DNA of 52,660 nt. Origin: an uncultured Bacteroidota bacterium. GTDB lineage: Bacteria > Bacteroidota > Bacteroidia > B-17B0 > Aurantibacillaceae. Numbering within the stretch: the first letter of the stretch is position 1; the number at the start of each line of letters is the position of its first letter. Below, piece after piece: positions 1 through 52,660 of the stretch. A program made the translations under genes and the position numbers. The stretch lies in the NCBI GenBank assembly GCA_903834765.1, contig CAILKE010000074.1, forward strand, positions 1 through 52,660. The letters run 5' to 3'. The notes under the pieces are model-generated. The model made no database searches and was not told the origin of the DNA. It saw only the letters and a list, made by a program, of their open reading frames with translations.

Positions 1-3000
1 ATGTAATATTTCCAGGATAGATACCCATCGCTGTTAATTCAGACGCTGTAAATAAATATTGTTGCCATGTTTGATACCAATAATTTCCAAATGCAGTTGG
101 ATAACCGTATGCAGATGTTAGAGCTGTTCCTGATCCAACTACTGCAGTGCCTGAAGCAACCACTGGAGTTGTAGCATTTAAATTAACAGAAGCTGTAGAA
201 CAAACTATATTTGGATTAGCAGTTGCTGAAATAGTAGGAGGATTATTTAAAACAACAGATACGGAAGATGTTGTTGAACAAATCCCATCCGTTGCAAATA
301 CTTGATATACGTAAGTACCAGCAGTTGTTGGTGTTACATTTGCAGTTCTACCAGCAATAGAAGTAGGTATACCACTACCGGCAGCTGGTGTAGCTGTCCA
401 AGTAAACGTATACACATTTACCACACCTTGAGTAGATGATAATAAAATAGAGTTACCTGGACAAATATTAGTAGCGCTTGCAGAAGCATAAATTGGATCA
501 GGTAAACTTACTGATGTTGTAACAGCAGCTCGTGGGCTTAAACACACACCATTATCTGATGCTACATAAAAAGTAGATGTTGCAGAAATTGGTGTAGTGT
601 AAGTAGATGAAACTCCTGACTGCAAAACAGTAGTTGAAGTAGGTGTGCTATACCAGTTATATGAAGTGCCTCCACTAACAGCAGAAGCAGATGCTCCAAC
701 ACCACATTGAGCTGTATTTGTAACTGTAGGAATCGTTGGAACAGGAACAACTGTAACTGTAACCGGAGAAGATGTTACTGAACATCCATTTATGTCAGTA
801 GCAATAACACTATAAGTTGTTGTTGTTGTTGGAGATAAAGCAGCAACACTTGTTGTAGCAACAGTAGATGTACCATCATTCCAGGCATAAGCTGTAAATG
901 TTGGAACTGATCCACCACCTTGGTTAGCACTCGATATATTTAACATATATTCTTCGTATTCACCCCAAGTAATACCTTGTGTTGGACTTGTAACCACCGC
1001 TTCATCTAAAACAACACGCATACGTGTTAATCCATTCAATGCAGTAATAGGAATTGTAATGGAAGCAGTTTCTGTAGCTGGAGCAACTAACATCGAAGCC
1101 GAAGGCGTTGCATAAGCAAATTCACCTGCATCTGTAAATACTCCGTTTCTATTATAATCAATAAAAATACCAAAACCCATTGCTACAGGAGCTCCTGTAG
1201 CTGATAAAGAACTAACACTTAAAATATAAGAATTACCAGCAGTATAATTATAAGGTCCAAAGGCGGTAAAATCTGAATTTCTACCAGCAATCCCTGAAGC
1301 TGTACCTATTGTTCCCACTAATGAAATTGCAGGGCTTGTATTATTTAAGGGTCCAAACGAAACATTACCAATGTCTTCATAAGTAGCTGAAGAGGCTGAT
1401 GGCATCACGCCATAATTAGCAGCTGAATTTGAATTTCCAAAACTAGGAGTTAATGTTGAGGGCGAGCCTGCACATATAGTGCTTAAAGAAGCACTTGCCT
1501 GAGCAAAAACTCCCAAAAGAGGCTCATCTTTGTAACTTGTTCCATTGGAAATTTTAGTATAAGTGCCATCTAAAACCGTAATATTCCATGCTACATTAGC
1601 ATTAGATGGAACGGCAACAGGAATGTTTCCTGTCCAGCTTGACGCTGAGGATACAGAACCGCCCGTCATCGTCACTGCTGGTTGAGCTACACCATTAAAA
1701 CTGTAATTTAATGTTACAGATGATAAATTGGATGCTCCTGGTGTTACTGTAGCGGTAATAACGCGCCCTACAGCCACACATTGATTTCCGATTGGAGAAA
1801 TAGCCAAAGCATTAATAGAAGGCGCAGGGCTTATTCCATTAAATTCATCTGCTCCAATATCAGGAGAAGTTCCTGTTCCTGCATAACCAGCATTGCCTTG
1901 GCGAATATCTCCATCATAATCATCCGTAAAAGTTGCAATATTTGCAGCACCTCCTTCGATAACTGTAACAGTTGCCGGGTTTATATGTAAAAAATTAACT
2001 GAAGATCCTGTTGTACTTAAAAATGTAGGGTTTTCTGTAACAGAAGCCTGATCTCTATTTACCATTGCCGTTTGAAATGAAGGCAAAGTAATATAGTCAT
2101 TAGTCCCATCAGAAAAAATCAAATTTTTTGGAGATGGAGAGCCAGAATAAAATAAATTATTATTTGATGTTGCTGAATAAGTTGTAAGAGTTGGGCTTGA
2201 TCTTCTATATGCAACTGATGTTCCTGTTCCGGTTTGTGCAGACAGGTTTACAAAAATATTATTTCTTAAATCTACATTTGTTGCTGTGTTAACATAAATC
2301 GCTGAGTTACCAAACAAAGCGCCTGTACTTGAAGCTGCTAAATAAACAGAATTGTAATATAAATTTGCTGTTGTACCGCTAGTTATATTTAAACCAATTA
2401 CTGCATTTGCCAAGCTAGCAATTGTAGCCTTTAAATCTCCAATTGTGTTATTGTAAATTGTATTTTTAGTACCACCTGAATTTGTAATACCAATTGCTGT
2501 TCCGGCTGCATTAGAATTTAATAAATCGTAAATTTTATTCTTAAAAACATTTGCATTTGAACTTGCTGATAAAATCAACCCAGTAACAGCACTTGCTCCT
2601 GTAGAAGAACAGGTATAAATCCTATTATTATTTATATTTAAAGTTGTAATACTACTTGAGCCACCAGTTATACCAACTACGGCGCCAACAGTTCCAGCAG
2701 AAGATATTGCCGAAATTGTATTATTAGCAACGGTTTGCGAAGTACCACCATTTGATGTCCCAATAGAAATTCCTGTTATTGCTGCGCTTCCTGTTATGCT
2801 TGAAATTAAATTATTTGAAATAATAGTATTATCTCCAGAATAGTTTGTTGCTATTGCAGTAATTGCAGAAGAACCACCTGTCCAATTTTTAAATGTATTT
2901 GATGAAATCGTTTTAGTTGCACCTCCACCTGTAGCACCCTCTAAATTTGACCATCCAATAAGTGTTGTTGCACCAGAAACATTTATATATGAAAAATTAT

Positions 3001-4378
3001 TCCCTGTTGCGTTATGTATCGATCCAACAGGAGATGAAGGAGTTGTTGATGCTAAGTAAACTTGAACAGTACCTCCTGCGCCAGTTTTCGTAAATGAACC
3101 AACAATATTATTATTGTTAATGTTTTGAATACCAGAAGCTGGCATTTGAATGTCATTCCTAATAAAAGTAACACTACCGGTTGTGTTTACACTAATATTA
3201 GAAAACGTATTTGCTAAAACATTACAAATTTTGATTGGGGATGCATTTAAAATAAACACAATTGCACCAGATGAAGTAATTGTATGTCCAAAATTATTAA
3301 AATCATTATTATTAATAGTAAGTGAAGAAGAAGTATTAGCAGTGTTTGCTGCAACATTAATACCATTCATTGCTCCATTAGCTACAGCGCTTTTTAAAGA
3401 AATACTGTTATTAGAAATTGATTGGGTATTAGCAATTGTTGGTGCATTTGAATATGCTGTAATTTGTATACCATTCAATGTCCCTAAAATAGTTCCACCA
3501 TTAGAACTAGCAATATTGTTATATGAAATATTGTAATTACCAGTATTTTTTATTTGGATACCATTTACAGTGCCTGAAACATTATTAAATGCAGAAAAAG
3601 TTCCTGTAGTACCAAAATTAGATATACTATTACCCTGAGTTAAAGATGAACCGCCAATATCTAATCCCTGATTTTGATCAGCTGCAGCCGTTGGTCCAGC
3701 TACTAATATACCTGTATTAATATTTGATATATTATTAGAGTATATCATTAAGTTTGACGTACCTCCCAACGTTCCAGTTGCAGTTGCAGCAGTTGAAACA
3801 GCAGAAGCATTATGTGATGAGTTAGCATAAATACCGAAAGTATTTTGGTAAGCCCTGTTTAAGGTAATTGTATTTGATACGATTGAAATATTTTGAGAAC
3901 CATCAGTAGTTGTTGCGTAAAATAAAGCTATACCAAATTCGGTCATATTATTAGTTGCAGCTGTTGTTGTTGTATTAACAGCATTTTCTTGCATATTAAA
4001 ACCAGTAATTGTGATAAAATCACCACCAATAATTTTAAAGATTGCATCATTTAAGGCACCCGCCGTTAAACTACTACTTGCAGTAATAACATTAGAGTTA
4101 CCCTGAATGGTTATTGGATTAGCAACAATACCAGTTGCCGAAATTGAATATCCACCAGCAGGAGCTGTTTGAGGCGTACCTGAAATTAAGTTTAATGTTA
4201 CACCCCCTGGGCCTACTCCAACTGCATTAAGATCTGAAATTGCTAAAGCCAATGTAGCGTAATCTCCAGGGATATTTTTTGTACCAGATAATTGCGCTTT
4301 CATATTAAACGAAAGGCAAATAACTAAAATCGAAAGGCTGAATGTAAGTTTCGATTTGATTTTGTAGATTTTTGTCAT
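1..4378 (-). CDS. Giant secreted beta-helix / GEVED / Ig-like surface protein (partial, C-terminus beyond window)
   Basis: This minus-strand reading frame starts at the ATG at 4378 and stays open for 1459 codons to the window edge, so the C-terminus is missing. Residues 1-29 look like a signal peptide (basic start, hydrophobic core, ending MKAQ). Roughly residues 30-840 are Asn/Ser/Thr/Ile-rich short repeats with motifs such as NNTI, NNRIY and SNTI, as in right-handed parallel beta-helix proteins, ending in PDIGADEF, a common end of such domains. Residues about 1010-1145 resemble a GEVED domain (IDYNRNGVF near its start, WGEYEEYML near its end). The rest consists of Ig-like modules with single Cys pairs (SDNGVC, ATDING). 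By family it is expected to be exported by T9SS and to carry a sorting domain after residue 1459, but that part is not visible. A TACCTTTG box at 4401-4408 (minus) could be its promoter. The role is probably adhesion or polysaccharide contact; this is inference. Confidence 0.88.
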   Translation of the reverse strand, partial: MTKIYKIKSKLTFSLSILVICLSFNMKAQLSGTKNIPGDYATLALAISDLNAVGVGPGGVTLNLISGTPQTAPAGGYSISATGIVANPITIQGNSNVITASSSLTAGALNDAIFKIIGGDFITITGFNMQENAVNTTTTAATNNMTEFGIALFYATTTDGSQNISIVSNTITLNRAYQNTFGIYANSSHNASAVSTAATATGTLGGTSNLMIYSNNISNINTGILVAGPTAAADQNQGLDIGGSSLTQGNSISNFGTTGTFSAFNNVSGTVNGIQIKNTGNYNISYNNIASSNGGTILGTLNGIQITAYSNAPTIANTQSISNNSISLKSAVANGAMNGINVAANTANTSSSLTINNNDFNNFGHTITSSGAIVFILNASPIKICNVLANTFSNISVNTTGSVTFIRNDIQMPASGIQNINNNNIVGSFTKTGAGGTVQVYLASTTPSSPVGSIHNATGNNFSYINVSGATTLIGWSNLEGATGGGATKTISSNTFKNWTGGSSAITAIATNYSGDNTIISNNLISSITGSAAITGISIGTSNGGTSQTVANNTISAISSAGTVGAVVGITGGSSSITTLNINNNRIYTCSSTGASAVTGLILSASSNANVFKNKIYDLLNSNAAGTAIGITNSGGTKNTIYNNTIGDLKATIASLANAVIGLNITSGTTANLYYNSVYLAASSTGALFGNSAIYVNTATNVDLRNNIFVNLSAQTGTGTSVAYRRSSPTLTTYSATSNNNLFYSGSPSPKNLIFSDGTNDYITLPSFQTAMVNRDQASVTENPTFLSTTGSSVNFLHINPATVTVIEGGAANIATFTDDYDGDIRQGNAGYAGTGTSPDIGADEFNGISPAPSINALAISPIGNQCVAVGRVITATVTPGASNLSSVTLNYSFNGVAQPAVTMTGGSVSSASSWTGNIPVAVPSNANVAWNITVLDGTYTKISNGTSYKDEPLLGVFAQASASLSTICAGSPSTLTPSFGNSNSAANYGVMPSASSATYEDIGNVSFGPLNNTSPAISLVGTIGTASGIAGRNSDFTAFGPYNYTAGNSYILSVSSLSATGAPVAMGFGIFIDYNRNGVFTDAGEFAYATPSASMLVAPATETASITIPITALNGLTRMRVVLDEAVVTSPTQGITWGEYEEYMLNISSANQGGGSVPTFTAYAWNDGTSTVATTSVAALSPTTTTTYSVIATDINGCSVTSSPVTVTVVPVPTIPTVTNTAQCGVGASASAVSGGTSYNWYSTPTSTTVLQSGVSSTYTTPISATSTFYVASDNGVCLSPRAAVTTSVSLPDPIYASASATNICPGNSILLSSTQGVVNVYTFTWTATPAAGSGIPTSIAGRTANVTPTTAGTYVYQVFATDGICSTTSSVSVVLNNPPTISATANPNIVCSTASVNLNATTPVVASGTAVVGSGTALTSAYGYPTAFGNYWYQTWQQYLFTASELTAMGIYPGNIT

Positions 4379-4537
4379 TATTTCTGTGTATTTTTTACAA
4401 CAAAGGTAGTATATTTAGTCACAAAAGAAAATAGTAAGACTACATAAAAGCTCATTTAGTCGAATAAATTGATATGTTCAAGAATAATATGCTTTTAGTG
4501 AGGCAACTTTCATAAAGATATTTTAATTTTCAAAAAT
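4379..4537. promoter_or_regulatory. Divergent intergenic region between the giant surface protein and yjbR-like gene
   Basis: A 159-base AT-rich gap separates two divergent starts. On the minus strand TACCTTTG (4401-4408) matches the Bacteroidota -7 consensus TAnnTTTG and lies 22 nt before the surface-protein ATG. No clear -7 box was picked out for the plus-strand gene. No small ORF or RNA was recognised here. Confidence 0.4.
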
Positions 4538-4894
4538 ATGTATATAGATGAATTAAGAGAATATTGCCTTTTAAAAAAAGGGGTTGAAGAATGTTTACCT
4601 TTTGGTCCAGAAACTCTTGTATTTAAGGTAATGGGTAAATTATTTTTACTCACCAGTCTAGATAGGGAACCAACACAATTTAATGTGAAATGTAGTCCTG
4701 AAAAAGCAATTGAATTACGAGAGAATTATGAGTGCGTTTTGCCTGGTTATCATATGAATAAAAAACACTGGAACACAGTAATTTATGATGGCTCAGCAAA
4801 TAACAAACTTCTTAAACAGTGGATAGATGATAGCTATAACTTGGTTGTAGAGAGTTTACCTAAAAAACTAAAACAAGATTTGGCTCTGTTATAA
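4538..4894 (+). CDS. MmcQ/YjbR family protein
   Basis: A 118-residue protein of the MmcQ/YjbR (DUF419) family, small single-domain proteins with a double-wing DNA-binding-like fold and no established general role. Family features are visible: the opening pattern LREYCLLKKGVEECLPFGPETLVFKVMGKLF, broken here as LREYCLLKKGVEE then PFGPETLVFKV, the central FNVKCSPEKAIELRE, and PGYHMNKKHWNTV near residues 68-80. The length is normal for the family and the ATG start is unambiguous. It stands alone, in front of a small ORF on the same strand and divergent from the surface-protein gene. Family membership is confident; the function is not known. Confidence 0.9.
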   Translation: MYIDELREYCLLKKGVEECLPFGPETLVFKVMGKLFLLTSLDREPTQFNVKCSPEKAIELRENYECVLPGYHMNKKHWNTVIYDGSANNKLLKQWIDDSYNLVVESLPKKLKQDLALL

Positions 4895-4975
4895 AAACAA
4901 GTGTGATGTTTATCACTATACACAATAATAGTTTAAGTATAGCGTTCTAGGCATATAAACCCCCTAAATCTGCCT

Positions 4976-5161
4976 ATGCATCAAACTTTTACTCTTGTTT
5001 CTTCTTATATTAAAAACCACAAAAACAAGCAACAACCTGAAAAACTTGTTGACGACTTTAACCCTTCTGATTCTATTATTCAGAACATTCTTAATTACTC
5101 CAAATCTTTATCAATCAAGAAATCTAAATACACAGATTTTATTGAGATTACGTCGAATTAA
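4976..5161 (+). CDS. Small conserved hypothetical protein (61 aa)
   Basis: A 61-residue basic protein with no signal peptide or membrane segment. Its second half (IIQNILNYSKSLSIKKSKY) recalls short ORFs that recur in Bacteroidota genomes, with the pattern I.NI.NYSK.L...KSK, but no function is known to me. It ends with TAA 96 nt before the E2 gene, which has its own promoter, so it is probably transcribed separately. Base and codon use match the neighbours. It could be a non-coding coincidence, but the conserved-looking C-terminal motif argues for a real gene. Confidence 0.6.
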   Translation: MHQTFTLVSSYIKNHKNKQQPEKLVDDFNPSDSIIQNILNYSKSLSIKKSKYTDFIEITSN

Positions 5162-5204
5162 TTTAAGTTAATTTAAAAATCATTATAGGTTTGCGACAAT
5201 TAAT

Positions 5205-5235
5205 TTTGCGTACTATCTATAATCCGTTATTTTTG
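5205..5235 (+). promoter_or_regulatory. Bacteroidota-type promoter of the E2 gene
   Basis: TTTG at 5205-5208 and TATTTTTG at 5228-5235 are separated by 19 nt, matching the -33/-7 layout of the Bacteroidota housekeeping sigma factor. The E2 ATG follows 22 nt downstream. Confidence 0.6.
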
Positions 5236-5257
5236 CAACTTACATTATTTAATCACA

Positions 5258-6592
5258 ATGGCTCAATTTGAATTAACAATGCCCAAAATGGGTGAAAGTG
5301 TTGCAGAAGCAACTATTATTAAATGGACAAAAAACGAAGGTGATTCAATAAAACTTGATGAAACTGTTTTAGAAATAGCTACTGATAAAGTAGATTCTGA
5401 GATTCCATCGCCTTTTGAAGGAACATTAATTAAAAAATTATTTAATGAAAACGATGTTGTTCAAGTGGGAGCTGTTATTGCTATAATTTCTTCGGATGCT
5501 AATGCTAGTGTCGCAGAAACTCCAAAAGCAGTTGCTCCTGTTTCAGCTACAGTTGCCTCAACACCTCTAGTTACAAGTCATGCAGAGCCTGCTGATTTCA
5601 AAAATTCTGACAAATTTTATTCTCCTTTAGTAAAAAGTATTGCTAAAGAAGAAGGTATTTCACTATCTGAATTAGATTCAATTAAAGGATCTGGTCAAGA
5701 CGGACGTGTTACAAAATCAGATATTTTAGCATACTTACCTAACAGAAATAAGACGGCTCAAGTAGCTACTACTTCAGAAACCAAAACAGCACCAATAACT
5801 CCAGCAGTTAACAAATCAGCAGTGGGGGTTCCTGACAATACAGTATTAGTTCAACGCCCTGCTGTATCTGTTGGTGCAGGTGATGAAATTATTGAAATGG
5901 ATCGCATGCGCAAAATCATTGCTGATAATATGGTAATGAGTAAGCACGTATCGCCACATGTTACTTCATTTGTAGAAGCTGATGTAACAAATTTGGTTCA
6001 GTGGAGAGATAAAGTAAAAAAAGATTTCGAAAAACGCGAAGGTGAGAAAATGACATTTACGCCTTTATTTATTGAGTGTGTAGCGAAAGCGATTAAAGAT
6101 TTTCCAATGATTAATATATCTGTTGATCAAACTGGAACAAAAATCATTAAACGTAAAAATATTAATGTAGGAATGGCTGCAGCGTTGCCATCGGGTAATT
6201 TAATTGTACCAGTTATAAAAAATGCCGATCAAAAAAACTTGGTTGGTTTAACCAAAGATGTTAATGATTTAGCTACTCGTGCTCGTGCTAATAAATTAGC
6301 TCCTGATGAAATTCAGGGTGGCACATTTACGTTAACTAATGTTGGCGGATTTGGAAATGTAATGGGAACACCTATTATTTTGCAACCTCAAGTGGCGATA
6401 TTAGCAGTAGGAACTATTAAAAAGAAACCTGCTGTGATAGAAACCCCACAAGGCGATGTTATTGCGATTCGACATTTTATGTTCCTTTCGTTATCTTATG
6501 ATCACAGAGTTGTTGATGGTTCTTTAGGAGGTACTTTTCTTAGAAAAGTTGCCGACTATATGGAGCAATGGGATATAAACAGAATTTCCTAA
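5258..6592 (+). CDS. Dihydrolipoamide acyltransferase, E2 component of a 2-oxoacid dehydrogenase complex
   Basis: This 444-residue protein is the acyl-transferring core (E2) of a 2-oxoacid dehydrogenase complex. The order of domains is visible: one N-terminal lipoyl domain (about 1-78) with lipoylated Lys44 in EIATDKVDSEIP; an Ala/Pro/Thr-rich linker; a peripheral-subunit-binding domain (about 121-158, YSPLVKSIAKEEGI to DGRVTKSDIL); a second linker; and the catalytic domain from about residue 210, with SLSYDHRVVDG (His416, Asp420). The substrate is not settled. The single lipoyl domain and the opening MPKMGESVAEATI resemble the branched-chain-type E2 of Bacteroidota more than 2-oxoglutarate E2. 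E1 and E3 genes are not adjacent. Transcription is probably monocistronic, ending at a hairpin at 6611-6637. Confidence 0.93.
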   Translation: MAQFELTMPKMGESVAEATIIKWTKNEGDSIKLDETVLEIATDKVDSEIPSPFEGTLIKKLFNENDVVQVGAVIAIISSDANASVAETPKAVAPVSATVASTPLVTSHAEPADFKNSDKFYSPLVKSIAKEEGISLSELDSIKGSGQDGRVTKSDILAYLPNRNKTAQVATTSETKTAPITPAVNKSAVGVPDNTVLVQRPAVSVGAGDEIIEMDRMRKIIADNMVMSKHVSPHVTSFVEADVTNLVQWRDKVKKDFEKREGEKMTFTPLFIECVAKAIKDFPMINISVDQTGTKIIKRKNINVGMAAALPSGNLIVPVIKNADQKNLVGLTKDVNDLATRARANKLAPDEIQGGTFTLTNVGGFGNVMGTPIILQPQVAILAVGTIKKKPAVIETPQGDVIAIRHFMFLSLSYDHRVVDGSLGGTFLRKVADYMEQWDINRIS

Positions 6593-6610
6593 AAAAGCAC
6601 ATCATTTTAT

Positions 6611-6637
6611 TAAATCCCACCCCAAAAGTGGGATTTA
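6611..6637 (+). terminator. Hairpin terminator after the E2 gene
   Basis: A ten-base stem (TAAATCCCAC pairing with GTGGGATTTA) surrounds a seven-base loop, 18 nt after the E2 stop codon. The following tract is only moderately T-rich. Confidence 0.55.
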
Positions 6638-6651
6638 TATCTTTAAAAAGG

Positions 6652-6681
6652 TTGTTTTTATCTAAGAAAGTTCTATTTTTG
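6652..6681 (+). promoter_or_regulatory. Promoter of the OmpA-family gene
   Basis: TTG at 6652-6654 and TATTTTTG at 6674-6681 are spaced by 19 nt, the Bacteroidota -33/-7 arrangement, 21 nt before the ATG at 6703. Confidence 0.55.
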
Positions 6682-6702
6682 CTAACTTGTTAAAAAAATA
6701 CA

Positions 6703-9279
6703 ATGAAAAAAAATCTATTATTTATTGTTGCACTTTTATTTGTTGTTAACATTATTAAGGCACAATTATCATCTGGATCTTACTCAGATTACTTTCGAGA
6801 AGGAAACTTTTTGTTATTAGAAGACAACTATGATTTGGCTTTAAAGAATTTTATTGAGGCATACAAAAAAGATTCATCGTCAGCAAATATTAATTTCAAT
6901 GTTGGTTACTGTTATCTAAACTCTTCTACTAAAAAAGGGTTAGCAGAAAGGTACTTAGCAAAGTCAGTTACAAGCGTTACTAAAAATTATGCCCAAGATG
7001 AACCGTCAGAAAAATCTGCTCCACCATTAGCTCATTTTTATTATGGCAGAGCATTGCATATCAATTACAAATTTGATGAAGCAGCAGCTCAATATGATAT
7101 TTTTGAAAAACAATATGCGAAAAGTAAAGTTATTAAAGAAGAAATAGCTTATTACAAAGCTCAAACTGCATTCGCTAAAGAATTAGTTGCGGTTCCAATC
7201 AATGTTCAAATTCAAAACTTAGGAGATAGTATTAATAGTGAATACCCTGATTTTAGTCCAGTTTTAAGTGCTGACGAAAGAATGATGATTTACACAACTC
7301 GCCGCAGTACAACTACTGGCGGGGAAAGAACTCCTGATGGCCAATTTTTTGAAGATGTAGTTGTGGCATATAAAGATGATAATGGAATTTGGTCTTCACC
7401 GAAATCAATTGGAGACAATATTAATACAAATGGACATGAGGGTTCTATAAATTTAACACCTGATGGACAAACATTGATTATTTATCGCGACGACAATGGT
7501 AATGGTAACATCTACTTCAGTGATTGGGATGGAAAAACTTGGGGCCCAATACAATCCTTTGGTTCAGATATTAATTCTAAGTATTGGGAAACTCACGGTT
7601 GTCTTTCAACAGATCGTTCTATTTTATATTTTATATCTGATCGCCCTGGTGGTTTCGGAGGCAGAGATATTTATCGTTGTAAAAAATTACCAAATGGTAA
7701 ATGGAGTTTAGCCCAAAATTTAGGCCCAACAATTAATACAAAATACGATGAGGATGCAGTGTTTATTCATCCTTATGGAGATTTAATATTTGCATCTCGC
7801 GGACATAAATCAATGGGTGGATTTGATATTTTTGTATCATCACCTGACGAGGATGGTAAATTTACATCGCCAGAAAACATGCACTACCCTATTAATACAA
7901 CTGATGACGATGCATTTTTTGTAACTTCTCCTGACGGTAAACGCGGTTATTTTTCTTCAGCAAACGATAAAGGATATGGCGAAAAAGATATTTATATGAT
8001 GTCTATTCCTGATGCCAAAGAAAAGCCTTTAGCGTTATTCAAAGGATCAATTGTAGCTGCTGATGGAGAAAAATTACCTGAAGATATATTAATTATTGTA
8101 ACTGATAAAGAAACTGGAGAAATCGTTGGTAATTATAGACCAAAGGGAAACGGCACATTCTCAACAATCTTACCTCCTAACAAAAACTATAATTTTTCAT
8201 ATACAAGCAAAGGCGAAGAGTTTTATAATGAAGATTTATTTGTAAGTAGCGATGTTGCTTATCAAGAAATTAAAAAAGAAATTAATTTAGAACCAATCAA
8301 TTTATTAGGCAAAGTTAAGGTTAAAGATAAATCAGTTACGTTAAACACAATTGTGTTTAATAACCCTAAAGATAAGCAACCGGTGCCAAACGCTAAAGTA
8401 ACACTTACAGAAAAAGGAGGTGTTGATACTAAATTTGATGTAGATCAAAAAGGAAAAAAAGATGCAACACCACTAGCTATAGAAAAATCATATACAATTT
8501 ATGCTGAAGCTAATGGTAAAAAATCAGCTACTAATTCATTCAATACAATTGGAACAAAAGGAAGTAAATCAATAACTGAAATATTATTCATAGAAGGAAA
8601 AGCTGCAAAAACATTTAATCTATTATTAAATATATTAGTTGTAAATAAAAACAAGAAGCCTTTAGCTGACAGTAAAATTACATTAACAGGTAACGATGGC
8701 AGTAAATATGAGGGTATAACAGATGCTAAAGGTCGATTAAAAAATATTGAATTAGAAAAAGATATCAATTATGATTTAGTTGGAGAAAATAATAGCATTA
8801 TATCTGAAAAACAAGCTTTTACAACCATGAATCTAAATGCTAAAAAAACATTCGATAAAACTATTGTGATTTACGCTCAGGCATCATTGGCGACTAACCA
8901 TAACTATGGCTGTGGCTCAGCAGTTACTTTTAAATATATGTTTTCTTATAATAAAAATGAAACTGATGACGCTCAAAATTGGTCTAATTTAATCGACGGT
9001 ATCGTATCCAAAACAAAAGAATGTAATCCAACTGTCAAAATATTATCAAGCGCATCTCAAGTTCCTACGCGTGCATATGCTAATAACAATGATTTAGCGA
9101 AATCTCGTGCTGAAAATTTGGAAACTAAAATTAAAGCGGCCGTTACTGCTAAAGGGGGTGATGCCAGTAAAATTGAATTTAGACAAGTTGCTCAGGTGCG
9201 TGGCCCTATTTACGAAGGCGATTATCAAAATAAATCAAAATATGAACCTTTCCAATATGTGAAGGTAATTGCTAAATAA
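6703..9279 (+). CDS. OmpA-family envelope protein with TPR, WD40-like (PD40) and carboxypeptidase-regulatory-like repeats
   Basis: An 858-residue envelope protein. A signal peptide (about 1-20, ending IKAQ) leads into TPR-like helices (about 25-160). A PD40-type beta-propeller follows (about 185-430), with repeated signatures such as FSPVLSADERMMIYTTRR, LTPDGQTLIIYRDD and YFISDRPGGFGGRDIYRC. Then come two or more beta-sandwich modules (about 440-730) of carboxypeptidase-regulatory type. The last 120 residues resemble an OmpA C-terminal domain: NNDLAKSRAENLETKI matches its N..LS..RA..V...L helix. The usual GHTD motif is replaced by SSASQVPT, so peptidoglycan binding may be altered or lost. The plan matches T9SS-associated PorE-like proteins, but paralogues are common and this is not shown to be PorE. 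It ends at a strong terminator palindrome. Confidence 0.88.
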   Translation: MKKNLLFIVALLFVVNIIKAQLSSGSYSDYFREGNFLLLEDNYDLALKNFIEAYKKDSSSANINFNVGYCYLNSSTKKGLAERYLAKSVTSVTKNYAQDEPSEKSAPPLAHFYYGRALHINYKFDEAAAQYDIFEKQYAKSKVIKEEIAYYKAQTAFAKELVAVPINVQIQNLGDSINSEYPDFSPVLSADERMMIYTTRRSTTTGGERTPDGQFFEDVVVAYKDDNGIWSSPKSIGDNINTNGHEGSINLTPDGQTLIIYRDDNGNGNIYFSDWDGKTWGPIQSFGSDINSKYWETHGCLSTDRSILYFISDRPGGFGGRDIYRCKKLPNGKWSLAQNLGPTINTKYDEDAVFIHPYGDLIFASRGHKSMGGFDIFVSSPDEDGKFTSPENMHYPINTTDDDAFFVTSPDGKRGYFSSANDKGYGEKDIYMMSIPDAKEKPLALFKGSIVAADGEKLPEDILIIVTDKETGEIVGNYRPKGNGTFSTILPPNKNYNFSYTSKGEEFYNEDLFVSSDVAYQEIKKEINLEPINLLGKVKVKDKSVTLNTIVFNNPKDKQPVPNAKVTLTEKGGVDTKFDVDQKGKKDATPLAIEKSYTIYAEANGKKSATNSFNTIGTKGSKSITEILFIEGKAAKTFNLLLNILVVNKNKKPLADSKITLTGNDGSKYEGITDAKGRLKNIELEKDINYDLVGENNSIISEKQAFTTMNLNAKKTFDKTIVIYAQASLATNHNYGCGSAVTFKYMFSYNKNETDDAQNWSNLIDGIVSKTKECNPTVKILSSASQVPTRAYANNNDLAKSRAENLETKIKAAVTAKGGDASKIEFRQVAQVRGPIYEGDYQNKSKYEPFQYVKVIAK

Positions 9280-9302
9280 GTTAACCTATTATTTTTTTCT
9301 AT

Positions 9303-9337
9303 AATCCTTCAAGGTTTTAAAAACCTTGAAGGATTTT
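9303..9337 (+). terminator. Perfect 16-bp palindromic terminator
   Basis: AATCCTTCAAGGTTTT (9303-9318) pairs exactly with 9320-9335, one base apart, and is followed by further T residues. It sits 24 nt after the OmpA-family stop. Its architecture (16-bp arms, one central base) equals that of the palindrome at 14192-14224, suggesting dispersed palindromic repeats used as terminators. Confidence 0.75.
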
Positions 9338-9350
9338 TAGTTTGTTTTAA

Positions 9351-9358
9351 TACCTTTA
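9351..9358 (+). promoter_or_regulatory. -7-like box just before the methyltransferase start
   Basis: TACCTTTA at 9351-9358 ends 6 nt before the ATG at 9365. The longer string AATACCTTTAC is also found before the DUF5522 gene at 22529. The spacing predicts a leaderless or nearly leaderless mRNA. Confidence 0.4.
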
Positions 9359-9364
9359 CATTCT

Positions 9365-10096
9365 ATGGAAAAAGAATGGTTTACAGATTGGTTTGACACT
9401 CCTTATTATCATACCTTATACAAACACCGAGATTACTCTGAAGCTTCAGAGTTTATAGATAATATAACACAGTTTTTACAATTAAAACCACATACAAGTT
9501 GTTGGGATTTATGCTGTGGCAAAGGCAGACATAGTATATACTTAAATAAAAAAGGATATAAAGTAGTTGGTACAGATTTATCGGAACAAAGTATTATAGA
9601 GGCTAACAAAAATGCTAATACAAGTTTAGATTTTTACACGCAAGATATGCGCACATTATTTCGCACCAATTATTTTGATGTAGTATTTAACTTATTTACA
9701 AGCTTTGGTTATTTTGATAAACGACAAGATGATGTTCATGTATTTTCATCTGTATACAAATCTTTAAAACCAAATGGATTATTTGTATTCGACTTTTTAA
9801 ATGCACAATTTGTACGAAATAATTTTGTTGAAAAAACAAAACAAACTATAGACGATATTACGTTTCATATATCTAAATTAATTGAAAACAATACAGTGAT
9901 CAAGAATATTGATTTTAATGACAATAACAAAGCTTATCATTTTGAAGAACGCGTAAAATTATTTGAAAAATCTTATTTTGATAGTTTAGCACAAGAATGC
10001 GGGTTTACACTTATACATAAATTTGGAAACTATCAATTGGAGCCTTTTGATTTACAAACTTCGCCACGACTAATTTTAGTATTACAAAAACGATGA
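9365..10096 (+). CDS. Class I SAM-dependent methyltransferase
   Basis: A 243-residue Rossmann-fold methyltransferase. Motif I is WDLCCGKGRHSIYL (about 47-60), which departs from the usual D.GCG.G by having Cys-Cys. VVGTDLSEQSI (about 67-77) supplies the acidic residue that binds the SAM ribose, and DVVFNLFTSFGYF with LKPNGLFVFDF are the later strands. The motif style resembles SAM methyltransferases acting on small molecules, but nothing identifies the substrate. There is no signal peptide or membrane segment. It stands alone, starting right after a promoter-like box at 9351 and followed by the leader of the ZIP gene. Confidence 0.88.
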   Translation: MEKEWFTDWFDTPYYHTLYKHRDYSEASEFIDNITQFLQLKPHTSCWDLCCGKGRHSIYLNKKGYKVVGTDLSEQSIIEANKNANTSLDFYTQDMRTLFRTNYFDVVFNLFTSFGYFDKRQDDVHVFSSVYKSLKPNGLFVFDFLNAQFVRNNFVEKTKQTIDDITFHISKLIENNTVIKNIDFNDNNKAYHFEERVKLFEKSYFDSLAQECGFTLIHKFGNYQLEPFDLQTSPRLILVLQKR

Positions 10097-10136
10097 CATA
10101 GTTATATGCTGAGTTCATAAACACAAATAAAAACAC

Positions 10137-10154
10137 ATGACGTATACTATATGA
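10137..10154 (+). CDS. Possible leader mini-ORF (MTYTI) upstream of the ZIP gene
   Basis: ATG ACG TAT ACT ATA TGA would encode the pentapeptide MTYTI, ending 26 nt before the ZIP transporter ATG. A second copy, MTYTIWQ, lies at 23861-23884 before the MlaD gene; the two differ at synonymous positions (ACT/ACC, ATA/ATT). The flanking leader is also similar, with TCATAA upstream and an A-rich run ending ATCT downstream. It may instead be a shared regulatory site and not translated. Confidence 0.3.
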   Translation: MTYTI

Positions 10155-10180
10155 CCTTTAAAAAACAATAAAATCTACAT

Positions 10181-10927
10181 ATGAATTTATTTTTACTCAC
10201 TCTCTTTTTAGCCTTACCAATTTTAATTATTGGAATAATTTTTTTATCCATCAAAATTAAAGCTAAAAATTTACGATTCTTATTAGCTTTTAGTGCGGCT
10301 TATTTATTTGCTATTTCCGTTACGCACCTATTACCAGAGTGCTACGAAGGAGCTCAGACAAAAACAATAGGCATTTTTATCATCATTGGGTTTTTTATAC
10401 AAATCATCATTGATAGTTTTAGTTCAGGAATTGAACATGGACACGTACATTTACATTCCGATAGTTGCAAAAAACATTTGCCTTTAGGAATGATTACCGG
10501 TTTATTTTTACATTCTTTATTAGAAGGCCTACCTATTTATCAAAGCAGTTCGGTGCTCACAAATGAACATGCAATTTTAACAACGCAACAATCATTATTA
10601 TTTGGCATTACGCTGCACAACATTCCTATTGCCATTGCCTTTGTTTCCTTACTTTTGGAACACCAAACATCTAAACTAAAAACTGTGGGTTTATTAATTG
10701 CCTTTGCGTTAATGGCGCCATTAGGCTGTTTCATAAGTTATGCGCTTAATACCTTTGGCGTACAAAATTACGATGGATATTTAAAATTATCGTTCGGCAT
10801 TGTGATTGGTATTTTCTTACACATCTCTACAGCTATTATGTTTGAGACTGGTGAGAATCACCGCTATAACTTTGCTAAAATTATGTCGATGATTGGCGGT
10901 GTAGTGATAGCGATACTGATTAGCTAA
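10181..10927 (+). CDS. ZIP-family divalent metal transporter
   Basis: A 248-residue inner-membrane protein with about eight hydrophobic segments and the hallmarks of the ZIP (Zrt/Irt-like) family that carries zinc, iron or similar ions into the cytoplasm. A His-rich loop (HGHVHLHSDSCKKH, about 87-100) precedes TM4. The metal-binding helices are recognisable as HSLLEGLPI (about 110-118) and LHNIPIAIAF (about 145-154), containing the conserved His-Asn/Glu-Gly and His-Asn-x-Pro motifs. The metal cannot be read from the sequence. The 84-nt leader contains the mini-ORF shared with the MlaD gene, which may be regulatory. PriA follows 56 nt downstream. Confidence 0.9.
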   Translation: MNLFLLTLFLALPILIIGIIFLSIKIKAKNLRFLLAFSAAYLFAISVTHLLPECYEGAQTKTIGIFIIIGFFIQIIIDSFSSGIEHGHVHLHSDSCKKHLPLGMITGLFLHSLLEGLPIYQSSSVLTNEHAILTTQQSLLFGITLHNIPIAIAFVSLLLEHQTSKLKTVGLLIAFALMAPLGCFISYALNTFGVQNYDGYLKLSFGIVIGIFLHISTAIMFETGENHRYNFAKIMSMIGGVVIAILIS

Positions 10928-10983
10928 TTGAAGAGACTTGAGGGACAGAAGGGATTGGAGAGACAAAGGACACAAGATAAAGG
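10928..10983 (+). repeat. Purine-rich intergenic repeat before priA
   Basis: The strand is almost all A and G in short units such as GAGAGAC, AAAGGACAC and AAGGATGAATGATAAAGG, continuing into the first priA codons. Similar purine-rich AAAGGACA-type strings are dispersed in some Bacteroidota genomes as far as I recall, so this is probably a repeat and not a conserved leader. Confidence 0.35.
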
Positions 10984-13533
10984 ATGAATGATAAAGGTGA
11001 TGTTCAAACAACAAATAACGTGGATCAAACAACACATACTGATACGATATTTATAGACGTTATTGTGCCACTCTCAGTTGCCAATAAATTTACTTACCGT
11101 ATTCCGAAAGAGTTAAATGAAAATATTGCGGTAGGCAAGCGCGTGATTGTTCAGTTTGGCAAGTCTAAATTTTATACGGCTATTGTTTATCACATCCATC
11201 ATAATCCGCCAAAAGATTATGCTGCCAAGTATATAGAAACTATTTTAGATGACGAACCAATTGTTACAACTGCTCAACTAAAGCTTTGGGATTGGATTTC
11301 ACAATACTACCTATGCAATCCGGGTGATGTCATGAATGCAGCTTTACCAAGTGGCTTAAAATTAAGCAGCACCTCTCACATTGCACTTAATCCGAATTTT
11401 AGTTTAGATGAAGTTGATTTTCATTATTTCAATGAAAGAGAACATACAGTTTTAGAAGCTTTACAAGTAAACGCATCGTTGAGTTTTGAAGACGTAAGTG
11501 TGATGTTGAGTTTAAAAACCATACAAGCTTTTGTAAATGGTTTAATAAAAAAAGGGGCTATCGTTATTTACGAAGAAATAAAAGATAAGTATAAGCCTAA
11601 ACTGGTCGATTATATTGGCATTAACAACAATCTCCTAACAAACGAACTCCTCTTAAAAGAGACATTAGATACCTTAGAAAAAAAAGCGTTTAAACAAGCG
11701 GAAGTCTTATTAGCAATTTATCATCTTTTAAAAACAGATGAAACGGCGAAGCAATTAGGCTTAGTAAAAAAACAAGTGTTACTTAAAACCTTTGATACAA
11801 GCGTGATTAAAGGCTTGGTAAAAAAAAATATTTTAATTGAAACCGAAATTGAAACGAGTCGCTTATTGTTTGATCATAGAGAAAAAACAACTAAAACACT
11901 CAATCAATTTCAACTTCAAGCGCTCCAAGAAATTGAAACGCAGTTTGAAACCAAACAAGCTGTATTATTACATGGCGTTACAGGAAGCGGAAAGACCGAG
12001 GTATACGCTGAATTGATTGCTAAAGTCATTGCGCAAGGAAAACAAGTTTTGTATTTAGTCCCGGAAATTGCATTAACCACACAGCTGATAAATCGTATCA
12101 GGGCAGTGTTTGGAAACAGCGTTGGCATTTATCATTCTAAGTTTAGCGAAAATGAACGCGTAGAAATTTGGAATTCTATTTTACAAGAAAAAGATGGTAA
12201 GCATGAAGCTAAACATTTCAACATCGTGTTAGGTACTCGCTCCGCTTTGTTTTTACCTTTTAATAACTTAGGTTTAATTATTGTTGACGAAGAGCATGAT
12301 AATTCTTATAAACAACAAGACCCTGCACCTCGCTATCATGCGAGAGATGCAGCGATGTACTTAGCAAACTTACATAAAGCAAAAGTGTTATTAGGCACAG
12401 CTACGCCGTCGTTTGAAAGTTACTATAATGCCTTACACCACAAGTTTGGCTTAGTAAGATTGGCAGAGCGTTTTGGAAAAGCAACCTTACCACACAGTGT
12501 TGTATGCGATCTGAAAAAAGAAACGCAACAACAACAAAATAAATCTATTTTTTCGCATCAATTAATAAACGCAATCACTGAAGCCTTACAAAAAAAAGAA
12601 CAAATTATTTTATTTCAAAACAGGCGAGGCTTTGCGCCTTACACAGAATGCACTGCTTGCAATTGGATACCACATTGCACACATTGCGATGTGGCATTGA
12701 TCTATCACAAACAAACCAATAAATTAAGTTGCCATTATTGTGGGTATACCATGCAACCTCCTACCAGTTGCAATGCCTGCGGTAATAATAATTTAAAATA
12801 TAAGGGTTTTGGTACCGAAAAAATTGAAGAAGAAATAGAATTATTATTTCCTTCGGCGAAAATAGCTCGTATGGATTTGGACACCACGCGCAGTAAATAC
12901 GCCTATAAGCAACTGATTGATGAATTTGAATTAGGCAACATCGATATTTTAGTCGGAACTCAAATGGTAACAAAAGGCTTGGATTTCGACAACGTGAGTG
13001 TGGTGGGTGTATTAAATGTAGATAGTGTATTGAATTTCCCCGACTTCCGTTCTTACGAAAAAGCTTACCAACTCATAGTGCAAGTGAGTGGTCGTGCAGG
13101 TCGTAAAGAAAAAGCAGGCACGGTATATATACAAACGAATCAGCCAGAACATGAAGTGATTAACCATGTGTTAGCCAATAATTATTTGCAATTTTATCAA
13201 TCACAAATTAACGAGCGAGAACAGTTTCATTATCCACCGTTTACACGCGTGATTGAATTATCTGTAGTTGCAAAAGACATCAACGTGGTGAATGATATTG
13301 CTGAACAATTAGCCAATCAGTTAAAACCCATATTTGGCGGGATGCTACTGGGGCCTGAATTTCCGTTAGTAGCCAAAATAAAAGATCAATATCACAAACG
13401 TGTTTTATTAAAAATTAATAGAGAGTACTCCCCTACTCAAGTGCGTAATTTATTAAAACAAGAAATTGATACGCTTCAATACAACAATAAAAAAAGCATC
13501 TACCGTTTACAGATAGATGCTGATCCTGTGTAG
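10984..13533 (+). CDS. priA: Primosomal protein N' (replication restart helicase PriA)
   Basis: An 849-residue SF2 helicase that reloads the replisome at collapsed forks. The N-terminal DNA-binding domain opens with the beta-strand pattern IDVIVPLSVANKFTYRIP (about 24-41). Walker A is GVTGSGKTE near residue 331 and Walker B is the DEEH box at about 435. Eight zinc-binding cysteines lie at about 556-600 (CTACNWIPHCTHC, CHYCGY, CNACG). LVGTQMVTKGLDF and VSGRAGR are helicase motifs V and VI. The length is normal to slightly long. About 22 extra residues precede the usual family start, encoded by the purine-rich repeat and a Thr/Gln-rich stretch, so the true start may be a GTG at 11020 instead of the ATG at 10984. 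Confidence 0.96.
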   Translation: MNDKGDVQTTNNVDQTTHTDTIFIDVIVPLSVANKFTYRIPKELNENIAVGKRVIVQFGKSKFYTAIVYHIHHNPPKDYAAKYIETILDDEPIVTTAQLKLWDWISQYYLCNPGDVMNAALPSGLKLSSTSHIALNPNFSLDEVDFHYFNEREHTVLEALQVNASLSFEDVSVMLSLKTIQAFVNGLIKKGAIVIYEEIKDKYKPKLVDYIGINNNLLTNELLLKETLDTLEKKAFKQAEVLLAIYHLLKTDETAKQLGLVKKQVLLKTFDTSVIKGLVKKNILIETEIETSRLLFDHREKTTKTLNQFQLQALQEIETQFETKQAVLLHGVTGSGKTEVYAELIAKVIAQGKQVLYLVPEIALTTQLINRIRAVFGNSVGIYHSKFSENERVEIWNSILQEKDGKHEAKHFNIVLGTRSALFLPFNNLGLIIVDEEHDNSYKQQDPAPRYHARDAAMYLANLHKAKVLLGTATPSFESYYNALHHKFGLVRLAERFGKATLPHSVVCDLKKETQQQQNKSIFSHQLINAITEALQKKEQIILFQNRRGFAPYTECTACNWIPHCTHCDVALIYHKQTNKLSCHYCGYTMQPPTSCNACGNNNLKYKGFGTEKIEEEIELLFPSAKIARMDLDTTRSKYAYKQLIDEFELGNIDILVGTQMVTKGLDFDNVSVVGVLNVDSVLNFPDFRSYEKAYQLIVQVSGRAGRKEKAGTVYIQTNQPEHEVINHVLANNYLQFYQSQINEREQFHYPPFTRVIELSVVAKDINVVNDIAEQLANQLKPIFGGMLLGPEFPLVAKIKDQYHKRVLLKINREYSPTQVRNLLKQEIDTLQYNNKKSIYRLQIDADPV

Positions 13534-13536
13534 TTC

Positions 13537-14097
13537 TTACTTCTTAGGTAACTTATAACCTATTTTTTTTCGCGGTTTAATTGTGCTTTGTCGCGATTCT
13601 TTTTTATCTGTTAATTCATCCATGTACTGAAAAACAACTTCAATATTTTTAGTGTTATTATCTGTTTTCTTCTCTAACTTTTCAATGGCTAAACGTATTT
13701 CGTTGTTATCCATCAACATTTGCCTAATGCGCGTAAAAATTCTCATTATTTGAATATTAACTTGAATAGCTTTAGCACTACTTAAAACAGATGAAAGCAT
13801 TGCTACTCCTTGCTCTGTGAAAGCGTAGGGCAAATATTTAATATTTTCACCTTGTTTCAAGGTGCCAATTTGGCACCTTGAAAATTCCACCTCATCTTTG
13901 GTCAGTTCTATCATAAAGTCATCAGGAAACCGTTCTATATTTCGTTTCACTTGTCTTTTTAATTGTTTCGTTTCTACCTGATATAGCTCTGCTAAATCCC
14001 TATCTAACATTACTTTTTGATTACGAATCATGTAAATTTTATTCATCACCACCTCATCAATAATCGCCACTGAATTTTCTGCTTTTACCATATACAC
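13537..14097 (-). CDS. ORF6N-domain DNA-binding protein
   Basis: A 186-residue protein with an N-terminal ORF6N domain (about 18-105). Recognisable features are IYMIRNQKVMLDRDLAELYQV, broken here as IYMIRNQKVML then DRDLAELYQVE, RFPDDFMIELTKDE, and YLPYAFTEQGVAMLSSVL. This domain is shared by phage antirepressor-like proteins and many chromosomal Bacteroidota orphans of unknown role. The C-terminus is a short coiled-coil-like segment and a Lys/Arg-rich tail. The gene ends 3 nt from the convergent end of priA. No integrase or other phage gene is near, so it looks like a domesticated or orphan gene. ATG at 14097 is taken as the start; a second Met two codons on is equally possible. Confidence 0.85.
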   Translation of the reverse strand: MYMVKAENSVAIIDEVVMNKIYMIRNQKVMLDRDLAELYQVETKQLKRQVKRNIERFPDDFMIELTKDEVEFSRCQIGTLKQGENIKYLPYAFTEQGVAMLSSVLSSAKAIQVNIQIMRIFTRIRQMLMDNNEIRLAIEKLEKKTDNNTKNIEVVFQYMDELTDKKESRQSTIKPRKKIGYKLPKK

Positions 14098-14191
14098 GTT
14101 TACTTATTAATTCAAAGTACGTGAAATTTATAGTAAATAATTGCTACGAAATGTAGCATTTTAAAATGAACAAACCTTTTAAGTCAAACTT

Positions 14192-14224
14192 ACTACACCC
14201 GTCAGGTAACCTGACGGGTGTAGT
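14192..14224. repeat. Perfect 16-bp palindrome between two minus-strand genes
   Basis: Two 16-base arms (core CACCCGTCAGGT and ACCTGACGGGTG) flank one central base. It lies 12 nt after the ABC-F stop codon on the minus strand and may end that transcript, though no T run follows on that strand. Its GC-rich arms stand out from the AT-rich surroundings, as expected for a dispersed palindromic repeat. Confidence 0.7.
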
Positions 14225-14235
14225 GTGTAATTGTA

Positions 14236-16182
14236 TTAATCTTGTAACTCCAACCAACGCATAGTTTTATCGTCGATTGAATTTGATACGGTGTTAAATT
14301 CTAAAGATGTTTTTTGTATTTCTCCAGCATCTGTTATACCGCCCGCTAATAGGTCTTCTAACTCTGCTTTACGTTTTTCTAATTGGGCCAAATCAATTTC
14401 AATCGCTTCTAATTCTTTTTGTTCCTTAAACGATAATTTCTTTTTTTGAATTGTTTGACTGTTCTCATCCCGATAGCTATCGGGATCGCTCGAACTGACA
14501 ACAACTTGATTTTCGCTAATCTTATTTTTTTCTTCGTTATCAGAACCTCCAATTTGCGGCGCACTTATATCATCGTCATCTTCTCTATCATACACCCACT
14601 GACGGTAATCAGTGTAATTACCAGGAAAATCTTTTACTACTCCGTTGCCTTCAAAAGCAAAGACGTGATCAACTAATCTATCTAAAAAATAACGATCATG
14701 CGATACAATCAATACACAACCTTGAAAGTCTAATAAAAATTGTTCTAAGGTTTGTAAAGTCACAATGTCTAAATCATTGGTAGGCTCATCTAATATTAAA
14801 AAGTTAGGATTACGCACAAGCACTGTTAGTAAGTATAAACGGCGTTTTTCGCCACCACTTAATTTACTCACATGTCCGTATTGTACCTCGGGCGCAAAAT
14901 TAAATCTCGTAAGTAAAGCTGAAGCGCTCAGCGACGAACCATTAGCTAAAGGAATAAATTCAGCTATATCTTTCACTACTTCAATTACGCGTTTATCATC
15001 TGCTACTTTAATGCCTTGCTGAGAATAATACCCAAACACAATCGTATCACCCACCGAAACCTTACCTGCATCAGGTGGCTCAATGCCTTGCAGCATGTTA
15101 ATGAAGGTGCTTTTGCCAATACCGTTAGGCCCTACAACGCCTATTTTTTCGCCTTTAATAAAAGTATACGAAAATGGATTTAATATTTTTTTATCGCCGT
15201 ATGCTTTTTGTAATTTATGTACTTCAATAATTTTGCTACCAATACGCTCTACTTTGACAGATAATTCTATTTTTTTATCCATACTTTTTTTACGAGCATT
15301 TTTTTCAACATCTACAAATGCATCTACGCGTGATTTTGATTTCACAGTTCGTGCGCGTGGCTGTTTGCGCACCCACTCTAGTTCTCGGCGATATAAGTTT
15401 TTTGCTTTTTCTAATTCAGACGCTTCCATCATCATACGCTCTGCCTTCTTTTCCATGTAATACGCAAAGTTACCTCTGTATTCGTACAATTGATGATCAT
15501 CAATTTCAATAATTTTACTGCAGACTTCATCTAAAAAATAACGATCATGCGTTACTAATAAGATACTTTTTTTATAGCTTCTCAAATAATCTTCAAGCCA
15601 CTCTATCACCGTCACATCAAGGTGATTAGTAGGCTCATCCATAATCAATAAATCGGGTTCATTTAAAATTACTTGCGCTAAGGCCAATCGTTTTTTTTGA
15701 CCGCCACTTAGTGTATTTACTTTCTGTGTTAAATCATTCAATCCTAAATTAGAGCATACCAACATGATTTGTGTTTCCACATTCCATGCTTCTAAATCAT
15801 TCATTTTATTGGTTAATACATCCAATTGATTTTCTGTTTTATCGGTTGGATTAGCATAATGTGACTCTACTAAATGCTTATAATCAATCGCGGTTTTTAC
15901 CATCTCGCTATCACCCGCATAAATTGCTTCTTCAATGGTGTGATTTTCGTTAAGATTTGGTTCCTGACTTAAAAACGAAATGCGTAACTCTTTACGAAAC
16001 GCTACATCGCCACTATCTGGGATTTCGATACCTTGAAGGATTTTAAATAAGGTTGATTTACCTGAGCCGTTTTTAGCAATAAGTGCTACTTTATCGCCGT
16101 AGTTAATTCCAAAATTGATATTTTTAAAAAGGACTTTATCGCCAAAACTTTTACTTAATTGATTTACTGAGAGAAGATTCAT
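14236..16182 (-). CDS. ABC-F family ATPase (Uup/EttA-like)
   Basis: A 648-residue soluble protein with two ABC cassettes and no membrane segments, typical of ABC-F ribosome-associated ATPases that relieve translation problems. Cassette 1 (about 1-240) has NGSGKST, LSGGQKKRLAL and LLIMDEPTNHLD. The linker (about 245-310) is charged and contains the QPRART-type P-site tRNA-interaction region (VRKQPRARTVKSKSRVDAF). Cassette 2 (about 318-530) has GPNGIGKST, LSGGEKRRLYL and FLILDEPTNDLD. The acidic, Ser-rich linker at about 540-580 includes a peptide encoded by a palindromic DNA repeat (14461-14495). The C-terminal 70 residues form a coiled coil, as in Uup. Naming it Uup is plausible but not certain. 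Confidence 0.93.
   Translation of the reverse strand: MNLLSVNQLSKSFGDKVLFKNINFGINYGDKVALIAKNGSGKSTLFKILQGIEIPDSGDVAFRKELRISFLSQEPNLNENHTIEEAIYAGDSEMVKTAIDYKHLVESHYANPTDKTENQLDVLTNKMNDLEAWNVETQIMLVCSNLGLNDLTQKVNTLSGGQKKRLALAQVILNEPDLLIMDEPTNHLDVTVIEWLEDYLRSYKKSILLVTHDRYFLDEVCSKIIEIDDHQLYEYRGNFAYYMEKKAERMMMEASELEKAKNLYRRELEWVRKQPRARTVKSKSRVDAFVDVEKNARKKSMDKKIELSVKVERIGSKIIEVHKLQKAYGDKKILNPFSYTFIKGEKIGVVGPNGIGKSTFINMLQGIEPPDAGKVSVGDTIVFGYYSQQGIKVADDKRVIEVVKDIAEFIPLANGSSLSASALLTRFNFAPEVQYGHVSKLSGGEKRRLYLLTVLVRNPNFLILDEPTNDLDIVTLQTLEQFLLDFQGCVLIVSHDRYFLDRLVDHVFAFEGNGVVKDFPGNYTDYRQWVYDREDDDDISAPQIGGSDNEEKNKISENQVVVSSSDPDSYRDENSQTIQKKKLSFKEQKELEAIEIDLAQLEKRKAELEDLLAGGITDAGEIQKTSLEFNTVSNSIDDKTMRWLELQD
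14461..14495. repeat. Palindromic repeat inside the ABC-F coding region
   Basis: ATCCCGATAG followed directly by its exact complement CTATCGGGAT gives a 20-bp perfect palindrome at 14467-14486. Outer bases GTTC (14461-14464) and GAAC (14492-14495) extend it imperfectly. It is in frame with the gene and encodes DPDSYRDE in a disordered acidic linker, keeping the reading frame open. Confidence 0.75.
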
Positions 16183-16274
16183 TTATTTGTTTTTATTAGT
16201 ATTAAATAGTTAGATGTAAGTATTGAGAAACGATATTTTTAATTATCAAATCATCAAATGGACTTTTTATCAAA

Positions 16275-17078
16275 TTAATTCTTTAAGTTTTTTTCGATAA
16301 GATACCGCAACTTATCCTTTGTTAAATTTGAATTGATTTCACCATTAACCGTAAGCGATACAGCGCCTGTTTGTTCTGACACCGTAATTGCAATAGCGTC
16401 TGTTGTTTCTGTGATACCAACTGCCGCACGATGACGCATCCCGAAGTTAGACGGAAAATTTTCTTTCTCCGTAACAGGTAATACACAGCGAGCAGCAACA
16501 ATACGATTATCTTTAATGATTACTGCTCCATCGTGCATCGGGCTATTTTTATAGAAAATATTTTCAAGCATTCTGTCCGTTAATGAAGAATCTATAGGTT
16601 CTCCGGTGTTTACATAAAATTTTAGATCCGATTTTTTAGAAATGATAATTAAAGCGCCCGTCTTCGTTTCACTCATCACAAAGCAAGCGTTGATAATAGC
16701 GTCTGCATCTATCATAAATTTAGACGAAGTATTGACATCTGACGAAAAATTAAATAATGTTTTCCAATTCTTGTTTTTCAAAAACTCATTTGATCCTATA
16801 TACAATAAAAATTTACGAATCTCTTGCTGAAAAACCACCATAATGGCTATAACACCTACATTGATGAATTTTCCTAAAATAGAACCCAGCAACTTCAATT
16901 CAAAGGCACGCACCACAATCCATACAACGTAAATCAGCGCTAAGCCAATAAATACATTAACAGCAGCCGTACCATTTACCATTTTATAAAGCTGATAAAG
17001 AATGATTGCTACCAGCAATATATCTACCACGTCGGCAATTCCGAAATTAATAAATAAAATATGTAAGGATGTTAACAA
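16275..17078 (-). CDS. cdaA: Diadenylate cyclase, CdaA type
   Basis: A 267-residue membrane enzyme that makes cyclic di-AMP from two ATP. Three hydrophobic segments (about 10-85) anchor a cytoplasmic DisA_N domain (about 105-255). The catalytic motifs are visible: DGA in MHDGAVIIKD near residue 183 and RHR in FGMRHRAAVGI near residue 213. Length and plan are those of CdaA. The start is a TTG at 17078; no in-frame ATG lies between it and the upstream stop, and the minus-strand box TATCTTTA (17082-17089) lies so close that the mRNA may be leaderless. In other Bacteroidota cdaA often follows folP; here the upstream gap holds no such gene. Confidence 0.93.
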   Translation of the reverse strand: MLTSLHILFINFGIADVVDILLVAIILYQLYKMVNGTAAVNVFIGLALIYVVWIVVRAFELKLLGSILGKFINVGVIAIMVVFQQEIRKFLLYIGSNEFLKNKNWKTLFNFSSDVNTSSKFMIDADAIINACFVMSETKTGALIIISKKSDLKFYVNTGEPIDSSLTDRMLENIFYKNSPMHDGAVIIKDNRIVAARCVLPVTEKENFPSNFGMRHRAAVGITETTDAIAITVSEQTGAVSLTVNGEINSNLTKDKLRYLIEKNLKN

Positions 17079-17337
17079 GCCTATAAAGATAAGGGTTTAT
17101 GTGGTATTACATATTTTGATTTAACAATATTTTTGGATGTAACTACAATATACAACAAGGCAAAGATTAGTCAGTCATAATAAGCCGATATACTAAAATT
17201 AATAGGGGTTTGCAGGCTTTTCAAATAGGAACTTTACCGGCAAAGCGAAAAGAAAATTTTGGTATAAAGTTTCAACAAAGCCTTTTATAAGTAAAAAGAA
17301 TGTATATTTTTGCGTATACATCAATTAAAACAACTGT
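17079..17337. promoter_or_regulatory. Divergent promoter region, cdaA / acyltransferase operon
   Basis: A 259-base gap with no recognisable gene. On the minus strand TATCTTTA (17082-17089) sits 3 nt before the TTG start of cdaA. On the plus strand TATTTTTG (17305-17312) precedes the acyltransferase ATG by 25 nt. No RNA structure stands out in the middle. Confidence 0.45.
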
Positions 17338-18462
17338 ATGATAACGATTGAAAAAATAATTTTTCCTCATAAAATAACTGAATTCATTGACTTTCCGCAC
17401 GATTTATATAAAAACGATCCCATGTATGTTCCTGAAATATTTTTAGGACAAAAAGATTTATTAAACCCAAAAAAACATCCCTTTTTTGAGCACTCAAAAC
17501 TAGATATGTTCTTGGCATATAAAGACAAAAAAATTGTTGGGCGTATTGCTGCAATTCGTAACAATAACCATATTAAATTTACGGGTATACAAGAAGGCTT
17601 CTTTGGTTTTTTTGAGTGCATCGAAGATTTTGAAGTGGCAAAAAAATTATTTGATGCGGCCATGGACTGGATGAAACAAGAAAAACTAACAGGTATAGTT
17701 GGTCCTACTAATTTTTCTACCAACGAGCCCTTTGGCATGTTAATAGATGGTTTTGATATGCCCGCCATGATGAGTACAACCTATAACAAACAGTATTATG
17801 ATGCATTTTGCAAGCAATATGGTTTTGTGAAAAAAGTAGATTTTTACGCTTACATGATTCGCCCAGAAAGCGTTTCAGAAAAAGCAGTAAAATTATCAGA
17901 TGCCTTTGAATCACGCTTGAAAACGAAAGGCATTACAATTCGTCCCATCTCTATGAAAAACTATGAGAAGGAATCAGAGAACGCTAGCTCTGTATATAAT
18001 GCGGCCTGGGATAAAAACCTTGGATTTGTGCCGATGACACATAATGAATTTATGCACCTAACTAAGGAAATGAAAATGATTGTTGATCCTAATTTATGCT
18101 TAGTGGCAGAGCACGAAGGTAAAATGGTAGGCTTTGCCTTTGCTTTGCCTAATATCAATCAACTCCTTATTAAAATTAAACGAGGAAGATTATTACCCTT
18201 CGGTATTTTCAGATTATTATTTCAGCGAAAAAAAATAAATACCTTGCGCGTGGTTGTTTTAGGAGTAATTGAGGGGTATCGCAAATTAGGTATAGAAGCC
18301 ATTTTTTATTCTAAAATTATTACCAATGCTAAAGCCAGAAATATGCAATATGCAGAAGCATCGCTTATTTTAGAAACCAATGAAATGATGAATCAAGGGC
18401 TTAAAAACATTAATGCCGAAGTGTATAAAACATCACGCTTATATGAAATGGCTGTGAAATAA
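17338..18462 (+). CDS. GNAT-superfamily acyltransferase; candidate bacterial ceramide synthase-like protein
   Basis: A 374-residue soluble protein of the GNAT fold, about twice the size of a simple acetyltransferase. The N-terminal half has LYKNDPMYVPEIF, HPFFEHSKLDMFLA, VGRIAAIRNNNH and a FGFFECIEDFEVAKKLFDAA stretch. Next is GIVGPTNFSTNEPFGMLIDGF (split here as GIVGPTNFSTN then EPFGMLIDGF). The C-terminal half holds a second GNAT-like core (VLGVIEGYRKLGIEA). From memory, this overall plan is shared with YghO-like proteins and the GNAT-type ceramide synthase (bCerS) of Caulobacter; that match was not tested. It is the first gene of a tight three-gene operon with a PAP2/AUR1-like enzyme 10 nt downstream, which fits lipid N-acylation. 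The activity is inference; the GNAT superfamily call is firmer. Confidence 0.8.
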   Translation: MITIEKIIFPHKITEFIDFPHDLYKNDPMYVPEIFLGQKDLLNPKKHPFFEHSKLDMFLAYKDKKIVGRIAAIRNNNHIKFTGIQEGFFGFFECIEDFEVAKKLFDAAMDWMKQEKLTGIVGPTNFSTNEPFGMLIDGFDMPAMMSTTYNKQYYDAFCKQYGFVKKVDFYAYMIRPESVSEKAVKLSDAFESRLKTKGITIRPISMKNYEKESENASSVYNAAWDKNLGFVPMTHNEFMHLTKEMKMIVDPNLCLVAEHEGKMVGFAFALPNINQLLIKIKRGRLLPFGIFRLLFQRKKINTLRVVVLGVIEGYRKLGIEAIFYSKIITNAKARNMQYAEASLILETNEMMNQGLKNINAEVYKTSRLYEMAVK

Positions 18463-18472
18463 AGCCTACAAA

Positions 18473-19393
18473 ATGTCATCTCAAAAATCTGCACTTGATG
18501 CAAACACTAAAAAAACAAACTTTCATCTTTTAAAGGCCTTAACGCCTTTAGATATCGTGACGATTTTTTACATTATTATATCAACGTTATACATGTGTAT
18601 TGGCGCATCTAAATTACAGGATATAACATTTCACATCCTTGTGAGAATGGCTATTTTGGGACTCATTGGGTTACTTGTTTTTTTAAACCATAAATACTCA
18701 AATAGTTTTATGTCGTTTTTAAAAAATTTATACCCTCTTATTTTTATTAGTTTTTTTTATACAGAAACAAGTTACTTAAAAAATATTTTAATAGGTAACA
18801 ACCTTGATGCGCAAGTCGCTCATTTAGAGTCTTATTTATGGGGCTGTCAACCGAGTTTAATATTCGCTCAAAAGATGCCACAAGCTTGGTTTTGTGAGCT
18901 GATGAATATTTGTTATTTCTCTTATTATCTTATTACTTCTGGTGTTTGCTTAGCTATTTATTTTAAAAATAGAGCCGAATCTTTCGAAAGTGTATTTATT
19001 ATCATCTGCTCCTTTTACTTGTATTACATTGTATTTGCATTGATTCCAGTAGCAGGTCCTCAATTTTTTTTCGAGTATACAGAAGCAGAGCCTCCCTATC
19101 TTTTTGGAAAAATAATGCATTATATTTTAATTAATGCCGAAGAGCCAACTGGTGCATTTCCGAGCTCACACGTAGGCGTTTCATTGATTTTAAGTTACGT
19201 GGCATTTAAGCATCAAAAATTGGTGTTTGTTATTAGTTTACCATTTGTGATAGGCATTTGCTTTGCAACCGTTTATTTAAAAGCTCATTATTTAGTAGAT
19301 GTAATTGGAGCATTTATAAGCGTTCCTATTTTTATAGCCATTAGTAAGTTTTTTTATCAAAAGCTATTACCTTTATCAAAAACCAGTCTTTAA
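18473..19393 (+). CDS. PAP2-superfamily membrane phosphotransferase/phosphatase (AUR1-like)
   Basis: A 306-residue polytopic inner-membrane protein with about six to seven hydrophobic helices. PAP2 catalytic motifs are present in the C-terminal half: FPSSHVGVSL (motif C2, His about 231) and LKAHYLVDVIGA (motif C3, with the His-x3-Asp pair). Motif C1 is not clear. The spacing, and the glycine/proline-rich PVAGPQFFFEY just before C2, recall AUR1/inositol-phosphoceramide-synthase-like PAP2 enzymes, which transfer a phospho-headgroup to ceramide. It lies 10 nt after the acyltransferase and 39 nt before the BtrH-like gene, so all three are probably one transcript. An alternative is a lipid phosphate or undecaprenyl-diphosphate phosphatase. 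Confidence 0.83.
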   Translation: MSSQKSALDANTKKTNFHLLKALTPLDIVTIFYIIISTLYMCIGASKLQDITFHILVRMAILGLIGLLVFLNHKYSNSFMSFLKNLYPLIFISFFYTETSYLKNILIGNNLDAQVAHLESYLWGCQPSLIFAQKMPQAWFCELMNICYFSYYLITSGVCLAIYFKNRAESFESVFIIICSFYLYYIVFALIPVAGPQFFFEYTEAEPPYLFGKIMHYILINAEEPTGAFPSSHVGVSLILSYVAFKHQKLVFVISLPFVIGICFATVYLKAHYLVDVIGAFISVPIFIAISKFFYQKLLPLSKTSL

Positions 19394-19432
19394 GATCAGC
19401 TTAAAAAATATTTTTTTCAACTCTTACATTAC

Positions 19433-20446
19433 ATGAATTCTACGATACCATATACACATTTACAAACTGCACATTGCGAAAATGGCGTTTCTACGGGCTT
19501 ATTAAGGCATCATGGCTTAGATTTTATGACCGAGCCTTTAATATTTGGTTTAGGCTCAGGAATTTTTTACATTCATATTCCTTTTTTAATGGTGAATAAT
19601 GGTCCTGCCATTTCATACCGAAGTATGCCGGGATGGATATTTAGCAGAGCTAGTAAATTATTAGGTGTAACCGTTAATCGTAAAAAATTTAGCAAAGAAA
19701 AAGATGCTATTGAATATCTTGATAAAGAATTAAGCAAAGGCAATCCTGTTGGTTGCCAAGTGGGCGTTTACAACCTTCCTTATTTTCCGCCTGAATATCG
19801 TTTTCATTTTAATGCACACAATTTAGTTGTCTACGGAAAAGAAAATGGTAATTATTTAGTAAGTGATCCTGTTATGGAAACGGTTACTAGGCTGACAGAA
19901 GCCGATATGTTGAAAGTTCGCTTTGCAAAAGGCGCCTTAGCGCCAAAGGGCCATGTATATTATCCTGAAAATGTAAAATCTGTAAGCAAAGAACATCTGC
20001 AAAAAGTGATTCCAAAAGCTATCAAACGTACTTCTTTTGAAATGCTTCATTTACCTGGCGCAATCTGCGGTGTTGAAGGCATTAAATATACCGCCAAACA
20101 AATCAGACAATGGCGCGAAAAATTAGGACCTCGTAAAGCCGCTCTATACCTTGGACAAATAGTGCGTATGCAAGAAGAAATAGGAACCGGCGGTGGTGGT
20201 TTCCGTTTTTTATATGCTGCCTTTTTAGAACAAGCCAGTAATTATATTGCTAACGATGAGCTTTTAAAAATATCAGATGAGTTTACAAAGGCAGGTGATA
20301 TGTGGCGTGCAAGTGCTGTAAATATGGGCCGTATCTTTAAAGGACGATTGAATGAACAAAAAGATTTTGAAGAAAGTGCAAATATACTAGATGAAATTGC
20401 AGAAATAGAAAGACAAGCATTTAAACGTTTACGTAAAATATTGTAA
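19433..20446 (+). CDS. BtrH N-terminal-domain / DUF4872 protein
   Basis: A 337-residue soluble protein with a BtrH_N domain (about 10-170) and a helical DUF4872-type C-terminal part. BtrH in butirosin biosynthesis is an acyltransferase on a papain/C39-like fold. The corresponding catalytic-type residues are visible here: Cys15 in AHCENGVSTGLLRHHG, a conserved GLGSGIFYIHIP segment, then His in NAHNLVVYG and Asp in LVSDPV (about 130-146). In Bacteroidota such genes are often placed with lipid or pigment biosynthesis genes. Here it closes an operon with a GNAT-type acyltransferase and a PAP2-type enzyme, suggesting that it acylates or de-acylates the same lipid. The substrate is unknown. Confidence 0.85.
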   Translation: MNSTIPYTHLQTAHCENGVSTGLLRHHGLDFMTEPLIFGLGSGIFYIHIPFLMVNNGPAISYRSMPGWIFSRASKLLGVTVNRKKFSKEKDAIEYLDKELSKGNPVGCQVGVYNLPYFPPEYRFHFNAHNLVVYGKENGNYLVSDPVMETVTRLTEADMLKVRFAKGALAPKGHVYYPENVKSVSKEHLQKVIPKAIKRTSFEMLHLPGAICGVEGIKYTAKQIRQWREKLGPRKAALYLGQIVRMQEEIGTGGGGFRFLYAAFLEQASNYIANDELLKISDEFTKAGDMWRASAVNMGRIFKGRLNEQKDFEESANILDEIAEIERQAFKRLRKIL

Positions 20447-20463
20447 TATAAATTTGCTGTGTC

Positions 20464-21309
20464 TTAAATGTCATAACGCTCTTCATACCCTCTGTTTCCT
20501 TGCAATCCACCCGAATGAATAAGTAATATTTTTTTATCCGTTGAGAATTGATGTTGTTTCATTAAATCAAATACAGCATACATTAATTTAGCGGTATAAA
20601 CATAATCTAATGGGATGTGGTATGTTGATTCAAACCATAGTTTGAATTCTAGCAATTCACAGTTGTGTTTAGCATATCCTCCAAAATGATAGTCGTTATT
20701 AATATTGGTGTTTAAGAGGTCGCAGGTCGCCTCGTACTTTAATATATTAATAGCCGTTAATTTTTGATGAGACAACATTGATTTTGCTATGCCCTTGAAA
20801 GTAGTGCCAGTGCCGTACGCGCAAAAAATTACATCATAATAAGATGTTGAATTTGATAAAATTTCTTCGCATCCTTTTTGCCCCAATGCATTATCCCCTC
20901 CTTCAGGAATAATATACGCATCTGGGTATTGAGATTGCAAAATTTGTAAATAGTACTGCTCGTTTTTTTGTTTGTACAGTTCTCTGCTTACATACTTTAT
21001 TTGCATTCCGTTTTCTTTGGCTAAAGATAATGTTGAATTTAACTCTGAAGATTCTTCTCCTCTAATTATACCTATACTTTTAAAGCCTGCTAATTTACAA
21101 GCGGCGGCAGTTGCCGCTATATGATTGGAATAGGCGCCGCCAAAGGTTAAAATTGTTTTTTTGTTTTCGGCTTTCGCTTGCTCTAAATTATATTTTAATT
21201 TAAACCATTTATTGCCGGAAATTTCTGGATGAATTTCATCTAAACGCAAAACGCCTAGCTTGTAACCGTTATACTCAATAGGGGTAATTATAGGATTATA
21301 ATAAATCAC
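20464..21309 (-). CDS. PLP-dependent D-cysteine desulfhydrase / ACC deaminase family protein
   Basis: A 281-residue fold-type II PLP enzyme. The Schiff-base lysine is Lys34 in ISGNKWFKLKYN and the following GGAYSNHIAATA (about 57-68) is the cofactor/substrate-binding loop. EGGDNALGQKGCEEI and CAYGTGTTFKGIAKS complete the PLP phosphate site. The family includes D-cysteine desulfhydrase and 1-aminocyclopropane-1-carboxylate deaminase; the sequence does not decide which. The length is slightly short for the family (usually 300-340). The start is a GTG at 21309, only nine bases after the stop of the upstream porin gene, and an in-frame stop rules out a longer form. The two genes are probably co-transcribed. 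Confidence 0.88.
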   Translation of the reverse strand: MIYYNPIITPIEYNGYKLGVLRLDEIHPEISGNKWFKLKYNLEQAKAENKKTILTFGGAYSNHIAATAAACKLAGFKSIGIIRGEESSELNSTLSLAKENGMQIKYVSRELYKQKNEQYYLQILQSQYPDAYIIPEGGDNALGQKGCEEILSNSTSYYDVIFCAYGTGTTFKGIAKSMLSHQKLTAINILKYEATCDLLNTNINNDYHFGGYAKHNCELLEFKLWFESTYHIPLDYVYTAKLMYAVFDLMKQHQFSTDKKILLIHSGGLQGNRGYEERYDI

Positions 21310-21318
21310 TTGAAAGAA

Positions 21319-22470
21319 TTAAAACCACACATCCATGCAAAAAATTCCTTCCCAACGTTGATGATTTAACTTGCCTTGATACATCACATTACTTTTATCC
21401 GAATTTAATTGCCTTGATTCAAGGCTAATAGCAATGTTTTTCAAAGGTTTGTATTCAATTCCTGCTGTTGCGCCCCAGGTATAATTTCCCATTCCAGTTC
21501 CCGCACTTAATATTTCATCTTTGTCGCTATACCATTCTCCACGACCATAAAACGCAACCTTTTTAAACGATTGGTGTTTTAACACAACCAAAGAACTATT
21601 CATATATGCAGTGCCAATAATAGTTGCATTAACCTGTTTAGTATATTCTTGTATTCCATAATTAACCTCAGCGCCTAAACTAATTTTATTTTTTTGATAG
21701 GTTAAAAACAAATTATGATAATAACGCTGATGTTTTAATGCAACATAATCAGGTGTATCATCGCCTGTTATAAAATTGTAAGTGATGGATGTATATTTAT
21801 TTGGAGCATAAACCACTGATGCACCGAAAAGCTTATTTTTATTGGTTTCTACAATGGATGTAAAACTATTAAAGGCATTTAACTGAACGCTCAATTTAGA
21901 TCCTATCAAGTATGTCAATTTAGCTCCGGATAAATAATAGGGTTCAAACACATTGGCGAGAGACATGCTTGATGTAATGTTTTCGCGAGGCTGAGAACTC
22001 TCCACGCCAATGTTTGTTCTAAAAACGCCTGCATCAAACCATAAATTTTTAACTACTTCTACGCCAACATTCGCTTCTTGAATTAAATTATATTTTACAG
22101 GCCATGTAGTTGCTGCTATATCGCCATAATGCAAGGTAATTGTACTTCTTACGATTTTTGATTTATAACTTAATGATATCATTACCATATTTAATCCAAA
22201 TTGGTTATTACGAGGTGCCATTGTTGGATATTTAACAAACTCAGACGTATTATCTTCTGTATAAGACGCATAATAGGTACTTAAATACGCATCAATTACC
22301 AATTTTGGTTCTGTCGTCAAATCATTAGTATTTAATTTTTTAGATTGAAATAATACAGAAGTGTCATTAGCAAAACTTATAAACGAGCGTTTGTGATTAC
22401 TCGTATCAGCCTGACTAAAACCTAAATTAAAAAGCTGAGTTGAAAATATTAAAATAAATAAATGTTTCAT
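21319..22470 (-). CDS. OmpL-like outer-membrane beta-barrel porin (BBP2 family)
   Basis: A 383-residue outer-membrane protein with a signal peptide (about 1-19, ending GFSQ). It is rich in alternating aromatic/hydrophobic strands and ends in an aromatic residue (FCMDVWF), as barrels do. The segment RNNQFGLNMVMISLSYKS and the YLSGAKLTYLIG and GVFRTNIGVES strands recall the putative beta-barrel porin-2 (OmpL-like) family of Bacteroidota. It probably lets small solutes diffuse through the outer membrane; no substrate is indicated. The PLP-enzyme gene follows after nine bases. Confidence 0.82.
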   Translation of the reverse strand: MKHLFILIFSTQLFNLGFSQADTSNHKRSFISFANDTSVLFQSKKLNTNDLTTEPKLVIDAYLSTYYASYTEDNTSEFVKYPTMAPRNNQFGLNMVMISLSYKSKIVRSTITLHYGDIAATTWPVKYNLIQEANVGVEVVKNLWFDAGVFRTNIGVESSQPRENITSSMSLANVFEPYYLSGAKLTYLIGSKLSVQLNAFNSFTSIVETNKNKLFGASVVYAPNKYTSITYNFITGDDTPDYVALKHQRYYHNLFLTYQKNKISLGAEVNYGIQEYTKQVNATIIGTAYMNSSLVVLKHQSFKKVAFYGRGEWYSDKDEILSAGTGMGNYTWGATAGIEYKPLKNIAISLESRQLNSDKSNVMYQGKLNHQRWEGIFCMDVWF

Positions 22471-22515
22471 TACGTAACATCAAATATATTGTTTTTATTT
22501 TGACCATAATAGCAA

Positions 22516-22523
22516 TACCTTTA
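22516..22523 (+). promoter_or_regulatory. -7-like box of the DUF5522 gene
   Basis: TACCTTTA at 22516-22523 ends 5 nt before the ATG. The same AATACCTTTAC string precedes the methyltransferase at 9365. It predicts a leaderless mRNA. Confidence 0.4.
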
Positions 22524-22528
22524 CGCAA

Positions 22529-22699
22529 ATGTTTAAAAAGGAATTAGATCCAGAAGATTTTTATGTAAGCCCCGAAGGCTATATCATCTTTACAGAGAAA
22601 TACCTGCTGAAAAGAGGGTATTGCTGTAAAAATGGCTGTAAACACTGCCCTTATGGATACAATAAAAAAACAGGGGGTTTTGATAGAGCCAAAAAATAA
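22529..22699 (+). CDS. DUF5522 family mini-protein with CCxxxCxxC motif
   Basis: A 56-residue protein. The sequence has EGYIIFTEKYLLKRG then YCCKNGCKHCPYGY (residues 31-44), the signature of the small DUF5522 family of Bacteroidota. The clustered cysteines (CC, C, C) could bind zinc or an Fe-S centre; that is not shown. ATG start, TAA stop, no signal peptide. It lies in the gap between the divergent porin and the membrane-protein gene, and its start is only 5 nt from a -7-like box. Confidence 0.85.
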   Translation: MFKKELDPEDFYVSPEGYIIFTEKYLLKRGYCCKNGCKHCPYGYNKKTGGFDRAKK

Positions 22700-22709
22700 A
22701 TTATTTATT

Positions 22710-22717
22710 TATATTTG
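22710..22717 (+). promoter_or_regulatory. -7 box of the membrane-protein gene
   Basis: TATATTTG at 22710-22717 is an exact TAnnTTTG match. Transcription would begin near 22723, leaving about 25 nt before the TTG start at 22749 and supporting that start. Confidence 0.5.
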
Positions 22718-22748
22718 AATCCATATTACATCATTCATCTATCCTATT

Positions 22749-23732
22749 TTGTATAAACTAGAAGGCCTCAATAACAATCAAATTAATTACATCAACATTG
22801 GGTTAATGATTGTATCTGCCATACTAGCATTCATTTTACCATTCGAGCTTTTTCTGTTTTCTTACGCCGTTCTTGGACCCTTGCATTACCTTACCGAAAT
22901 CGGATGGTTGCACAAAAAAAATTATTACGCTAAAGGGAAATACGATTTTATATTTTTAAGTGTATTATGTGCTTTAGTATTTTACTTTTCATTCGTAAAA
23001 CCTACTACATCAAATACAAAAATTCCTCATATCATATTTTATGGCCTACTAATCTCCTTTATTTTTGTGTTTATAAAAGACAATCTTTATCGAATTGCTT
23101 TAGCATTATTAATACTTATTGGCTTATATATATCGAATGTTGGCGAAACTTATTTTATGTGGGTAGGCGTTTTCTTACCTACTATTATTCATGTATTTGT
23201 GTTTACCTGGGCATTTATGCTGTTTGGCGTATTAAAAAATAAATCTTTTTCTGGGTATTTATCTATTGTAGTTCTACTGATCTGCGCCCTTTCATTTTTC
23301 TTTATTAAAGCGCCATCTCTTCAATATGAGGTTTCAGAATATGTTGGAAAAAGCTATGATTTGTTCAGTTTATTAAATAAATATATGATTCATTTTTTTG
23401 GACTATCAACCACAACTAATTCATCTCAATCTATTATTTACGAATCAAACGCTGGGTTTATAGTCATGCGTTTTATTGCTTTTGCATATACGTATCATTA
23501 CCTGAATTGGTTTTCAAAAACCTCTGTCATCCAATGGCACAAAGTGCCAAAAAGAACCCTCATTATCACCTTGTTTTTATGGATTTTTTCCGTAACTCTA
23601 TATCTTTACGATTATAAAACTGGCCTTAAAGCACTCTATTTTTTAAGCTTTTTACATGTGTTTTTGGAGTTTCCGTTAAATATTACATCTTTTCAAGGGA
23701 TCATCAAATCGATTGTGCCTGCCAAAAAATAA
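22749..23732 (+). CDS. Conserved integral membrane protein of unknown function
   Basis: A 327-residue protein with about eight to nine hydrophobic helices. I do not recognise its function. Likely conserved spots are GPLHYLTEIGWLHKKNY (about 43-59), YTYHYLNWFSKTSVIQWHK (about 249-267) and FLHVFLEFPLN near the end, which put His, Glu and Trp at membrane interfaces. That layout resembles metal-dependent membrane oxidases such as Brp/Blh carotene dioxygenases, but the similarity is only of pattern. The start is a TTG at 22749; the only other choice is ATG at 22806, which would cut the first helix. The -7 box at 22710 favours TTG. Confidence 0.75.
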   Translation: MYKLEGLNNNQINYINIGLMIVSAILAFILPFELFLFSYAVLGPLHYLTEIGWLHKKNYYAKGKYDFIFLSVLCALVFYFSFVKPTTSNTKIPHIIFYGLLISFIFVFIKDNLYRIALALLILIGLYISNVGETYFMWVGVFLPTIIHVFVFTWAFMLFGVLKNKSFSGYLSIVVLLICALSFFFIKAPSLQYEVSEYVGKSYDLFSLLNKYMIHFFGLSTTTNSSQSIIYESNAGFIVMRFIAFAYTYHYLNWFSKTSVIQWHKVPKRTLIITLFLWIFSVTLYLYDYKTGLKALYFLSFLHVFLEFPLNITSFQGIIKSIVPAKK

Positions 23733-23860
23733 GGTATCATTTTTCACTCATATTTTATGTATCAAATTTCTGTAAATACTTCTTTTTAAAGAAAATCAGT
23801 ATATTAGTGCTTCAAATTTTGAATGTGAAATAGTCATAAGCAAAAGAATTAAAAACAGAA

Positions 23861-23884
23861 ATGACGTATACCATTTGGCAATAA
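23861..23884 (+). CDS. Possible leader mini-ORF (MTYTIWQ) upstream of the MlaD gene
   Basis: ATG ACG TAT ACC ATT TGG CAA TAA would encode MTYTIWQ, ending 21 nt before the MlaD ATG. It matches the MTYTI mini-ORF at 10137-10154 with synonymous differences, in a similar A-rich leader. It may be a translated leader peptide or merely a shared DNA/RNA element. Confidence 0.3.
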   Translation: MTYTIWQ

Positions 23885-23905
23885 AAAAAATAATAAGATC
23901 TCTAC

Positions 23906-24886
23906 ATGAAAATTTCTAAAGAATTTAAAATTGGTATAGTAGTTACAGCCGCAATAGGATTGTTTATTTGGGGTTTTAATTTTTTAAAAGGGAACGATTT
24001 ATTTAGTCACCAATATGAACTATATGCCGTATATCCTAAAATTGACGGGCTTATCGAAGCCAATCCTCTTTTGGTAAATGGTTTTAAGGTAGGGCAGATT
24101 AATAAAATTACACTTACCAAAGTAAATGGAGAATACGCTGTACTCGTTAAATTTTTATTAACTGAAGATGTACAAATTCCTAAACACTCCATTGCCAGGT
24201 CAGTAAGTTCAGATTTATTAGGTACTAAGGCTGTTGAAATAGTTTATAGTAAAGAAACAGAATTCGTGAAATCAGGCGATACTTTATTAGCCGAAAACGA
24301 AGAGGGATTGAAATCAGCTGTTAGTAAGCAATTAGCGCCATTGCAAGCAAAAGCAGTTGGTTTGTTATCTTCCATTGATTCAGTAATGACAGTTGTTCAA
24401 TTTATCTTAAATGATAAAACGCGTGACAACCTCAATAAATCTTTTGAGAGCATCAAAAAAGCAATACAAAGTTTGGAACAAACAGCCTATAAATTAGATG
24501 ATTTAATGGCTACTGAAAAAGTCAAAATATCTGCCATTCTTACTAAATTCAATACGTTAGCTGGTATGCTCGAAAAAAATACTGGAAAAATTGATAACAT
24601 CATCGGAAATTTCTCTAACCTTTCTGATAGCTTATCGAAATCAGAATTAAAAAGCGCTATTTCCGAAGCTGACAAAACCCTTAAGGAGCTTAATAAATTA
24701 GTAGCACAAATAAATACAGGGCAAGGTACTCTTGGTAAATTAGCTAAAAACGATTCGTTATACAATAACTTAAACAAAGCTAGCGACGACTTAGATAAAT
24801 TAATGAAAGACTTGCGTATCAACCCAGAGCGTTATATCCATTTCTCTGTATTTGGCAAAAAAGATAAAAACAAACCTAAAGATTAA
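23906..24886 (+). CDS. MlaD/MCE-domain protein
   Basis: A 326-residue protein anchored by one N-terminal membrane helix (about 8-26). An MCE/MlaD domain follows (about 38-118), with YPKIDGLIEANPLLVNGFKVGQI, split as YPKIDGLIEANP then LLVNGFKVGQI, and SSDLLGTKAVEI. The C-terminal 200 residues are mostly helical and coiled-coil-like. MCE proteins form hexameric periplasmic rings that shuttle phospholipids or other hydrophobic molecules between membranes. Partner MlaE permease and MlaF ATPase genes are not adjacent. Two Fe-S protein genes follow 11 nt downstream; I recall this MCE-(Fe-S)-(Fe-S) order from other Bacteroidota. Confidence 0.9.
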   Translation: MKISKEFKIGIVVTAAIGLFIWGFNFLKGNDLFSHQYELYAVYPKIDGLIEANPLLVNGFKVGQINKITLTKVNGEYAVLVKFLLTEDVQIPKHSIARSVSSDLLGTKAVEIVYSKETEFVKSGDTLLAENEEGLKSAVSKQLAPLQAKAVGLLSSIDSVMTVVQFILNDKTRDNLNKSFESIKKAIQSLEQTAYKLDDLMATEKVKISAILTKFNTLAGMLEKNTGKIDNIIGNFSNLSDSLSKSELKSAISEADKTLKELNKLVAQINTGQGTLGKLAKNDSLYNNLNKASDDLDKLMKDLRINPERYIHFSVFGKKDKNKPKD

Positions 24887-24897
24887 ATATTAGTTCC

Positions 24898-26223
24898 ATG
24901 ATTTCATCCATCATTTTTAGCATTTTATTAATTGGCTCATCTGCATTTTTTTTCATCAACGTTAAAAAAATCAGACGCAATATTTTACTCGGAAAAGATA
25001 TTTCTATTACCGACAATAAATCAGAACGTTTAAAAACTATGATGCTAGTGGCTTTAGGACAGAAGAAAATGTTTACACGTCCTGTTGCTGCCTTATTACA
25101 TTTGTGTTTATATGCAGCCTTCGTTATTACTCAAATCGAATTAATTGAAATCGTTTTTGATGGAATCACTAGTCATCACCGTGCTTTCAGGGAAGTGCTA
25201 GGAGGTTTTTATACATTTATGGTTAGCTTCATAGAAATACTATCCGTACTGGCATTTATAGGAACCGTAGGGTTTTTAGCACGTCGTAATTTATTGAAGC
25301 TACCACGACTTAATATGGCAGAATTAAACGGTTGGGCAAAATTAGACGCTAATGTAATTTTAATGATGGAGATATTGCTTATCTGTTTCATTTTTATGAT
25401 GAATGGGGCCGATGAAGTATTATATCAAAGAGGTGATTCTCATGCAGATAATTTAGGAGATGGTTCACTAGGATTATCTATCAGCAAACACTTAGGTCCA
25501 TTAATTTATGGTGGAATGCCAACAGCCGGATTACACGTAATAGAGCGTATTGGCTGGTGGGGACATATCATTATGGTGTTTAGTTTTTTAAATTACCTGC
25601 CATACTCCAAACATTTACATATTTTATTGGCTTTCCCTAACACTTACTTTTCTAACTTAAAAGCAAAAGGACATTTCAATAATTTGTTTGAAGTAACTGA
25701 TGTTGTAAAACCTAATTTTGATCCTACATATCAATCTGTATTAGATCCTAATGCCGTTATTAAATTTGGTGTAAAAGATGTGACTGATCTAACTTGGAAA
25801 CAATTGTTAGATGCTTATTCATGCACGGAGTGCGGTAGATGTACTTCTGCATGTCCACAAAACATAACAGGCAAAGCTTTGTCTCCTCGAAAAATTATGA
25901 TGGATACGCGCGACCGATTAGTGGAAGTTGGAAAAAACATAGACGCCAACAAAGGTACTTTTGTAGATGATGGAAAATCCTTATTAGGTGATTATATCAC
26001 TAACGAGGAGATATGGGCTTGTAACACTTGTAATGCTTGCGTACAAGAATGTCCAGTTAATATTGATCCATTATCTATTATCGTTGGTATGCGTCAGCAA
26101 CTGGTGTTAGAGCAAAGTTCTGCTCCTAACGAACTAAACGGTATGTTTACAAACCTTGAAAACAATGGTGCTCCATGGCAATTTAGTCCGTCAGACAGAG
26201 CTAATTGGATTCACGAAAATTAA
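24898..26223 (+). CDS. Membrane-anchored (Fe-S)-binding protein, HdrC/NarI-like
   Basis: A 441-residue membrane protein with about five hydrophobic segments in its first 260 residues and a 4Fe-4S dicluster ferredoxin domain at the C-terminus. The cluster motifs are CTECGRCTSACPQ (about 306-318) and CNTCNACVQECPV (about 378-390). His residues in the helices could bind haem as in NarI-type subunits, but that is inference. With the next gene it forms an HdrC-HdrB-like electron-transfer pair, probably moving electrons between the quinone pool and an unknown partner. It is in one operon with MlaD (11 nt) and the CCG protein (56 nt). Confidence 0.88.
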   Translation: MISSIIFSILLIGSSAFFFINVKKIRRNILLGKDISITDNKSERLKTMMLVALGQKKMFTRPVAALLHLCLYAAFVITQIELIEIVFDGITSHHRAFREVLGGFYTFMVSFIEILSVLAFIGTVGFLARRNLLKLPRLNMAELNGWAKLDANVILMMEILLICFIFMMNGADEVLYQRGDSHADNLGDGSLGLSISKHLGPLIYGGMPTAGLHVIERIGWWGHIIMVFSFLNYLPYSKHLHILLAFPNTYFSNLKAKGHFNNLFEVTDVVKPNFDPTYQSVLDPNAVIKFGVKDVTDLTWKQLLDAYSCTECGRCTSACPQNITGKALSPRKIMMDTRDRLVEVGKNIDANKGTFVDDGKSLLGDYITNEEIWACNTCNACVQECPVNIDPLSIIVGMRQQLVLEQSSAPNELNGMFTNLENNGAPWQFSPSDRANWIHEN

Positions 26224-26279
26224 TACTAAACATAGAATAAAAAGAAAATCATAATAATTTCACATAAAAGAATTTGGAA

Positions 26280-27068
26280 ATGAGCGCACTAAAAGTTCCT
26301 ACAATGCAAGAAAAAATTGCCAATGGCGAAACACCTGATATTTTATTTTGGGTAGGTTGTTCGGGTAGTTTTGATGATAGAGCAAAAAAAATAACAAAAG
26401 CCATTGTGCGTATACTAAATCATGTTGGAGCAAACTTCGCCGTGCTTGGGGTTGAAGAGTCTTGTACTGGGGATCCTGCAAAACGTGCCGGTAACGAATT
26501 TTTATTTCAAATGCAGGCAATGCAAAACATCAGCATTTTAAATGGTTACGATGTTAAAAAAATTGTAACAGGCTGTCCTCATTGTTTTAATACCATTAAA
26601 AACGAATACCCTGAATTAGGGGGTAAATACGAAGTGATTCACCATACAGAGTTAGTGCAACAGCTCATTAACGAAGGAAAACTAAAAGTAGAAGGCGGCG
26701 CATACAAAGGAAAAAAAATTGTATTTCACGACCCTTGTTATTTAGGCAGAGCAAATAATGTTTACGAAGCGCCTCGTGATGTGATTCAAAAATTAGATGT
26801 AGAATTAGCCGAAATGAAACGTAGTAAAGCCAATGGTTTATGCTGTGGTGCAGGTGGTGCGCAAATGTTTAAGGAGGCTGAAAAAGGTACTAAAGAAGTA
26901 AACGTTGAAAGAGCTGAAGAAGCCTTATCTCACAATCCTGATATCATTGCTGTAGGTTGCCCGTTTTGTAATACGATGATGACTGACGGCGTGAAACATT
27001 TTAATAAAGAAGATAAAACACAAGTATTAGATGTGGCAGAATTAATTGCTAACGCAAACGATTTGTAG
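26280..27068 (+). CDS. (Fe-S)-binding protein with two CCG (DUF224) domains, HdrB-like
   Basis: A 262-residue cytoplasmic protein with two cysteine-rich CCG domains. The first has WVGCSGSFDDRA, then VEESCTGDPAKRAG and VTGCPHCFNTIKNEY. The second has FHDPCYLGRANNVY, then GLCCGAGGAQM and VGCPFCNTMMTDG. Such domains bind non-cubane 4Fe-4S clusters in heterodisulfide reductase HdrB and in GlpC/LutA-type proteins. An in-frame TTG at 26274 would add two residues, but the ATG at 26280 is the better start. It is the last gene of the MlaD-Fe-S operon. The substrate is unknown. Confidence 0.9.
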   Translation: MSALKVPTMQEKIANGETPDILFWVGCSGSFDDRAKKITKAIVRILNHVGANFAVLGVEESCTGDPAKRAGNEFLFQMQAMQNISILNGYDVKKIVTGCPHCFNTIKNEYPELGGKYEVIHHTELVQQLINEGKLKVEGGAYKGKKIVFHDPCYLGRANNVYEAPRDVIQKLDVELAEMKRSKANGLCCGAGGAQMFKEAEKGTKEVNVERAEEALSHNPDIIAVGCPFCNTMMTDGVKHFNKEDKTQVLDVAELIANANDL

Positions 27069-27088
27069 ATTAATTATTACTCAAATAA

Positions 27089-27632
27089 TTAAAAGCGATA
27101 TCCTATGCAAAGTCCTAATTTTAGGGCATTTAACGGGAAGGTATTCTGAGTGTAATAATTATTATTTGTAGTAAAACTAGCAGGGTCGTTTACAATATAG
27201 CTGTCTTTTCTAAATCCTATAGCGCTTAGAATGATCGTAAAGTTTTTAGCTGGCTAAAGATTAAACTAAAACATTTGCCAAACTATCTTCCGCTTTTTGT
27301 TCAGCAATTCTGTCGGCTTCTCGTTTTCTCTGCAACTCCCATTTTTCTAGTTTTACATTTTTTTTGAGTTCCTGATCTTTTATAACTGGTGTTTCTGAAG
27401 GCGCTGTTATCACTTCATGCATCCCGTTTTTATATATAATTAATGCCACCTCGCTTTTCAATACCGTAATGGTTGGTCCATCCTCATCATTAAATAATTT
27501 ATATTTAATTTCTGTAGGATTAATTTCTAAAATCTTCACGTCTAATTTCGTATTATCTTTTTTAAATAATTGGTCTTGCGAAAACAGATTTCCTCCAATA
27601 AACAACACACATAATAGAACTAAATACTTTAT
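27089..27632 (-). pseudogene. Decayed outer-membrane barrel protein gene (lost start, internal deletion, frameshift)
   Basis: The N-terminal part (27608 down to 27261) encodes FSQDQLFKKDNTKLDVKILE, then INPTEIKYKLFNDEDGP, the usual opening of a Bacteroidota family whose C-terminal half is a beta-barrel. Upstream in frame the signal peptide KYLVLLCVLFIGGNLFSQ is intact, but the expected initiator ATG reads ATA at 27630-27632; only a GTG inside the signal peptide (27608) remains. The frame stops at 27261. Beyond it, shifted by one base, 27089-27250 encode a barrel end (FTIILSAIGFRKDSYI to LKLGLCIGYRF, then stop). The barrel middle is missing. This reads as a gene inactivated by deletion, though expression of the 115-residue fragment cannot be excluded. 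Confidence 0.7.
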
Positions 27633-27686
27633 AAGAAAAAGGCTAAATTTATATTAAATGTAAAGTAAATTTTTCAAAACAAATAC

Positions 27687-27716
27687 TTGTGCAATAACTT
27701 AATATGCATAAATTTG
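27687..27716 (+). promoter_or_regulatory. Promoter of icd
   Basis: TTG (27687-27689) and TAAATTTG (27709-27716) are spaced by 19 nt, matching the Bacteroidota -33/-7 pattern, 34 nt before the icd ATG. Confidence 0.6.
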
Positions 27717-27750
27717 GCTAACTTTTTTAAACCTTTACAAACACAGTATT

Positions 27751-28980
27751 ATGAGCAAAATTAAAGTAGCAAACCCCGTAGTAGAATTAGATGGTGATGA
27801 AATGACTCGCATCATTTGGAAATTTATTAAAGATAAATTAATTGTACCTTACTTAGATGTAGATATTAAATACTACGATTTAGGAATGGAGTATCGTGAT
27901 GAAACAAACGATCAAGTAACGATAGATGCAGCAGAAGCTATCAAAAAATATGGCGTAGGTATTAAATGTGCTACCATCACTCCTGATGAAGCTCGTGTAA
28001 AAGAATTTAATTTAAAACAAATGTGGAAGTCGCCAAATGGCACTATCCGTAATATCCTTGATGGTACTGTGTTTCGCGAGCCTATCGTTTGTAAAAACGT
28101 CCCTCGTTTAGTAACTAACTGGACAGCTCCAATTATTGTTGGTCGTCACGCATTTGGAGATCAATACAAAGCAACAGATTTCGTTGTTCCTGGAAAAGGA
28201 AAATTAACAATGAAATTTGAAGGTGAAGATGGAAAAGTTATTGAACACGAAATTTATAAATTCAATGGCCCTGGTGTAGCAATGGGGATGTACAATGTAG
28301 AAGAATCCATTCGTGGATTTGCTCATTCTTGCTTTAATGTAGCACTAAACAAAAAATGGCCTTTATACTTATCTACTAAAAACACTATCTTAAAAAAATA
28401 CGATGGTCGTTTCAAAGATATTTTTGAAGAAATTTATCAAGCTGATTACAAAGCAAAATATGAAGCGGCTGGTATCGTTTACGAACATCGTTTAATTGAT
28501 GATATGGTAGCCTCTGCACTTAAATGGAATGGTAATTTTGTTTGGGCTTGTAAAAATTATGATGGAGATGTTCAATCTGATTCAGTAGCACAAGGCTTTG
28601 GATCATTAGGTTTAATGACATCAGTATTAATTACGCCTGATGGAACAATTATGGAAGCTGAAGCTGCTCATGGCACTGTTACTCGTCACTTCCGTGATCA
28701 TCAAGCGGGAAAACCTACATCAACTAATCCAATTGCATCTATTTTTGCCTGGACTCGTGGATTAGAGTTCCGTGGCAAATTAGATAAAAATCAAGAGTTA
28801 ATTAATTTTTGTCAAGCACTTGAACAAGTTTGTGTTGAAACAGTTGAAAGTGGTAAAATGACTAAAGATTTGGCAGTATGTACGCATGGAAATAAAGTGA
28901 ACCATGGAGAACATTATTTATATACTGAAGAATTTTTAGATGCAATTGACTCTAATTTGAAAAAGAAATTAAGTAAATAA
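27751..28980 (+). CDS. icd: NADP-dependent isocitrate dehydrogenase (eukaryote-like, subfamily II)
   Basis: A 409-residue TCA-cycle enzyme that converts isocitrate to 2-oxoglutarate, CO2 and NADPH. The opening [16 protein letters not shown] and [15 protein letters not shown] belong to the homodimeric type found in eukaryotic cytosol/mitochondria and in many Bacteroidota, not the E. coli type. Substrate-binding SPNGTIRN (about 94-101), the Asp-rich [12 protein letters not shown] (about 250-261) and [13 protein letters not shown] (cofactor site) are intact. The length is normal. An NfuA-like Fe-S scaffold gene follows 23 nt downstream, probably co-transcribed up to the terminator at 29292. Confidence 0.96.
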
Positions 28981-29003
28981 TTTGGTGATCAATTAATTTA
29001 ATT

Positions 29004-29270
29004 ATGAATACAAAAATTCCAGCATCGTCAATCGACTCTCTTTTATTTAACAGAGTAGAAGAAGCATTAAAGTCCATTCGCCCTTATTTAGAAGCTGATG
29101 GTGGCGATGTAGAACTATTAGAAGTAGTAGATGGAAATACGGTCATGCTTGAATTAAAAGGCGCTTGTAGCACATGCAGCATGAGCCACATGACTATGAA
29201 GGCTGGAATTGAAGAAACTATAAAGCGTGCGGTTCCTGAAATTACGTCTGTACAAGCTACAAGAACTTAA
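29004..29270 (+). CDS. NifU C-terminal-domain (NfuA-like) Fe-S scaffold protein
   Basis: An 88-residue protein consisting of a NifU-like C-terminal domain. It assembles or transfers Fe-S clusters through Cys55 and Cys58 in GACSTCSMSHMTMKAGIE. The N-terminal LRPYLEADGGDVELLEV-type stretch (here IRPYLEADGGDVELLEVV) is characteristic. It lacks the degenerate A-type domain of E. coli NfuA. It follows icd by 23 nt and ends before a strong terminator. Confidence 0.94.
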   Translation: MNTKIPASSIDSLLFNRVEEALKSIRPYLEADGGDVELLEVVDGNTVMLELKGACSTCSMSHMTMKAGIEETIKRAVPEITSVQATRT

Positions 29271-29291
29271 TAGAAATATATAATACATTTT

Positions 29292-29326
29292 AAAAATCCC
29301 ATTCAAATAATTGAATGGGATTTTTT
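29292..29326 (+). terminator. Rho-independent terminator after the nfu-like gene
   Basis: A 15-bp perfect stem (AAAAATCCCATTCAA with its complement) and a four-base loop ATAA end in six T residues. Confidence 0.85.
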
Positions 29327-29337
29327 GCTTTAATACT

Positions 29338-29345
29338 TACATTTG
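29338..29345 (+). promoter_or_regulatory. -7 box immediately before the GNAT gene
   Basis: TACATTTG, an exact TAnnTTTG match, ends 3 nt before the ATG at 29349, so transcription should start at or next to the A of the start codon. Confidence 0.5.
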
Positions 29346-29348
29346 TTT

Positions 29349-29783
29349 ATGATATATATTGTAAAAACGAATAATACACCTGCCATTTTAGAACAAATTA
29401 TTGATTTACGCTATGATATTTTACGTAAACCTTGGAATCAAACACGCCTATCAGTAACAGACGAATTTGAAGAAACAACAATTAATGCTTACATTGAAAA
29501 AGATGGTGAAATTGTAGCTTGCGGGCGTTTGCAAAACAATGGCAACGGTATTGGTCAAATACGTTATATGGCTGTTAATAATGCCTTTCAGGGGAAAGGC
29601 CTAGGTAAATTAATTGTAACTAAATTAGAAGATGAAGCAAAACACCTAAAGCTTAAAACAATAGAGTTACAAGCAAGAGAAAATGCTCTTGAATTTTATA
29701 AAAGCCAAGGTTATACAATAAAAGAAACATCCTTTAAATTGTGGGATATCATTCAACATTACTTAATGAGTAAACAATTGTAG
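29349..29783 (+). CDS. GNAT family N-acetyltransferase
   Basis: A 144-residue single-domain GNAT protein. The acetyl-CoA pyrophosphate loop is QGKGLGKLIVTKLE (about 81-94), preceded by the strand QIRYMAVNNAF. LRYDILRKPWNQ at the N-terminus resembles GNAT proteins of the ElaA/YjdJ kind. The substrate is unknown. A TTG at 29343 is in frame but would lie inside the promoter box, so the ATG at 29349 is preferred. It is flanked by terminators on both sides and is probably monocistronic and leaderless. Confidence 0.88.
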   Translation: MIYIVKTNNTPAILEQIIDLRYDILRKPWNQTRLSVTDEFEETTINAYIEKDGEIVACGRLQNNGNGIGQIRYMAVNNAFQGKGLGKLIVTKLEDEAKHLKLKTIELQARENALEFYKSQGYTIKETSFKLWDIIQHYLMSKQL

Positions 29784-29801
29784 AGCACAAAACGCTCAAT
29801 A

Positions 29802-29837
29802 AAAAACCCTTAAAAGACAAGTCTTTTAAGGGTTTTT
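29802..29837. terminator. Bidirectional terminator between GNAT and the BNR protein gene
   Basis: A 17-bp perfect stem (AAAAACCCTTAAAAGAC and complement) with a two-base gap lies between the ends of two convergent genes. The A run on one side and T run on the other let it work on both strands. Confidence 0.85.
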
Positions 29838-29856
29838 AAATCTTGATTATATTCCT

Positions 29857-32800
29857 TTATTTAATTACAACTAAACGGTTTGTTCCAACTATAGCTGAAC
29901 TTGAATTTAAACTAACGATATAAGTGCCTGAAATTAAATCTTCAGTACCAATTTGCATTAATTGCTCACCTTCTGGTAATTTGCCTAAGTTTTTACTAAT
30001 CACTAAACCTCCTTTTAAGTCATAAACATTAAACATTAACGACTCAGATTTTTCTATGTTAAATGTAACATTCACAAAATCTTTAGCCGGATTTGGATAT
30101 AATTTAATAGTACTTACAATCGTTTTGTCTTTAGCAGCAATCTCTTCAATCCCTACTAAACTCTGATTATAATAAGTATCGCAAGTCCAAATACCACGTC
30201 CGTGAGTACCAGCATAAATCATTCCTGAGTTATAACAAGAGGCACTGTTATTTGTTTGTTGACGTAACATAAATACAGGCACGTTAGGTAATTTATTATT
30301 ATTTTCCTTTACCCAAACCGGAACTGCAGCTGTAATATCAGAAGTTCCATAAACTCCATATTCTGTTCCAACAATAACACGCTTAGTGTCTTTGTACTCT
30401 ATTAATGAAGAATAAATTGGGGCAGTTGCGATTAAGCCGGTTGTTCCAGATCCCATTTTAGCAGTAAAAGCACCTAGGCTTGAAGTAACAGAATGTGTTG
30501 TTGGATTTGTAGCATAATATACTTTAGGATTAGAATAACTACCACAAGTAACTACAATTGAAGAAGTATCATTTGGATTTACAGATATAGAAGTGATAAC
30601 TGTCCCAAAAACGCCAATTCGTGTACAACGAATTTTTGTGTTTGGATTAGCTGCATTACCTGCTGTATTAATACCATTAAAGTTTGCATCCACTGACGGT
30701 AAGCTAGCAGAACTACCAACAGAGTCAATTAGTCCATGTAGGTGAGAAATTCTGTATAATGAGCCGCCATCTGTTCCTACATATAAATGATTCCCGTCGC
30801 TAGACCAAGCCATTGTATGAACTGTGCCAGTAAATCCTGATGGTGAATTCGTTTCATCTTTTGATAAAGCACTTGCTACTTGAACCCAATCAGGAGTAAT
30901 ACCAAAACTTAATGGTTTTTTAACTACGAATACTTTACCTGTAGTACCAACTGCTAAACGAGCTTGGATAATGTCTGGTAAACGAAGCGAATGACGTGCA
31001 CTTAAATTTGCTGGTAAAATAAAACTAAACTTAACACCAGTTGTTGTTTTTGTAATCACTTTTACTTCAGCACCAGAATTATATCGTTGAGTTAGTTCCG
31101 TTTTCACTGCATTTCCTAATGCAGGAGGACTAGTAAAGCTGATTTTTAAAGAGTCGTAATCCCCTGCTTGTGCAGTATAACTTGTAGCTGTAATAGTCGA
31201 TGAATTTCCTGAAAAAGAAGTGGTGTAATCTCTTTTTGTTACTACAAAAGTAGCTGTTCCTGCTCCTGCTATAGCTGTATAAGTTGATGCAGGAGAAGCA
31301 ATGTCAAATGAAGCCTTTACCGTTGAGCCTAATGTAACATACATAGAATCAAAAATTGCTGAATTATTAGACTTGTTAACTATAGATTTAAATACTTTTG
31401 TTGATCCATTTCCAACACCTGCAGCATTATTACTAATTGTAGTAGCTACAAAATCAACCGAATCAATAGATTTAAAGTCTGTCGTAGTTTCCCACATACG
31501 AATTGGGGTAATAAAGCTAGCAAAAGAACCTCCTGAACCAGGCCCGCCATTATTTGCCGATGACGAAGAACCATATTCTGCGTCATAGAATGAAGCTCCT
31601 CCATTTATGCCCGTTGTTGCAGCTCTATCTACTTGGCCGTAATAAATAGAAGAAAAAACAGCTGTAGGATTGATGTGAGAAAAATCACAATAATTACCAT
31701 CACCTCCGCCAACTGGATAGGCTCCTTTTGCACCATTAAATGTACCAGAAACGTAAGTAGTTCCGTTATCTTGGTTACCACACATTGCGCCGCCAACTGG
31801 CACTCCGTTTAATCCACCGCTAGGGTATCTTTCAAAAGCAATAGCATAAGGCTGTGTAACATTATATCCTTTGTTTATTGATGCATATGTATTCCCTGCA
31901 TCGAATGTACGAGCAAGACCTCCATCGCTACCAACAAAAAACGAACTTGAATTAAATGGATCCCAAACAAACGTATGTATATCCGAATGCACATATTGTT
32001 GTGATCCTATTGCAAATTGATACGCTGCATAAGTCCAAACTCCAACACCTGAATTATTACCAGTCCACGTCCAAAAAGATGCACCACCTAAAAATACTTT
32101 ATAAGGGTTGTTCGGATCAACAGTAATCGCATTATCATAATCTCCTTGACCCTGCCCACCTGATTTAAATGGATCAAACGTAGTAGAAGATGATTGAGCT
32201 ATTTTTACCCATGTCAAACCTTTATCAACCGATTGCGCTACACCACCTAATAAACTACTTCCGTTTACGCAACTTAAGTAAATAACATTTGGATTAGAAG
32301 GAGCAACAGCAATTTCCATTTTGTTTCTGTTTGTTGAAGCAACAACAGTTGGTGAAATAATGGAAACAAAATCATCACCATTATTTGAAATAAACAATGT
32401 ACTTCCAGTAGAAAATACATAAGAACCATCTGAAGCTAATTTAATATCTGTAATATTGCCACTAGTTGCCTGAGCAGCGCTAGTTGTAGCTAATTTACAA
32501 GGATGCCATGTAACACCTCCATCATTAGTAATTTTGAAACCGTTACTTGCAGTTCCTAAATAAATTGTATTAGGGTCCGTTTTATGACAAACTACTTTGT
32601 TAATATTTTTATATGCTGTAGTTGTTGTTACTGATGTAATAGCGCTAGTAGCAATATTTAATTTATATAATCCAGAACCAATAAATGCTGAATTTCCATC
32701 ACCATTAATAAACCCTTGAGATTCGCCTGTTCCAAAATAAATATTATCGCCTGAGGCATCTTGGCTCATGCAGTCAATTATCATATTTGATAATTGATCA

Positions 32801-33243
32801 TTTACTGGGTTCCAAGTGCTACCTCCATCTGTCGATTTAAATACACCACCTGAGTTACCACCAGCAAATACTACACCCTGATGATTTTTATCAAAGCAAA
32901 TTGCGCGTGTACGACCTCCAACATTATCTGGCCCCAACTCTGACCAATTTAAACTTAAAGCGTTCGTGTTTGACGTTTTTTGGTTTTTATTGATTCCCAT
33001 TCGAAGGGCAGCTTCATTTTCAGCAAATGCACGAGCTTCCTCGTTTATTAATCCTGTTGCAGGATCTGCCTTCAAAAGCATGTAATACTCAGCTGCGCCT
33101 CCCCAGCTTTGTGTACTGTGTTGACCATTTTCATTTTCTTCGAAACGAGGCGTATAGTGAGATGATTTGATTAATGCAATTGGAGCGCCAATCATAACTA
33201 ACCCACTAGCAAAATAGGCTATGGTTTTAATATTTAATTTCAT
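29857..33243 (-). CDS. T9SS-secreted BNR/sortilin-like repeat protein
   Basis: An 1128-residue exported protein. Residues 1-29 form a signal peptide. From about residue 95 there are many beta-propeller repeats of BNR/VPS10 type, with Asp-box-like motifs (STDGGSTW, TNDGGVTW, SVDKGLTW, SNNGDDF). A Ser/Thr/Gly-rich segment at about 545-790 contains non-propeller beta domains, then propeller-like WSSDGNHLYVGTDGGSLY resumes. The last 80 residues (LYPNPAKDFVNVTFNI to GTYIVSL to NRLVVIK) form a T9SS type A sorting domain, so the protein should cross the outer membrane through T9SS and be attached to or released from the surface. The BNR fold is shared with sialidases and other glycan-binding proteins, but no catalytic residues can be assigned. 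A minus-strand TATATTTG (33289-33296) is the likely promoter. Confidence 0.92.
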   Translation of the reverse strand: MKLNIKTIAYFASGLVMIGAPIALIKSSHYTPRFEENENGQHSTQSWGGAAEYYMLLKADPATGLINEEARAFAENEAALRMGINKNQKTSNTNALSLNWSELGPDNVGGRTRAICFDKNHQGVVFAGGNSGGVFKSTDGGSTWNPVNDQLSNMIIDCMSQDASGDNIYFGTGESQGFINGDGNSAFIGSGLYKLNIATSAITSVTTTTAYKNINKVVCHKTDPNTIYLGTASNGFKITNDGGVTWHPCKLATTSAAQATSGNITDIKLASDGSYVFSTGSTLFISNNGDDFVSIISPTVVASTNRNKMEIAVAPSNPNVIYLSCVNGSSLLGGVAQSVDKGLTWVKIAQSSSTTFDPFKSGGQGQGDYDNAITVDPNNPYKVFLGGASFWTWTGNNSGVGVWTYAAYQFAIGSQQYVHSDIHTFVWDPFNSSSFFVGSDGGLARTFDAGNTYASINKGYNVTQPYAIAFERYPSGGLNGVPVGGAMCGNQDNGTTYVSGTFNGAKGAYPVGGGDGNYCDFSHINPTAVFSSIYYGQVDRAATTGINGGASFYDAEYGSSSSANNGGPGSGGSFASFITPIRMWETTTDFKSIDSVDFVATTISNNAAGVGNGSTKVFKSIVNKSNNSAIFDSMYVTLGSTVKASFDIASPASTYTAIAGAGTATFVVTKRDYTTSFSGNSSTITATSYTAQAGDYDSLKISFTSPPALGNAVKTELTQRYNSGAEVKVITKTTTGVKFSFILPANLSARHSLRLPDIIQARLAVGTTGKVFVVKKPLSFGITPDWVQVASALSKDETNSPSGFTGTVHTMAWSSDGNHLYVGTDGGSLYRISHLHGLIDSVGSSASLPSVDANFNGINTAGNAANPNTKIRCTRIGVFGTVITSISVNPNDTSSIVVTCGSYSNPKVYYATNPTTHSVTSSLGAFTAKMGSGTTGLIATAPIYSSLIEYKDTKRVIVGTEYGVYGTSDITAAVPVWVKENNNKLPNVPVFMLRQQTNNSASCYNSGMIYAGTHGRGIWTCDTYYNQSLVGIEEIAAKDKTIVSTIKLYPNPAKDFVNVTFNIEKSESLMFNVYDLKGGLVISKNLGKLPEGEQLMQIGTEDLISGTYIVSLNSSSAIVGTNRLVVIK

Positions 33244-33585
33244 GTCCTTGTGTATTTATTTTTAATTTTTCTTAAAAAGTTGGAATTACAAATATAATTT
33301 ATATTCTATTAAGAAGCTATAAAAAAGAAAAAAAGTGGTCGTTTTTATTTATAAAATCGTGGTTTTTAACAAATTAATGGTTTTTAATCAACTCCATTAT
33401 TCTTTTTTATTCATTTTTTATTCCATTTGAAATGTTAAGGTTAAAAATATCCGATCATCCAATTGAGAAATAAAATCCGAAATCATAAAAATCATCTTTG
33501 TTATTATGAATAGTTATTGTTGAAAAAAAACTTGTCACTACTTGATAATATTACATTATAATCTTACATTGTACTTACCCTAATC
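33244..33585. promoter_or_regulatory. Divergent AT-rich intergenic region (342 nt)
   Basis: Very AT-rich with runs of T and A. On the minus strand TATATTTG (33289-33296) lies 45 nt before the BNR-protein ATG. On the plus strand only weak -7-like strings near TACATTGT (about 33566) are seen before the transglycosylase. No ORF, tRNA or hairpin stands out. Confidence 0.45.
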
Positions 33586-34557
33586 ATGCAACTATTCATA
33601 TCCCTCATATTTACACTGAAACTATTTACAGCTCCTCCCGACAGTAATGATGTATCTGCGCGCGCTCTTAATTTAAAAGAAGATTTAGTTGATGTAGAGC
33701 ATAGTCAAACTAAAGAGTGCATGGGTTTTGTTTATAATCAACAAATGTATTATTATGGGTGCGACACTTTATCTCAAGTAAAATTTTGGCGAAATGTGAT
33801 GCATCTTCATAAAGATAGCGCTTTTTTTAATACGCCAGAAAATAGAAAAATACTTCATAAGGTTAGCATTAAACAAATAGAAAATTTATCCGAAGAGCAT
33901 AAAAACAGACTAAAAGATAGTTTAAGGTTTACCAATTTGCTAAGTGATTCCGCTCGTATTTTACTAACTAATGGTAAAAGTTTTTTTTATGATTTTGATA
34001 AGGCTTCTGCCAATTTTGACAAAGGCATTAAAGGTTTTGTCGCAAACGGCGTTGATCCCTGGTATGCCCAAGCTATCCTATTAATTGAAAGTCCTAATAA
34101 ATTACAAAAATCAAATGTTGGAGCTTATGGCTCTTTTCAGTTGATGAAAGATGTGGCTCGATTGTTTGGTTTAAAAGTAAATAAAAGCATTGATGAACGA
34201 GCTAATTTTGATCGTTCGGCATACGCTGCATCTAGTTTAATAAAAAAAATCTGTATTCCTAATACCCGAAAAATACTAGATTCATTAGGTATTACGAATT
34301 ATAAAGAAAATGAATTATGGTTTAGATTATTGGTAATGCATTGCTATCATGCAGGGTCAGGCAATGTAAAAAAAGCACTCTTTAGTTTTATGCCAACAAA
34401 AGGTGATATGAATTTAATTTATACACTATGGCATACTGAAACTAAGCATTTTAAAACAGCTTCTCAAAACTACTCGCAATTAGTACTTGCAGCCATGTTA
34501 GAAGTTCATGAAAAATATAAATTAGCTCCAAGTAAATTGCTAATTAGTAACAAATAA
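33586..34557 (+). CDS. Lytic transglycosylase (SLT domain)
   Basis: A 323-residue protein with a short signal-like N-terminus (hydrophobic about 1-16) and an SLT/goose-lysozyme-like domain in the second half. The catalytic Glu168 sits in ILLIESPNKLQ. GAYGSFQLMKDVARLFG (about 180-196) is the conserved G..Q.M block, and MHCYHAGSGNVKKAL (about 257-271) the AYNAG-type block. These enzymes cleave peptidoglycan between MurNAc and GlcNAc. There are no LysM repeats, unlike MltD. About 120 N-terminal residues of unknown fold precede the domain. It is followed by a strong terminator at 34587. Confidence 0.87.
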   Translation: MQLFISLIFTLKLFTAPPDSNDVSARALNLKEDLVDVEHSQTKECMGFVYNQQMYYYGCDTLSQVKFWRNVMHLHKDSAFFNTPENRKILHKVSIKQIENLSEEHKNRLKDSLRFTNLLSDSARILLTNGKSFFYDFDKASANFDKGIKGFVANGVDPWYAQAILLIESPNKLQKSNVGAYGSFQLMKDVARLFGLKVNKSIDERANFDRSAYAASSLIKKICIPNTRKILDSLGITNYKENELWFRLLVMHCYHAGSGNVKKALFSFMPTKGDMNLIYTLWHTETKHFKTASQNYSQLVLAAMLEVHEKYKLAPSKLLISNK

Positions 34558-34586
34558 GTACATATCTATTATTTAAAAAAACTATC

Positions 34587-34621
34587 AAAAAAATCTCACA
34601 AAAATTAGTGAGATTTTTTTT
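34587..34621 (+). terminator. Rho-independent terminator after the transglycosylase
   Basis: A 13-bp stem (AAAAAAATCTCAC and complement) around an eight-base loop, ending in eight T residues, 30 nt after the stop codon. Confidence 0.85.
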
Positions 34622-34735
34622 ATTATCTCCTTGACAAAACTCACAACGTCTTTTGAGTAAATGCATTTCACTCAGTATTTGTAGATAATACATTTGTTTT
34701 ATAACAACAAATACTAATCTTTTAAAAAAATAATT

Positions 34736-35200
34736 ATGGAATCATTATCTTCAAAAGAGTTTTTCGAACAACTTAATACAAATAGCTTGAAACCGTCCTT
34801 TACACTTAAAGGAATTGTAAGAAAATCCTCAAAAGATTCGGAAGTCATGTTTAATAAGAAGGAAGACTTTGAGCATTGGGTTGCCATTCCAGCTCATATG
34901 ATTGAATCGGTGACTGTATTAAATACCTTTTCGAAAAATAGCGAAATATATACCGCTGTTAAGCTTCATATGAAAACACCAACAACTCCAGAAGGAGAAG
35001 TCTTATTTAAACTTGTTACTTCAGACGAAATAAAAGCGATACCAGAAGAAAAGTGTGGGTGGAAAAATCGATTAATGGGTAGATGTGGTTGTTCTGGAAT
35101 GAGAGGTAAGATGTTTGGATGTGGTTGTGCCCATCATCATGTTGGATGTGGTTGCCATCATTGTCATCATGAAGTAACTGAAGGTGATTATAAAAAATAA
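34736..35200 (+). CDS. Hypothetical protein with a Cys/His-rich C-terminal tail
   Basis: A 154-residue protein without a signal peptide. I do not recognise it. Residues 1-105 look like a small globular domain (FTLKGIVRKSSKD, HWVAIPAHMIESVTVL). From residue about 107 it changes to a tail with eight cysteines and seven histidines in under 45 residues (CGC, GCGCAHHHVGCGC, HHCHHE), which suggests metal binding, for example copper, zinc or nickel storage or sensing. It is isolated between two terminators and therefore monocistronic. No clear promoter box was found in the preceding 110 nt. Confidence 0.75.
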   Translation: MESLSSKEFFEQLNTNSLKPSFTLKGIVRKSSKDSEVMFNKKEDFEHWVAIPAHMIESVTVLNTFSKNSEIYTAVKLHMKTPTTPEGEVLFKLVTSDEIKAIPEEKCGWKNRLMGRCGCSGMRGKMFGCGCAHHHVGCGCHHCHHEVTEGDYKK

Positions 35201-35227
35201 ATTTAAAGAAATAATGTTTATCAAAAT

Positions 35228-35268
35228 TTAAAAAGCGCTTGAATCATAATGATACAAGCGCTTTTTAA
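35228..35268. terminator. Bidirectional terminator between the Cys/His protein and YceI
   Basis: A 14-bp perfect stem (TTAAAAAGCGCTTG and complement) with a 13-base loop lies between two convergent genes, with A/T runs on both sides. Confidence 0.8.
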
Positions 35269-35292
35269 GTTAATCGTATAACTACACTAATT

Positions 35293-35835
35293 TTATTTTT
35301 TCATAGGAGTCATTTCAGCATGAAATGTCACTTGTATATTTTCTGCAATTTTTTCAACATATAACGATGGTACTTTTATTTTATGGTCAGCAACCTTAAT
35401 ATCAAACTTAGAATCCATTATAATGGCTCCGCCTTTAATAACAATAGTGCCGGTTATGGAGCGTGGAAGTTCTACACCATGCATCGACAATTTACCAGCA
35501 ATGGAAACGTTATATGTTCCATCTTTTGTATAATCAATTTTTTCTACAACAAAACCATCAAATTTTGCTGTAGGATATTTTTCGCTTTCCACATAATTTT
35601 CATTGTAGTGCTCTTGCATAAATGCTGATTTAAATTCAAATGCTGTTTGCTGAGCTTCAACAATAAAATGGCCATCTTTAGCATTAAATACAGGTTTTGT
35701 GAATTTGTTTTCGGCATCAATATTTTCCATTTTAGTTTCACTGAAAAATTTGATGCTGCATTTATCTCCTCGATAAACCTGAGCGTTTGCATTTATACCT
35801 AAGGCAACTAAACAAATAAGGGTGATTTTTTTCAT
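35293..35835 (-). CDS. YceI family periplasmic protein
   Basis: A 180-residue protein with a signal peptide (about 1-18, ending INANA) and a YceI lipocalin-like beta-barrel. Family signatures are KCSIKFFSETKMENIDAEN near the start, FMQEHYNENYVESEKYPTAKF, split as FMQEHYNENYVES then EKYPTAKFDG, and KLSMHGVELPRSITG. YceI proteins bind isoprenoid-type molecules such as polyprenoid quinones. It is the last gene of a minus-strand run with DUF5777 and two haem-motif lipoproteins. Confidence 0.92.
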   Translation of the reverse strand: MKKITLICLVALGINANAQVYRGDKCSIKFFSETKMENIDAENKFTKPVFNAKDGHFIVEAQQTAFEFKSAFMQEHYNENYVESEKYPTAKFDGFVVEKIDYTKDGTYNVSIAGKLSMHGVELPRSITGTIVIKGGAIIMDSKFDIKVADHKIKVPSLYVEKIAENIQVTFHAEMTPMKK

Positions 35836-35869
35836 AAGATTTAATTATTTTTTTATTTATATACAATTA

Positions 35870-36775
35870 TTATTCCGCTTTGTGTTTTCCTTGTAAACTA
35901 AATACACGAGAAATATTGAAGCCTAAGCGAACTCCGAAATTTTGCCAAGTAGTATTCGTATACATATAAAACTGATCTTCAGTTAAGCCAAAAGAGTTTG
36001 TTAAATGTATTTGAAACACGTGACCACCAGTTTCTAAATCATAGCCTACACCAAAACTATCATAGTATTTATCATTGCTGTATTGGTTAATACGGTGGGC
36101 ATACTCTAAGGTAATAGCCTGGCGTTTAGCGAATTTGAATCGTGTTACTGCACCTACTATAAAACAATCGTTCTTGTCAGTAATTTTATCTACCATATTA
36201 AAATGCACCATAGCTCCCGTTAATTGAAAAGAAAAACGCGAACTAAATTTACGGGCAATCATAATTTGATTACAGTATGATAATCTATCAGGAATATTTT
36301 GGTATTTATTGATTCCATCTATCAATACATTTTGCATAAACGTATGATACACGCTGCTAAATAGCGTAACGCTAATAGGCATGCCACCACCTTTAGTGGT
36401 TTGCTTTAATAAACGGAATTTTAAAAATCCATCTACAATTTTTTTGCCAGAGGTACGACCTATTCCAAACATTAAACGACTACCGTGAGTATATTCTAAG
36501 GCTAAACGAATGTTTGCGCCACCATCAACACCCCAGGCATTATAGGCACCACTGTTAAAATCACCGAAGCGATGAGATATTCTAAAATCAAGGCTTCTTT
36601 TACTCAATACTTCAACCGTATGAAAATTGATTAAACGTGTTGTTTTAAAAGTAGCAGTTACATATTCTTTTTTTGGTTTTTCAGCAACCATGTTTAATAA
36701 TTCTTCGCTCGATTGTGCAAAGAAAGCTGAAGATCCGCTAATTAAGATTGAAAGAGATAATATAATTTTTTTCAT
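35870..36775 (-). CDS. DUF5777 family beta-barrel protein
   Basis: A 301-residue outer-membrane protein with a signal peptide (about 1-21). Its alternating strands, the early block TTRLINFHTVEVLSKRSLDFRISHRFGDFN (split as TTRLINFHTVEVL then SKRSLDFRISHRFGDFN) and VGYDLETGGHVFQIHLTNS are typical of DUF5777. In Bacteroidota this family recurs with YceI and cytochrome-like lipoproteins, as here. Function unknown; the context suggests an envelope electron-transfer or quinone-related process. It lies 34 nt from YceI and 4 nt from the upstream lipoprotein gene. Confidence 0.88.
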   Translation of the reverse strand: MKKIILSLSILISGSSAFFAQSSEELLNMVAEKPKKEYVTATFKTTRLINFHTVEVLSKRSLDFRISHRFGDFNSGAYNAWGVDGGANIRLALEYTHGSRLMFGIGRTSGKKIVDGFLKFRLLKQTTKGGGMPISVTLFSSVYHTFMQNVLIDGINKYQNIPDRLSYCNQIMIARKFSSRFSFQLTGAMVHFNMVDKITDKNDCFIVGAVTRFKFAKRQAITLEYAHRINQYSNDKYYDSFGVGYDLETGGHVFQIHLTNSFGLTEDQFYMYTNTTWQNFGVRLGFNISRVFSLQGKHKAE

Positions 36776-36779
36776 TTTA

Positions 36780-37163
36780 TTAGTTATTTAAGGCGCCACC
36801 TGCTACCCATTTTTTTATTTTTGTAATATCACATAACGAAATTTTTGTTGTTGCGCCTTGGGGCATTTGTTGGGCATTGCCGTCCCAAATAACGCAACTA
36901 AGCAACTTGCCAGAAGTTGCATCTGCATTTAGACTGGTCCATGTTGTCATATCATGTCCGCTGCCAACATTATTATGGCATTGATTAGTACAAGCAGCAT
37001 TGAGCACAGGAACTATTTGAGCAGAATAGCTCATAACACCAGTGCTATCACAATTGCTAACTGCAACAGCGCTTTCAGGATGTAATTCTTTAAAATTATC
37101 ATAATAACAACCTGTAAAAAACACGGTTGCTAAGGCAAGAATTGAGAGATTTGTTTTATTCAT
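36780..37163 (-). CDS. Cytochrome c-like lipoprotein (CxxxCH motif)
   Basis: A 127-residue lipoprotein. The signal peptide ends in a lipobox (FFTGC, Cys about 19). A cytochrome c-like domain follows, with IVPVLNAACTNQCHN (CxxxCH in place of CxxCH) and a distal MPQGATTKISLCDITKIKKWV, where the Met could be the sixth haem ligand. The unusual spacing leaves haem attachment uncertain. It resembles the Planctomycete-type cytochrome c domain common in Bacteroidota. It lies 22 nt after the other haem-motif lipoprotein and 4 nt before DUF5777. Confidence 0.82.
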   Translation of the reverse strand: MNKTNLSILALATVFFTGCYYDNFKELHPESAVAVSNCDSTGVMSYSAQIVPVLNAACTNQCHNNVGSGHDMTTWTSLNADATSGKLLSCVIWDGNAQQMPQGATTKISLCDITKIKKWVAGGALNN

Positions 37164-37185
37164 GATCTATTAAATTTATAAGTAA

Positions 37186-37563
37186 CTAATTATTTTTTGC
37201 TCCTTGTCCAATCCAAATATAAATTAATTGAATTTGCTTTTCTGTTAAAGGATTATATTGTGGGGTTGGCATAATCTCTTCACTATTAAGAGATTTTACT
37301 ACAGAATACAATTTACTTGTTTGTGGTGAGCCAGGCTTTACTTCGCAGTTCTTCATAACTTCATCATAATTACGAAGCTTAAATTCTTTTGAAAGAGAAT
37401 CTCCATGACATCCACTAAAGGTACAATTACCAGAAATAATTGGAGCAATATCAGTGCTATAACTTACTGCTTGTAAAGTGTCGAAATTTGGTTCATGTTT
37501 GCAAGACAAAGCAAGAAAACTAATAGCAAACATAGTAACGCCGAATTTTGTATTTTTTGTCAT
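37186..37563 (-). CDS. Cytochrome c-like lipoprotein (CxxxxCH motif)
   Basis: A 125-residue lipoprotein. The lipobox is FLALSC (Cys about 21). The domain has YSTDIAPIISGNCTFSGCHGD, split as YSTDIAPIISGN then CTFSGCHGD, with a CX4CH haem-like motif, and EIMPTPQYNPLTEKQIQLIYIWIGQGA, split as EIMPTPQYNPLT then EKQIQLIYIWIGQGA, with the candidate axial Met. CX4CH is frequent in this Bacteroidota family. It is the first gene of the minus-strand operon; TATATTTA (37599-37606, minus) is a candidate promoter box. It diverges from the first response regulator gene. Confidence 0.84.
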   Translation of the reverse strand: MTKNTKFGVTMFAISFLALSCKHEPNFDTLQAVSYSTDIAPIISGNCTFSGCHGDSLSKEFKLRNYDEVMKNCEVKPGSPQTSKLYSVVKSLNSEEIMPTPQYNPLTEKQIQLIYIWIGQGAKNN

Positions 37564-37749
37564 ACGTTAAAATTTATTTTTGTAGTAAAAAAACATTGTA
37601 AATATATAATAAAAGTCTGAAGAAACACTGAACTATCGAAGCAAAACTATAAAATTATAAATTACAGAATTATTACAAATATGCTTCATAAAATTTAATA
37701 CATTTGAATATTAAATTATTACATTATTAAGCTGTATTGAACACTATCT
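37564..37749. promoter_or_regulatory. Divergent region between the haem-lipoprotein operon and the two-component genes
   Basis: A 186-base AT-rich gap. The minus-strand TATATTTA (37599-37606) lies 36 nt before the lipoprotein ATG. The plus side has no good TAnnTTTG match. The divergent layout makes this a likely binding region for one of the neighbouring response regulators; no direct repeats were recognised by eye. Confidence 0.4.
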
Positions 37750-38427
37750 ATGACTCACATTTTAATAGTAGAAGACGAAATAACTTTAGCTAAAGAAATT
37801 TCTAACTACTTGATAGATTCTAACTATAATTGCACCATAACGCATACGTATAAGGACGCCCTAAAAATTCTTGCAGAAAAAGGATTTACCGTTATTTTAC
37901 TTGACTTAAAACTACCTGACGGAAACGGCTTACAATTAATTCAGTATTTAAAAAAGAAAAAAATAACTAGCGGTATTATTGTATTATCTGCTAATGATGA
38001 ATTAAACATACGAATACTTGCCTTAGATGCTGGAGCAGACGATTTTTTAATGAAGCCTTTTCATTTGTCTGAATTAAACGCTCGCTTAAAATCGTTGATT
38101 AGACGTAAATTTCACAAGGGCAACACGGATATAGAATTTAATGAAATTAAGATAGATATTGATAAAAAGCTGGTATTAATTAATAACATTGGCTTAGTAT
38201 TAACTGCTAAGGAGTACAAATTATTATTGTACTTTATTTCAAATGCTGGAAAGGTCATAACCAAAGAAGCTATTGGTTTCAGTATTTGGCGAGACAATTC
38301 GGACATGGACTTTTCTAGCGAAATAATTTATACACATGTCAAAAATTTACGAAAAAAATTAATCTTAGCAGGATGTAAAGATTATATCAAATCTATTTAT
38401 GGAGTTGGTTATAAGTTTGATGATTAA
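37750..38427 (+). CDS. OmpR-family response regulator (first of two tandem pairs)
   Basis: A 225-residue response regulator. The receiver domain (about 1-115) has the acidic pair in VEDE, phospho-acceptor Asp52 in LLDLKLPDG, and Lys in LMKPFHLSEL. The DNA-binding winged helix (about 125-225) has LTAKEYKLLLYF, ITKEAIGFSIW and YGVGYKFDD. It acts on promoters after phosphorylation by the kinase encoded 11 nt downstream. Its closest relative in the window is the second regulator at 39748, with the same length and motif layout. The divergent haem-lipoprotein operon is a candidate target. Confidence 0.93.
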   Translation: MTHILIVEDEITLAKEISNYLIDSNYNCTITHTYKDALKILAEKGFTVILLDLKLPDGNGLQLIQYLKKKKITSGIIVLSANDELNIRILALDAGADDFLMKPFHLSELNARLKSLIRRKFHKGNTDIEFNEIKIDIDKKLVLINNIGLVLTAKEYKLLLYFISNAGKVITKEAIGFSIWRDNSDMDFSSEIIYTHVKNLRKKLILAGCKDYIKSIYGVGYKFDD

Positions 38428-38438
38428 GCCTAATTAAC

Positions 38439-39713
38439 ATGAAGTTAGTATACAAAACGATACTTATAAATACATTTGTTTCTATCTCTATATTATTTAT
38501 AGGGGAGTGGTCGCTGTATACCTTTTTAAAAAATAAACTTGATCAAGAGGCTATAGAGCATTTGAAAGAAGAGAGGGAAATAATGCTCAAAAAATTAGAC
38601 AATGGCATTAATATAGATTTGTTAAAAAACAACATTGGTGATGAAATAAACGTTTTAGAAACTGCATCAGTTATTTATCTTTCACCAACATTTAGAGATA
38701 CGATTATCTTAGAAGAGCTTGAAAACGGTGAAGATGAAGCAGAAATATTTTTGGCTAAAAAAATAATTTTTGATACTAAGCAACAATCAAAAAATTATCG
38801 AATATCTATAATAAAATCTACTGATGAAGACGAGGATTTTGGGAAAAGCATTCAAATTACACTCATATTATCAGGGTTAATAATGGTGTTGGTATTAATA
38901 AGTATTAACGTATTAGTTTACAACAAATTGTTTTCACCTGTACTCAAACTTATTTCAGACATGGGTAATTTTTCTATACAAAAATTACAAAAAATAAATG
39001 CACCAAAGACGAGTACATTAGAATTTCAAAAACTTGGTATGATTATCAGTAATATGTCTCAAAAAAATATTAAAGATTACATCTTAATGAAAGAATTTAC
39101 TGAAAATATGGCCCATGAAATACAAACGCCAATCGCAGTCATTAGTAGTAAAATTGAGCAGTGTATGCAGGACAAGAATTTAACAGAAGAACAATCTCAA
39201 TTGTTAGGAGAGGCTAATAAGGCACTTAACAAATTATTTAATTTAAATAAAGGTTTATCGCTTTTAAGCAAGTTAGATAATAAGCAATACATATCTAGCC
39301 AGCCAATTAACATTAATGCTTTAATTAAAGAACGATTAAGTTATTTTTCTGATTTTATTGAAGATAAAAACATAGTCATTTCAGAAAATTATACTAGCGA
39401 TATCGTTGTTAATATGGATATATCACTTGCTGAAATATTGCTGGATAACATTTTTAAAAATTCCATTAAGCATAATTTTGAAAATGGAAAAATTACAATT
39501 GCAACAGAACCAAACGCTATTATCATTTCCAACACTGGAGATGAGCCACTTGTGTCTACCGAACAATTTTTTAATAGATTTTACAGCAAAAACACAAACG
39601 AATCGCTTGGCTTAGGGCTTTCGATTATAAAGAAAATTATTGACTATTATAATTTCAAAATTACTTATGTATACTTAAATGGATATCATCAAATTACTAT
39701 TCATTTTACCTAA
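38439..39713 (+). CDS. Sensor histidine kinase (first of two tandem pairs)
   Basis: A 424-residue membrane kinase. Two hydrophobic helices (about 7-28 and 148-168) bracket a periplasmic sensor region rich in acidic residues. The phospho-acceptor is His226 in NMAHEIQTPIAVIS. The ATPase domain shows LLDNIFKNSIKHN (N box) and LGLGLSIIKKII (G2 box); the G1 box is reduced to ISNTGDEP. No standard HAMP domain is evident. It pairs with the regulator 11 nt upstream. Signal unknown. Confidence 0.92.
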   Translation: MKLVYKTILINTFVSISILFIGEWSLYTFLKNKLDQEAIEHLKEEREIMLKKLDNGINIDLLKNNIGDEINVLETASVIYLSPTFRDTIILEELENGEDEAEIFLAKKIIFDTKQQSKNYRISIIKSTDEDEDFGKSIQITLILSGLIMVLVLISINVLVYNKLFSPVLKLISDMGNFSIQKLQKINAPKTSTLEFQKLGMIISNMSQKNIKDYILMKEFTENMAHEIQTPIAVISSKIEQCMQDKNLTEEQSQLLGEANKALNKLFNLNKGLSLLSKLDNKQYISSQPININALIKERLSYFSDFIEDKNIVISENYTSDIVVNMDISLAEILLDNIFKNSIKHNFENGKITIATEPNAIIISNTGDEPLVSTEQFFNRFYSKNTNESLGLGLSIIKKIIDYYNFKITYVYLNGYHQITIHFT

Positions 39714-39747
39714 TAAATAAATTACATTTAACTAAATATTAAACACC

Positions 39748-40422
39748 ATGAGAATTTTAATTATTGAAGACGAAAAATCATTACGCGAAGACGTAGTAGA
39801 CTATCTATCTGAAAGTGGCTACAAATGCGACTTTGCAACAACTGTAAAAAGCGGCTTGCAAAAACTGAATGATTTAGTATATAGTTGCGCGTTAGTTGAT
39901 ATGGGATTGCCTGATGGTTCAGGTATTGAAATTGTGGAATATATCAAAAAGCATAAGCCTGAAATGGGTGTTATTATCGTAACTGCTAAAAACGCGTTAG
40001 AAGACAAATTAGAAGGATTAAAAATTGGCGCCGACGATTATTTAACTAAACCCTTTCATCTTTCTGAATTAAGTGCTCGTGTTTATTCTATTTTACGCCG
40101 AAGAAATTTCGGAGGAAAAAACACACTTACTTTTGATGGTTTAGAAATTGATACTACTGAGAAAAAAGTAACTGCTAATTCAACAACACTTCAGTTAACA
40201 AAAAAAGAGTATGATATTTTAGTATACTTGGCTAGTAATCCCACACACTTAATCACTAAAGAAGCCTTAGCAGATGCTATTTGGGGAGATAAAGCCGAAA
40301 TGGCTACATCGTTTGATTTTGTATACAGCCAAATAAAAAATTTGAAGAAAAAATTAAATGAAGTTGGATTGAAAGACTATATCAAAGTAGTTTATGGTAT
40401 GGGTTATAAATTTAAAGACTAA
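39748..40422 (+). CDS. OmpR-family response regulator (second pair)
   Basis: A 224-residue response regulator. It has acidic pair IEDE, phospho-acceptor Asp51 in ALVDMGLPDG, Lys in LTKPFHLSELSARV and a winged-helix domain with LTKKEYDILVYLA, ITKEALADAIWGD and YGMGYKFKD. The shared PFHLSEL.AR and IK.LKKKL strings, the same length and the same gene order mark it as a paralogue of the regulator at 37750. Kinase gene 21 nt downstream. Confidence 0.93.
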   Translation: MRILIIEDEKSLREDVVDYLSESGYKCDFATTVKSGLQKLNDLVYSCALVDMGLPDGSGIEIVEYIKKHKPEMGVIIVTAKNALEDKLEGLKIGADDYLTKPFHLSELSARVYSILRRRNFGGKNTLTFDGLEIDTTEKKVTANSTTLQLTKKEYDILVYLASNPTHLITKEALADAIWGDKAEMATSFDFVYSQIKNLKKKLNEVGLKDYIKVVYGMGYKFKD

Positions 40423-40443
40423 ATAAATTTATAATAATTACCG

Positions 40444-41715
40444 ATGAAACTCCTTACTAAAACAAACACCTATACATCTATTACAACGGTATTGCTTTTT
40501 GTAATTGGAATGGTTGTAGTATATAGAGTTATTTTAGTAAAACTCGATAGTGAAATCGATAAACAATTGTTATCGGCTAAAGCAAAAATAGAAGAAGGCC
40601 TAAGAAATGGAATCCCTCCAAAAGAATTTTTGAGTAATATAGGCCAAAAAATTTATATTAAAGAAGTTTATAAGCAAACACAATTTGAAAACAAGGTTGT
40701 AGAGTATATTCAAAAAAGCGCAGAGAAGATTGGCGAACATAATACTTCAGTTACTAATCGAGAACTGATGTTTCAAGTGCCCATCAATGATAAAGTATTT
40801 GAAGTAAGCGTTTCAAGCTCTATTGCTGAAGGAAAAGAAGTAGGTGAATACATCATTGGAGTTGTTGTCATTTTTTTATTGGTAATAATTTTCATATTAT
40901 TTTTGATTAATAGATATGTGTCGGCTTCTATTTTTGCGCCATTTTACGACACGCTATCCAAAATAAAAACATGGAATATCAAGAAAAACGAAACATTGGT
41001 TTTTAAGGAAACAGACATCAATGAATTTAATTTATTAAATGATACAATTAAAGATTTAACTCAACAGATAAAATCGGATTATTTGCGCCTCAAAGAATTT
41101 ACTGAAAATGTTTCTCACGAATCTCAAACGCCACTCTCTATTATTAGCAGCAAAGTAGAGCTACTGATGCAAGAAACAAACTACACTAAAAAACAAAACG
41201 AATTACTGCAACAAACCTATCAAGCTACACAACGTTTATATAAACTCAATCAAGCCTTAATTTTATTATCTCGCATTGAAAACAAACAGTTTATTGAAAC
41301 TAATGAGGTTCATTTAAACACTGCTATTGATGAAAAACTTGAAGTGTTAGAAGATTTTATTGAGGCTAAAGAGATAACAATTACTAAGGAATACAATAAA
41401 AATATAACGATTGAGGTTAATCAATATTTACTCACTATATTATTAAATAATTTATTAATCAATGCTATAAAATATAATCCTGAAAAAAATGGCACTATAA
41501 AAATTACGATAGACGACAACTCCTTTAGTATTGAAAATTTAAGTACAGTTGATAAAATAAACAGAGAATATTTATTTGAGCGCTTTAATAAAACATCCAC
41601 CTCTGGCTCATTAGGAGTAGGTTTGTCTTTAATTAAAAAAATAGTGGATTTTTATAATTGGCAAATTTCATATTCGCATAAGGACAATATTCATAAATTT
41701 AAAATATTAATGTAG
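40444..41715 (+). CDS. Sensor histidine kinase (second pair)
   Basis: A 423-residue membrane kinase, paralogue of the one at 38439. Membrane helices at about 12-32 and 140-157 flank a periplasmic region. The phospho-acceptor is His225 in NVSHESQTPLSIIS. The N box is LLNNLLINAIKYN and the G2 box SLGVGLSLIKKIV. The G1 region is ISIENLST-like (here FSIENLSTVDK) and lacks its usual glycine, so ATP binding may be altered; the first kinase keeps NTG. It forms a pair with the regulator 21 nt upstream. Confidence 0.92.
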   Translation: MKLLTKTNTYTSITTVLLFVIGMVVVYRVILVKLDSEIDKQLLSAKAKIEEGLRNGIPPKEFLSNIGQKIYIKEVYKQTQFENKVVEYIQKSAEKIGEHNTSVTNRELMFQVPINDKVFEVSVSSSIAEGKEVGEYIIGVVVIFLLVIIFILFLINRYVSASIFAPFYDTLSKIKTWNIKKNETLVFKETDINEFNLLNDTIKDLTQQIKSDYLRLKEFTENVSHESQTPLSIISSKVELLMQETNYTKKQNELLQQTYQATQRLYKLNQALILLSRIENKQFIETNEVHLNTAIDEKLEVLEDFIEAKEITITKEYNKNITIEVNQYLLTILLNNLLINAIKYNPEKNGTIKITIDDNSFSIENLSTVDKINREYLFERFNKTSTSGSLGVGLSLIKKIVDFYNWQISYSHKDNIHKFKILM

Positions 41716-41737
41716 CCTAAAACTTCTTTAAACTCGT

Positions 41738-41745
41738 TATCTTTG
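41738..41745 (+). promoter_or_regulatory. -7 box of the thioesterase gene
   Basis: TATCTTTG, an exact TAnnTTTG match, lies 21 nt before the ATG at 41767 and just after the second kinase gene. Confidence 0.5.
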
Positions 41746-41766
41746 CCAAAAATAACTTAATCAAAC

Positions 41767-42213
41767 ATGATTGATTCGATATGGCATCAAGAGCCCAACT
41801 TAATTGACATAAATTTAATAGGTAACAATACTCTCGGACAGAATTTAGGAATTACATTTACAGACTACACTGCCAACTCATTAACAGCAACAATGCCTGT
41901 TGATGAAAGAACCAAACAACCCTTCGGATTACTGCATGGCGGTGCAAATGTGGCATTAGCTGAAACTCTTGGTAGTGTGGCATCTTTGCTAGTCGTAAAT
42001 AGTGATTTGTTTATTGGGGTAGGTGTAGAAATTAACGCAAATCATATTAAAGCCGTATTTGAAGGTTCAGTTAAGGGGATTTGCACTCCTTTAAATATTA
42101 GTGGTAAAAATCATGTGTGGGATATTAAAATTTATAATGAGGCAAACGAACTAACATGTGTGTCAAGATTTACATGCACCATTGTCCCAAAAAGTAAGTT
42201 TGTCAAACAATAA
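41767..42213 (+). CDS. Hotdog-fold thioesterase (PaaI/MenI-like)
   Basis: A 148-residue acyl-CoA thioesterase of the PaaI/hotdog fold. The helix motif FGLLHGGANVALAETLGSVAS (split as FGLLHGGANVA then LAETLGSVAS) carries the conserved HGG and the catalytic-type Glu about 17-18 residues on. GVGVEINANHIKAV and HVWDIKIYNEANELTCVSRFT, split as HVWDIKIYNEANE then LTCVSRFT, complete the sheet. The 1,4-dihydroxy-2-naphthoyl-CoA hydrolase (MenI) role is one possibility; the substrate is not fixed. Riboflavin synthase starts 13 nt after the stop. Confidence 0.9.
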   Translation: MIDSIWHQEPNLIDINLIGNNTLGQNLGITFTDYTANSLTATMPVDERTKQPFGLLHGGANVALAETLGSVASLLVVNSDLFIGVGVEINANHIKAVFEGSVKGICTPLNISGKNHVWDIKIYNEANELTCVSRFTCTIVPKSKFVKQ

Positions 42214-42214
42214 T

Positions 42215-42222
42215 TATATTTA
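42215..42222 (+). promoter_or_regulatory. -7-like box right before riboflavin synthase
   Basis: TATATTTA ends 4 nt before the ATG at 42227, consistent with a leaderless mRNA, independent of read-through from the thioesterase gene. Confidence 0.4.
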
Positions 42223-42226
42223 CGCC

Positions 42227-42811
42227 ATGTTTACAGGAATAATAGAAACCCTAGCAACGCTTAAACGCATTGAAAAAGAAAACACAAATGTGCATTTCAC
42301 TTTCAACAGCAGTATTACTCACGAACTTAAAATTGATCAAAGTGTGGCGCATAATGGCGTATGCTTAACTGTGGTTGCTATTAACGGTAACGAATACACC
42401 GTGACAGCAATTGATGAAACCTTACAAAAAACAAATTTAGGTTTTTTGAATGTTGGAGATTTTGTCAACTTAGAACGTTGTATGGCTGCTAATGGTAGAT
42501 TTGACGGCCATATTGTGCAGGGTCATGTGGATGAAGTTGGAACTGTTGTTTCAATAACGGATAATAATGGCAGTTGGACTTACACTATTTCATACAACAC
42601 ACAATCTAAAAATGTGACTGTTGAAAAAGGCAGCATCACTATTAATGGAACAAGCTTAACAGTTGTTAATTCGCACAAAAACGAATTTTCTGTTTGTATT
42701 ATTCCTTATACATTCGATAACACAGTGTTTAAAACACTAGGTGTGAATGATAAAGTTAACTTAGAATTTGATATTGTTGGCAAGTATGTCGCTCGATTAA
42801 TGGGCAAGTAA
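42227..42811 (+). CDS. ribE: Riboflavin synthase, alpha subunit
   Basis: A 194-residue enzyme that dismutates two 6,7-dimethyl-8-ribityllumazine molecules into riboflavin. Two similar lumazine-binding barrels are visible: MFTGIIETLATL with SVAHNGVCLTVVAI and LERCMAANGRFDGHIVQGHVD, split as LERCMAANGRFDG then HIVQGHVD, then GSITINGTSLTVVN and IIPYTFDNTVF. MFTGIIE is the family's universal start, so a longer in-frame start at 42158, which overlaps the previous gene, is rejected. The length is slightly short (typical 195-215). Confidence 0.95.
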   Translation: MFTGIIETLATLKRIEKENTNVHFTFNSSITHELKIDQSVAHNGVCLTVVAINGNEYTVTAIDETLQKTNLGFLNVGDFVNLERCMAANGRFDGHIVQGHVDEVGTVVSITDNNGSWTYTISYNTQSKNVTVEKGSITINGTSLTVVNSHKNEFSVCIIPYTFDNTVFKTLGVNDKVNLEFDIVGKYVARLMGK

Positions 42812-42913
42812 ACTCCGTTTTTAGGTATATGAATCTTAGAATTTAAAGAAAAATCTAATCTCAAATTCTATTAACTTTTTTATATCTTCACATCTTCAAA
42901 AAATAAATCAACT

Positions 42914-44362
42914 ATGGCACGCGTTAAAATTAAAGAAGTATTAAAAGGAGAATTAATTGATCAAACAATAAATGTAAAAGGTTGGGTACGTACCTTTCGT
43001 AACAATTCATTTATAGCCATTAATGATGGTTCATCTATTAATAATATACAAGCGGTTGTCAATTTTGAAACAACTAACGAAAGTATTTTAAAACGCATTA
43101 CGCCTGGCGCATGTGTTGGTGTTACCGGCAAATTAGTGGCTTCGCAAGGTAAAGGACAAAGTGTAGAAATTATCGTTAGTGATATTATTATCTACGGCGA
43201 TTCTGAAGCTGATGTGACTAAACCAAATTCTTATCCATTACAACCAAAAGCCCACTCATTAGAATATTTAAGAGAGATCGCTCATTTGCGTTTTCGTACT
43301 AATACCTTTGGAGCAATATTCAGAGTTCGTCATACCTTGGCTTATGCTATCCATTCTTTTTTCAATCAAAAAGGATTCGTGTATTTGCACACACCTATCA
43401 TTACTGCTAGTGATGCAGAAGGCGCAGGAGAAATGTTTCATGTAACAAATTTTGATATTAAAAATCCACCATTGACTGAAGCAGGAGATGTTGATTACAA
43501 ACAAGATTTTTTTGGTAAGGCTACAAATTTAACTGTATCTGGGCAGTTAGAAGGAGAGTTAGGGGCAATGGCATTTAGCGATGTGTATACTTTTGGTCCA
43601 ACGTTTAGAGCAGAAAATTCTAATACAGCTCGTCACTTAGCCGAATTTTGGATGATCGAACCTGAAATGGCTTTCTATGATTTGGCAGATAACATGGCTT
43701 TAGCAGAAGAAATGTTGAAGTATGTGATTAACTATGCTTTAGAAAAAAACAAAGAAGACATCGAATTTCTTTCTCAACGCTTGCTAGATGAGGAAAAACA
43801 AAAACCTCAAACAGAACGTAGCGAATTAAATTTATTAGAAAAATTAAATTTCTGTTTAAGTAATGAGTTTGCTAAAATTACTTACACCGAAGCCATTGAT
43901 ATTTTACGTGAATCTAATCACAATAAGAAAAAGAAATTCCAATACATCATTGATGGCTGGGGAGCTGATCTTCAAAGCGAACACGAGCGTTACCTAGTTG
44001 AAAAGCATTTTAAAAAACCAGTTATCTTAACAGATTATCCTAAAGACATCAAATCATTTTATATGCGTCAAAATGACGATGGCAAAACGGTTGCCGCTAT
44101 GGATATTTTATTTCCTGGCATTGGCGAAATCATTGGTGGCTCTCAACGTGAAGAACGTTTAGAGAAATTAGAAACACGTATGAACGATATGCATATTCCA
44201 ACGGAAGAAATGAGTTGGTATTTAGATACACGTCGTTTTGGCGCTTGTCCACATGCTGGATTTGGCTTAGGTTTTGAGCGATTGGTATTATTTGTAACGG
44301 GTATGACCAATATCCGCGATGTGATTCCTTTCCCAAGAACGCCTAATAATTGTGAGTTTTAG
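42914..44362 (+). CDS. asnS: Asparaginyl-tRNA synthetase
   Basis: A 482-residue class II aminoacyl-tRNA synthetase. An N-terminal OB-fold anticodon-binding domain (about 1-115, [19 protein letters not shown]) is followed by the catalytic domain. Motif 1 lies around [16 protein letters not shown], motif 2 in [20 protein letters not shown], and motif 3 in [12 protein letters not shown]. The order and the [12 protein letters not shown] segment identify AsnRS rather than AspRS. The promoter is weak (TATCTTCA at 42883-42890). Confidence 0.97.
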
Positions 44363-44376
44363 GATATTGATTTTGC

Positions 44377-44431
44377 CCCTAAACTAAAGGTATATCTACT
44401 ATTACTTAAATCTATTATACCATATTTAGGG
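44377..44431. other. Imperfect inverted repeat between asnS and feoA
   Basis: CCCTAAA...GGTATA (44377-44394) is mirrored by TATACC...TTTAGGG (44416-44431), with a bulge in each arm and a loop of about 21 bases. It may end the asnS transcript or be an operator for feoAB; no T run follows. Confidence 0.4.
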
Positions 44432-44475
44432 TATACGACAAATTTTAAATAAATACTATATTTAGTAGCTTATTT

Positions 44476-44730
44476 ATGACAACCCTTAACAACTTAAAGC
44501 TTGGGCAAAAAGCCACAATTATTGAATTTACCGATGAATTTTTGTCGCGTAAATTTATTGAAATGGGCTGTATACCTGGCGAAAAGGTGAAATTAGCAAA
44601 CATCGCTCCCTTTGGAGATCCCATTGCTATTGAGGTTGCTGGCTATTTGTTGAGTATGCGAAAACATGAAGCTTCTACTGTTGTAGTAAAAATAAATCCT
44701 GAAAATAATGTAGCCAATTGCGATGTCTAA
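44476..44730 (+). CDS. feoA: FeoA-family ferrous iron transport accessory protein
   Basis: An 84-residue SH3-like protein of the FeoA family. LKLGQKATIIEF, LSRKFIEMGCIPGEKVKL and PFGDPIAIEVAGYLLSMRKHEA, split as PFGDPIAIEVAG then YLLSMRKHEA, are characteristic. It assists the FeoB ferrous iron permease. Its stop codon overlaps the FeoB start by eight bases, so translation is probably coupled. Confidence 0.95.
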   Translation: MTTLNNLKLGQKATIIEFTDEFLSRKFIEMGCIPGEKVKLANIAPFGDPIAIEVAGYLLSMRKHEASTVVVKINPENNVANCDV

Positions 44731-46732
44731 AAACACTGACATATCTATTGCCTTATTAGGAAATCCAAATAGTGGGAAATCTACTCTGTTTAATTCGTTA
44801 ACGGGACTAAGCCAAAAAACAGGAAACTACCCAGGTGTAACGGTTGATAAAAGTATAGGTAATTATACGTTCGATCAAACAAAATATATAGTAACAGATT
44901 TACCAGGCACTTATAGTTTATTTCCAAAATCAATGGATGAGGAAGTAACTTGTAAAGCTGTCGTGAGTAAACTACATGACAAAATAGACGTAATTGTGAT
45001 CGTTGCAGATGCAACTAATCTTAAACGTCATCTCCTACTCGCAACGCAAATCATTGATTTGAAAAAACCAACAGTATTGGTTTTAAATATAATTGATGAA
45101 GCTCGTAAAAACAATATTACCATTTATACTGAAGAGCTTGAAAAATTATTAGGAATTCCTGTAGTGCCTGTCAATTCAAGAAACAAAGAAGGAATTCTCG
45201 AATTGAAATTAGCAATTACGAAAGCACGCATTTCAGATACGGTATTATATAATTTTCAATCTGTCAACAAAATACTTCCACAATTTAATTCATACGAAAG
45301 CTTAATTCAATCTCAGTTTGATACACATGCAAAACAAAAAGTGTCATTAAAAGAATTTGAACTGGAAGATAATATTTACCGTTTTTCTAAGCTTAATTAC
45401 ATCATCGCCAAGTGTGTTAAGCAACCCGAACAATTACTAAAAAGCACCACACAAAAACTGGATTCTTTTTTTACACATAAAATTTTTGGATTTGCTTTTT
45501 TCTTTATCATTCTTTTAATTATTTTTCAATTTATCTTTTTCATAGCGGAATACCCTATGACCTGGATTGAAGAGAGTTTCGCCTACCTCATGAATTTAAC
45601 GGCAACCTCCTTACCAAAAGGTCAATTAAATGATTTGTTTGTAAATGGTGTGTTAGCAGGCCTCAGCGGCATCATTGTTTTTGTACCTCAAATTGCGCTC
45701 TTATTTTTCTTTATTGCTATTCTCGAAGATACAGGCTATATGGCAAGGGCAAGTTTTATTTTAGATAAAGTAATGCGTCGGTTTGGCTTGAACGGAAAAT
45801 CGGTTATTCCCATGATAAGCTCTGTAGCCTGCGCTGTTCCATCCATTATGAGTGCTCGTACAATTAGTAATTGGAAAGATAGGATCATTACCATTTTAGT
45901 AACTCCATTAATTAGTTGTTCTGCGCGTTTACCAGTTTATACTTTATTGATTGGTATTATGTTTGCGGGAAGGGCTTCCATTGGGATTTTTAATTATCAG
46001 GGATTAGTATTAATGGGTTTGTATTTATTAGGATTCGCAGCAGCCTTAGCAGCAGCCATGGTTTTAAAGTATACTCTAAAAACAACAGAGCAAAGTTATT
46101 TCATCATGGAATTACCTGTTTACCGTAAACCGCAATGGCAAACGGTTGGGATTGTCGTTTTAAATAAAGTGAAAGTCTTTTTATTTGATGCAGGTAAAAT
46201 TATTTTAGCCATATCAATTGTTCTATGGTTTTTGACTAGTCATGCGCCTAATAGTGCTTTTGATAAAATAGAACAAAACGCTATTCAGAATGCGCACATA
46301 AGTCAAGGTGAAATAAACTCACAAAAACTGGAAGCATCTTACGCTGGAATTTTAGGAAAAAAAATGGAGCCTTTCATTAAACCTCTTGGCTTCGATTGGA
46401 AGATTGGCATATCCTTAATTACCTCCTTTGCAGCTCGCGAAGTATTTGTAGGAACAATGGCAACTATTTATAGTAGCGGAGATACAGACAACACAGAAAC
46501 GTTGAGAGAAAAATTAATTTCACAAAAAAATTATCAAACTAATTTGCCAATATATAACAGTGCTGTTTGCTGGTCGCTATTAGTATTTTATGTTTTTGCT
46601 ATGCAATGTATGAGTACGCTGGCTACAACGTATCGCGAAACAAAGCACTGGAAATGGCCAGCTATACAATTAGCCTTTATGAGCGGTTTAGCGTATTTAT
46701 CTTCTTTGTTAGTTTATCAGCTATTAAGTTGA
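44723..46732 (+). CDS. feoB: Ferrous iron transport protein B
   Basis: A 669-residue inner-membrane Fe(II) permease with an N-terminal GTPase. G1 is GNPNSGKST (13-21), G3 is DLPGTYSLF (about 59-67) and G4 is NIID (about 126). The membrane part starts at about 250 and contains the two Gate-type repeats, with VACAVPSIMSARTI and SCSARLPVYTLL. The length is shorter than E. coli FeoB (773) but usual for Bacteroidota. It ends one base from the convergent chaN-like gene. Iron-dependent control is expected, but no Fur box could be assigned with confidence. Confidence 0.96.
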   Translation: MSKNTDISIALLGNPNSGKSTLFNSLTGLSQKTGNYPGVTVDKSIGNYTFDQTKYIVTDLPGTYSLFPKSMDEEVTCKAVVSKLHDKIDVIVIVADATNLKRHLLLATQIIDLKKPTVLVLNIIDEARKNNITIYTEELEKLLGIPVVPVNSRNKEGILELKLAITKARISDTVLYNFQSVNKILPQFNSYESLIQSQFDTHAKQKVSLKEFELEDNIYRFSKLNYIIAKCVKQPEQLLKSTTQKLDSFFTHKIFGFAFFFIILLIIFQFIFFIAEYPMTWIEESFAYLMNLTATSLPKGQLNDLFVNGVLAGLSGIIVFVPQIALLFFFIAILEDTGYMARASFILDKVMRRFGLNGKSVIPMISSVACAVPSIMSARTISNWKDRIITILVTPLISCSARLPVYTLLIGIMFAGRASIGIFNYQGLVLMGLYLLGFAAALAAAMVLKYTLKTTEQSYFIMELPVYRKPQWQTVGIVVLNKVKVFLFDAGKIILAISIVLWFLTSHAPNSAFDKIEQNAIQNAHISQGEINSQKLEASYAGILGKKMEPFIKPLGFDWKIGISLITSFAAREVFVGTMATIYSSGDTDNTETLREKLISQKNYQTNLPIYNSAVCWSLLVFYVFAMQCMSTLATTYRETKHWKWPAIQLAFMSGLAYLSSLLVYQLLS

Positions 46733-46733
46733 A

Positions 46734-47600
46734 CTACTTATACGTTTTTGTCATCGATGATGGCGTACAAATAATAAAATCACCCGAGTCATTTGATTCA
46801 GCCTCTAATTGATTAATATCGTTTTGTTCGGTAGAAGAAATCACTAAGATTTTTAAATCCGGATTTTGTTGTTTCAAATACCATTCAATGCCTTGATGAT
46901 TGTTGCTGTGATACGCTCCGTTATAATGTATAAAGGTTTGTCCTTTTGACCAATTTTTTAAAATAAAATAAGCCATTGTTGCATCCTTTATCGCTTGTGA
47001 CTTTGGAAGATTTTCACCACCATGGCCTCCTGCATTTTCAAATATATCCTTATAACATTTTAAAGTACCATCATATTTATACGGCAAAGGCGCTATCCAT
47101 TTTTTAGCTTCTACATCTATGCTATCTAAAGCAACTACACCTCTAGAGTAAACTAAATTAGCATAACGACGCGGAATGTTAGCCGCCACAAATTTAAGTT
47201 TATTCGTTTTAGCAAAATCTAAAAGAGGTTTGTAATCAGTTCCGAAATTAGTCCAAAGCTTAACTTCATCTTTCAATGTTTTCTCGCTGAACTTTCCTGC
47301 AAGGTATTCGTTAAGTGCAATTTGATCATCAGCTTCAAACATCTCGGCTCCTAAGGTTAATTTTTCTTTTTTATCTGCAAACACATCTTGTGTCAATTCT
47401 TTTTGTAACCAATGACAAAGAGGATTGTCATGCAACTCGCCAAACAAAACAATATCCGCTTTTTTAGCTTCCACTAATAGTTGATTATAATCTGTCTTTT
47501 TTCCTTTACTGTCATATATAATATAAGCCTCTTTGTTCGAGTGTGTTTGAGCAAAGCCCATGTTAGCGAATATAGAAACGGTAATGATAATTTTTTTCAT
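46734..47600 (-). CDS. ChaN family haem-binding-like protein
   Basis: A 288-residue exported protein of the ChaN (DUF399) family. The signal peptide is MKKIIITVSIFANMGFAQ without a lipobox Cys. Family motifs are VLFGELHDNPLCHWLQ, TLGAEMFEADDQIAL, KLKFVAANIPRRY and IHYNGAYHSNNHQGIEWYL. In Campylobacter ChaN dimers bind haem; the His/Tyr ligands cannot be assigned here. It is convergent with feoB, giving an iron-linked neighbourhood. A 119-nt hairpin lies just upstream of its start. Confidence 0.9.
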   Translation of the reverse strand: MKKIIITVSIFANMGFAQTHSNKEAYIIYDSKGKKTDYNQLLVEAKKADIVLFGELHDNPLCHWLQKELTQDVFADKKEKLTLGAEMFEADDQIALNEYLAGKFSEKTLKDEVKLWTNFGTDYKPLLDFAKTNKLKFVAANIPRRYANLVYSRGVVALDSIDVEAKKWIAPLPYKYDGTLKCYKDIFENAGGHGGENLPKSQAIKDATMAYFILKNWSKGQTFIHYNGAYHSNNHQGIEWYLKQQNPDLKILVISSTEQNDINQLEAESNDSGDFIICTPSSMTKTYK

Positions 47601-47618
47601 GATGATTTAATTAAATGA

Positions 47619-47737
47619 ACACCTCTTATTAAATAGAATTTTTTAGGCGAACAAATTTTTAAAAGCGCAGTTTACATGGGTAAATGAGCATTTTAAAAAT
47701 GAAGTTCAACGACAAAAAGACATTTAATAAGAGGTGT
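47619..47737. repeat. 119-nt near-complete hairpin (MITE-like or structured RNA)
   Basis: Perfect 16-bp terminal inverted repeats (ACACCTCTTATTAAAT at 47619-47634 and its complement at 47722-47737) enclose further pairing: ATTTTTAAAA with TTTTAAAAAT, and TTTAC with GTAAA around an ATGG tip. Almost the whole element folds as one imperfect hairpin. It lies 19 nt upstream of the chaN start. No exact target-site duplication was found by eye. Confidence 0.65.
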
Positions 47738-47883
47738 CCTAATGTTGTTCAACTAAGTTAAGATAAAAAAGTATACGTTTATATAAAACAACAATTTATC
47801 TAAGCATAATATCTAATTACGTATGTTTTTCTGTAACTTTATTGTTTTAGTTATTCATACAAAATTTATTCACAATATATCAT

Positions 47884-48702
47884 ATGCTTCTTCAAACCAT
47901 TATAGCAGCCGTTTTAGCAGGCAAAGAAATTTTAGATGTTTACGACACAGCCTTTAATGTAGAATATAAGGAAGATAAATCGCCACTTACGTTAGCTGAT
48001 AAACGAGCCAGTGATAAAATCATTGATCAACTCAAATGTTTTGGAATACCTGTATTGAGTGAGGAAGGCATACATGAATTATTTGAAGTGAGGAAGCATT
48101 GGAAACAATTATGGATTGTAGATCCATTGGACGGAACTAAAGAATTTGTGAAGCGCAATGGTGAATTCACTGTAAACATAGCGCTTGTAGAAGATAACGC
48201 GCCAACACTTGGCGTGATATACTCGCCAGTATTACAAGATTTATATTTTGCCCAAAAAGGATTAGGAGCCTTTAAAATTGATAGATTAGATTTTGCCGCG
48301 CTTATCCCTATCATCGAATCATGCTCTTTAGATCAGTTGATATCATTTGCTAAAAAACTTCCCCTTGTTACAAACAGGAAAAATTATATAGTAGTTGCGA
48401 GTCGTTCGCACATGAGCACAGAAACACATCAACACATCGAACAATTAAAATTAAAACATGGCAATGTTGAAATTGTTAATACGGGAAGCAGTATTAAACT
48501 ATGCTTAGTGGCTGAAGGTGTGGCCGATGAATACCCTCGTTACGGACCAACTATGGAATGGGACATTGCTGCAGGACAAGCTATTTTACAAGAAGCAAAT
48601 TGTAGTGTCATAGATTTTGAGACAAATAAGTCCATGCGTTATAATCGCGAAAATTTATTGAACCATTGGTTTATCGCTAAAAGAAATTCAGCCACTAACT
48701 AA
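47884..48702 (+). CDS. cysQ: 3'(2'),5'-bisphosphate nucleotidase CysQ
   Basis: A 272-residue enzyme of the inositol-monophosphatase superfamily, which hydrolyses PAP to AMP in sulfur assimilation and nucleotide recycling. Metal-binding motifs are present: EDKSPLTLADKRAS, LSEEGI, WIVDPLDGTKEFVKRNGEFTVNIAL, split as WIVDPLDGTKEFVKRN then GEFTVNIAL, and GPTMEWDIAAGQAIL. VDPLDGTKEF is diagnostic for CysQ. It is a single gene with its ATG about 150 nt beyond the hairpin element. Confidence 0.94.
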   Translation: MLLQTIIAAVLAGKEILDVYDTAFNVEYKEDKSPLTLADKRASDKIIDQLKCFGIPVLSEEGIHELFEVRKHWKQLWIVDPLDGTKEFVKRNGEFTVNIALVEDNAPTLGVIYSPVLQDLYFAQKGLGAFKIDRLDFAALIPIIESCSLDQLISFAKKLPLVTNRKNYIVVASRSHMSTETHQHIEQLKLKHGNVEIVNTGSSIKLCLVAEGVADEYPRYGPTMEWDIAAGQAILQEANCSVIDFETNKSMRYNRENLLNHWFIAKRNSATN

Positions 48703-48858
48703 TAATTTTTTGTAATAAAACGTTAATTTCTTTTTGATCTAAATGCTACCGTAGCAAGGGAAAACTACACCTTATTTTATTTTAATGTTGAAATTATAAA
48801 TCATCCTTAGTGCATAGGCTAGTGATCGTTTAAAATTGCATCATCCCCCGTATTTACA

Positions 48859-50799
48859 TCATTCAAAAATAGCCCATCTAGAAGGGTTATAATCCATTTG
48901 TTTGAAATGAAAGCCTACCATTCGATAATGCGATGTCTTTTCTTTTTGAATAAAGGCAGACAATCCTAAATGTTGTTTTTTCCATTTTTCAAATTCTGAC
49001 CCCACAAAAAATTCTAAATAAACATGTTGAACTTTTTGAGTAGAATCGTAAAAATCTCGCAATAGAGTTGCTTTATAAAATGCGGCTTTATCTTTCCCGT
49101 TGCCTATGGTTAAGCAAAGTTGATCCTTTGCTAAATCACGCATAGAATCAACAACTAATGCCAAATCAGCAACCATGTATTGGCCATGTTTCAAATTAGA
49201 TTTTTGTAACGGTAAAGTAACATTAAACGGATAAGCATTGTCTCTTTTATTAAATGAAATATCTAAACTGTCTCCAAAATGCGTAAATGCCTTTTTATCG
49301 TTCACGTAAATTTCAATATCACTATTAAATATAGAAAGTGTATTAATAACAGAAACATCCACATTATAAGTTTTCAATTTAGAAAACACAGAAGTGTTTC
49401 TAAAATAATCTTCTTGATGAGACACAATGTAAGGGTATTGTTCTTTAATCAACAGCATCTGCTCCGGATTAACAGCGCCAACAACAAGATATGGTTGTTT
49501 TAATTTTTTTAAATACTGTTTCAATTTATAGTTGTTATTAATCAACGTATCTGATTTAGTGATATAATCAATTCGCGTGCGGTATTTTTTTTCATATAGA
49601 TAAACAAAAAATGGTTCGGCAACATACAACGAAGCAACTTTGTTTTTGCCAACTTGTTTTTGCATATCAAGGGTCGTTTTACATTGTGACTCGAAATCAT
49701 GTATATGAACTTTCGTAAAATAATGTTTTTTATGAAGTGTTTGAAAACTCATCAATCCCATTAATAACAAGCAAAACAACGCCACTTGTTTTTTAGATAA
49801 AAAAGAAACGAAAGAGCTAATAAATAAAATAAAACAAATGCCCGAAAACAATAAACAGGAATTTTGAAGAATGGGGTTTTTATACACTGAGTATAAATGA
49901 ATAACCGTATAGTTTAATACAAAGATCCAACCTAAAAATAATTGCTTTTTTGTAATAGGTGTTAATTTAAAAACAGAAGCGATAATAATAATTAAAAACA
50001 ATACCATATTAATAATGCCTGAAATACCGCATCCCAAAAGCGTTTTGATAAAGAAATAAATTTCATTACTGCGAGGTGGCGGTAACCAACCACCTACAGA
50101 AGTTCCTATGCCACCTACCGAAAATTGAGATAAGGTAATAGATAAGTGTGGTAGATATAATAGAACGGTAACAATACAAACTACACTATAAGATAAAAAC
50201 CGCTCTTTTTTGATGTAACATAAAGATAGCGTCACCACTGTAAACGCAAAGAAACAACTCAAATGATGATTATAGGAACATAATAAACCAAACACAACAA
50301 ACCAGATATAATGTTTTTTGTGCATTTGCTCTGTAAATAAAATATGAAAGACACTATACAAAAATAAAATAGAAAACAAAACGCCCGTAATATACATACG
50401 CGCATAGGAACTATACACTAAAAAGATAAATGAAAAAGACAGAACAGTGGCAGAAACCAAGCCTACATGTTCATTAAAAAATTCTTTACCTAAGCGATAT
50501 ATATACCAAACAGATAATACACCACAGATTAAAAAGGGTACTTTAATAGCAATTTCATTATAGCCAACTAATTTTACCCAAAGCCATAAAAACAATTGGA
50601 CTAAAGCGGGATGTGTATCTTGCTCCACACCAAATTTGAGTTCATCGCCAAAGGATTCATAAATAGTACGACTTAGCCCACTCAATTCATCATGACTAAA
50701 TTGATACGCTTGAATAGGAATAAAACGAAAGGCAATACCTACTCCTATAATAAGTAACAGCAAACCGTTTTCTTTTAAATATGTTAAAATTGATTTCAA
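48859..50799 (-). CDS. GT39/ArnT-like membrane glycosyltransferase
   Basis: A 646-residue protein with about eleven to twelve membrane helices in its first 420 residues and a soluble C-terminal domain of about 230. The first periplasmic loop has QFSHDELSGLSRT with the Asp-Glu pair, and QDTHPALVQLFLWLWVKL and NEIAIKVPFLICG follow, as in PMT_2/ArnT-type enzymes that use polyprenyl-phosphate sugars. The C-terminal domain is probably periplasmic and beta-rich; I do not recognise it. The substrate is unknown. A tRNA-Leu gene lies just beyond its start on the other strand. Confidence 0.85.
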   Translation of the reverse strand: MKSILTYLKENGLLLLIIGVGIAFRFIPIQAYQFSHDELSGLSRTIYESFGDELKFGVEQDTHPALVQLFLWLWVKLVGYNEIAIKVPFLICGVLSVWYIYRLGKEFFNEHVGLVSATVLSFSFIFLVYSSYARMYITGVLFSILFLYSVFHILFTEQMHKKHYIWFVVFGLLCSYNHHLSCFFAFTVVTLSLCYIKKERFLSYSVVCIVTVLLYLPHLSITLSQFSVGGIGTSVGGWLPPPRSNEIYFFIKTLLGCGISGIINMVLFLIIIIASVFKLTPITKKQLFLGWIFVLNYTVIHLYSVYKNPILQNSCLLFSGICFILFISSFVSFLSKKQVALFCLLLMGLMSFQTLHKKHYFTKVHIHDFESQCKTTLDMQKQVGKNKVASLYVAEPFFVYLYEKKYRTRIDYITKSDTLINNNYKLKQYLKKLKQPYLVVGAVNPEQMLLIKEQYPYIVSHQEDYFRNTSVFSKLKTYNVDVSVINTLSIFNSDIEIYVNDKKAFTHFGDSLDISFNKRDNAYPFNVTLPLQKSNLKHGQYMVADLALVVDSMRDLAKDQLCLTIGNGKDKAAFYKATLLRDFYDSTQKVQHVYLEFFVGSEFEKWKKQHLGLSAFIQKEKTSHYRMVGFHFKQMDYNPSRWAIFE

Positions 50800-50848
50800 T
50801 TTATGAGCTCTAATCTAAAAAAAAATTAGCATTTTTACACTATTGTTT

Positions 50849-50929
50849 GCCCAGGTGTTGGAATGGTATACAAGTGCGCTTGAGGTGCGTATGTCGCAAG
50901 ACGTGGGAGTTCGAGTCTCCTCCTGGGTA
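50849..50929 (+). tRNA. tRNA-Leu (GAG anticodon)
   Basis: An 81-nt class II tRNA. The acceptor stem GCCCAGG pairs with CCTGGGT (with one G-U pair) before discriminator A at 50929. The anticodon stem TGCGC/GCGTA closes the loop TTGAGGT with anticodon GAG. A long variable arm (around ATGTCGCAAGACGT) and the T loop TTCGAGT are typical of tRNA-Leu. CCA is not encoded. It is followed by a T-rich tract. Confidence 0.92.
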
Positions 50930-50961
50930 CTTTTTATTTTTACAGTAAACGTTTTGTTTGT

Positions 50962-51759
50962 TTGAACACTCCCTTAAACATAGTTATGATTGGCGCAGGC
51001 AATATAGCCCATCACGTGACACATTCATTTGAGCCTAACAAAACATTAAACATCCTACAAATTTTTAATCACCGGAAAACTGCTAAAGCAAAAACCTTAG
51101 CTAGCACCAATCATTGCGCATTTGTTGCAGATTATGCTAAAATAAATACAAAGGCCGACATCTATTTCATTTGTGTGAAAGACGATGCTATACCAGAGGT
51201 TGTTAAACAATTAATTCCATTAAAGTTGAAAGGCTTGGTTGTGCATACTTCCGGCAGTATAGAACTAAACGTGTTAAAACAAGCATCTCCTCATATTGGT
51301 GTATATTACCCGCTGCAATCCTTTTCGTATGCAGATACCATCGATTGGAAACACACGCCTATATTAATTGAAGCCAATTCAAAAAAATCACTAAGTCTAT
51401 TAAAATCAATAGCATCAAATGTTTCAGATACTGTGAAAAATACTAACTCTGAAAAACGTTTGCAATTTCATTTAGCAGCAGTGTTTGCTTCTAACTTTAC
51501 AAATGCCTTATACGATAGTGCTTTTAGAATCATTGAAAAAAACTTATCGAAAAAAGACACACAGTTATTATTGCCATTGATGTCGCAAGCTTTTGGTAAA
51601 TTAAAACACTTGTCGCCAAAACAATCACAAACAGGGCCAGCCATGCGACATGATAAGGTAGTTATGAAAAAACATTTAGAATTATTAAAATCGGATAAAC
51701 AATTAACTGCTGTATACAAACTATTATCGGAGTTAATCGTTTCACATCAAACAAACTAA
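50962..51759 (+). CDS. Rossmann-fold / DUF2520 domain protein
   Basis: A 265-residue putative NADP-dependent oxidoreductase. The N-terminal Rossmann fold has VMIGAGNIAHHV (about 8-19), then FICVKDDAIPEVV and VVHTSGS. The C-terminal helical DUF2520 part has GVYYPLQSFSYAD, HLAAVFASNFTNALY and QTGPAMRHD. The reaction is unknown. The start is a TTG at 50962; using the ATG at 50986 would remove the first beta-strand before GAGN. KdsC starts two bases after its stop codon, so the two are co-transcribed. Confidence 0.9.
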   Translation: MNTPLNIVMIGAGNIAHHVTHSFEPNKTLNILQIFNHRKTAKAKTLASTNHCAFVADYAKINTKADIYFICVKDDAIPEVVKQLIPLKLKGLVVHTSGSIELNVLKQASPHIGVYYPLQSFSYADTIDWKHTPILIEANSKKSLSLLKSIASNVSDTVKNTNSEKRLQFHLAAVFASNFTNALYDSAFRIIEKNLSKKDTQLLLPLMSQAFGKLKHLSPKQSQTGPAMRHDKVVMKKHLELLKSDKQLTAVYKLLSELIVSHQTN

Positions 51760-51760
51760 C

Positions 51761-52273
51761 ATGCAAAATTTTAAAGAAAAATTAAATCATATTAAAACAT
51801 TTTTATTTGATGTAGACGGCGTGCTAACAAATGGTTCTGTGTTAGTGATGGAGAATGGCGAACTCGTTCGTAATTTAAATTCTAAAGATGGTTATGCCTT
51901 ACAATTAGCTATTAAAAAAGGTTATCGCATCGCTATTATTACTGGTGGTAACAGTCAAGCTGTTAAACAAGCACTAATGAGCTTAGGGATTGATGACATC
52001 TTTTTAGCTCAGAGTGATAAATTACAATGTTATAAAGATTATATCTACGAGAATCAATTGAACGAAGAAGAGATTGTATATATGGGCGATGATTTACCTG
52101 ATTATGAAGTTATGAAACGTGTAGGAATCGCAGCTTGTCCAAATAATGCAGCTCACGAAATTAAACAAATCAGTATATATATCTCCAACAGAAATGGCGG
52201 AGAAACTTGCGCTCGAGACATCATCGAACAAGTGATGCGTTGCCAAGGCACTTGGGAAATTACTGGTTGGTAA
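51761..52273 (+). CDS. kdsC: KdsC-like HAD phosphatase (KDO 8-phosphate phosphatase)
   Basis: A 170-residue HAD phosphatase of the KdsC type, which has no cap domain and works as a tetramer. Catalytic Asp17 and Asp19 lie in FLFDVDGVLTNG, the Thr motif in AIITGGNSQAV, and the last acidic motif in YMGDDLPDYEVM. It removes phosphate from 3-deoxy-D-manno-octulosonate 8-phosphate for lipopolysaccharide. It is directly downstream of the DUF2520 gene, a pairing common in Bacteroidota. Confidence 0.94.
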   Translation: MQNFKEKLNHIKTFLFDVDGVLTNGSVLVMENGELVRNLNSKDGYALQLAIKKGYRIAIITGGNSQAVKQALMSLGIDDIFLAQSDKLQCYKDYIYENQLNEEEIVYMGDDLPDYEVMKRVGIAACPNNAAHEIKQISIYISNRNGGETCARDIIEQVMRCQGTWEITGW

Positions 52274-52288
52274 GTAGTTTTATTCTTT

Positions 52289-52660
52289 AACACAGAGAGC
52301 CGGAGTAACTAGAGTTCTCAGAGCTAATTTACTAAATAGCGATGCGGTGTTACAAAAAACCTTCTCTGTGAATTCCTTTTCTCATCAACTCCGTGTTAAA
52401 AATTCTTTACAGCCTTGAGTTTTCCAACACAGAGATACAGAGTGCCCTGAGTTTACAGAGTTTATTTGCGAAACTAATTGTGTGGCGCTATAAAAAATTC
52501 TTCTCTGTGAATTCCTTTTCTCATCAACTCCGTGTTAAATAATTCTTTACAGCCTTGAGTTTTCCAACACAGAGATACAGAGTGCCCTGAGTTTACAGAG
52601 TTTATTTGCGAAACTAATTGTGTGGCGCTATAAAAAATTCTTCTCTGTGAATTCCTTTTC
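52289..52660. repeat. About 140-bp tandem repeat, 2.7 copies, running off the window
   Basis: Three units start with AACACAGAG at 52289, 52426 and 52566. Copy 2 (140 bp) and the visible 95 bp of copy 3 are identical; copy 1 (137 bp) shares mainly its second half. Each unit contains CACAGAG and CTCTGTG in opposite orientation, plus ACTCCGTGTTAAA, so each can fold back. No ORF is present after the kdsC stop. Confidence 0.9.

Follow-up and report, generated by a model that had tools for sequence, protein, structure and literature searches.

The window, meaning the whole 52,660-nucleotide stretch of DNA analysed here, carries a pair of genes that we read as acting late in a dispersed sphingolipid-like pathway fed by polyketide-type chain assembly, followed by a probably displaced flexirubin-type gene; we put the probability of this reading at roughly 60%. 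The pair codes for a GNAT-fold N-acyltransferase and an AUR1-like PAP2 membrane protein, and the third gene for DarH (Table 1). The pathway genes would be spread over three places in the genome: the window and the loci on contigs C34 and C55. In the chemistry that we infer throughout, the C34 set and the ECH2 of C55 would assemble an acyl chain with a beta-methyl branch, carried by a dedicated acyl carrier protein (ACP), and a 434-residue synthase from C55 would couple the acyl-ACP to an amino acid, replacing serine palmitoyltransferase (SPT). A neighbouring 261-residue SDR would reduce the ketone, and the GNAT would N-acylate the base, a step to which both homology and gene context point well. 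The PAP2 protein would then attach a phospho-headgroup in the manner of AUR1, as its family suggests, to a putative substrate. DarH would stay with the dialkylresorcinol/flexirubin pathway, its gene having been relocated behind that of the PAP2 protein.

Table 1. Features of the locus, in window coordinates.
Feature	Position	Strand	Remarks
CdaA diadenylate cyclase	16275..17078	-	TIGR00159, 228 bits (cut-off 188.8)
Gene 1, GNAT-fold N-acyltransferase	17338..18462	+	374 aa, ATG start
Gene 2, AUR1-like PAP2 membrane protein	18473..19393	+	306 aa, ATG start
End of collinearity with G198	19379..19432		no match beyond to the darH region of the window
Gene 3, DarH (BtrH-fold acyltransferase family)	19433..20446	+	337 aa, ATG start

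A sequence-only reading of this locus had likened gene 1 to YghO and the bacterial ceramide synthase bCerS, and this likeness is borne out. The protein aligns with E. coli YghO from residue 13 to 370 of its 374 (33% identity over 366 alignment columns, E = 1e-63), the family comparison being made with YghO rather than with Caulobacter bCerS. An SPT-type gene lies directly upstream of the gene 1 homologue in all ten relatives retrieved from outside the family, and an epimerase-family (epi/CerR-like) gene lies downstream in five of the ten; the SPT neighbour is a feature of these relatives, and the window itself has none beside gene 1. In a tree, the GNAT of the window nests among SPT-linked GNATs (support 94/90). 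Pfam assigns it Acetyltransf_1 (25.1 bits, cut-off 20.7), an NCBIfam search gave no match at E ≤ 1, and neither YghO nor the GNATs of genomes G210 and G029 have a Pfam domain at E ≤ 0.01. Against solved structures, phmmer returned nothing at E ≤ 1 and a profile only weak GNAT-fold matches. As the NCBIfam and Pfam models supply no name, gene 1 is named from its alignment with YghO, its place in the tree and the gene context. Because it is a full-length relative of YghO, with an SPT-type gene upstream in all ten outside relatives, the protein is very probably a ceramide-synthase-type N-acyltransferase (YghO/bCerS, aca). A literature search returned no paper joining ceramide synthase, serine palmitoyltransferase and N-acyltransferase with Bacteroides thetaiotaomicron.

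The second protein had been described as carrying PAP2 motifs C2 and C3 in an AUR1-like layout. Its C2-like (PTGAFPSSHVG) and C3-like (TVYxKxHYxxD) motifs are indeed unchanged across six aligned relatives, itself among them, and Pfam recognizes PAP2_3 at 60.4 bits (cut-off 27). The best matches of its profile among solved structures are chains of the AUR1 inositol phosphorylceramide synthase (E = 6.7e-5 and 8.6e-5), ahead of the lipid phosphatase YodM (E = 0.02); a search with the single sequence found YodM weakly (E = 0.024), plus one unrelated chain. A single-sequence AlphaFold model had a pLDDT of 45 and was discarded. With PAP2_3, the His-His-Asp residues of the C2/C3-like motifs and AUR1 nearer than the phosphatases, the protein falls into the AUR1-like class and is a probable phospho-headgroup transferase, as far as sequence can tell. 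No paper joining inositol phosphorylceramide synthase, PAP2 and Bacteroides was found in a literature search.

The distribution of these genes was surveyed in 60 genomes, 37 from the family and 23 from outside it. The GNAT, the PAP2 protein, the alpha-oxoamine synthase (AOS, the 434-residue synthase of C55) and the HMG synthase (HCS) occur in exactly the same five of the 37 family genomes, with GNAT and PAP2 genes side by side; among all 60 genomes searched, the GNAT gene adjoins the gene 2 match in five of the five having one. These five genomes belong to two genera and hence cannot be counted as five separate events. GNAT relatives (26-57% identity) also occur in 15 of the 23 genomes outside the family, which have neither this PAP2 protein nor HCS and, apart from one 33% match in G012, no match to the synthase either. 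The GNAT as such is therefore not bound to the gene set. The co-occurrence that had been expected of all three genes is seen for GNAT and PAP2 and does not extend to gene 3, which does not track the pair.

The C34 locus contains genes for the malonyl-transferase FabD, a FabA/Z-like dehydratase, a ketosynthase (KS), a ketoreductase (KR), the HMG synthase and ECH1; the C55 locus contains those for the AOS, the dedicated ACP, the SDR and ECH2. An ACP-SDR-AOS-SDR operon is conserved in all five pair-bearing family genomes. In G210, GNAT-PAP2-FabD-FabA-KS-KR-HCS-ECH1 follow one another in the same orientation, spaced by -4 to 248 nt, and in G224 the HCS gene lies apart from the remainder of its set. 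The best models are PRK07117 (ACP), fabD, PRK07103 (KS), HMGS, PRK07112 (ECH1) and PRK07110 (ECH2), which we take to stand for the proteins of the pksX beta-branching cassette of B. subtilis (AcpK, PksC and PksF-I). ACP, KS, HCS, ECH1 and ECH2 are all present as protein kinds, ECH2 alone of the five passing its cut-off (NF005496, "polyketide synthase", 274.7 bits against 215); HCS (245 of 360 bits), KS (341 of 445) and ACP (57.8 of 79) score below their NCBIfam cut-offs. The KS retains its active-site Cys, where the KS decarboxylases of textbook HMG-synthase cassettes carry Ser.

Such a gene set might instead make a secreted N-acylated small molecule, an amino-polyketide, with the PAP2 protein acting as a phosphatase. 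HMG-synthase cassettes are described from trans-AT polyketides (PMC10006238), and presence in five of 37 family genomes is a patchy distribution. We nevertheless consider this explanation improbable: the loci examined contain no modular synthase gene, the GNAT belongs to the SPT-linked lineage, and the PAP2 profile favours AUR1 over YodM. Returning to a membrane lipid, we propose tentatively, at slightly less than even odds, that this is a new pathway of the lineage, in which a type II HMG-synthase set with its own ACP, a separate AOS clade taking the place of SPT, a bCerS-type GNAT and an AUR1-like cap would yield a methyl-branched phosphoceramide-like lipid.

Gene 3 is identified by its model scores as DarH of the dialkylresorcinol/flexirubin clusters. 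NCBIfam DarH (NF053550) gives 458.6 bits, far over its cut-off of 300, and no other protein of the genome matches this model; Pfam gives BtrH_N (160.5 bits, cut-off 29.7) and DUF4872 (190.8 bits, cut-off 28). The BtrH fold and the Cys-His-Asp residues, recognized in the sequence-only reading, are supported by the fold matches and by Cys15, His129 and Asp145, which are invariant across 34 aligned DarH-family proteins. By fold, DarH resembles AziU3/U2, CtaG and CcbD, and the structure of CcbD was determined together with a carrier-protein (PCP) domain; a phmmer search of DarH against solved structures returned nothing at E ≤ 1. As to nomenclature, PMC3949708 uses darE for the BtrH-like gene and darH for a PilT-domain gene.

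The usual neighbours of DarH homologues match NCBIfam DarB and DarG. In the genome of the window, darB-darG are found on contig C43 without darH behind them, and gene 3 lies outside the dar cluster; residence in such a cluster is usual for DarH rather than defining. DarH at a minimum of 58% identity is present in three of the five family genomes with the GNAT-PAP2 pair and in 16 of the 32 without it. Because darB-darG on C43 lack darH, and because the gene does not track the pair, darH has probably been displaced from tig-darB-darG to its position behind the PAP2 gene, and most likely still serves darB and darG in trans.

The three genes had been proposed to form one transcript and one pathway, the BtrH-like enzyme further acylating the sphingolipid produced by GNAT and PAP2. 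They do share a strand, and the gaps of 10 nt (gene 1 to gene 2) and 39 nt (gene 2 to gene 3) were confirmed. The likeness of DarH to PCP-bound CcbD would suit a pathway with a dedicated ACP, and a second loose link is that only about 6 kb separate the AOS operon from darA-darG-darH in G224. Other observations speak against it, apart from the DarH score and the family genomes that have DarH and lack the pair. Among 80 retrieved relatives, darG is directly upstream of the DarH homologue in 77, and a GNAT or PAP2 gene is near it in none, within up to 6 kb compared on each side. G198, the closest relative having the pair, is 85.5% identical to the window from 15859 to 19378, with the pair in place, other sequence behind it than the darH region of the window, and no DarH found in this 92% complete genome. 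The CdaA gene, a divergent neighbour that adjoins the pair in G198 too, is a synteny anchor outside the proposed pathway. Promoter-like matches in the locus (22, against 17.9, sd 3.7, in shuffled sequence) and terminator-like matches (3 against 2.6, sd 1.5) do not clearly exceed chance, and no sharp step in composition was found around the operon. The spacings stand without establishing a three-gene transcript, and we consider a single three-gene pathway unlikely.

Whether the genome encodes an SPT had been put forward as a test, and the answer is divided. Among its ten strong PF00155 matches, which stand apart from ten weak ones (at most 55.5 bits), none is a canonical SPT (NF047600, cut-off 640); with no SPT found among them, membership of the operon in a standard SPT pathway was rejected. 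Two other SPT-superfamily enzymes are present, the atypical 434-residue AOS and a cysteate-type acyltransferase encoded on contig C2, which score 245 and 296 bits with NF047600, compared with 343 for Kbl and 207 for BioF; the other six strong matches fit transaminase-type models. The AOS has Cys where five SPTs carry Ala and the cysteate-type enzyme Lys. A first tree set its clade apart from the SPTs, as an outer branch (86/83), but warned of long branches; a second, with the cysteate enzyme added, left the order open. The placement outside the SPTs was dropped, and what stands is that the AOS forms a separate clade of alpha-oxoamine synthases (100/100).

The C2 protein gives 595 bits with the cysteate-C-fatty acyltransferase chain 28eh and 629 bits with 7u7h, far ahead of the 236 bits with SPT, so that the genome contains the cysteate fatty-acyltransferase by which a sulfonolipid (capnine) pathway is recognized. 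This enzyme could feed the GNAT instead. That the GNAT is a capnine N-acyltransferase would agree with this fit, with Lys280 of the C2 protein aligning with the Ala of the five SPTs (a mark of cysteate enzymes according to PMC9304779) and with the GNAT being the one match to gene 1 in the genome at E ≤ 1e-5, but it is the least likely explanation, since the distribution of the GNAT in the family coincides exactly with that of the AOS and HCS, and capnine already bears a sulfonate headgroup, which would leave the AUR1-like neighbour without a task.

If the dispersed sphingolipid-like pathway is real, a beta-branching gene set has been put to work for a membrane lipid, a use that we did not find described among the matches listed, which come mainly from non-subscription literature. 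SPT homologues are a common basis for predicting sphingolipid producers (for example in PMC11334938); a genome with no canonical SPT among its strong candidates, yet with a ceramide-synthase-type gene, an AUR1-like partner and an alternative front end, suggests that producers may be missed.

Several known systems invite comparison. With the dialkylresorcinol/flexirubin clusters the locus has DarH in common, although here darB and darG lie elsewhere, away from darH. The pksX cassette resembles the present set in that ACP, FabD, KS, HCS, ECH1 and ECH2 all occur in both; the differences are the Cys of the KS, the linked AOS and ceramide-synthase-type genes, and the lack of a modular PKS in the loci examined. 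The canonical ceramide pathway of Caulobacter and E. coli (Spt, bCerS/aca/YghO and CerR/epi) employs the same GNAT family as YghO, but here an atypical synthase with an ACP, an HMG-synthase set and an AUR1-like protein are found, and none of the ten strong matches is a canonical SPT. PMC9386255 treats YghO as aca and describes specialised ACPs that serve SPT; as in the AcpR/AasR/SPT system of Rhodobacteria reported there, a dedicated ACP gene adjoins an SPT-superfamily gene, whereas no AasR-type acyl-ACP synthetase came to notice in the loci on C55 and C34, which have a chain-building set instead. SgaAB(C) of Pseudomonas fluorescens MYb115 likewise combines, as described in PMC12134224, polyketide-type chain assembly with an alpha-oxoamine synthase and an SDR as the proposed ketone reductase. 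Its SgaA belongs to the iterative type I PKSs and acts alongside the alpha-oxoamine synthase, whereas the loci examined here encode discrete enzymes, accompanied by the HMG-synthase set, the GNAT and the AUR1-like protein.

The three open reading frames lie where the sequence-only reading had placed them, with spacings of 10 and 39 nt, and carry the Pfam domains GNAT (gene 1), PAP2_3 (gene 2) and BtrH_N plus DUF4872 (gene 3). The proposed resemblance of gene 1 to YghO is confirmed over nearly its full length (33% identity, E 1e-63); PMC9386255 gives yghO as the N-acyltransferase gene aca, listed with spt, acpR, aasR and epi. GNAT relatives (E <= 1e-5) occur in 192 of 198 genomes of a phylum-wide sample, those outside the family of the window's genome sharing 32–52% identity among the matches listed. 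In all ten outsider neighbourhoods examined, the nine best (L033–L041) and that of genome G239 (L148), a serine palmitoyltransferase (SPT)-type gene lies directly upstream of the GNAT gene, and in five (L033–L036, L148) an epimerase-family gene lies downstream. Two of these ten SPTs were scored with NCBIfam and both pass (678.9 and 720.5 against a cut-off of 640); the other eight are named by 46–63% identity to one of these two. In a tree, the window GNAT and four family relatives group with that of G239 (94/90), inside the SPT-linked GNATs.

In gene 2, the motifs PTGAFPSSHVG and TVYxKxHYxxD are kept in six aligned relatives. When the six-sequence profile is run against solved structures, the inositol phosphorylceramide synthase AUR1 comes out on top (E 6.7e-5 and 8.6e-5), with a lipid phosphatase behind it (E 0.02). 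PAP2 (E <= 1e-5) is present in five of the 60 genomes searched, in each with the GNAT gene adjoining. GNAT (E <= 1e-30) is present in 20: the same five of the 37 family genomes (65–100% identity) and 15 of the 23 outside (26–57%). Within the family, the two genes always occur together at these thresholds. A distant pair, 28% and 38% identical and with the PAP2 gene upstream, is found in a genome of another family (G029), so this gene association could be ancient or could have evolved on two occasions.

Gene 3, the most securely named of the three, is the sole match in its genome to the NCBIfam model DarH, 'BtrH-related acyltransferase' (458.6 bits, cut-off 300). Its neighbours in other genomes tie DarH to dialkylresorcinol/flexirubin synthesis, since those in the L021 cluster pass the DarB and DarG models. 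Among the best 80 of 340 relatives confirmed in a scan of named genomes, tblastn places darG directly upstream of darH (<=300 bp) in 77, and GNAT, PAP2, the 434-residue synthase described below and HMG synthase (HCS) in none, up to 6 kb on each side. All 12 of these loci that contain the trigger-factor gene, tig, have the order tig, darB, darG, darH; locus L059 has an extra reading frame between darB and darG. In the window's genome, tig-darB-darG lies on another contig, C43, followed by a convergent gene, and darH is absent there. The site expected for darH holds a 419-residue reading frame convergent with darG, of which a 348-residue part matches no Pfam model at E <= 0.01 and no NCBIfam model at E <= 1e-20. 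Cys15, His129 and Asp145 are invariant in 34 of 34 aligned DarH-family rows, and the predicted structure (pLDDT 87.4) matches those of AziU3/U2, CtaG and CcbD; according to the entry titles, CtaG was solved as variants at C11, H128 and D144, and CcbD in complex with a PCP. The window darH therefore looks intact but separated from its pathway genes.

DarH shows no sign of association with the GNAT-PAP2 pair: at identities of at least 58%, it is present in three of the five family genomes with the pair, against 16 of the 32 without (G209 and G217, among the latter, have matches of only 26–27% and were left out of the count). The closest relative with the pair, G198, is collinear with the window from 15859 to 19378 (85.5% identity) and divergent beyond; DarH was not found in this 92% complete genome. 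The simplest reading is that darH was relocated to the end of a two-gene GNAT-PAP2 unit, a direction of change that we infer. One observation points the other way: in pair genome G224, the operon of the 434-residue synthase is immediately upstream of tig and is flanked on its other side, at a distance of about 6 kb, by a darA-darG-darH group, which makes a second, looser link to dar genes.

The NCBIfam name DarH clashes with the usage in PMC3949708, a paper on Azoarcus, where darE denotes the BtrH-like gene and darH a gene with a PilT domain. Record CP034120.1 (L113), named Glaciecola amylolytica (Gammaproteobacteria), carries a dar cluster with the gene order of Fluviicola records such as L091, and is perhaps a mislabelled genome.

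Canonical SPT was not found in the window's genome (99.99% complete) among the ten strongest of 20 PF00155 matches, which were classed as Kbl, BioF, an unclassed 434-residue alpha-oxoamine synthase (AOS), a cysteate-type enzyme and six with transaminase-type models. The ten weaker matches score at most 55.5 bits each, against 179 and 186 bits for two SPTs of relatives with the same model. AOS (E <= 1e-60) occurs in six of the 60 genomes: the five with the pair (86–100% identity) and G012, outside the family (33%). All five pair genomes have the AOS gene in an ACP-SDR-AOS-SDR operon, next to which an ECH gene (NF005496 family) and a second SDR gene are divergently placed in all except G224. HCS (E <= 1e-20) is confined to the same five of the 60; the chance of two given sets of five among 37 coinciding is 2.3e-6 for independent genomes, which these, spanning two genera, are not. 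In G210, GNAT-PAP2 continues on one strand into FabD-FabA-KS-KR-HCS-ECH1 (gaps of -4, 75, 80, 26, 1, 98 and 248 nt).

Locations of the features discussed
Feature	Location	Strand
GNAT (gene 1)	window, 17338-18462	+
PAP2 (gene 2)	window, 18473-19393	+
DarH (gene 3)	window, 19433-20446	+
FabD-FabA-KS-KR-HCS-ECH1 set	window's genome, C34, 22615-28350	
AOS operon and divergent genes	window's genome, C55, 28461-33506	
Cysteate-type enzyme	L173:978-2237 (G000:C2:4477-5736)	
419-residue reading frame, C43	L175:2852-4111	
AOS operon and dar genes, G224	L157:3793-8415; L147:8586-10898	
Distant GNAT-PAP2 pair, G029	L043:344-2334	
ORF6N-domain protein	window, 13537-14097	
327-residue reading frame	window, 22749-23732	
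PorY-family kinases	window, 38439-39713 and 40444-41715	

What the data show is which genes are present, what they resemble and that they occur together; from this we infer a pathway in which FabD would load malonyl units, and the ketosynthase (KS), ketoreductase, dehydratase and SDRs would assemble a chain, on which HCS, ECH1 and ECH2 would place a beta-methyl branch. AOS would offload the chain by joining it to an amino acid, the 261-residue SDR would carry out a reduction after this step, GNAT would N-acylate the product and PAP2 would add a headgroup. The scheme has weak points at HCS, KS and ACP, which score below their model cut-offs, at KS, which keeps its Cys, and at AOS, to which trees give no settled position among the alpha-oxoamine synthases and where the alignment has Cys at a position occupied by Ala in five SPTs and by Lys in the cysteate-type enzyme. 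The latter could also supply GNAT instead of AOS. It is of the cysteate fatty-acyltransferase type, the first step of sulfonolipid synthesis.

Elsewhere in the window are two PorY-family sensor histidine kinase genes (350.5 and 387.4 bits, cut-off 350), each preceded by a reading frame of about 225 residues. An ORF6N-domain protein gene (124.6 bits), of a family usually linked to phages, adjoins the PriA gene. Upstream of an MlaD-domain gene, a 327-residue reading frame with a TTG start has no Pfam or NCBIfam match at E <= 1.

Among the papers listed in the literature searched, in which subscription journals are poorly covered, no account was found of ceramide-type genes combined with a gene set that includes HMG synthase. 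Sphingolipids derived from polyketide synthases (SgaAB, PMC12134224), ACPs dedicated to SPT (PMC9386255) and the spt/bCerS/CerR set (PMC11087976, PMC11334938) have already been described.
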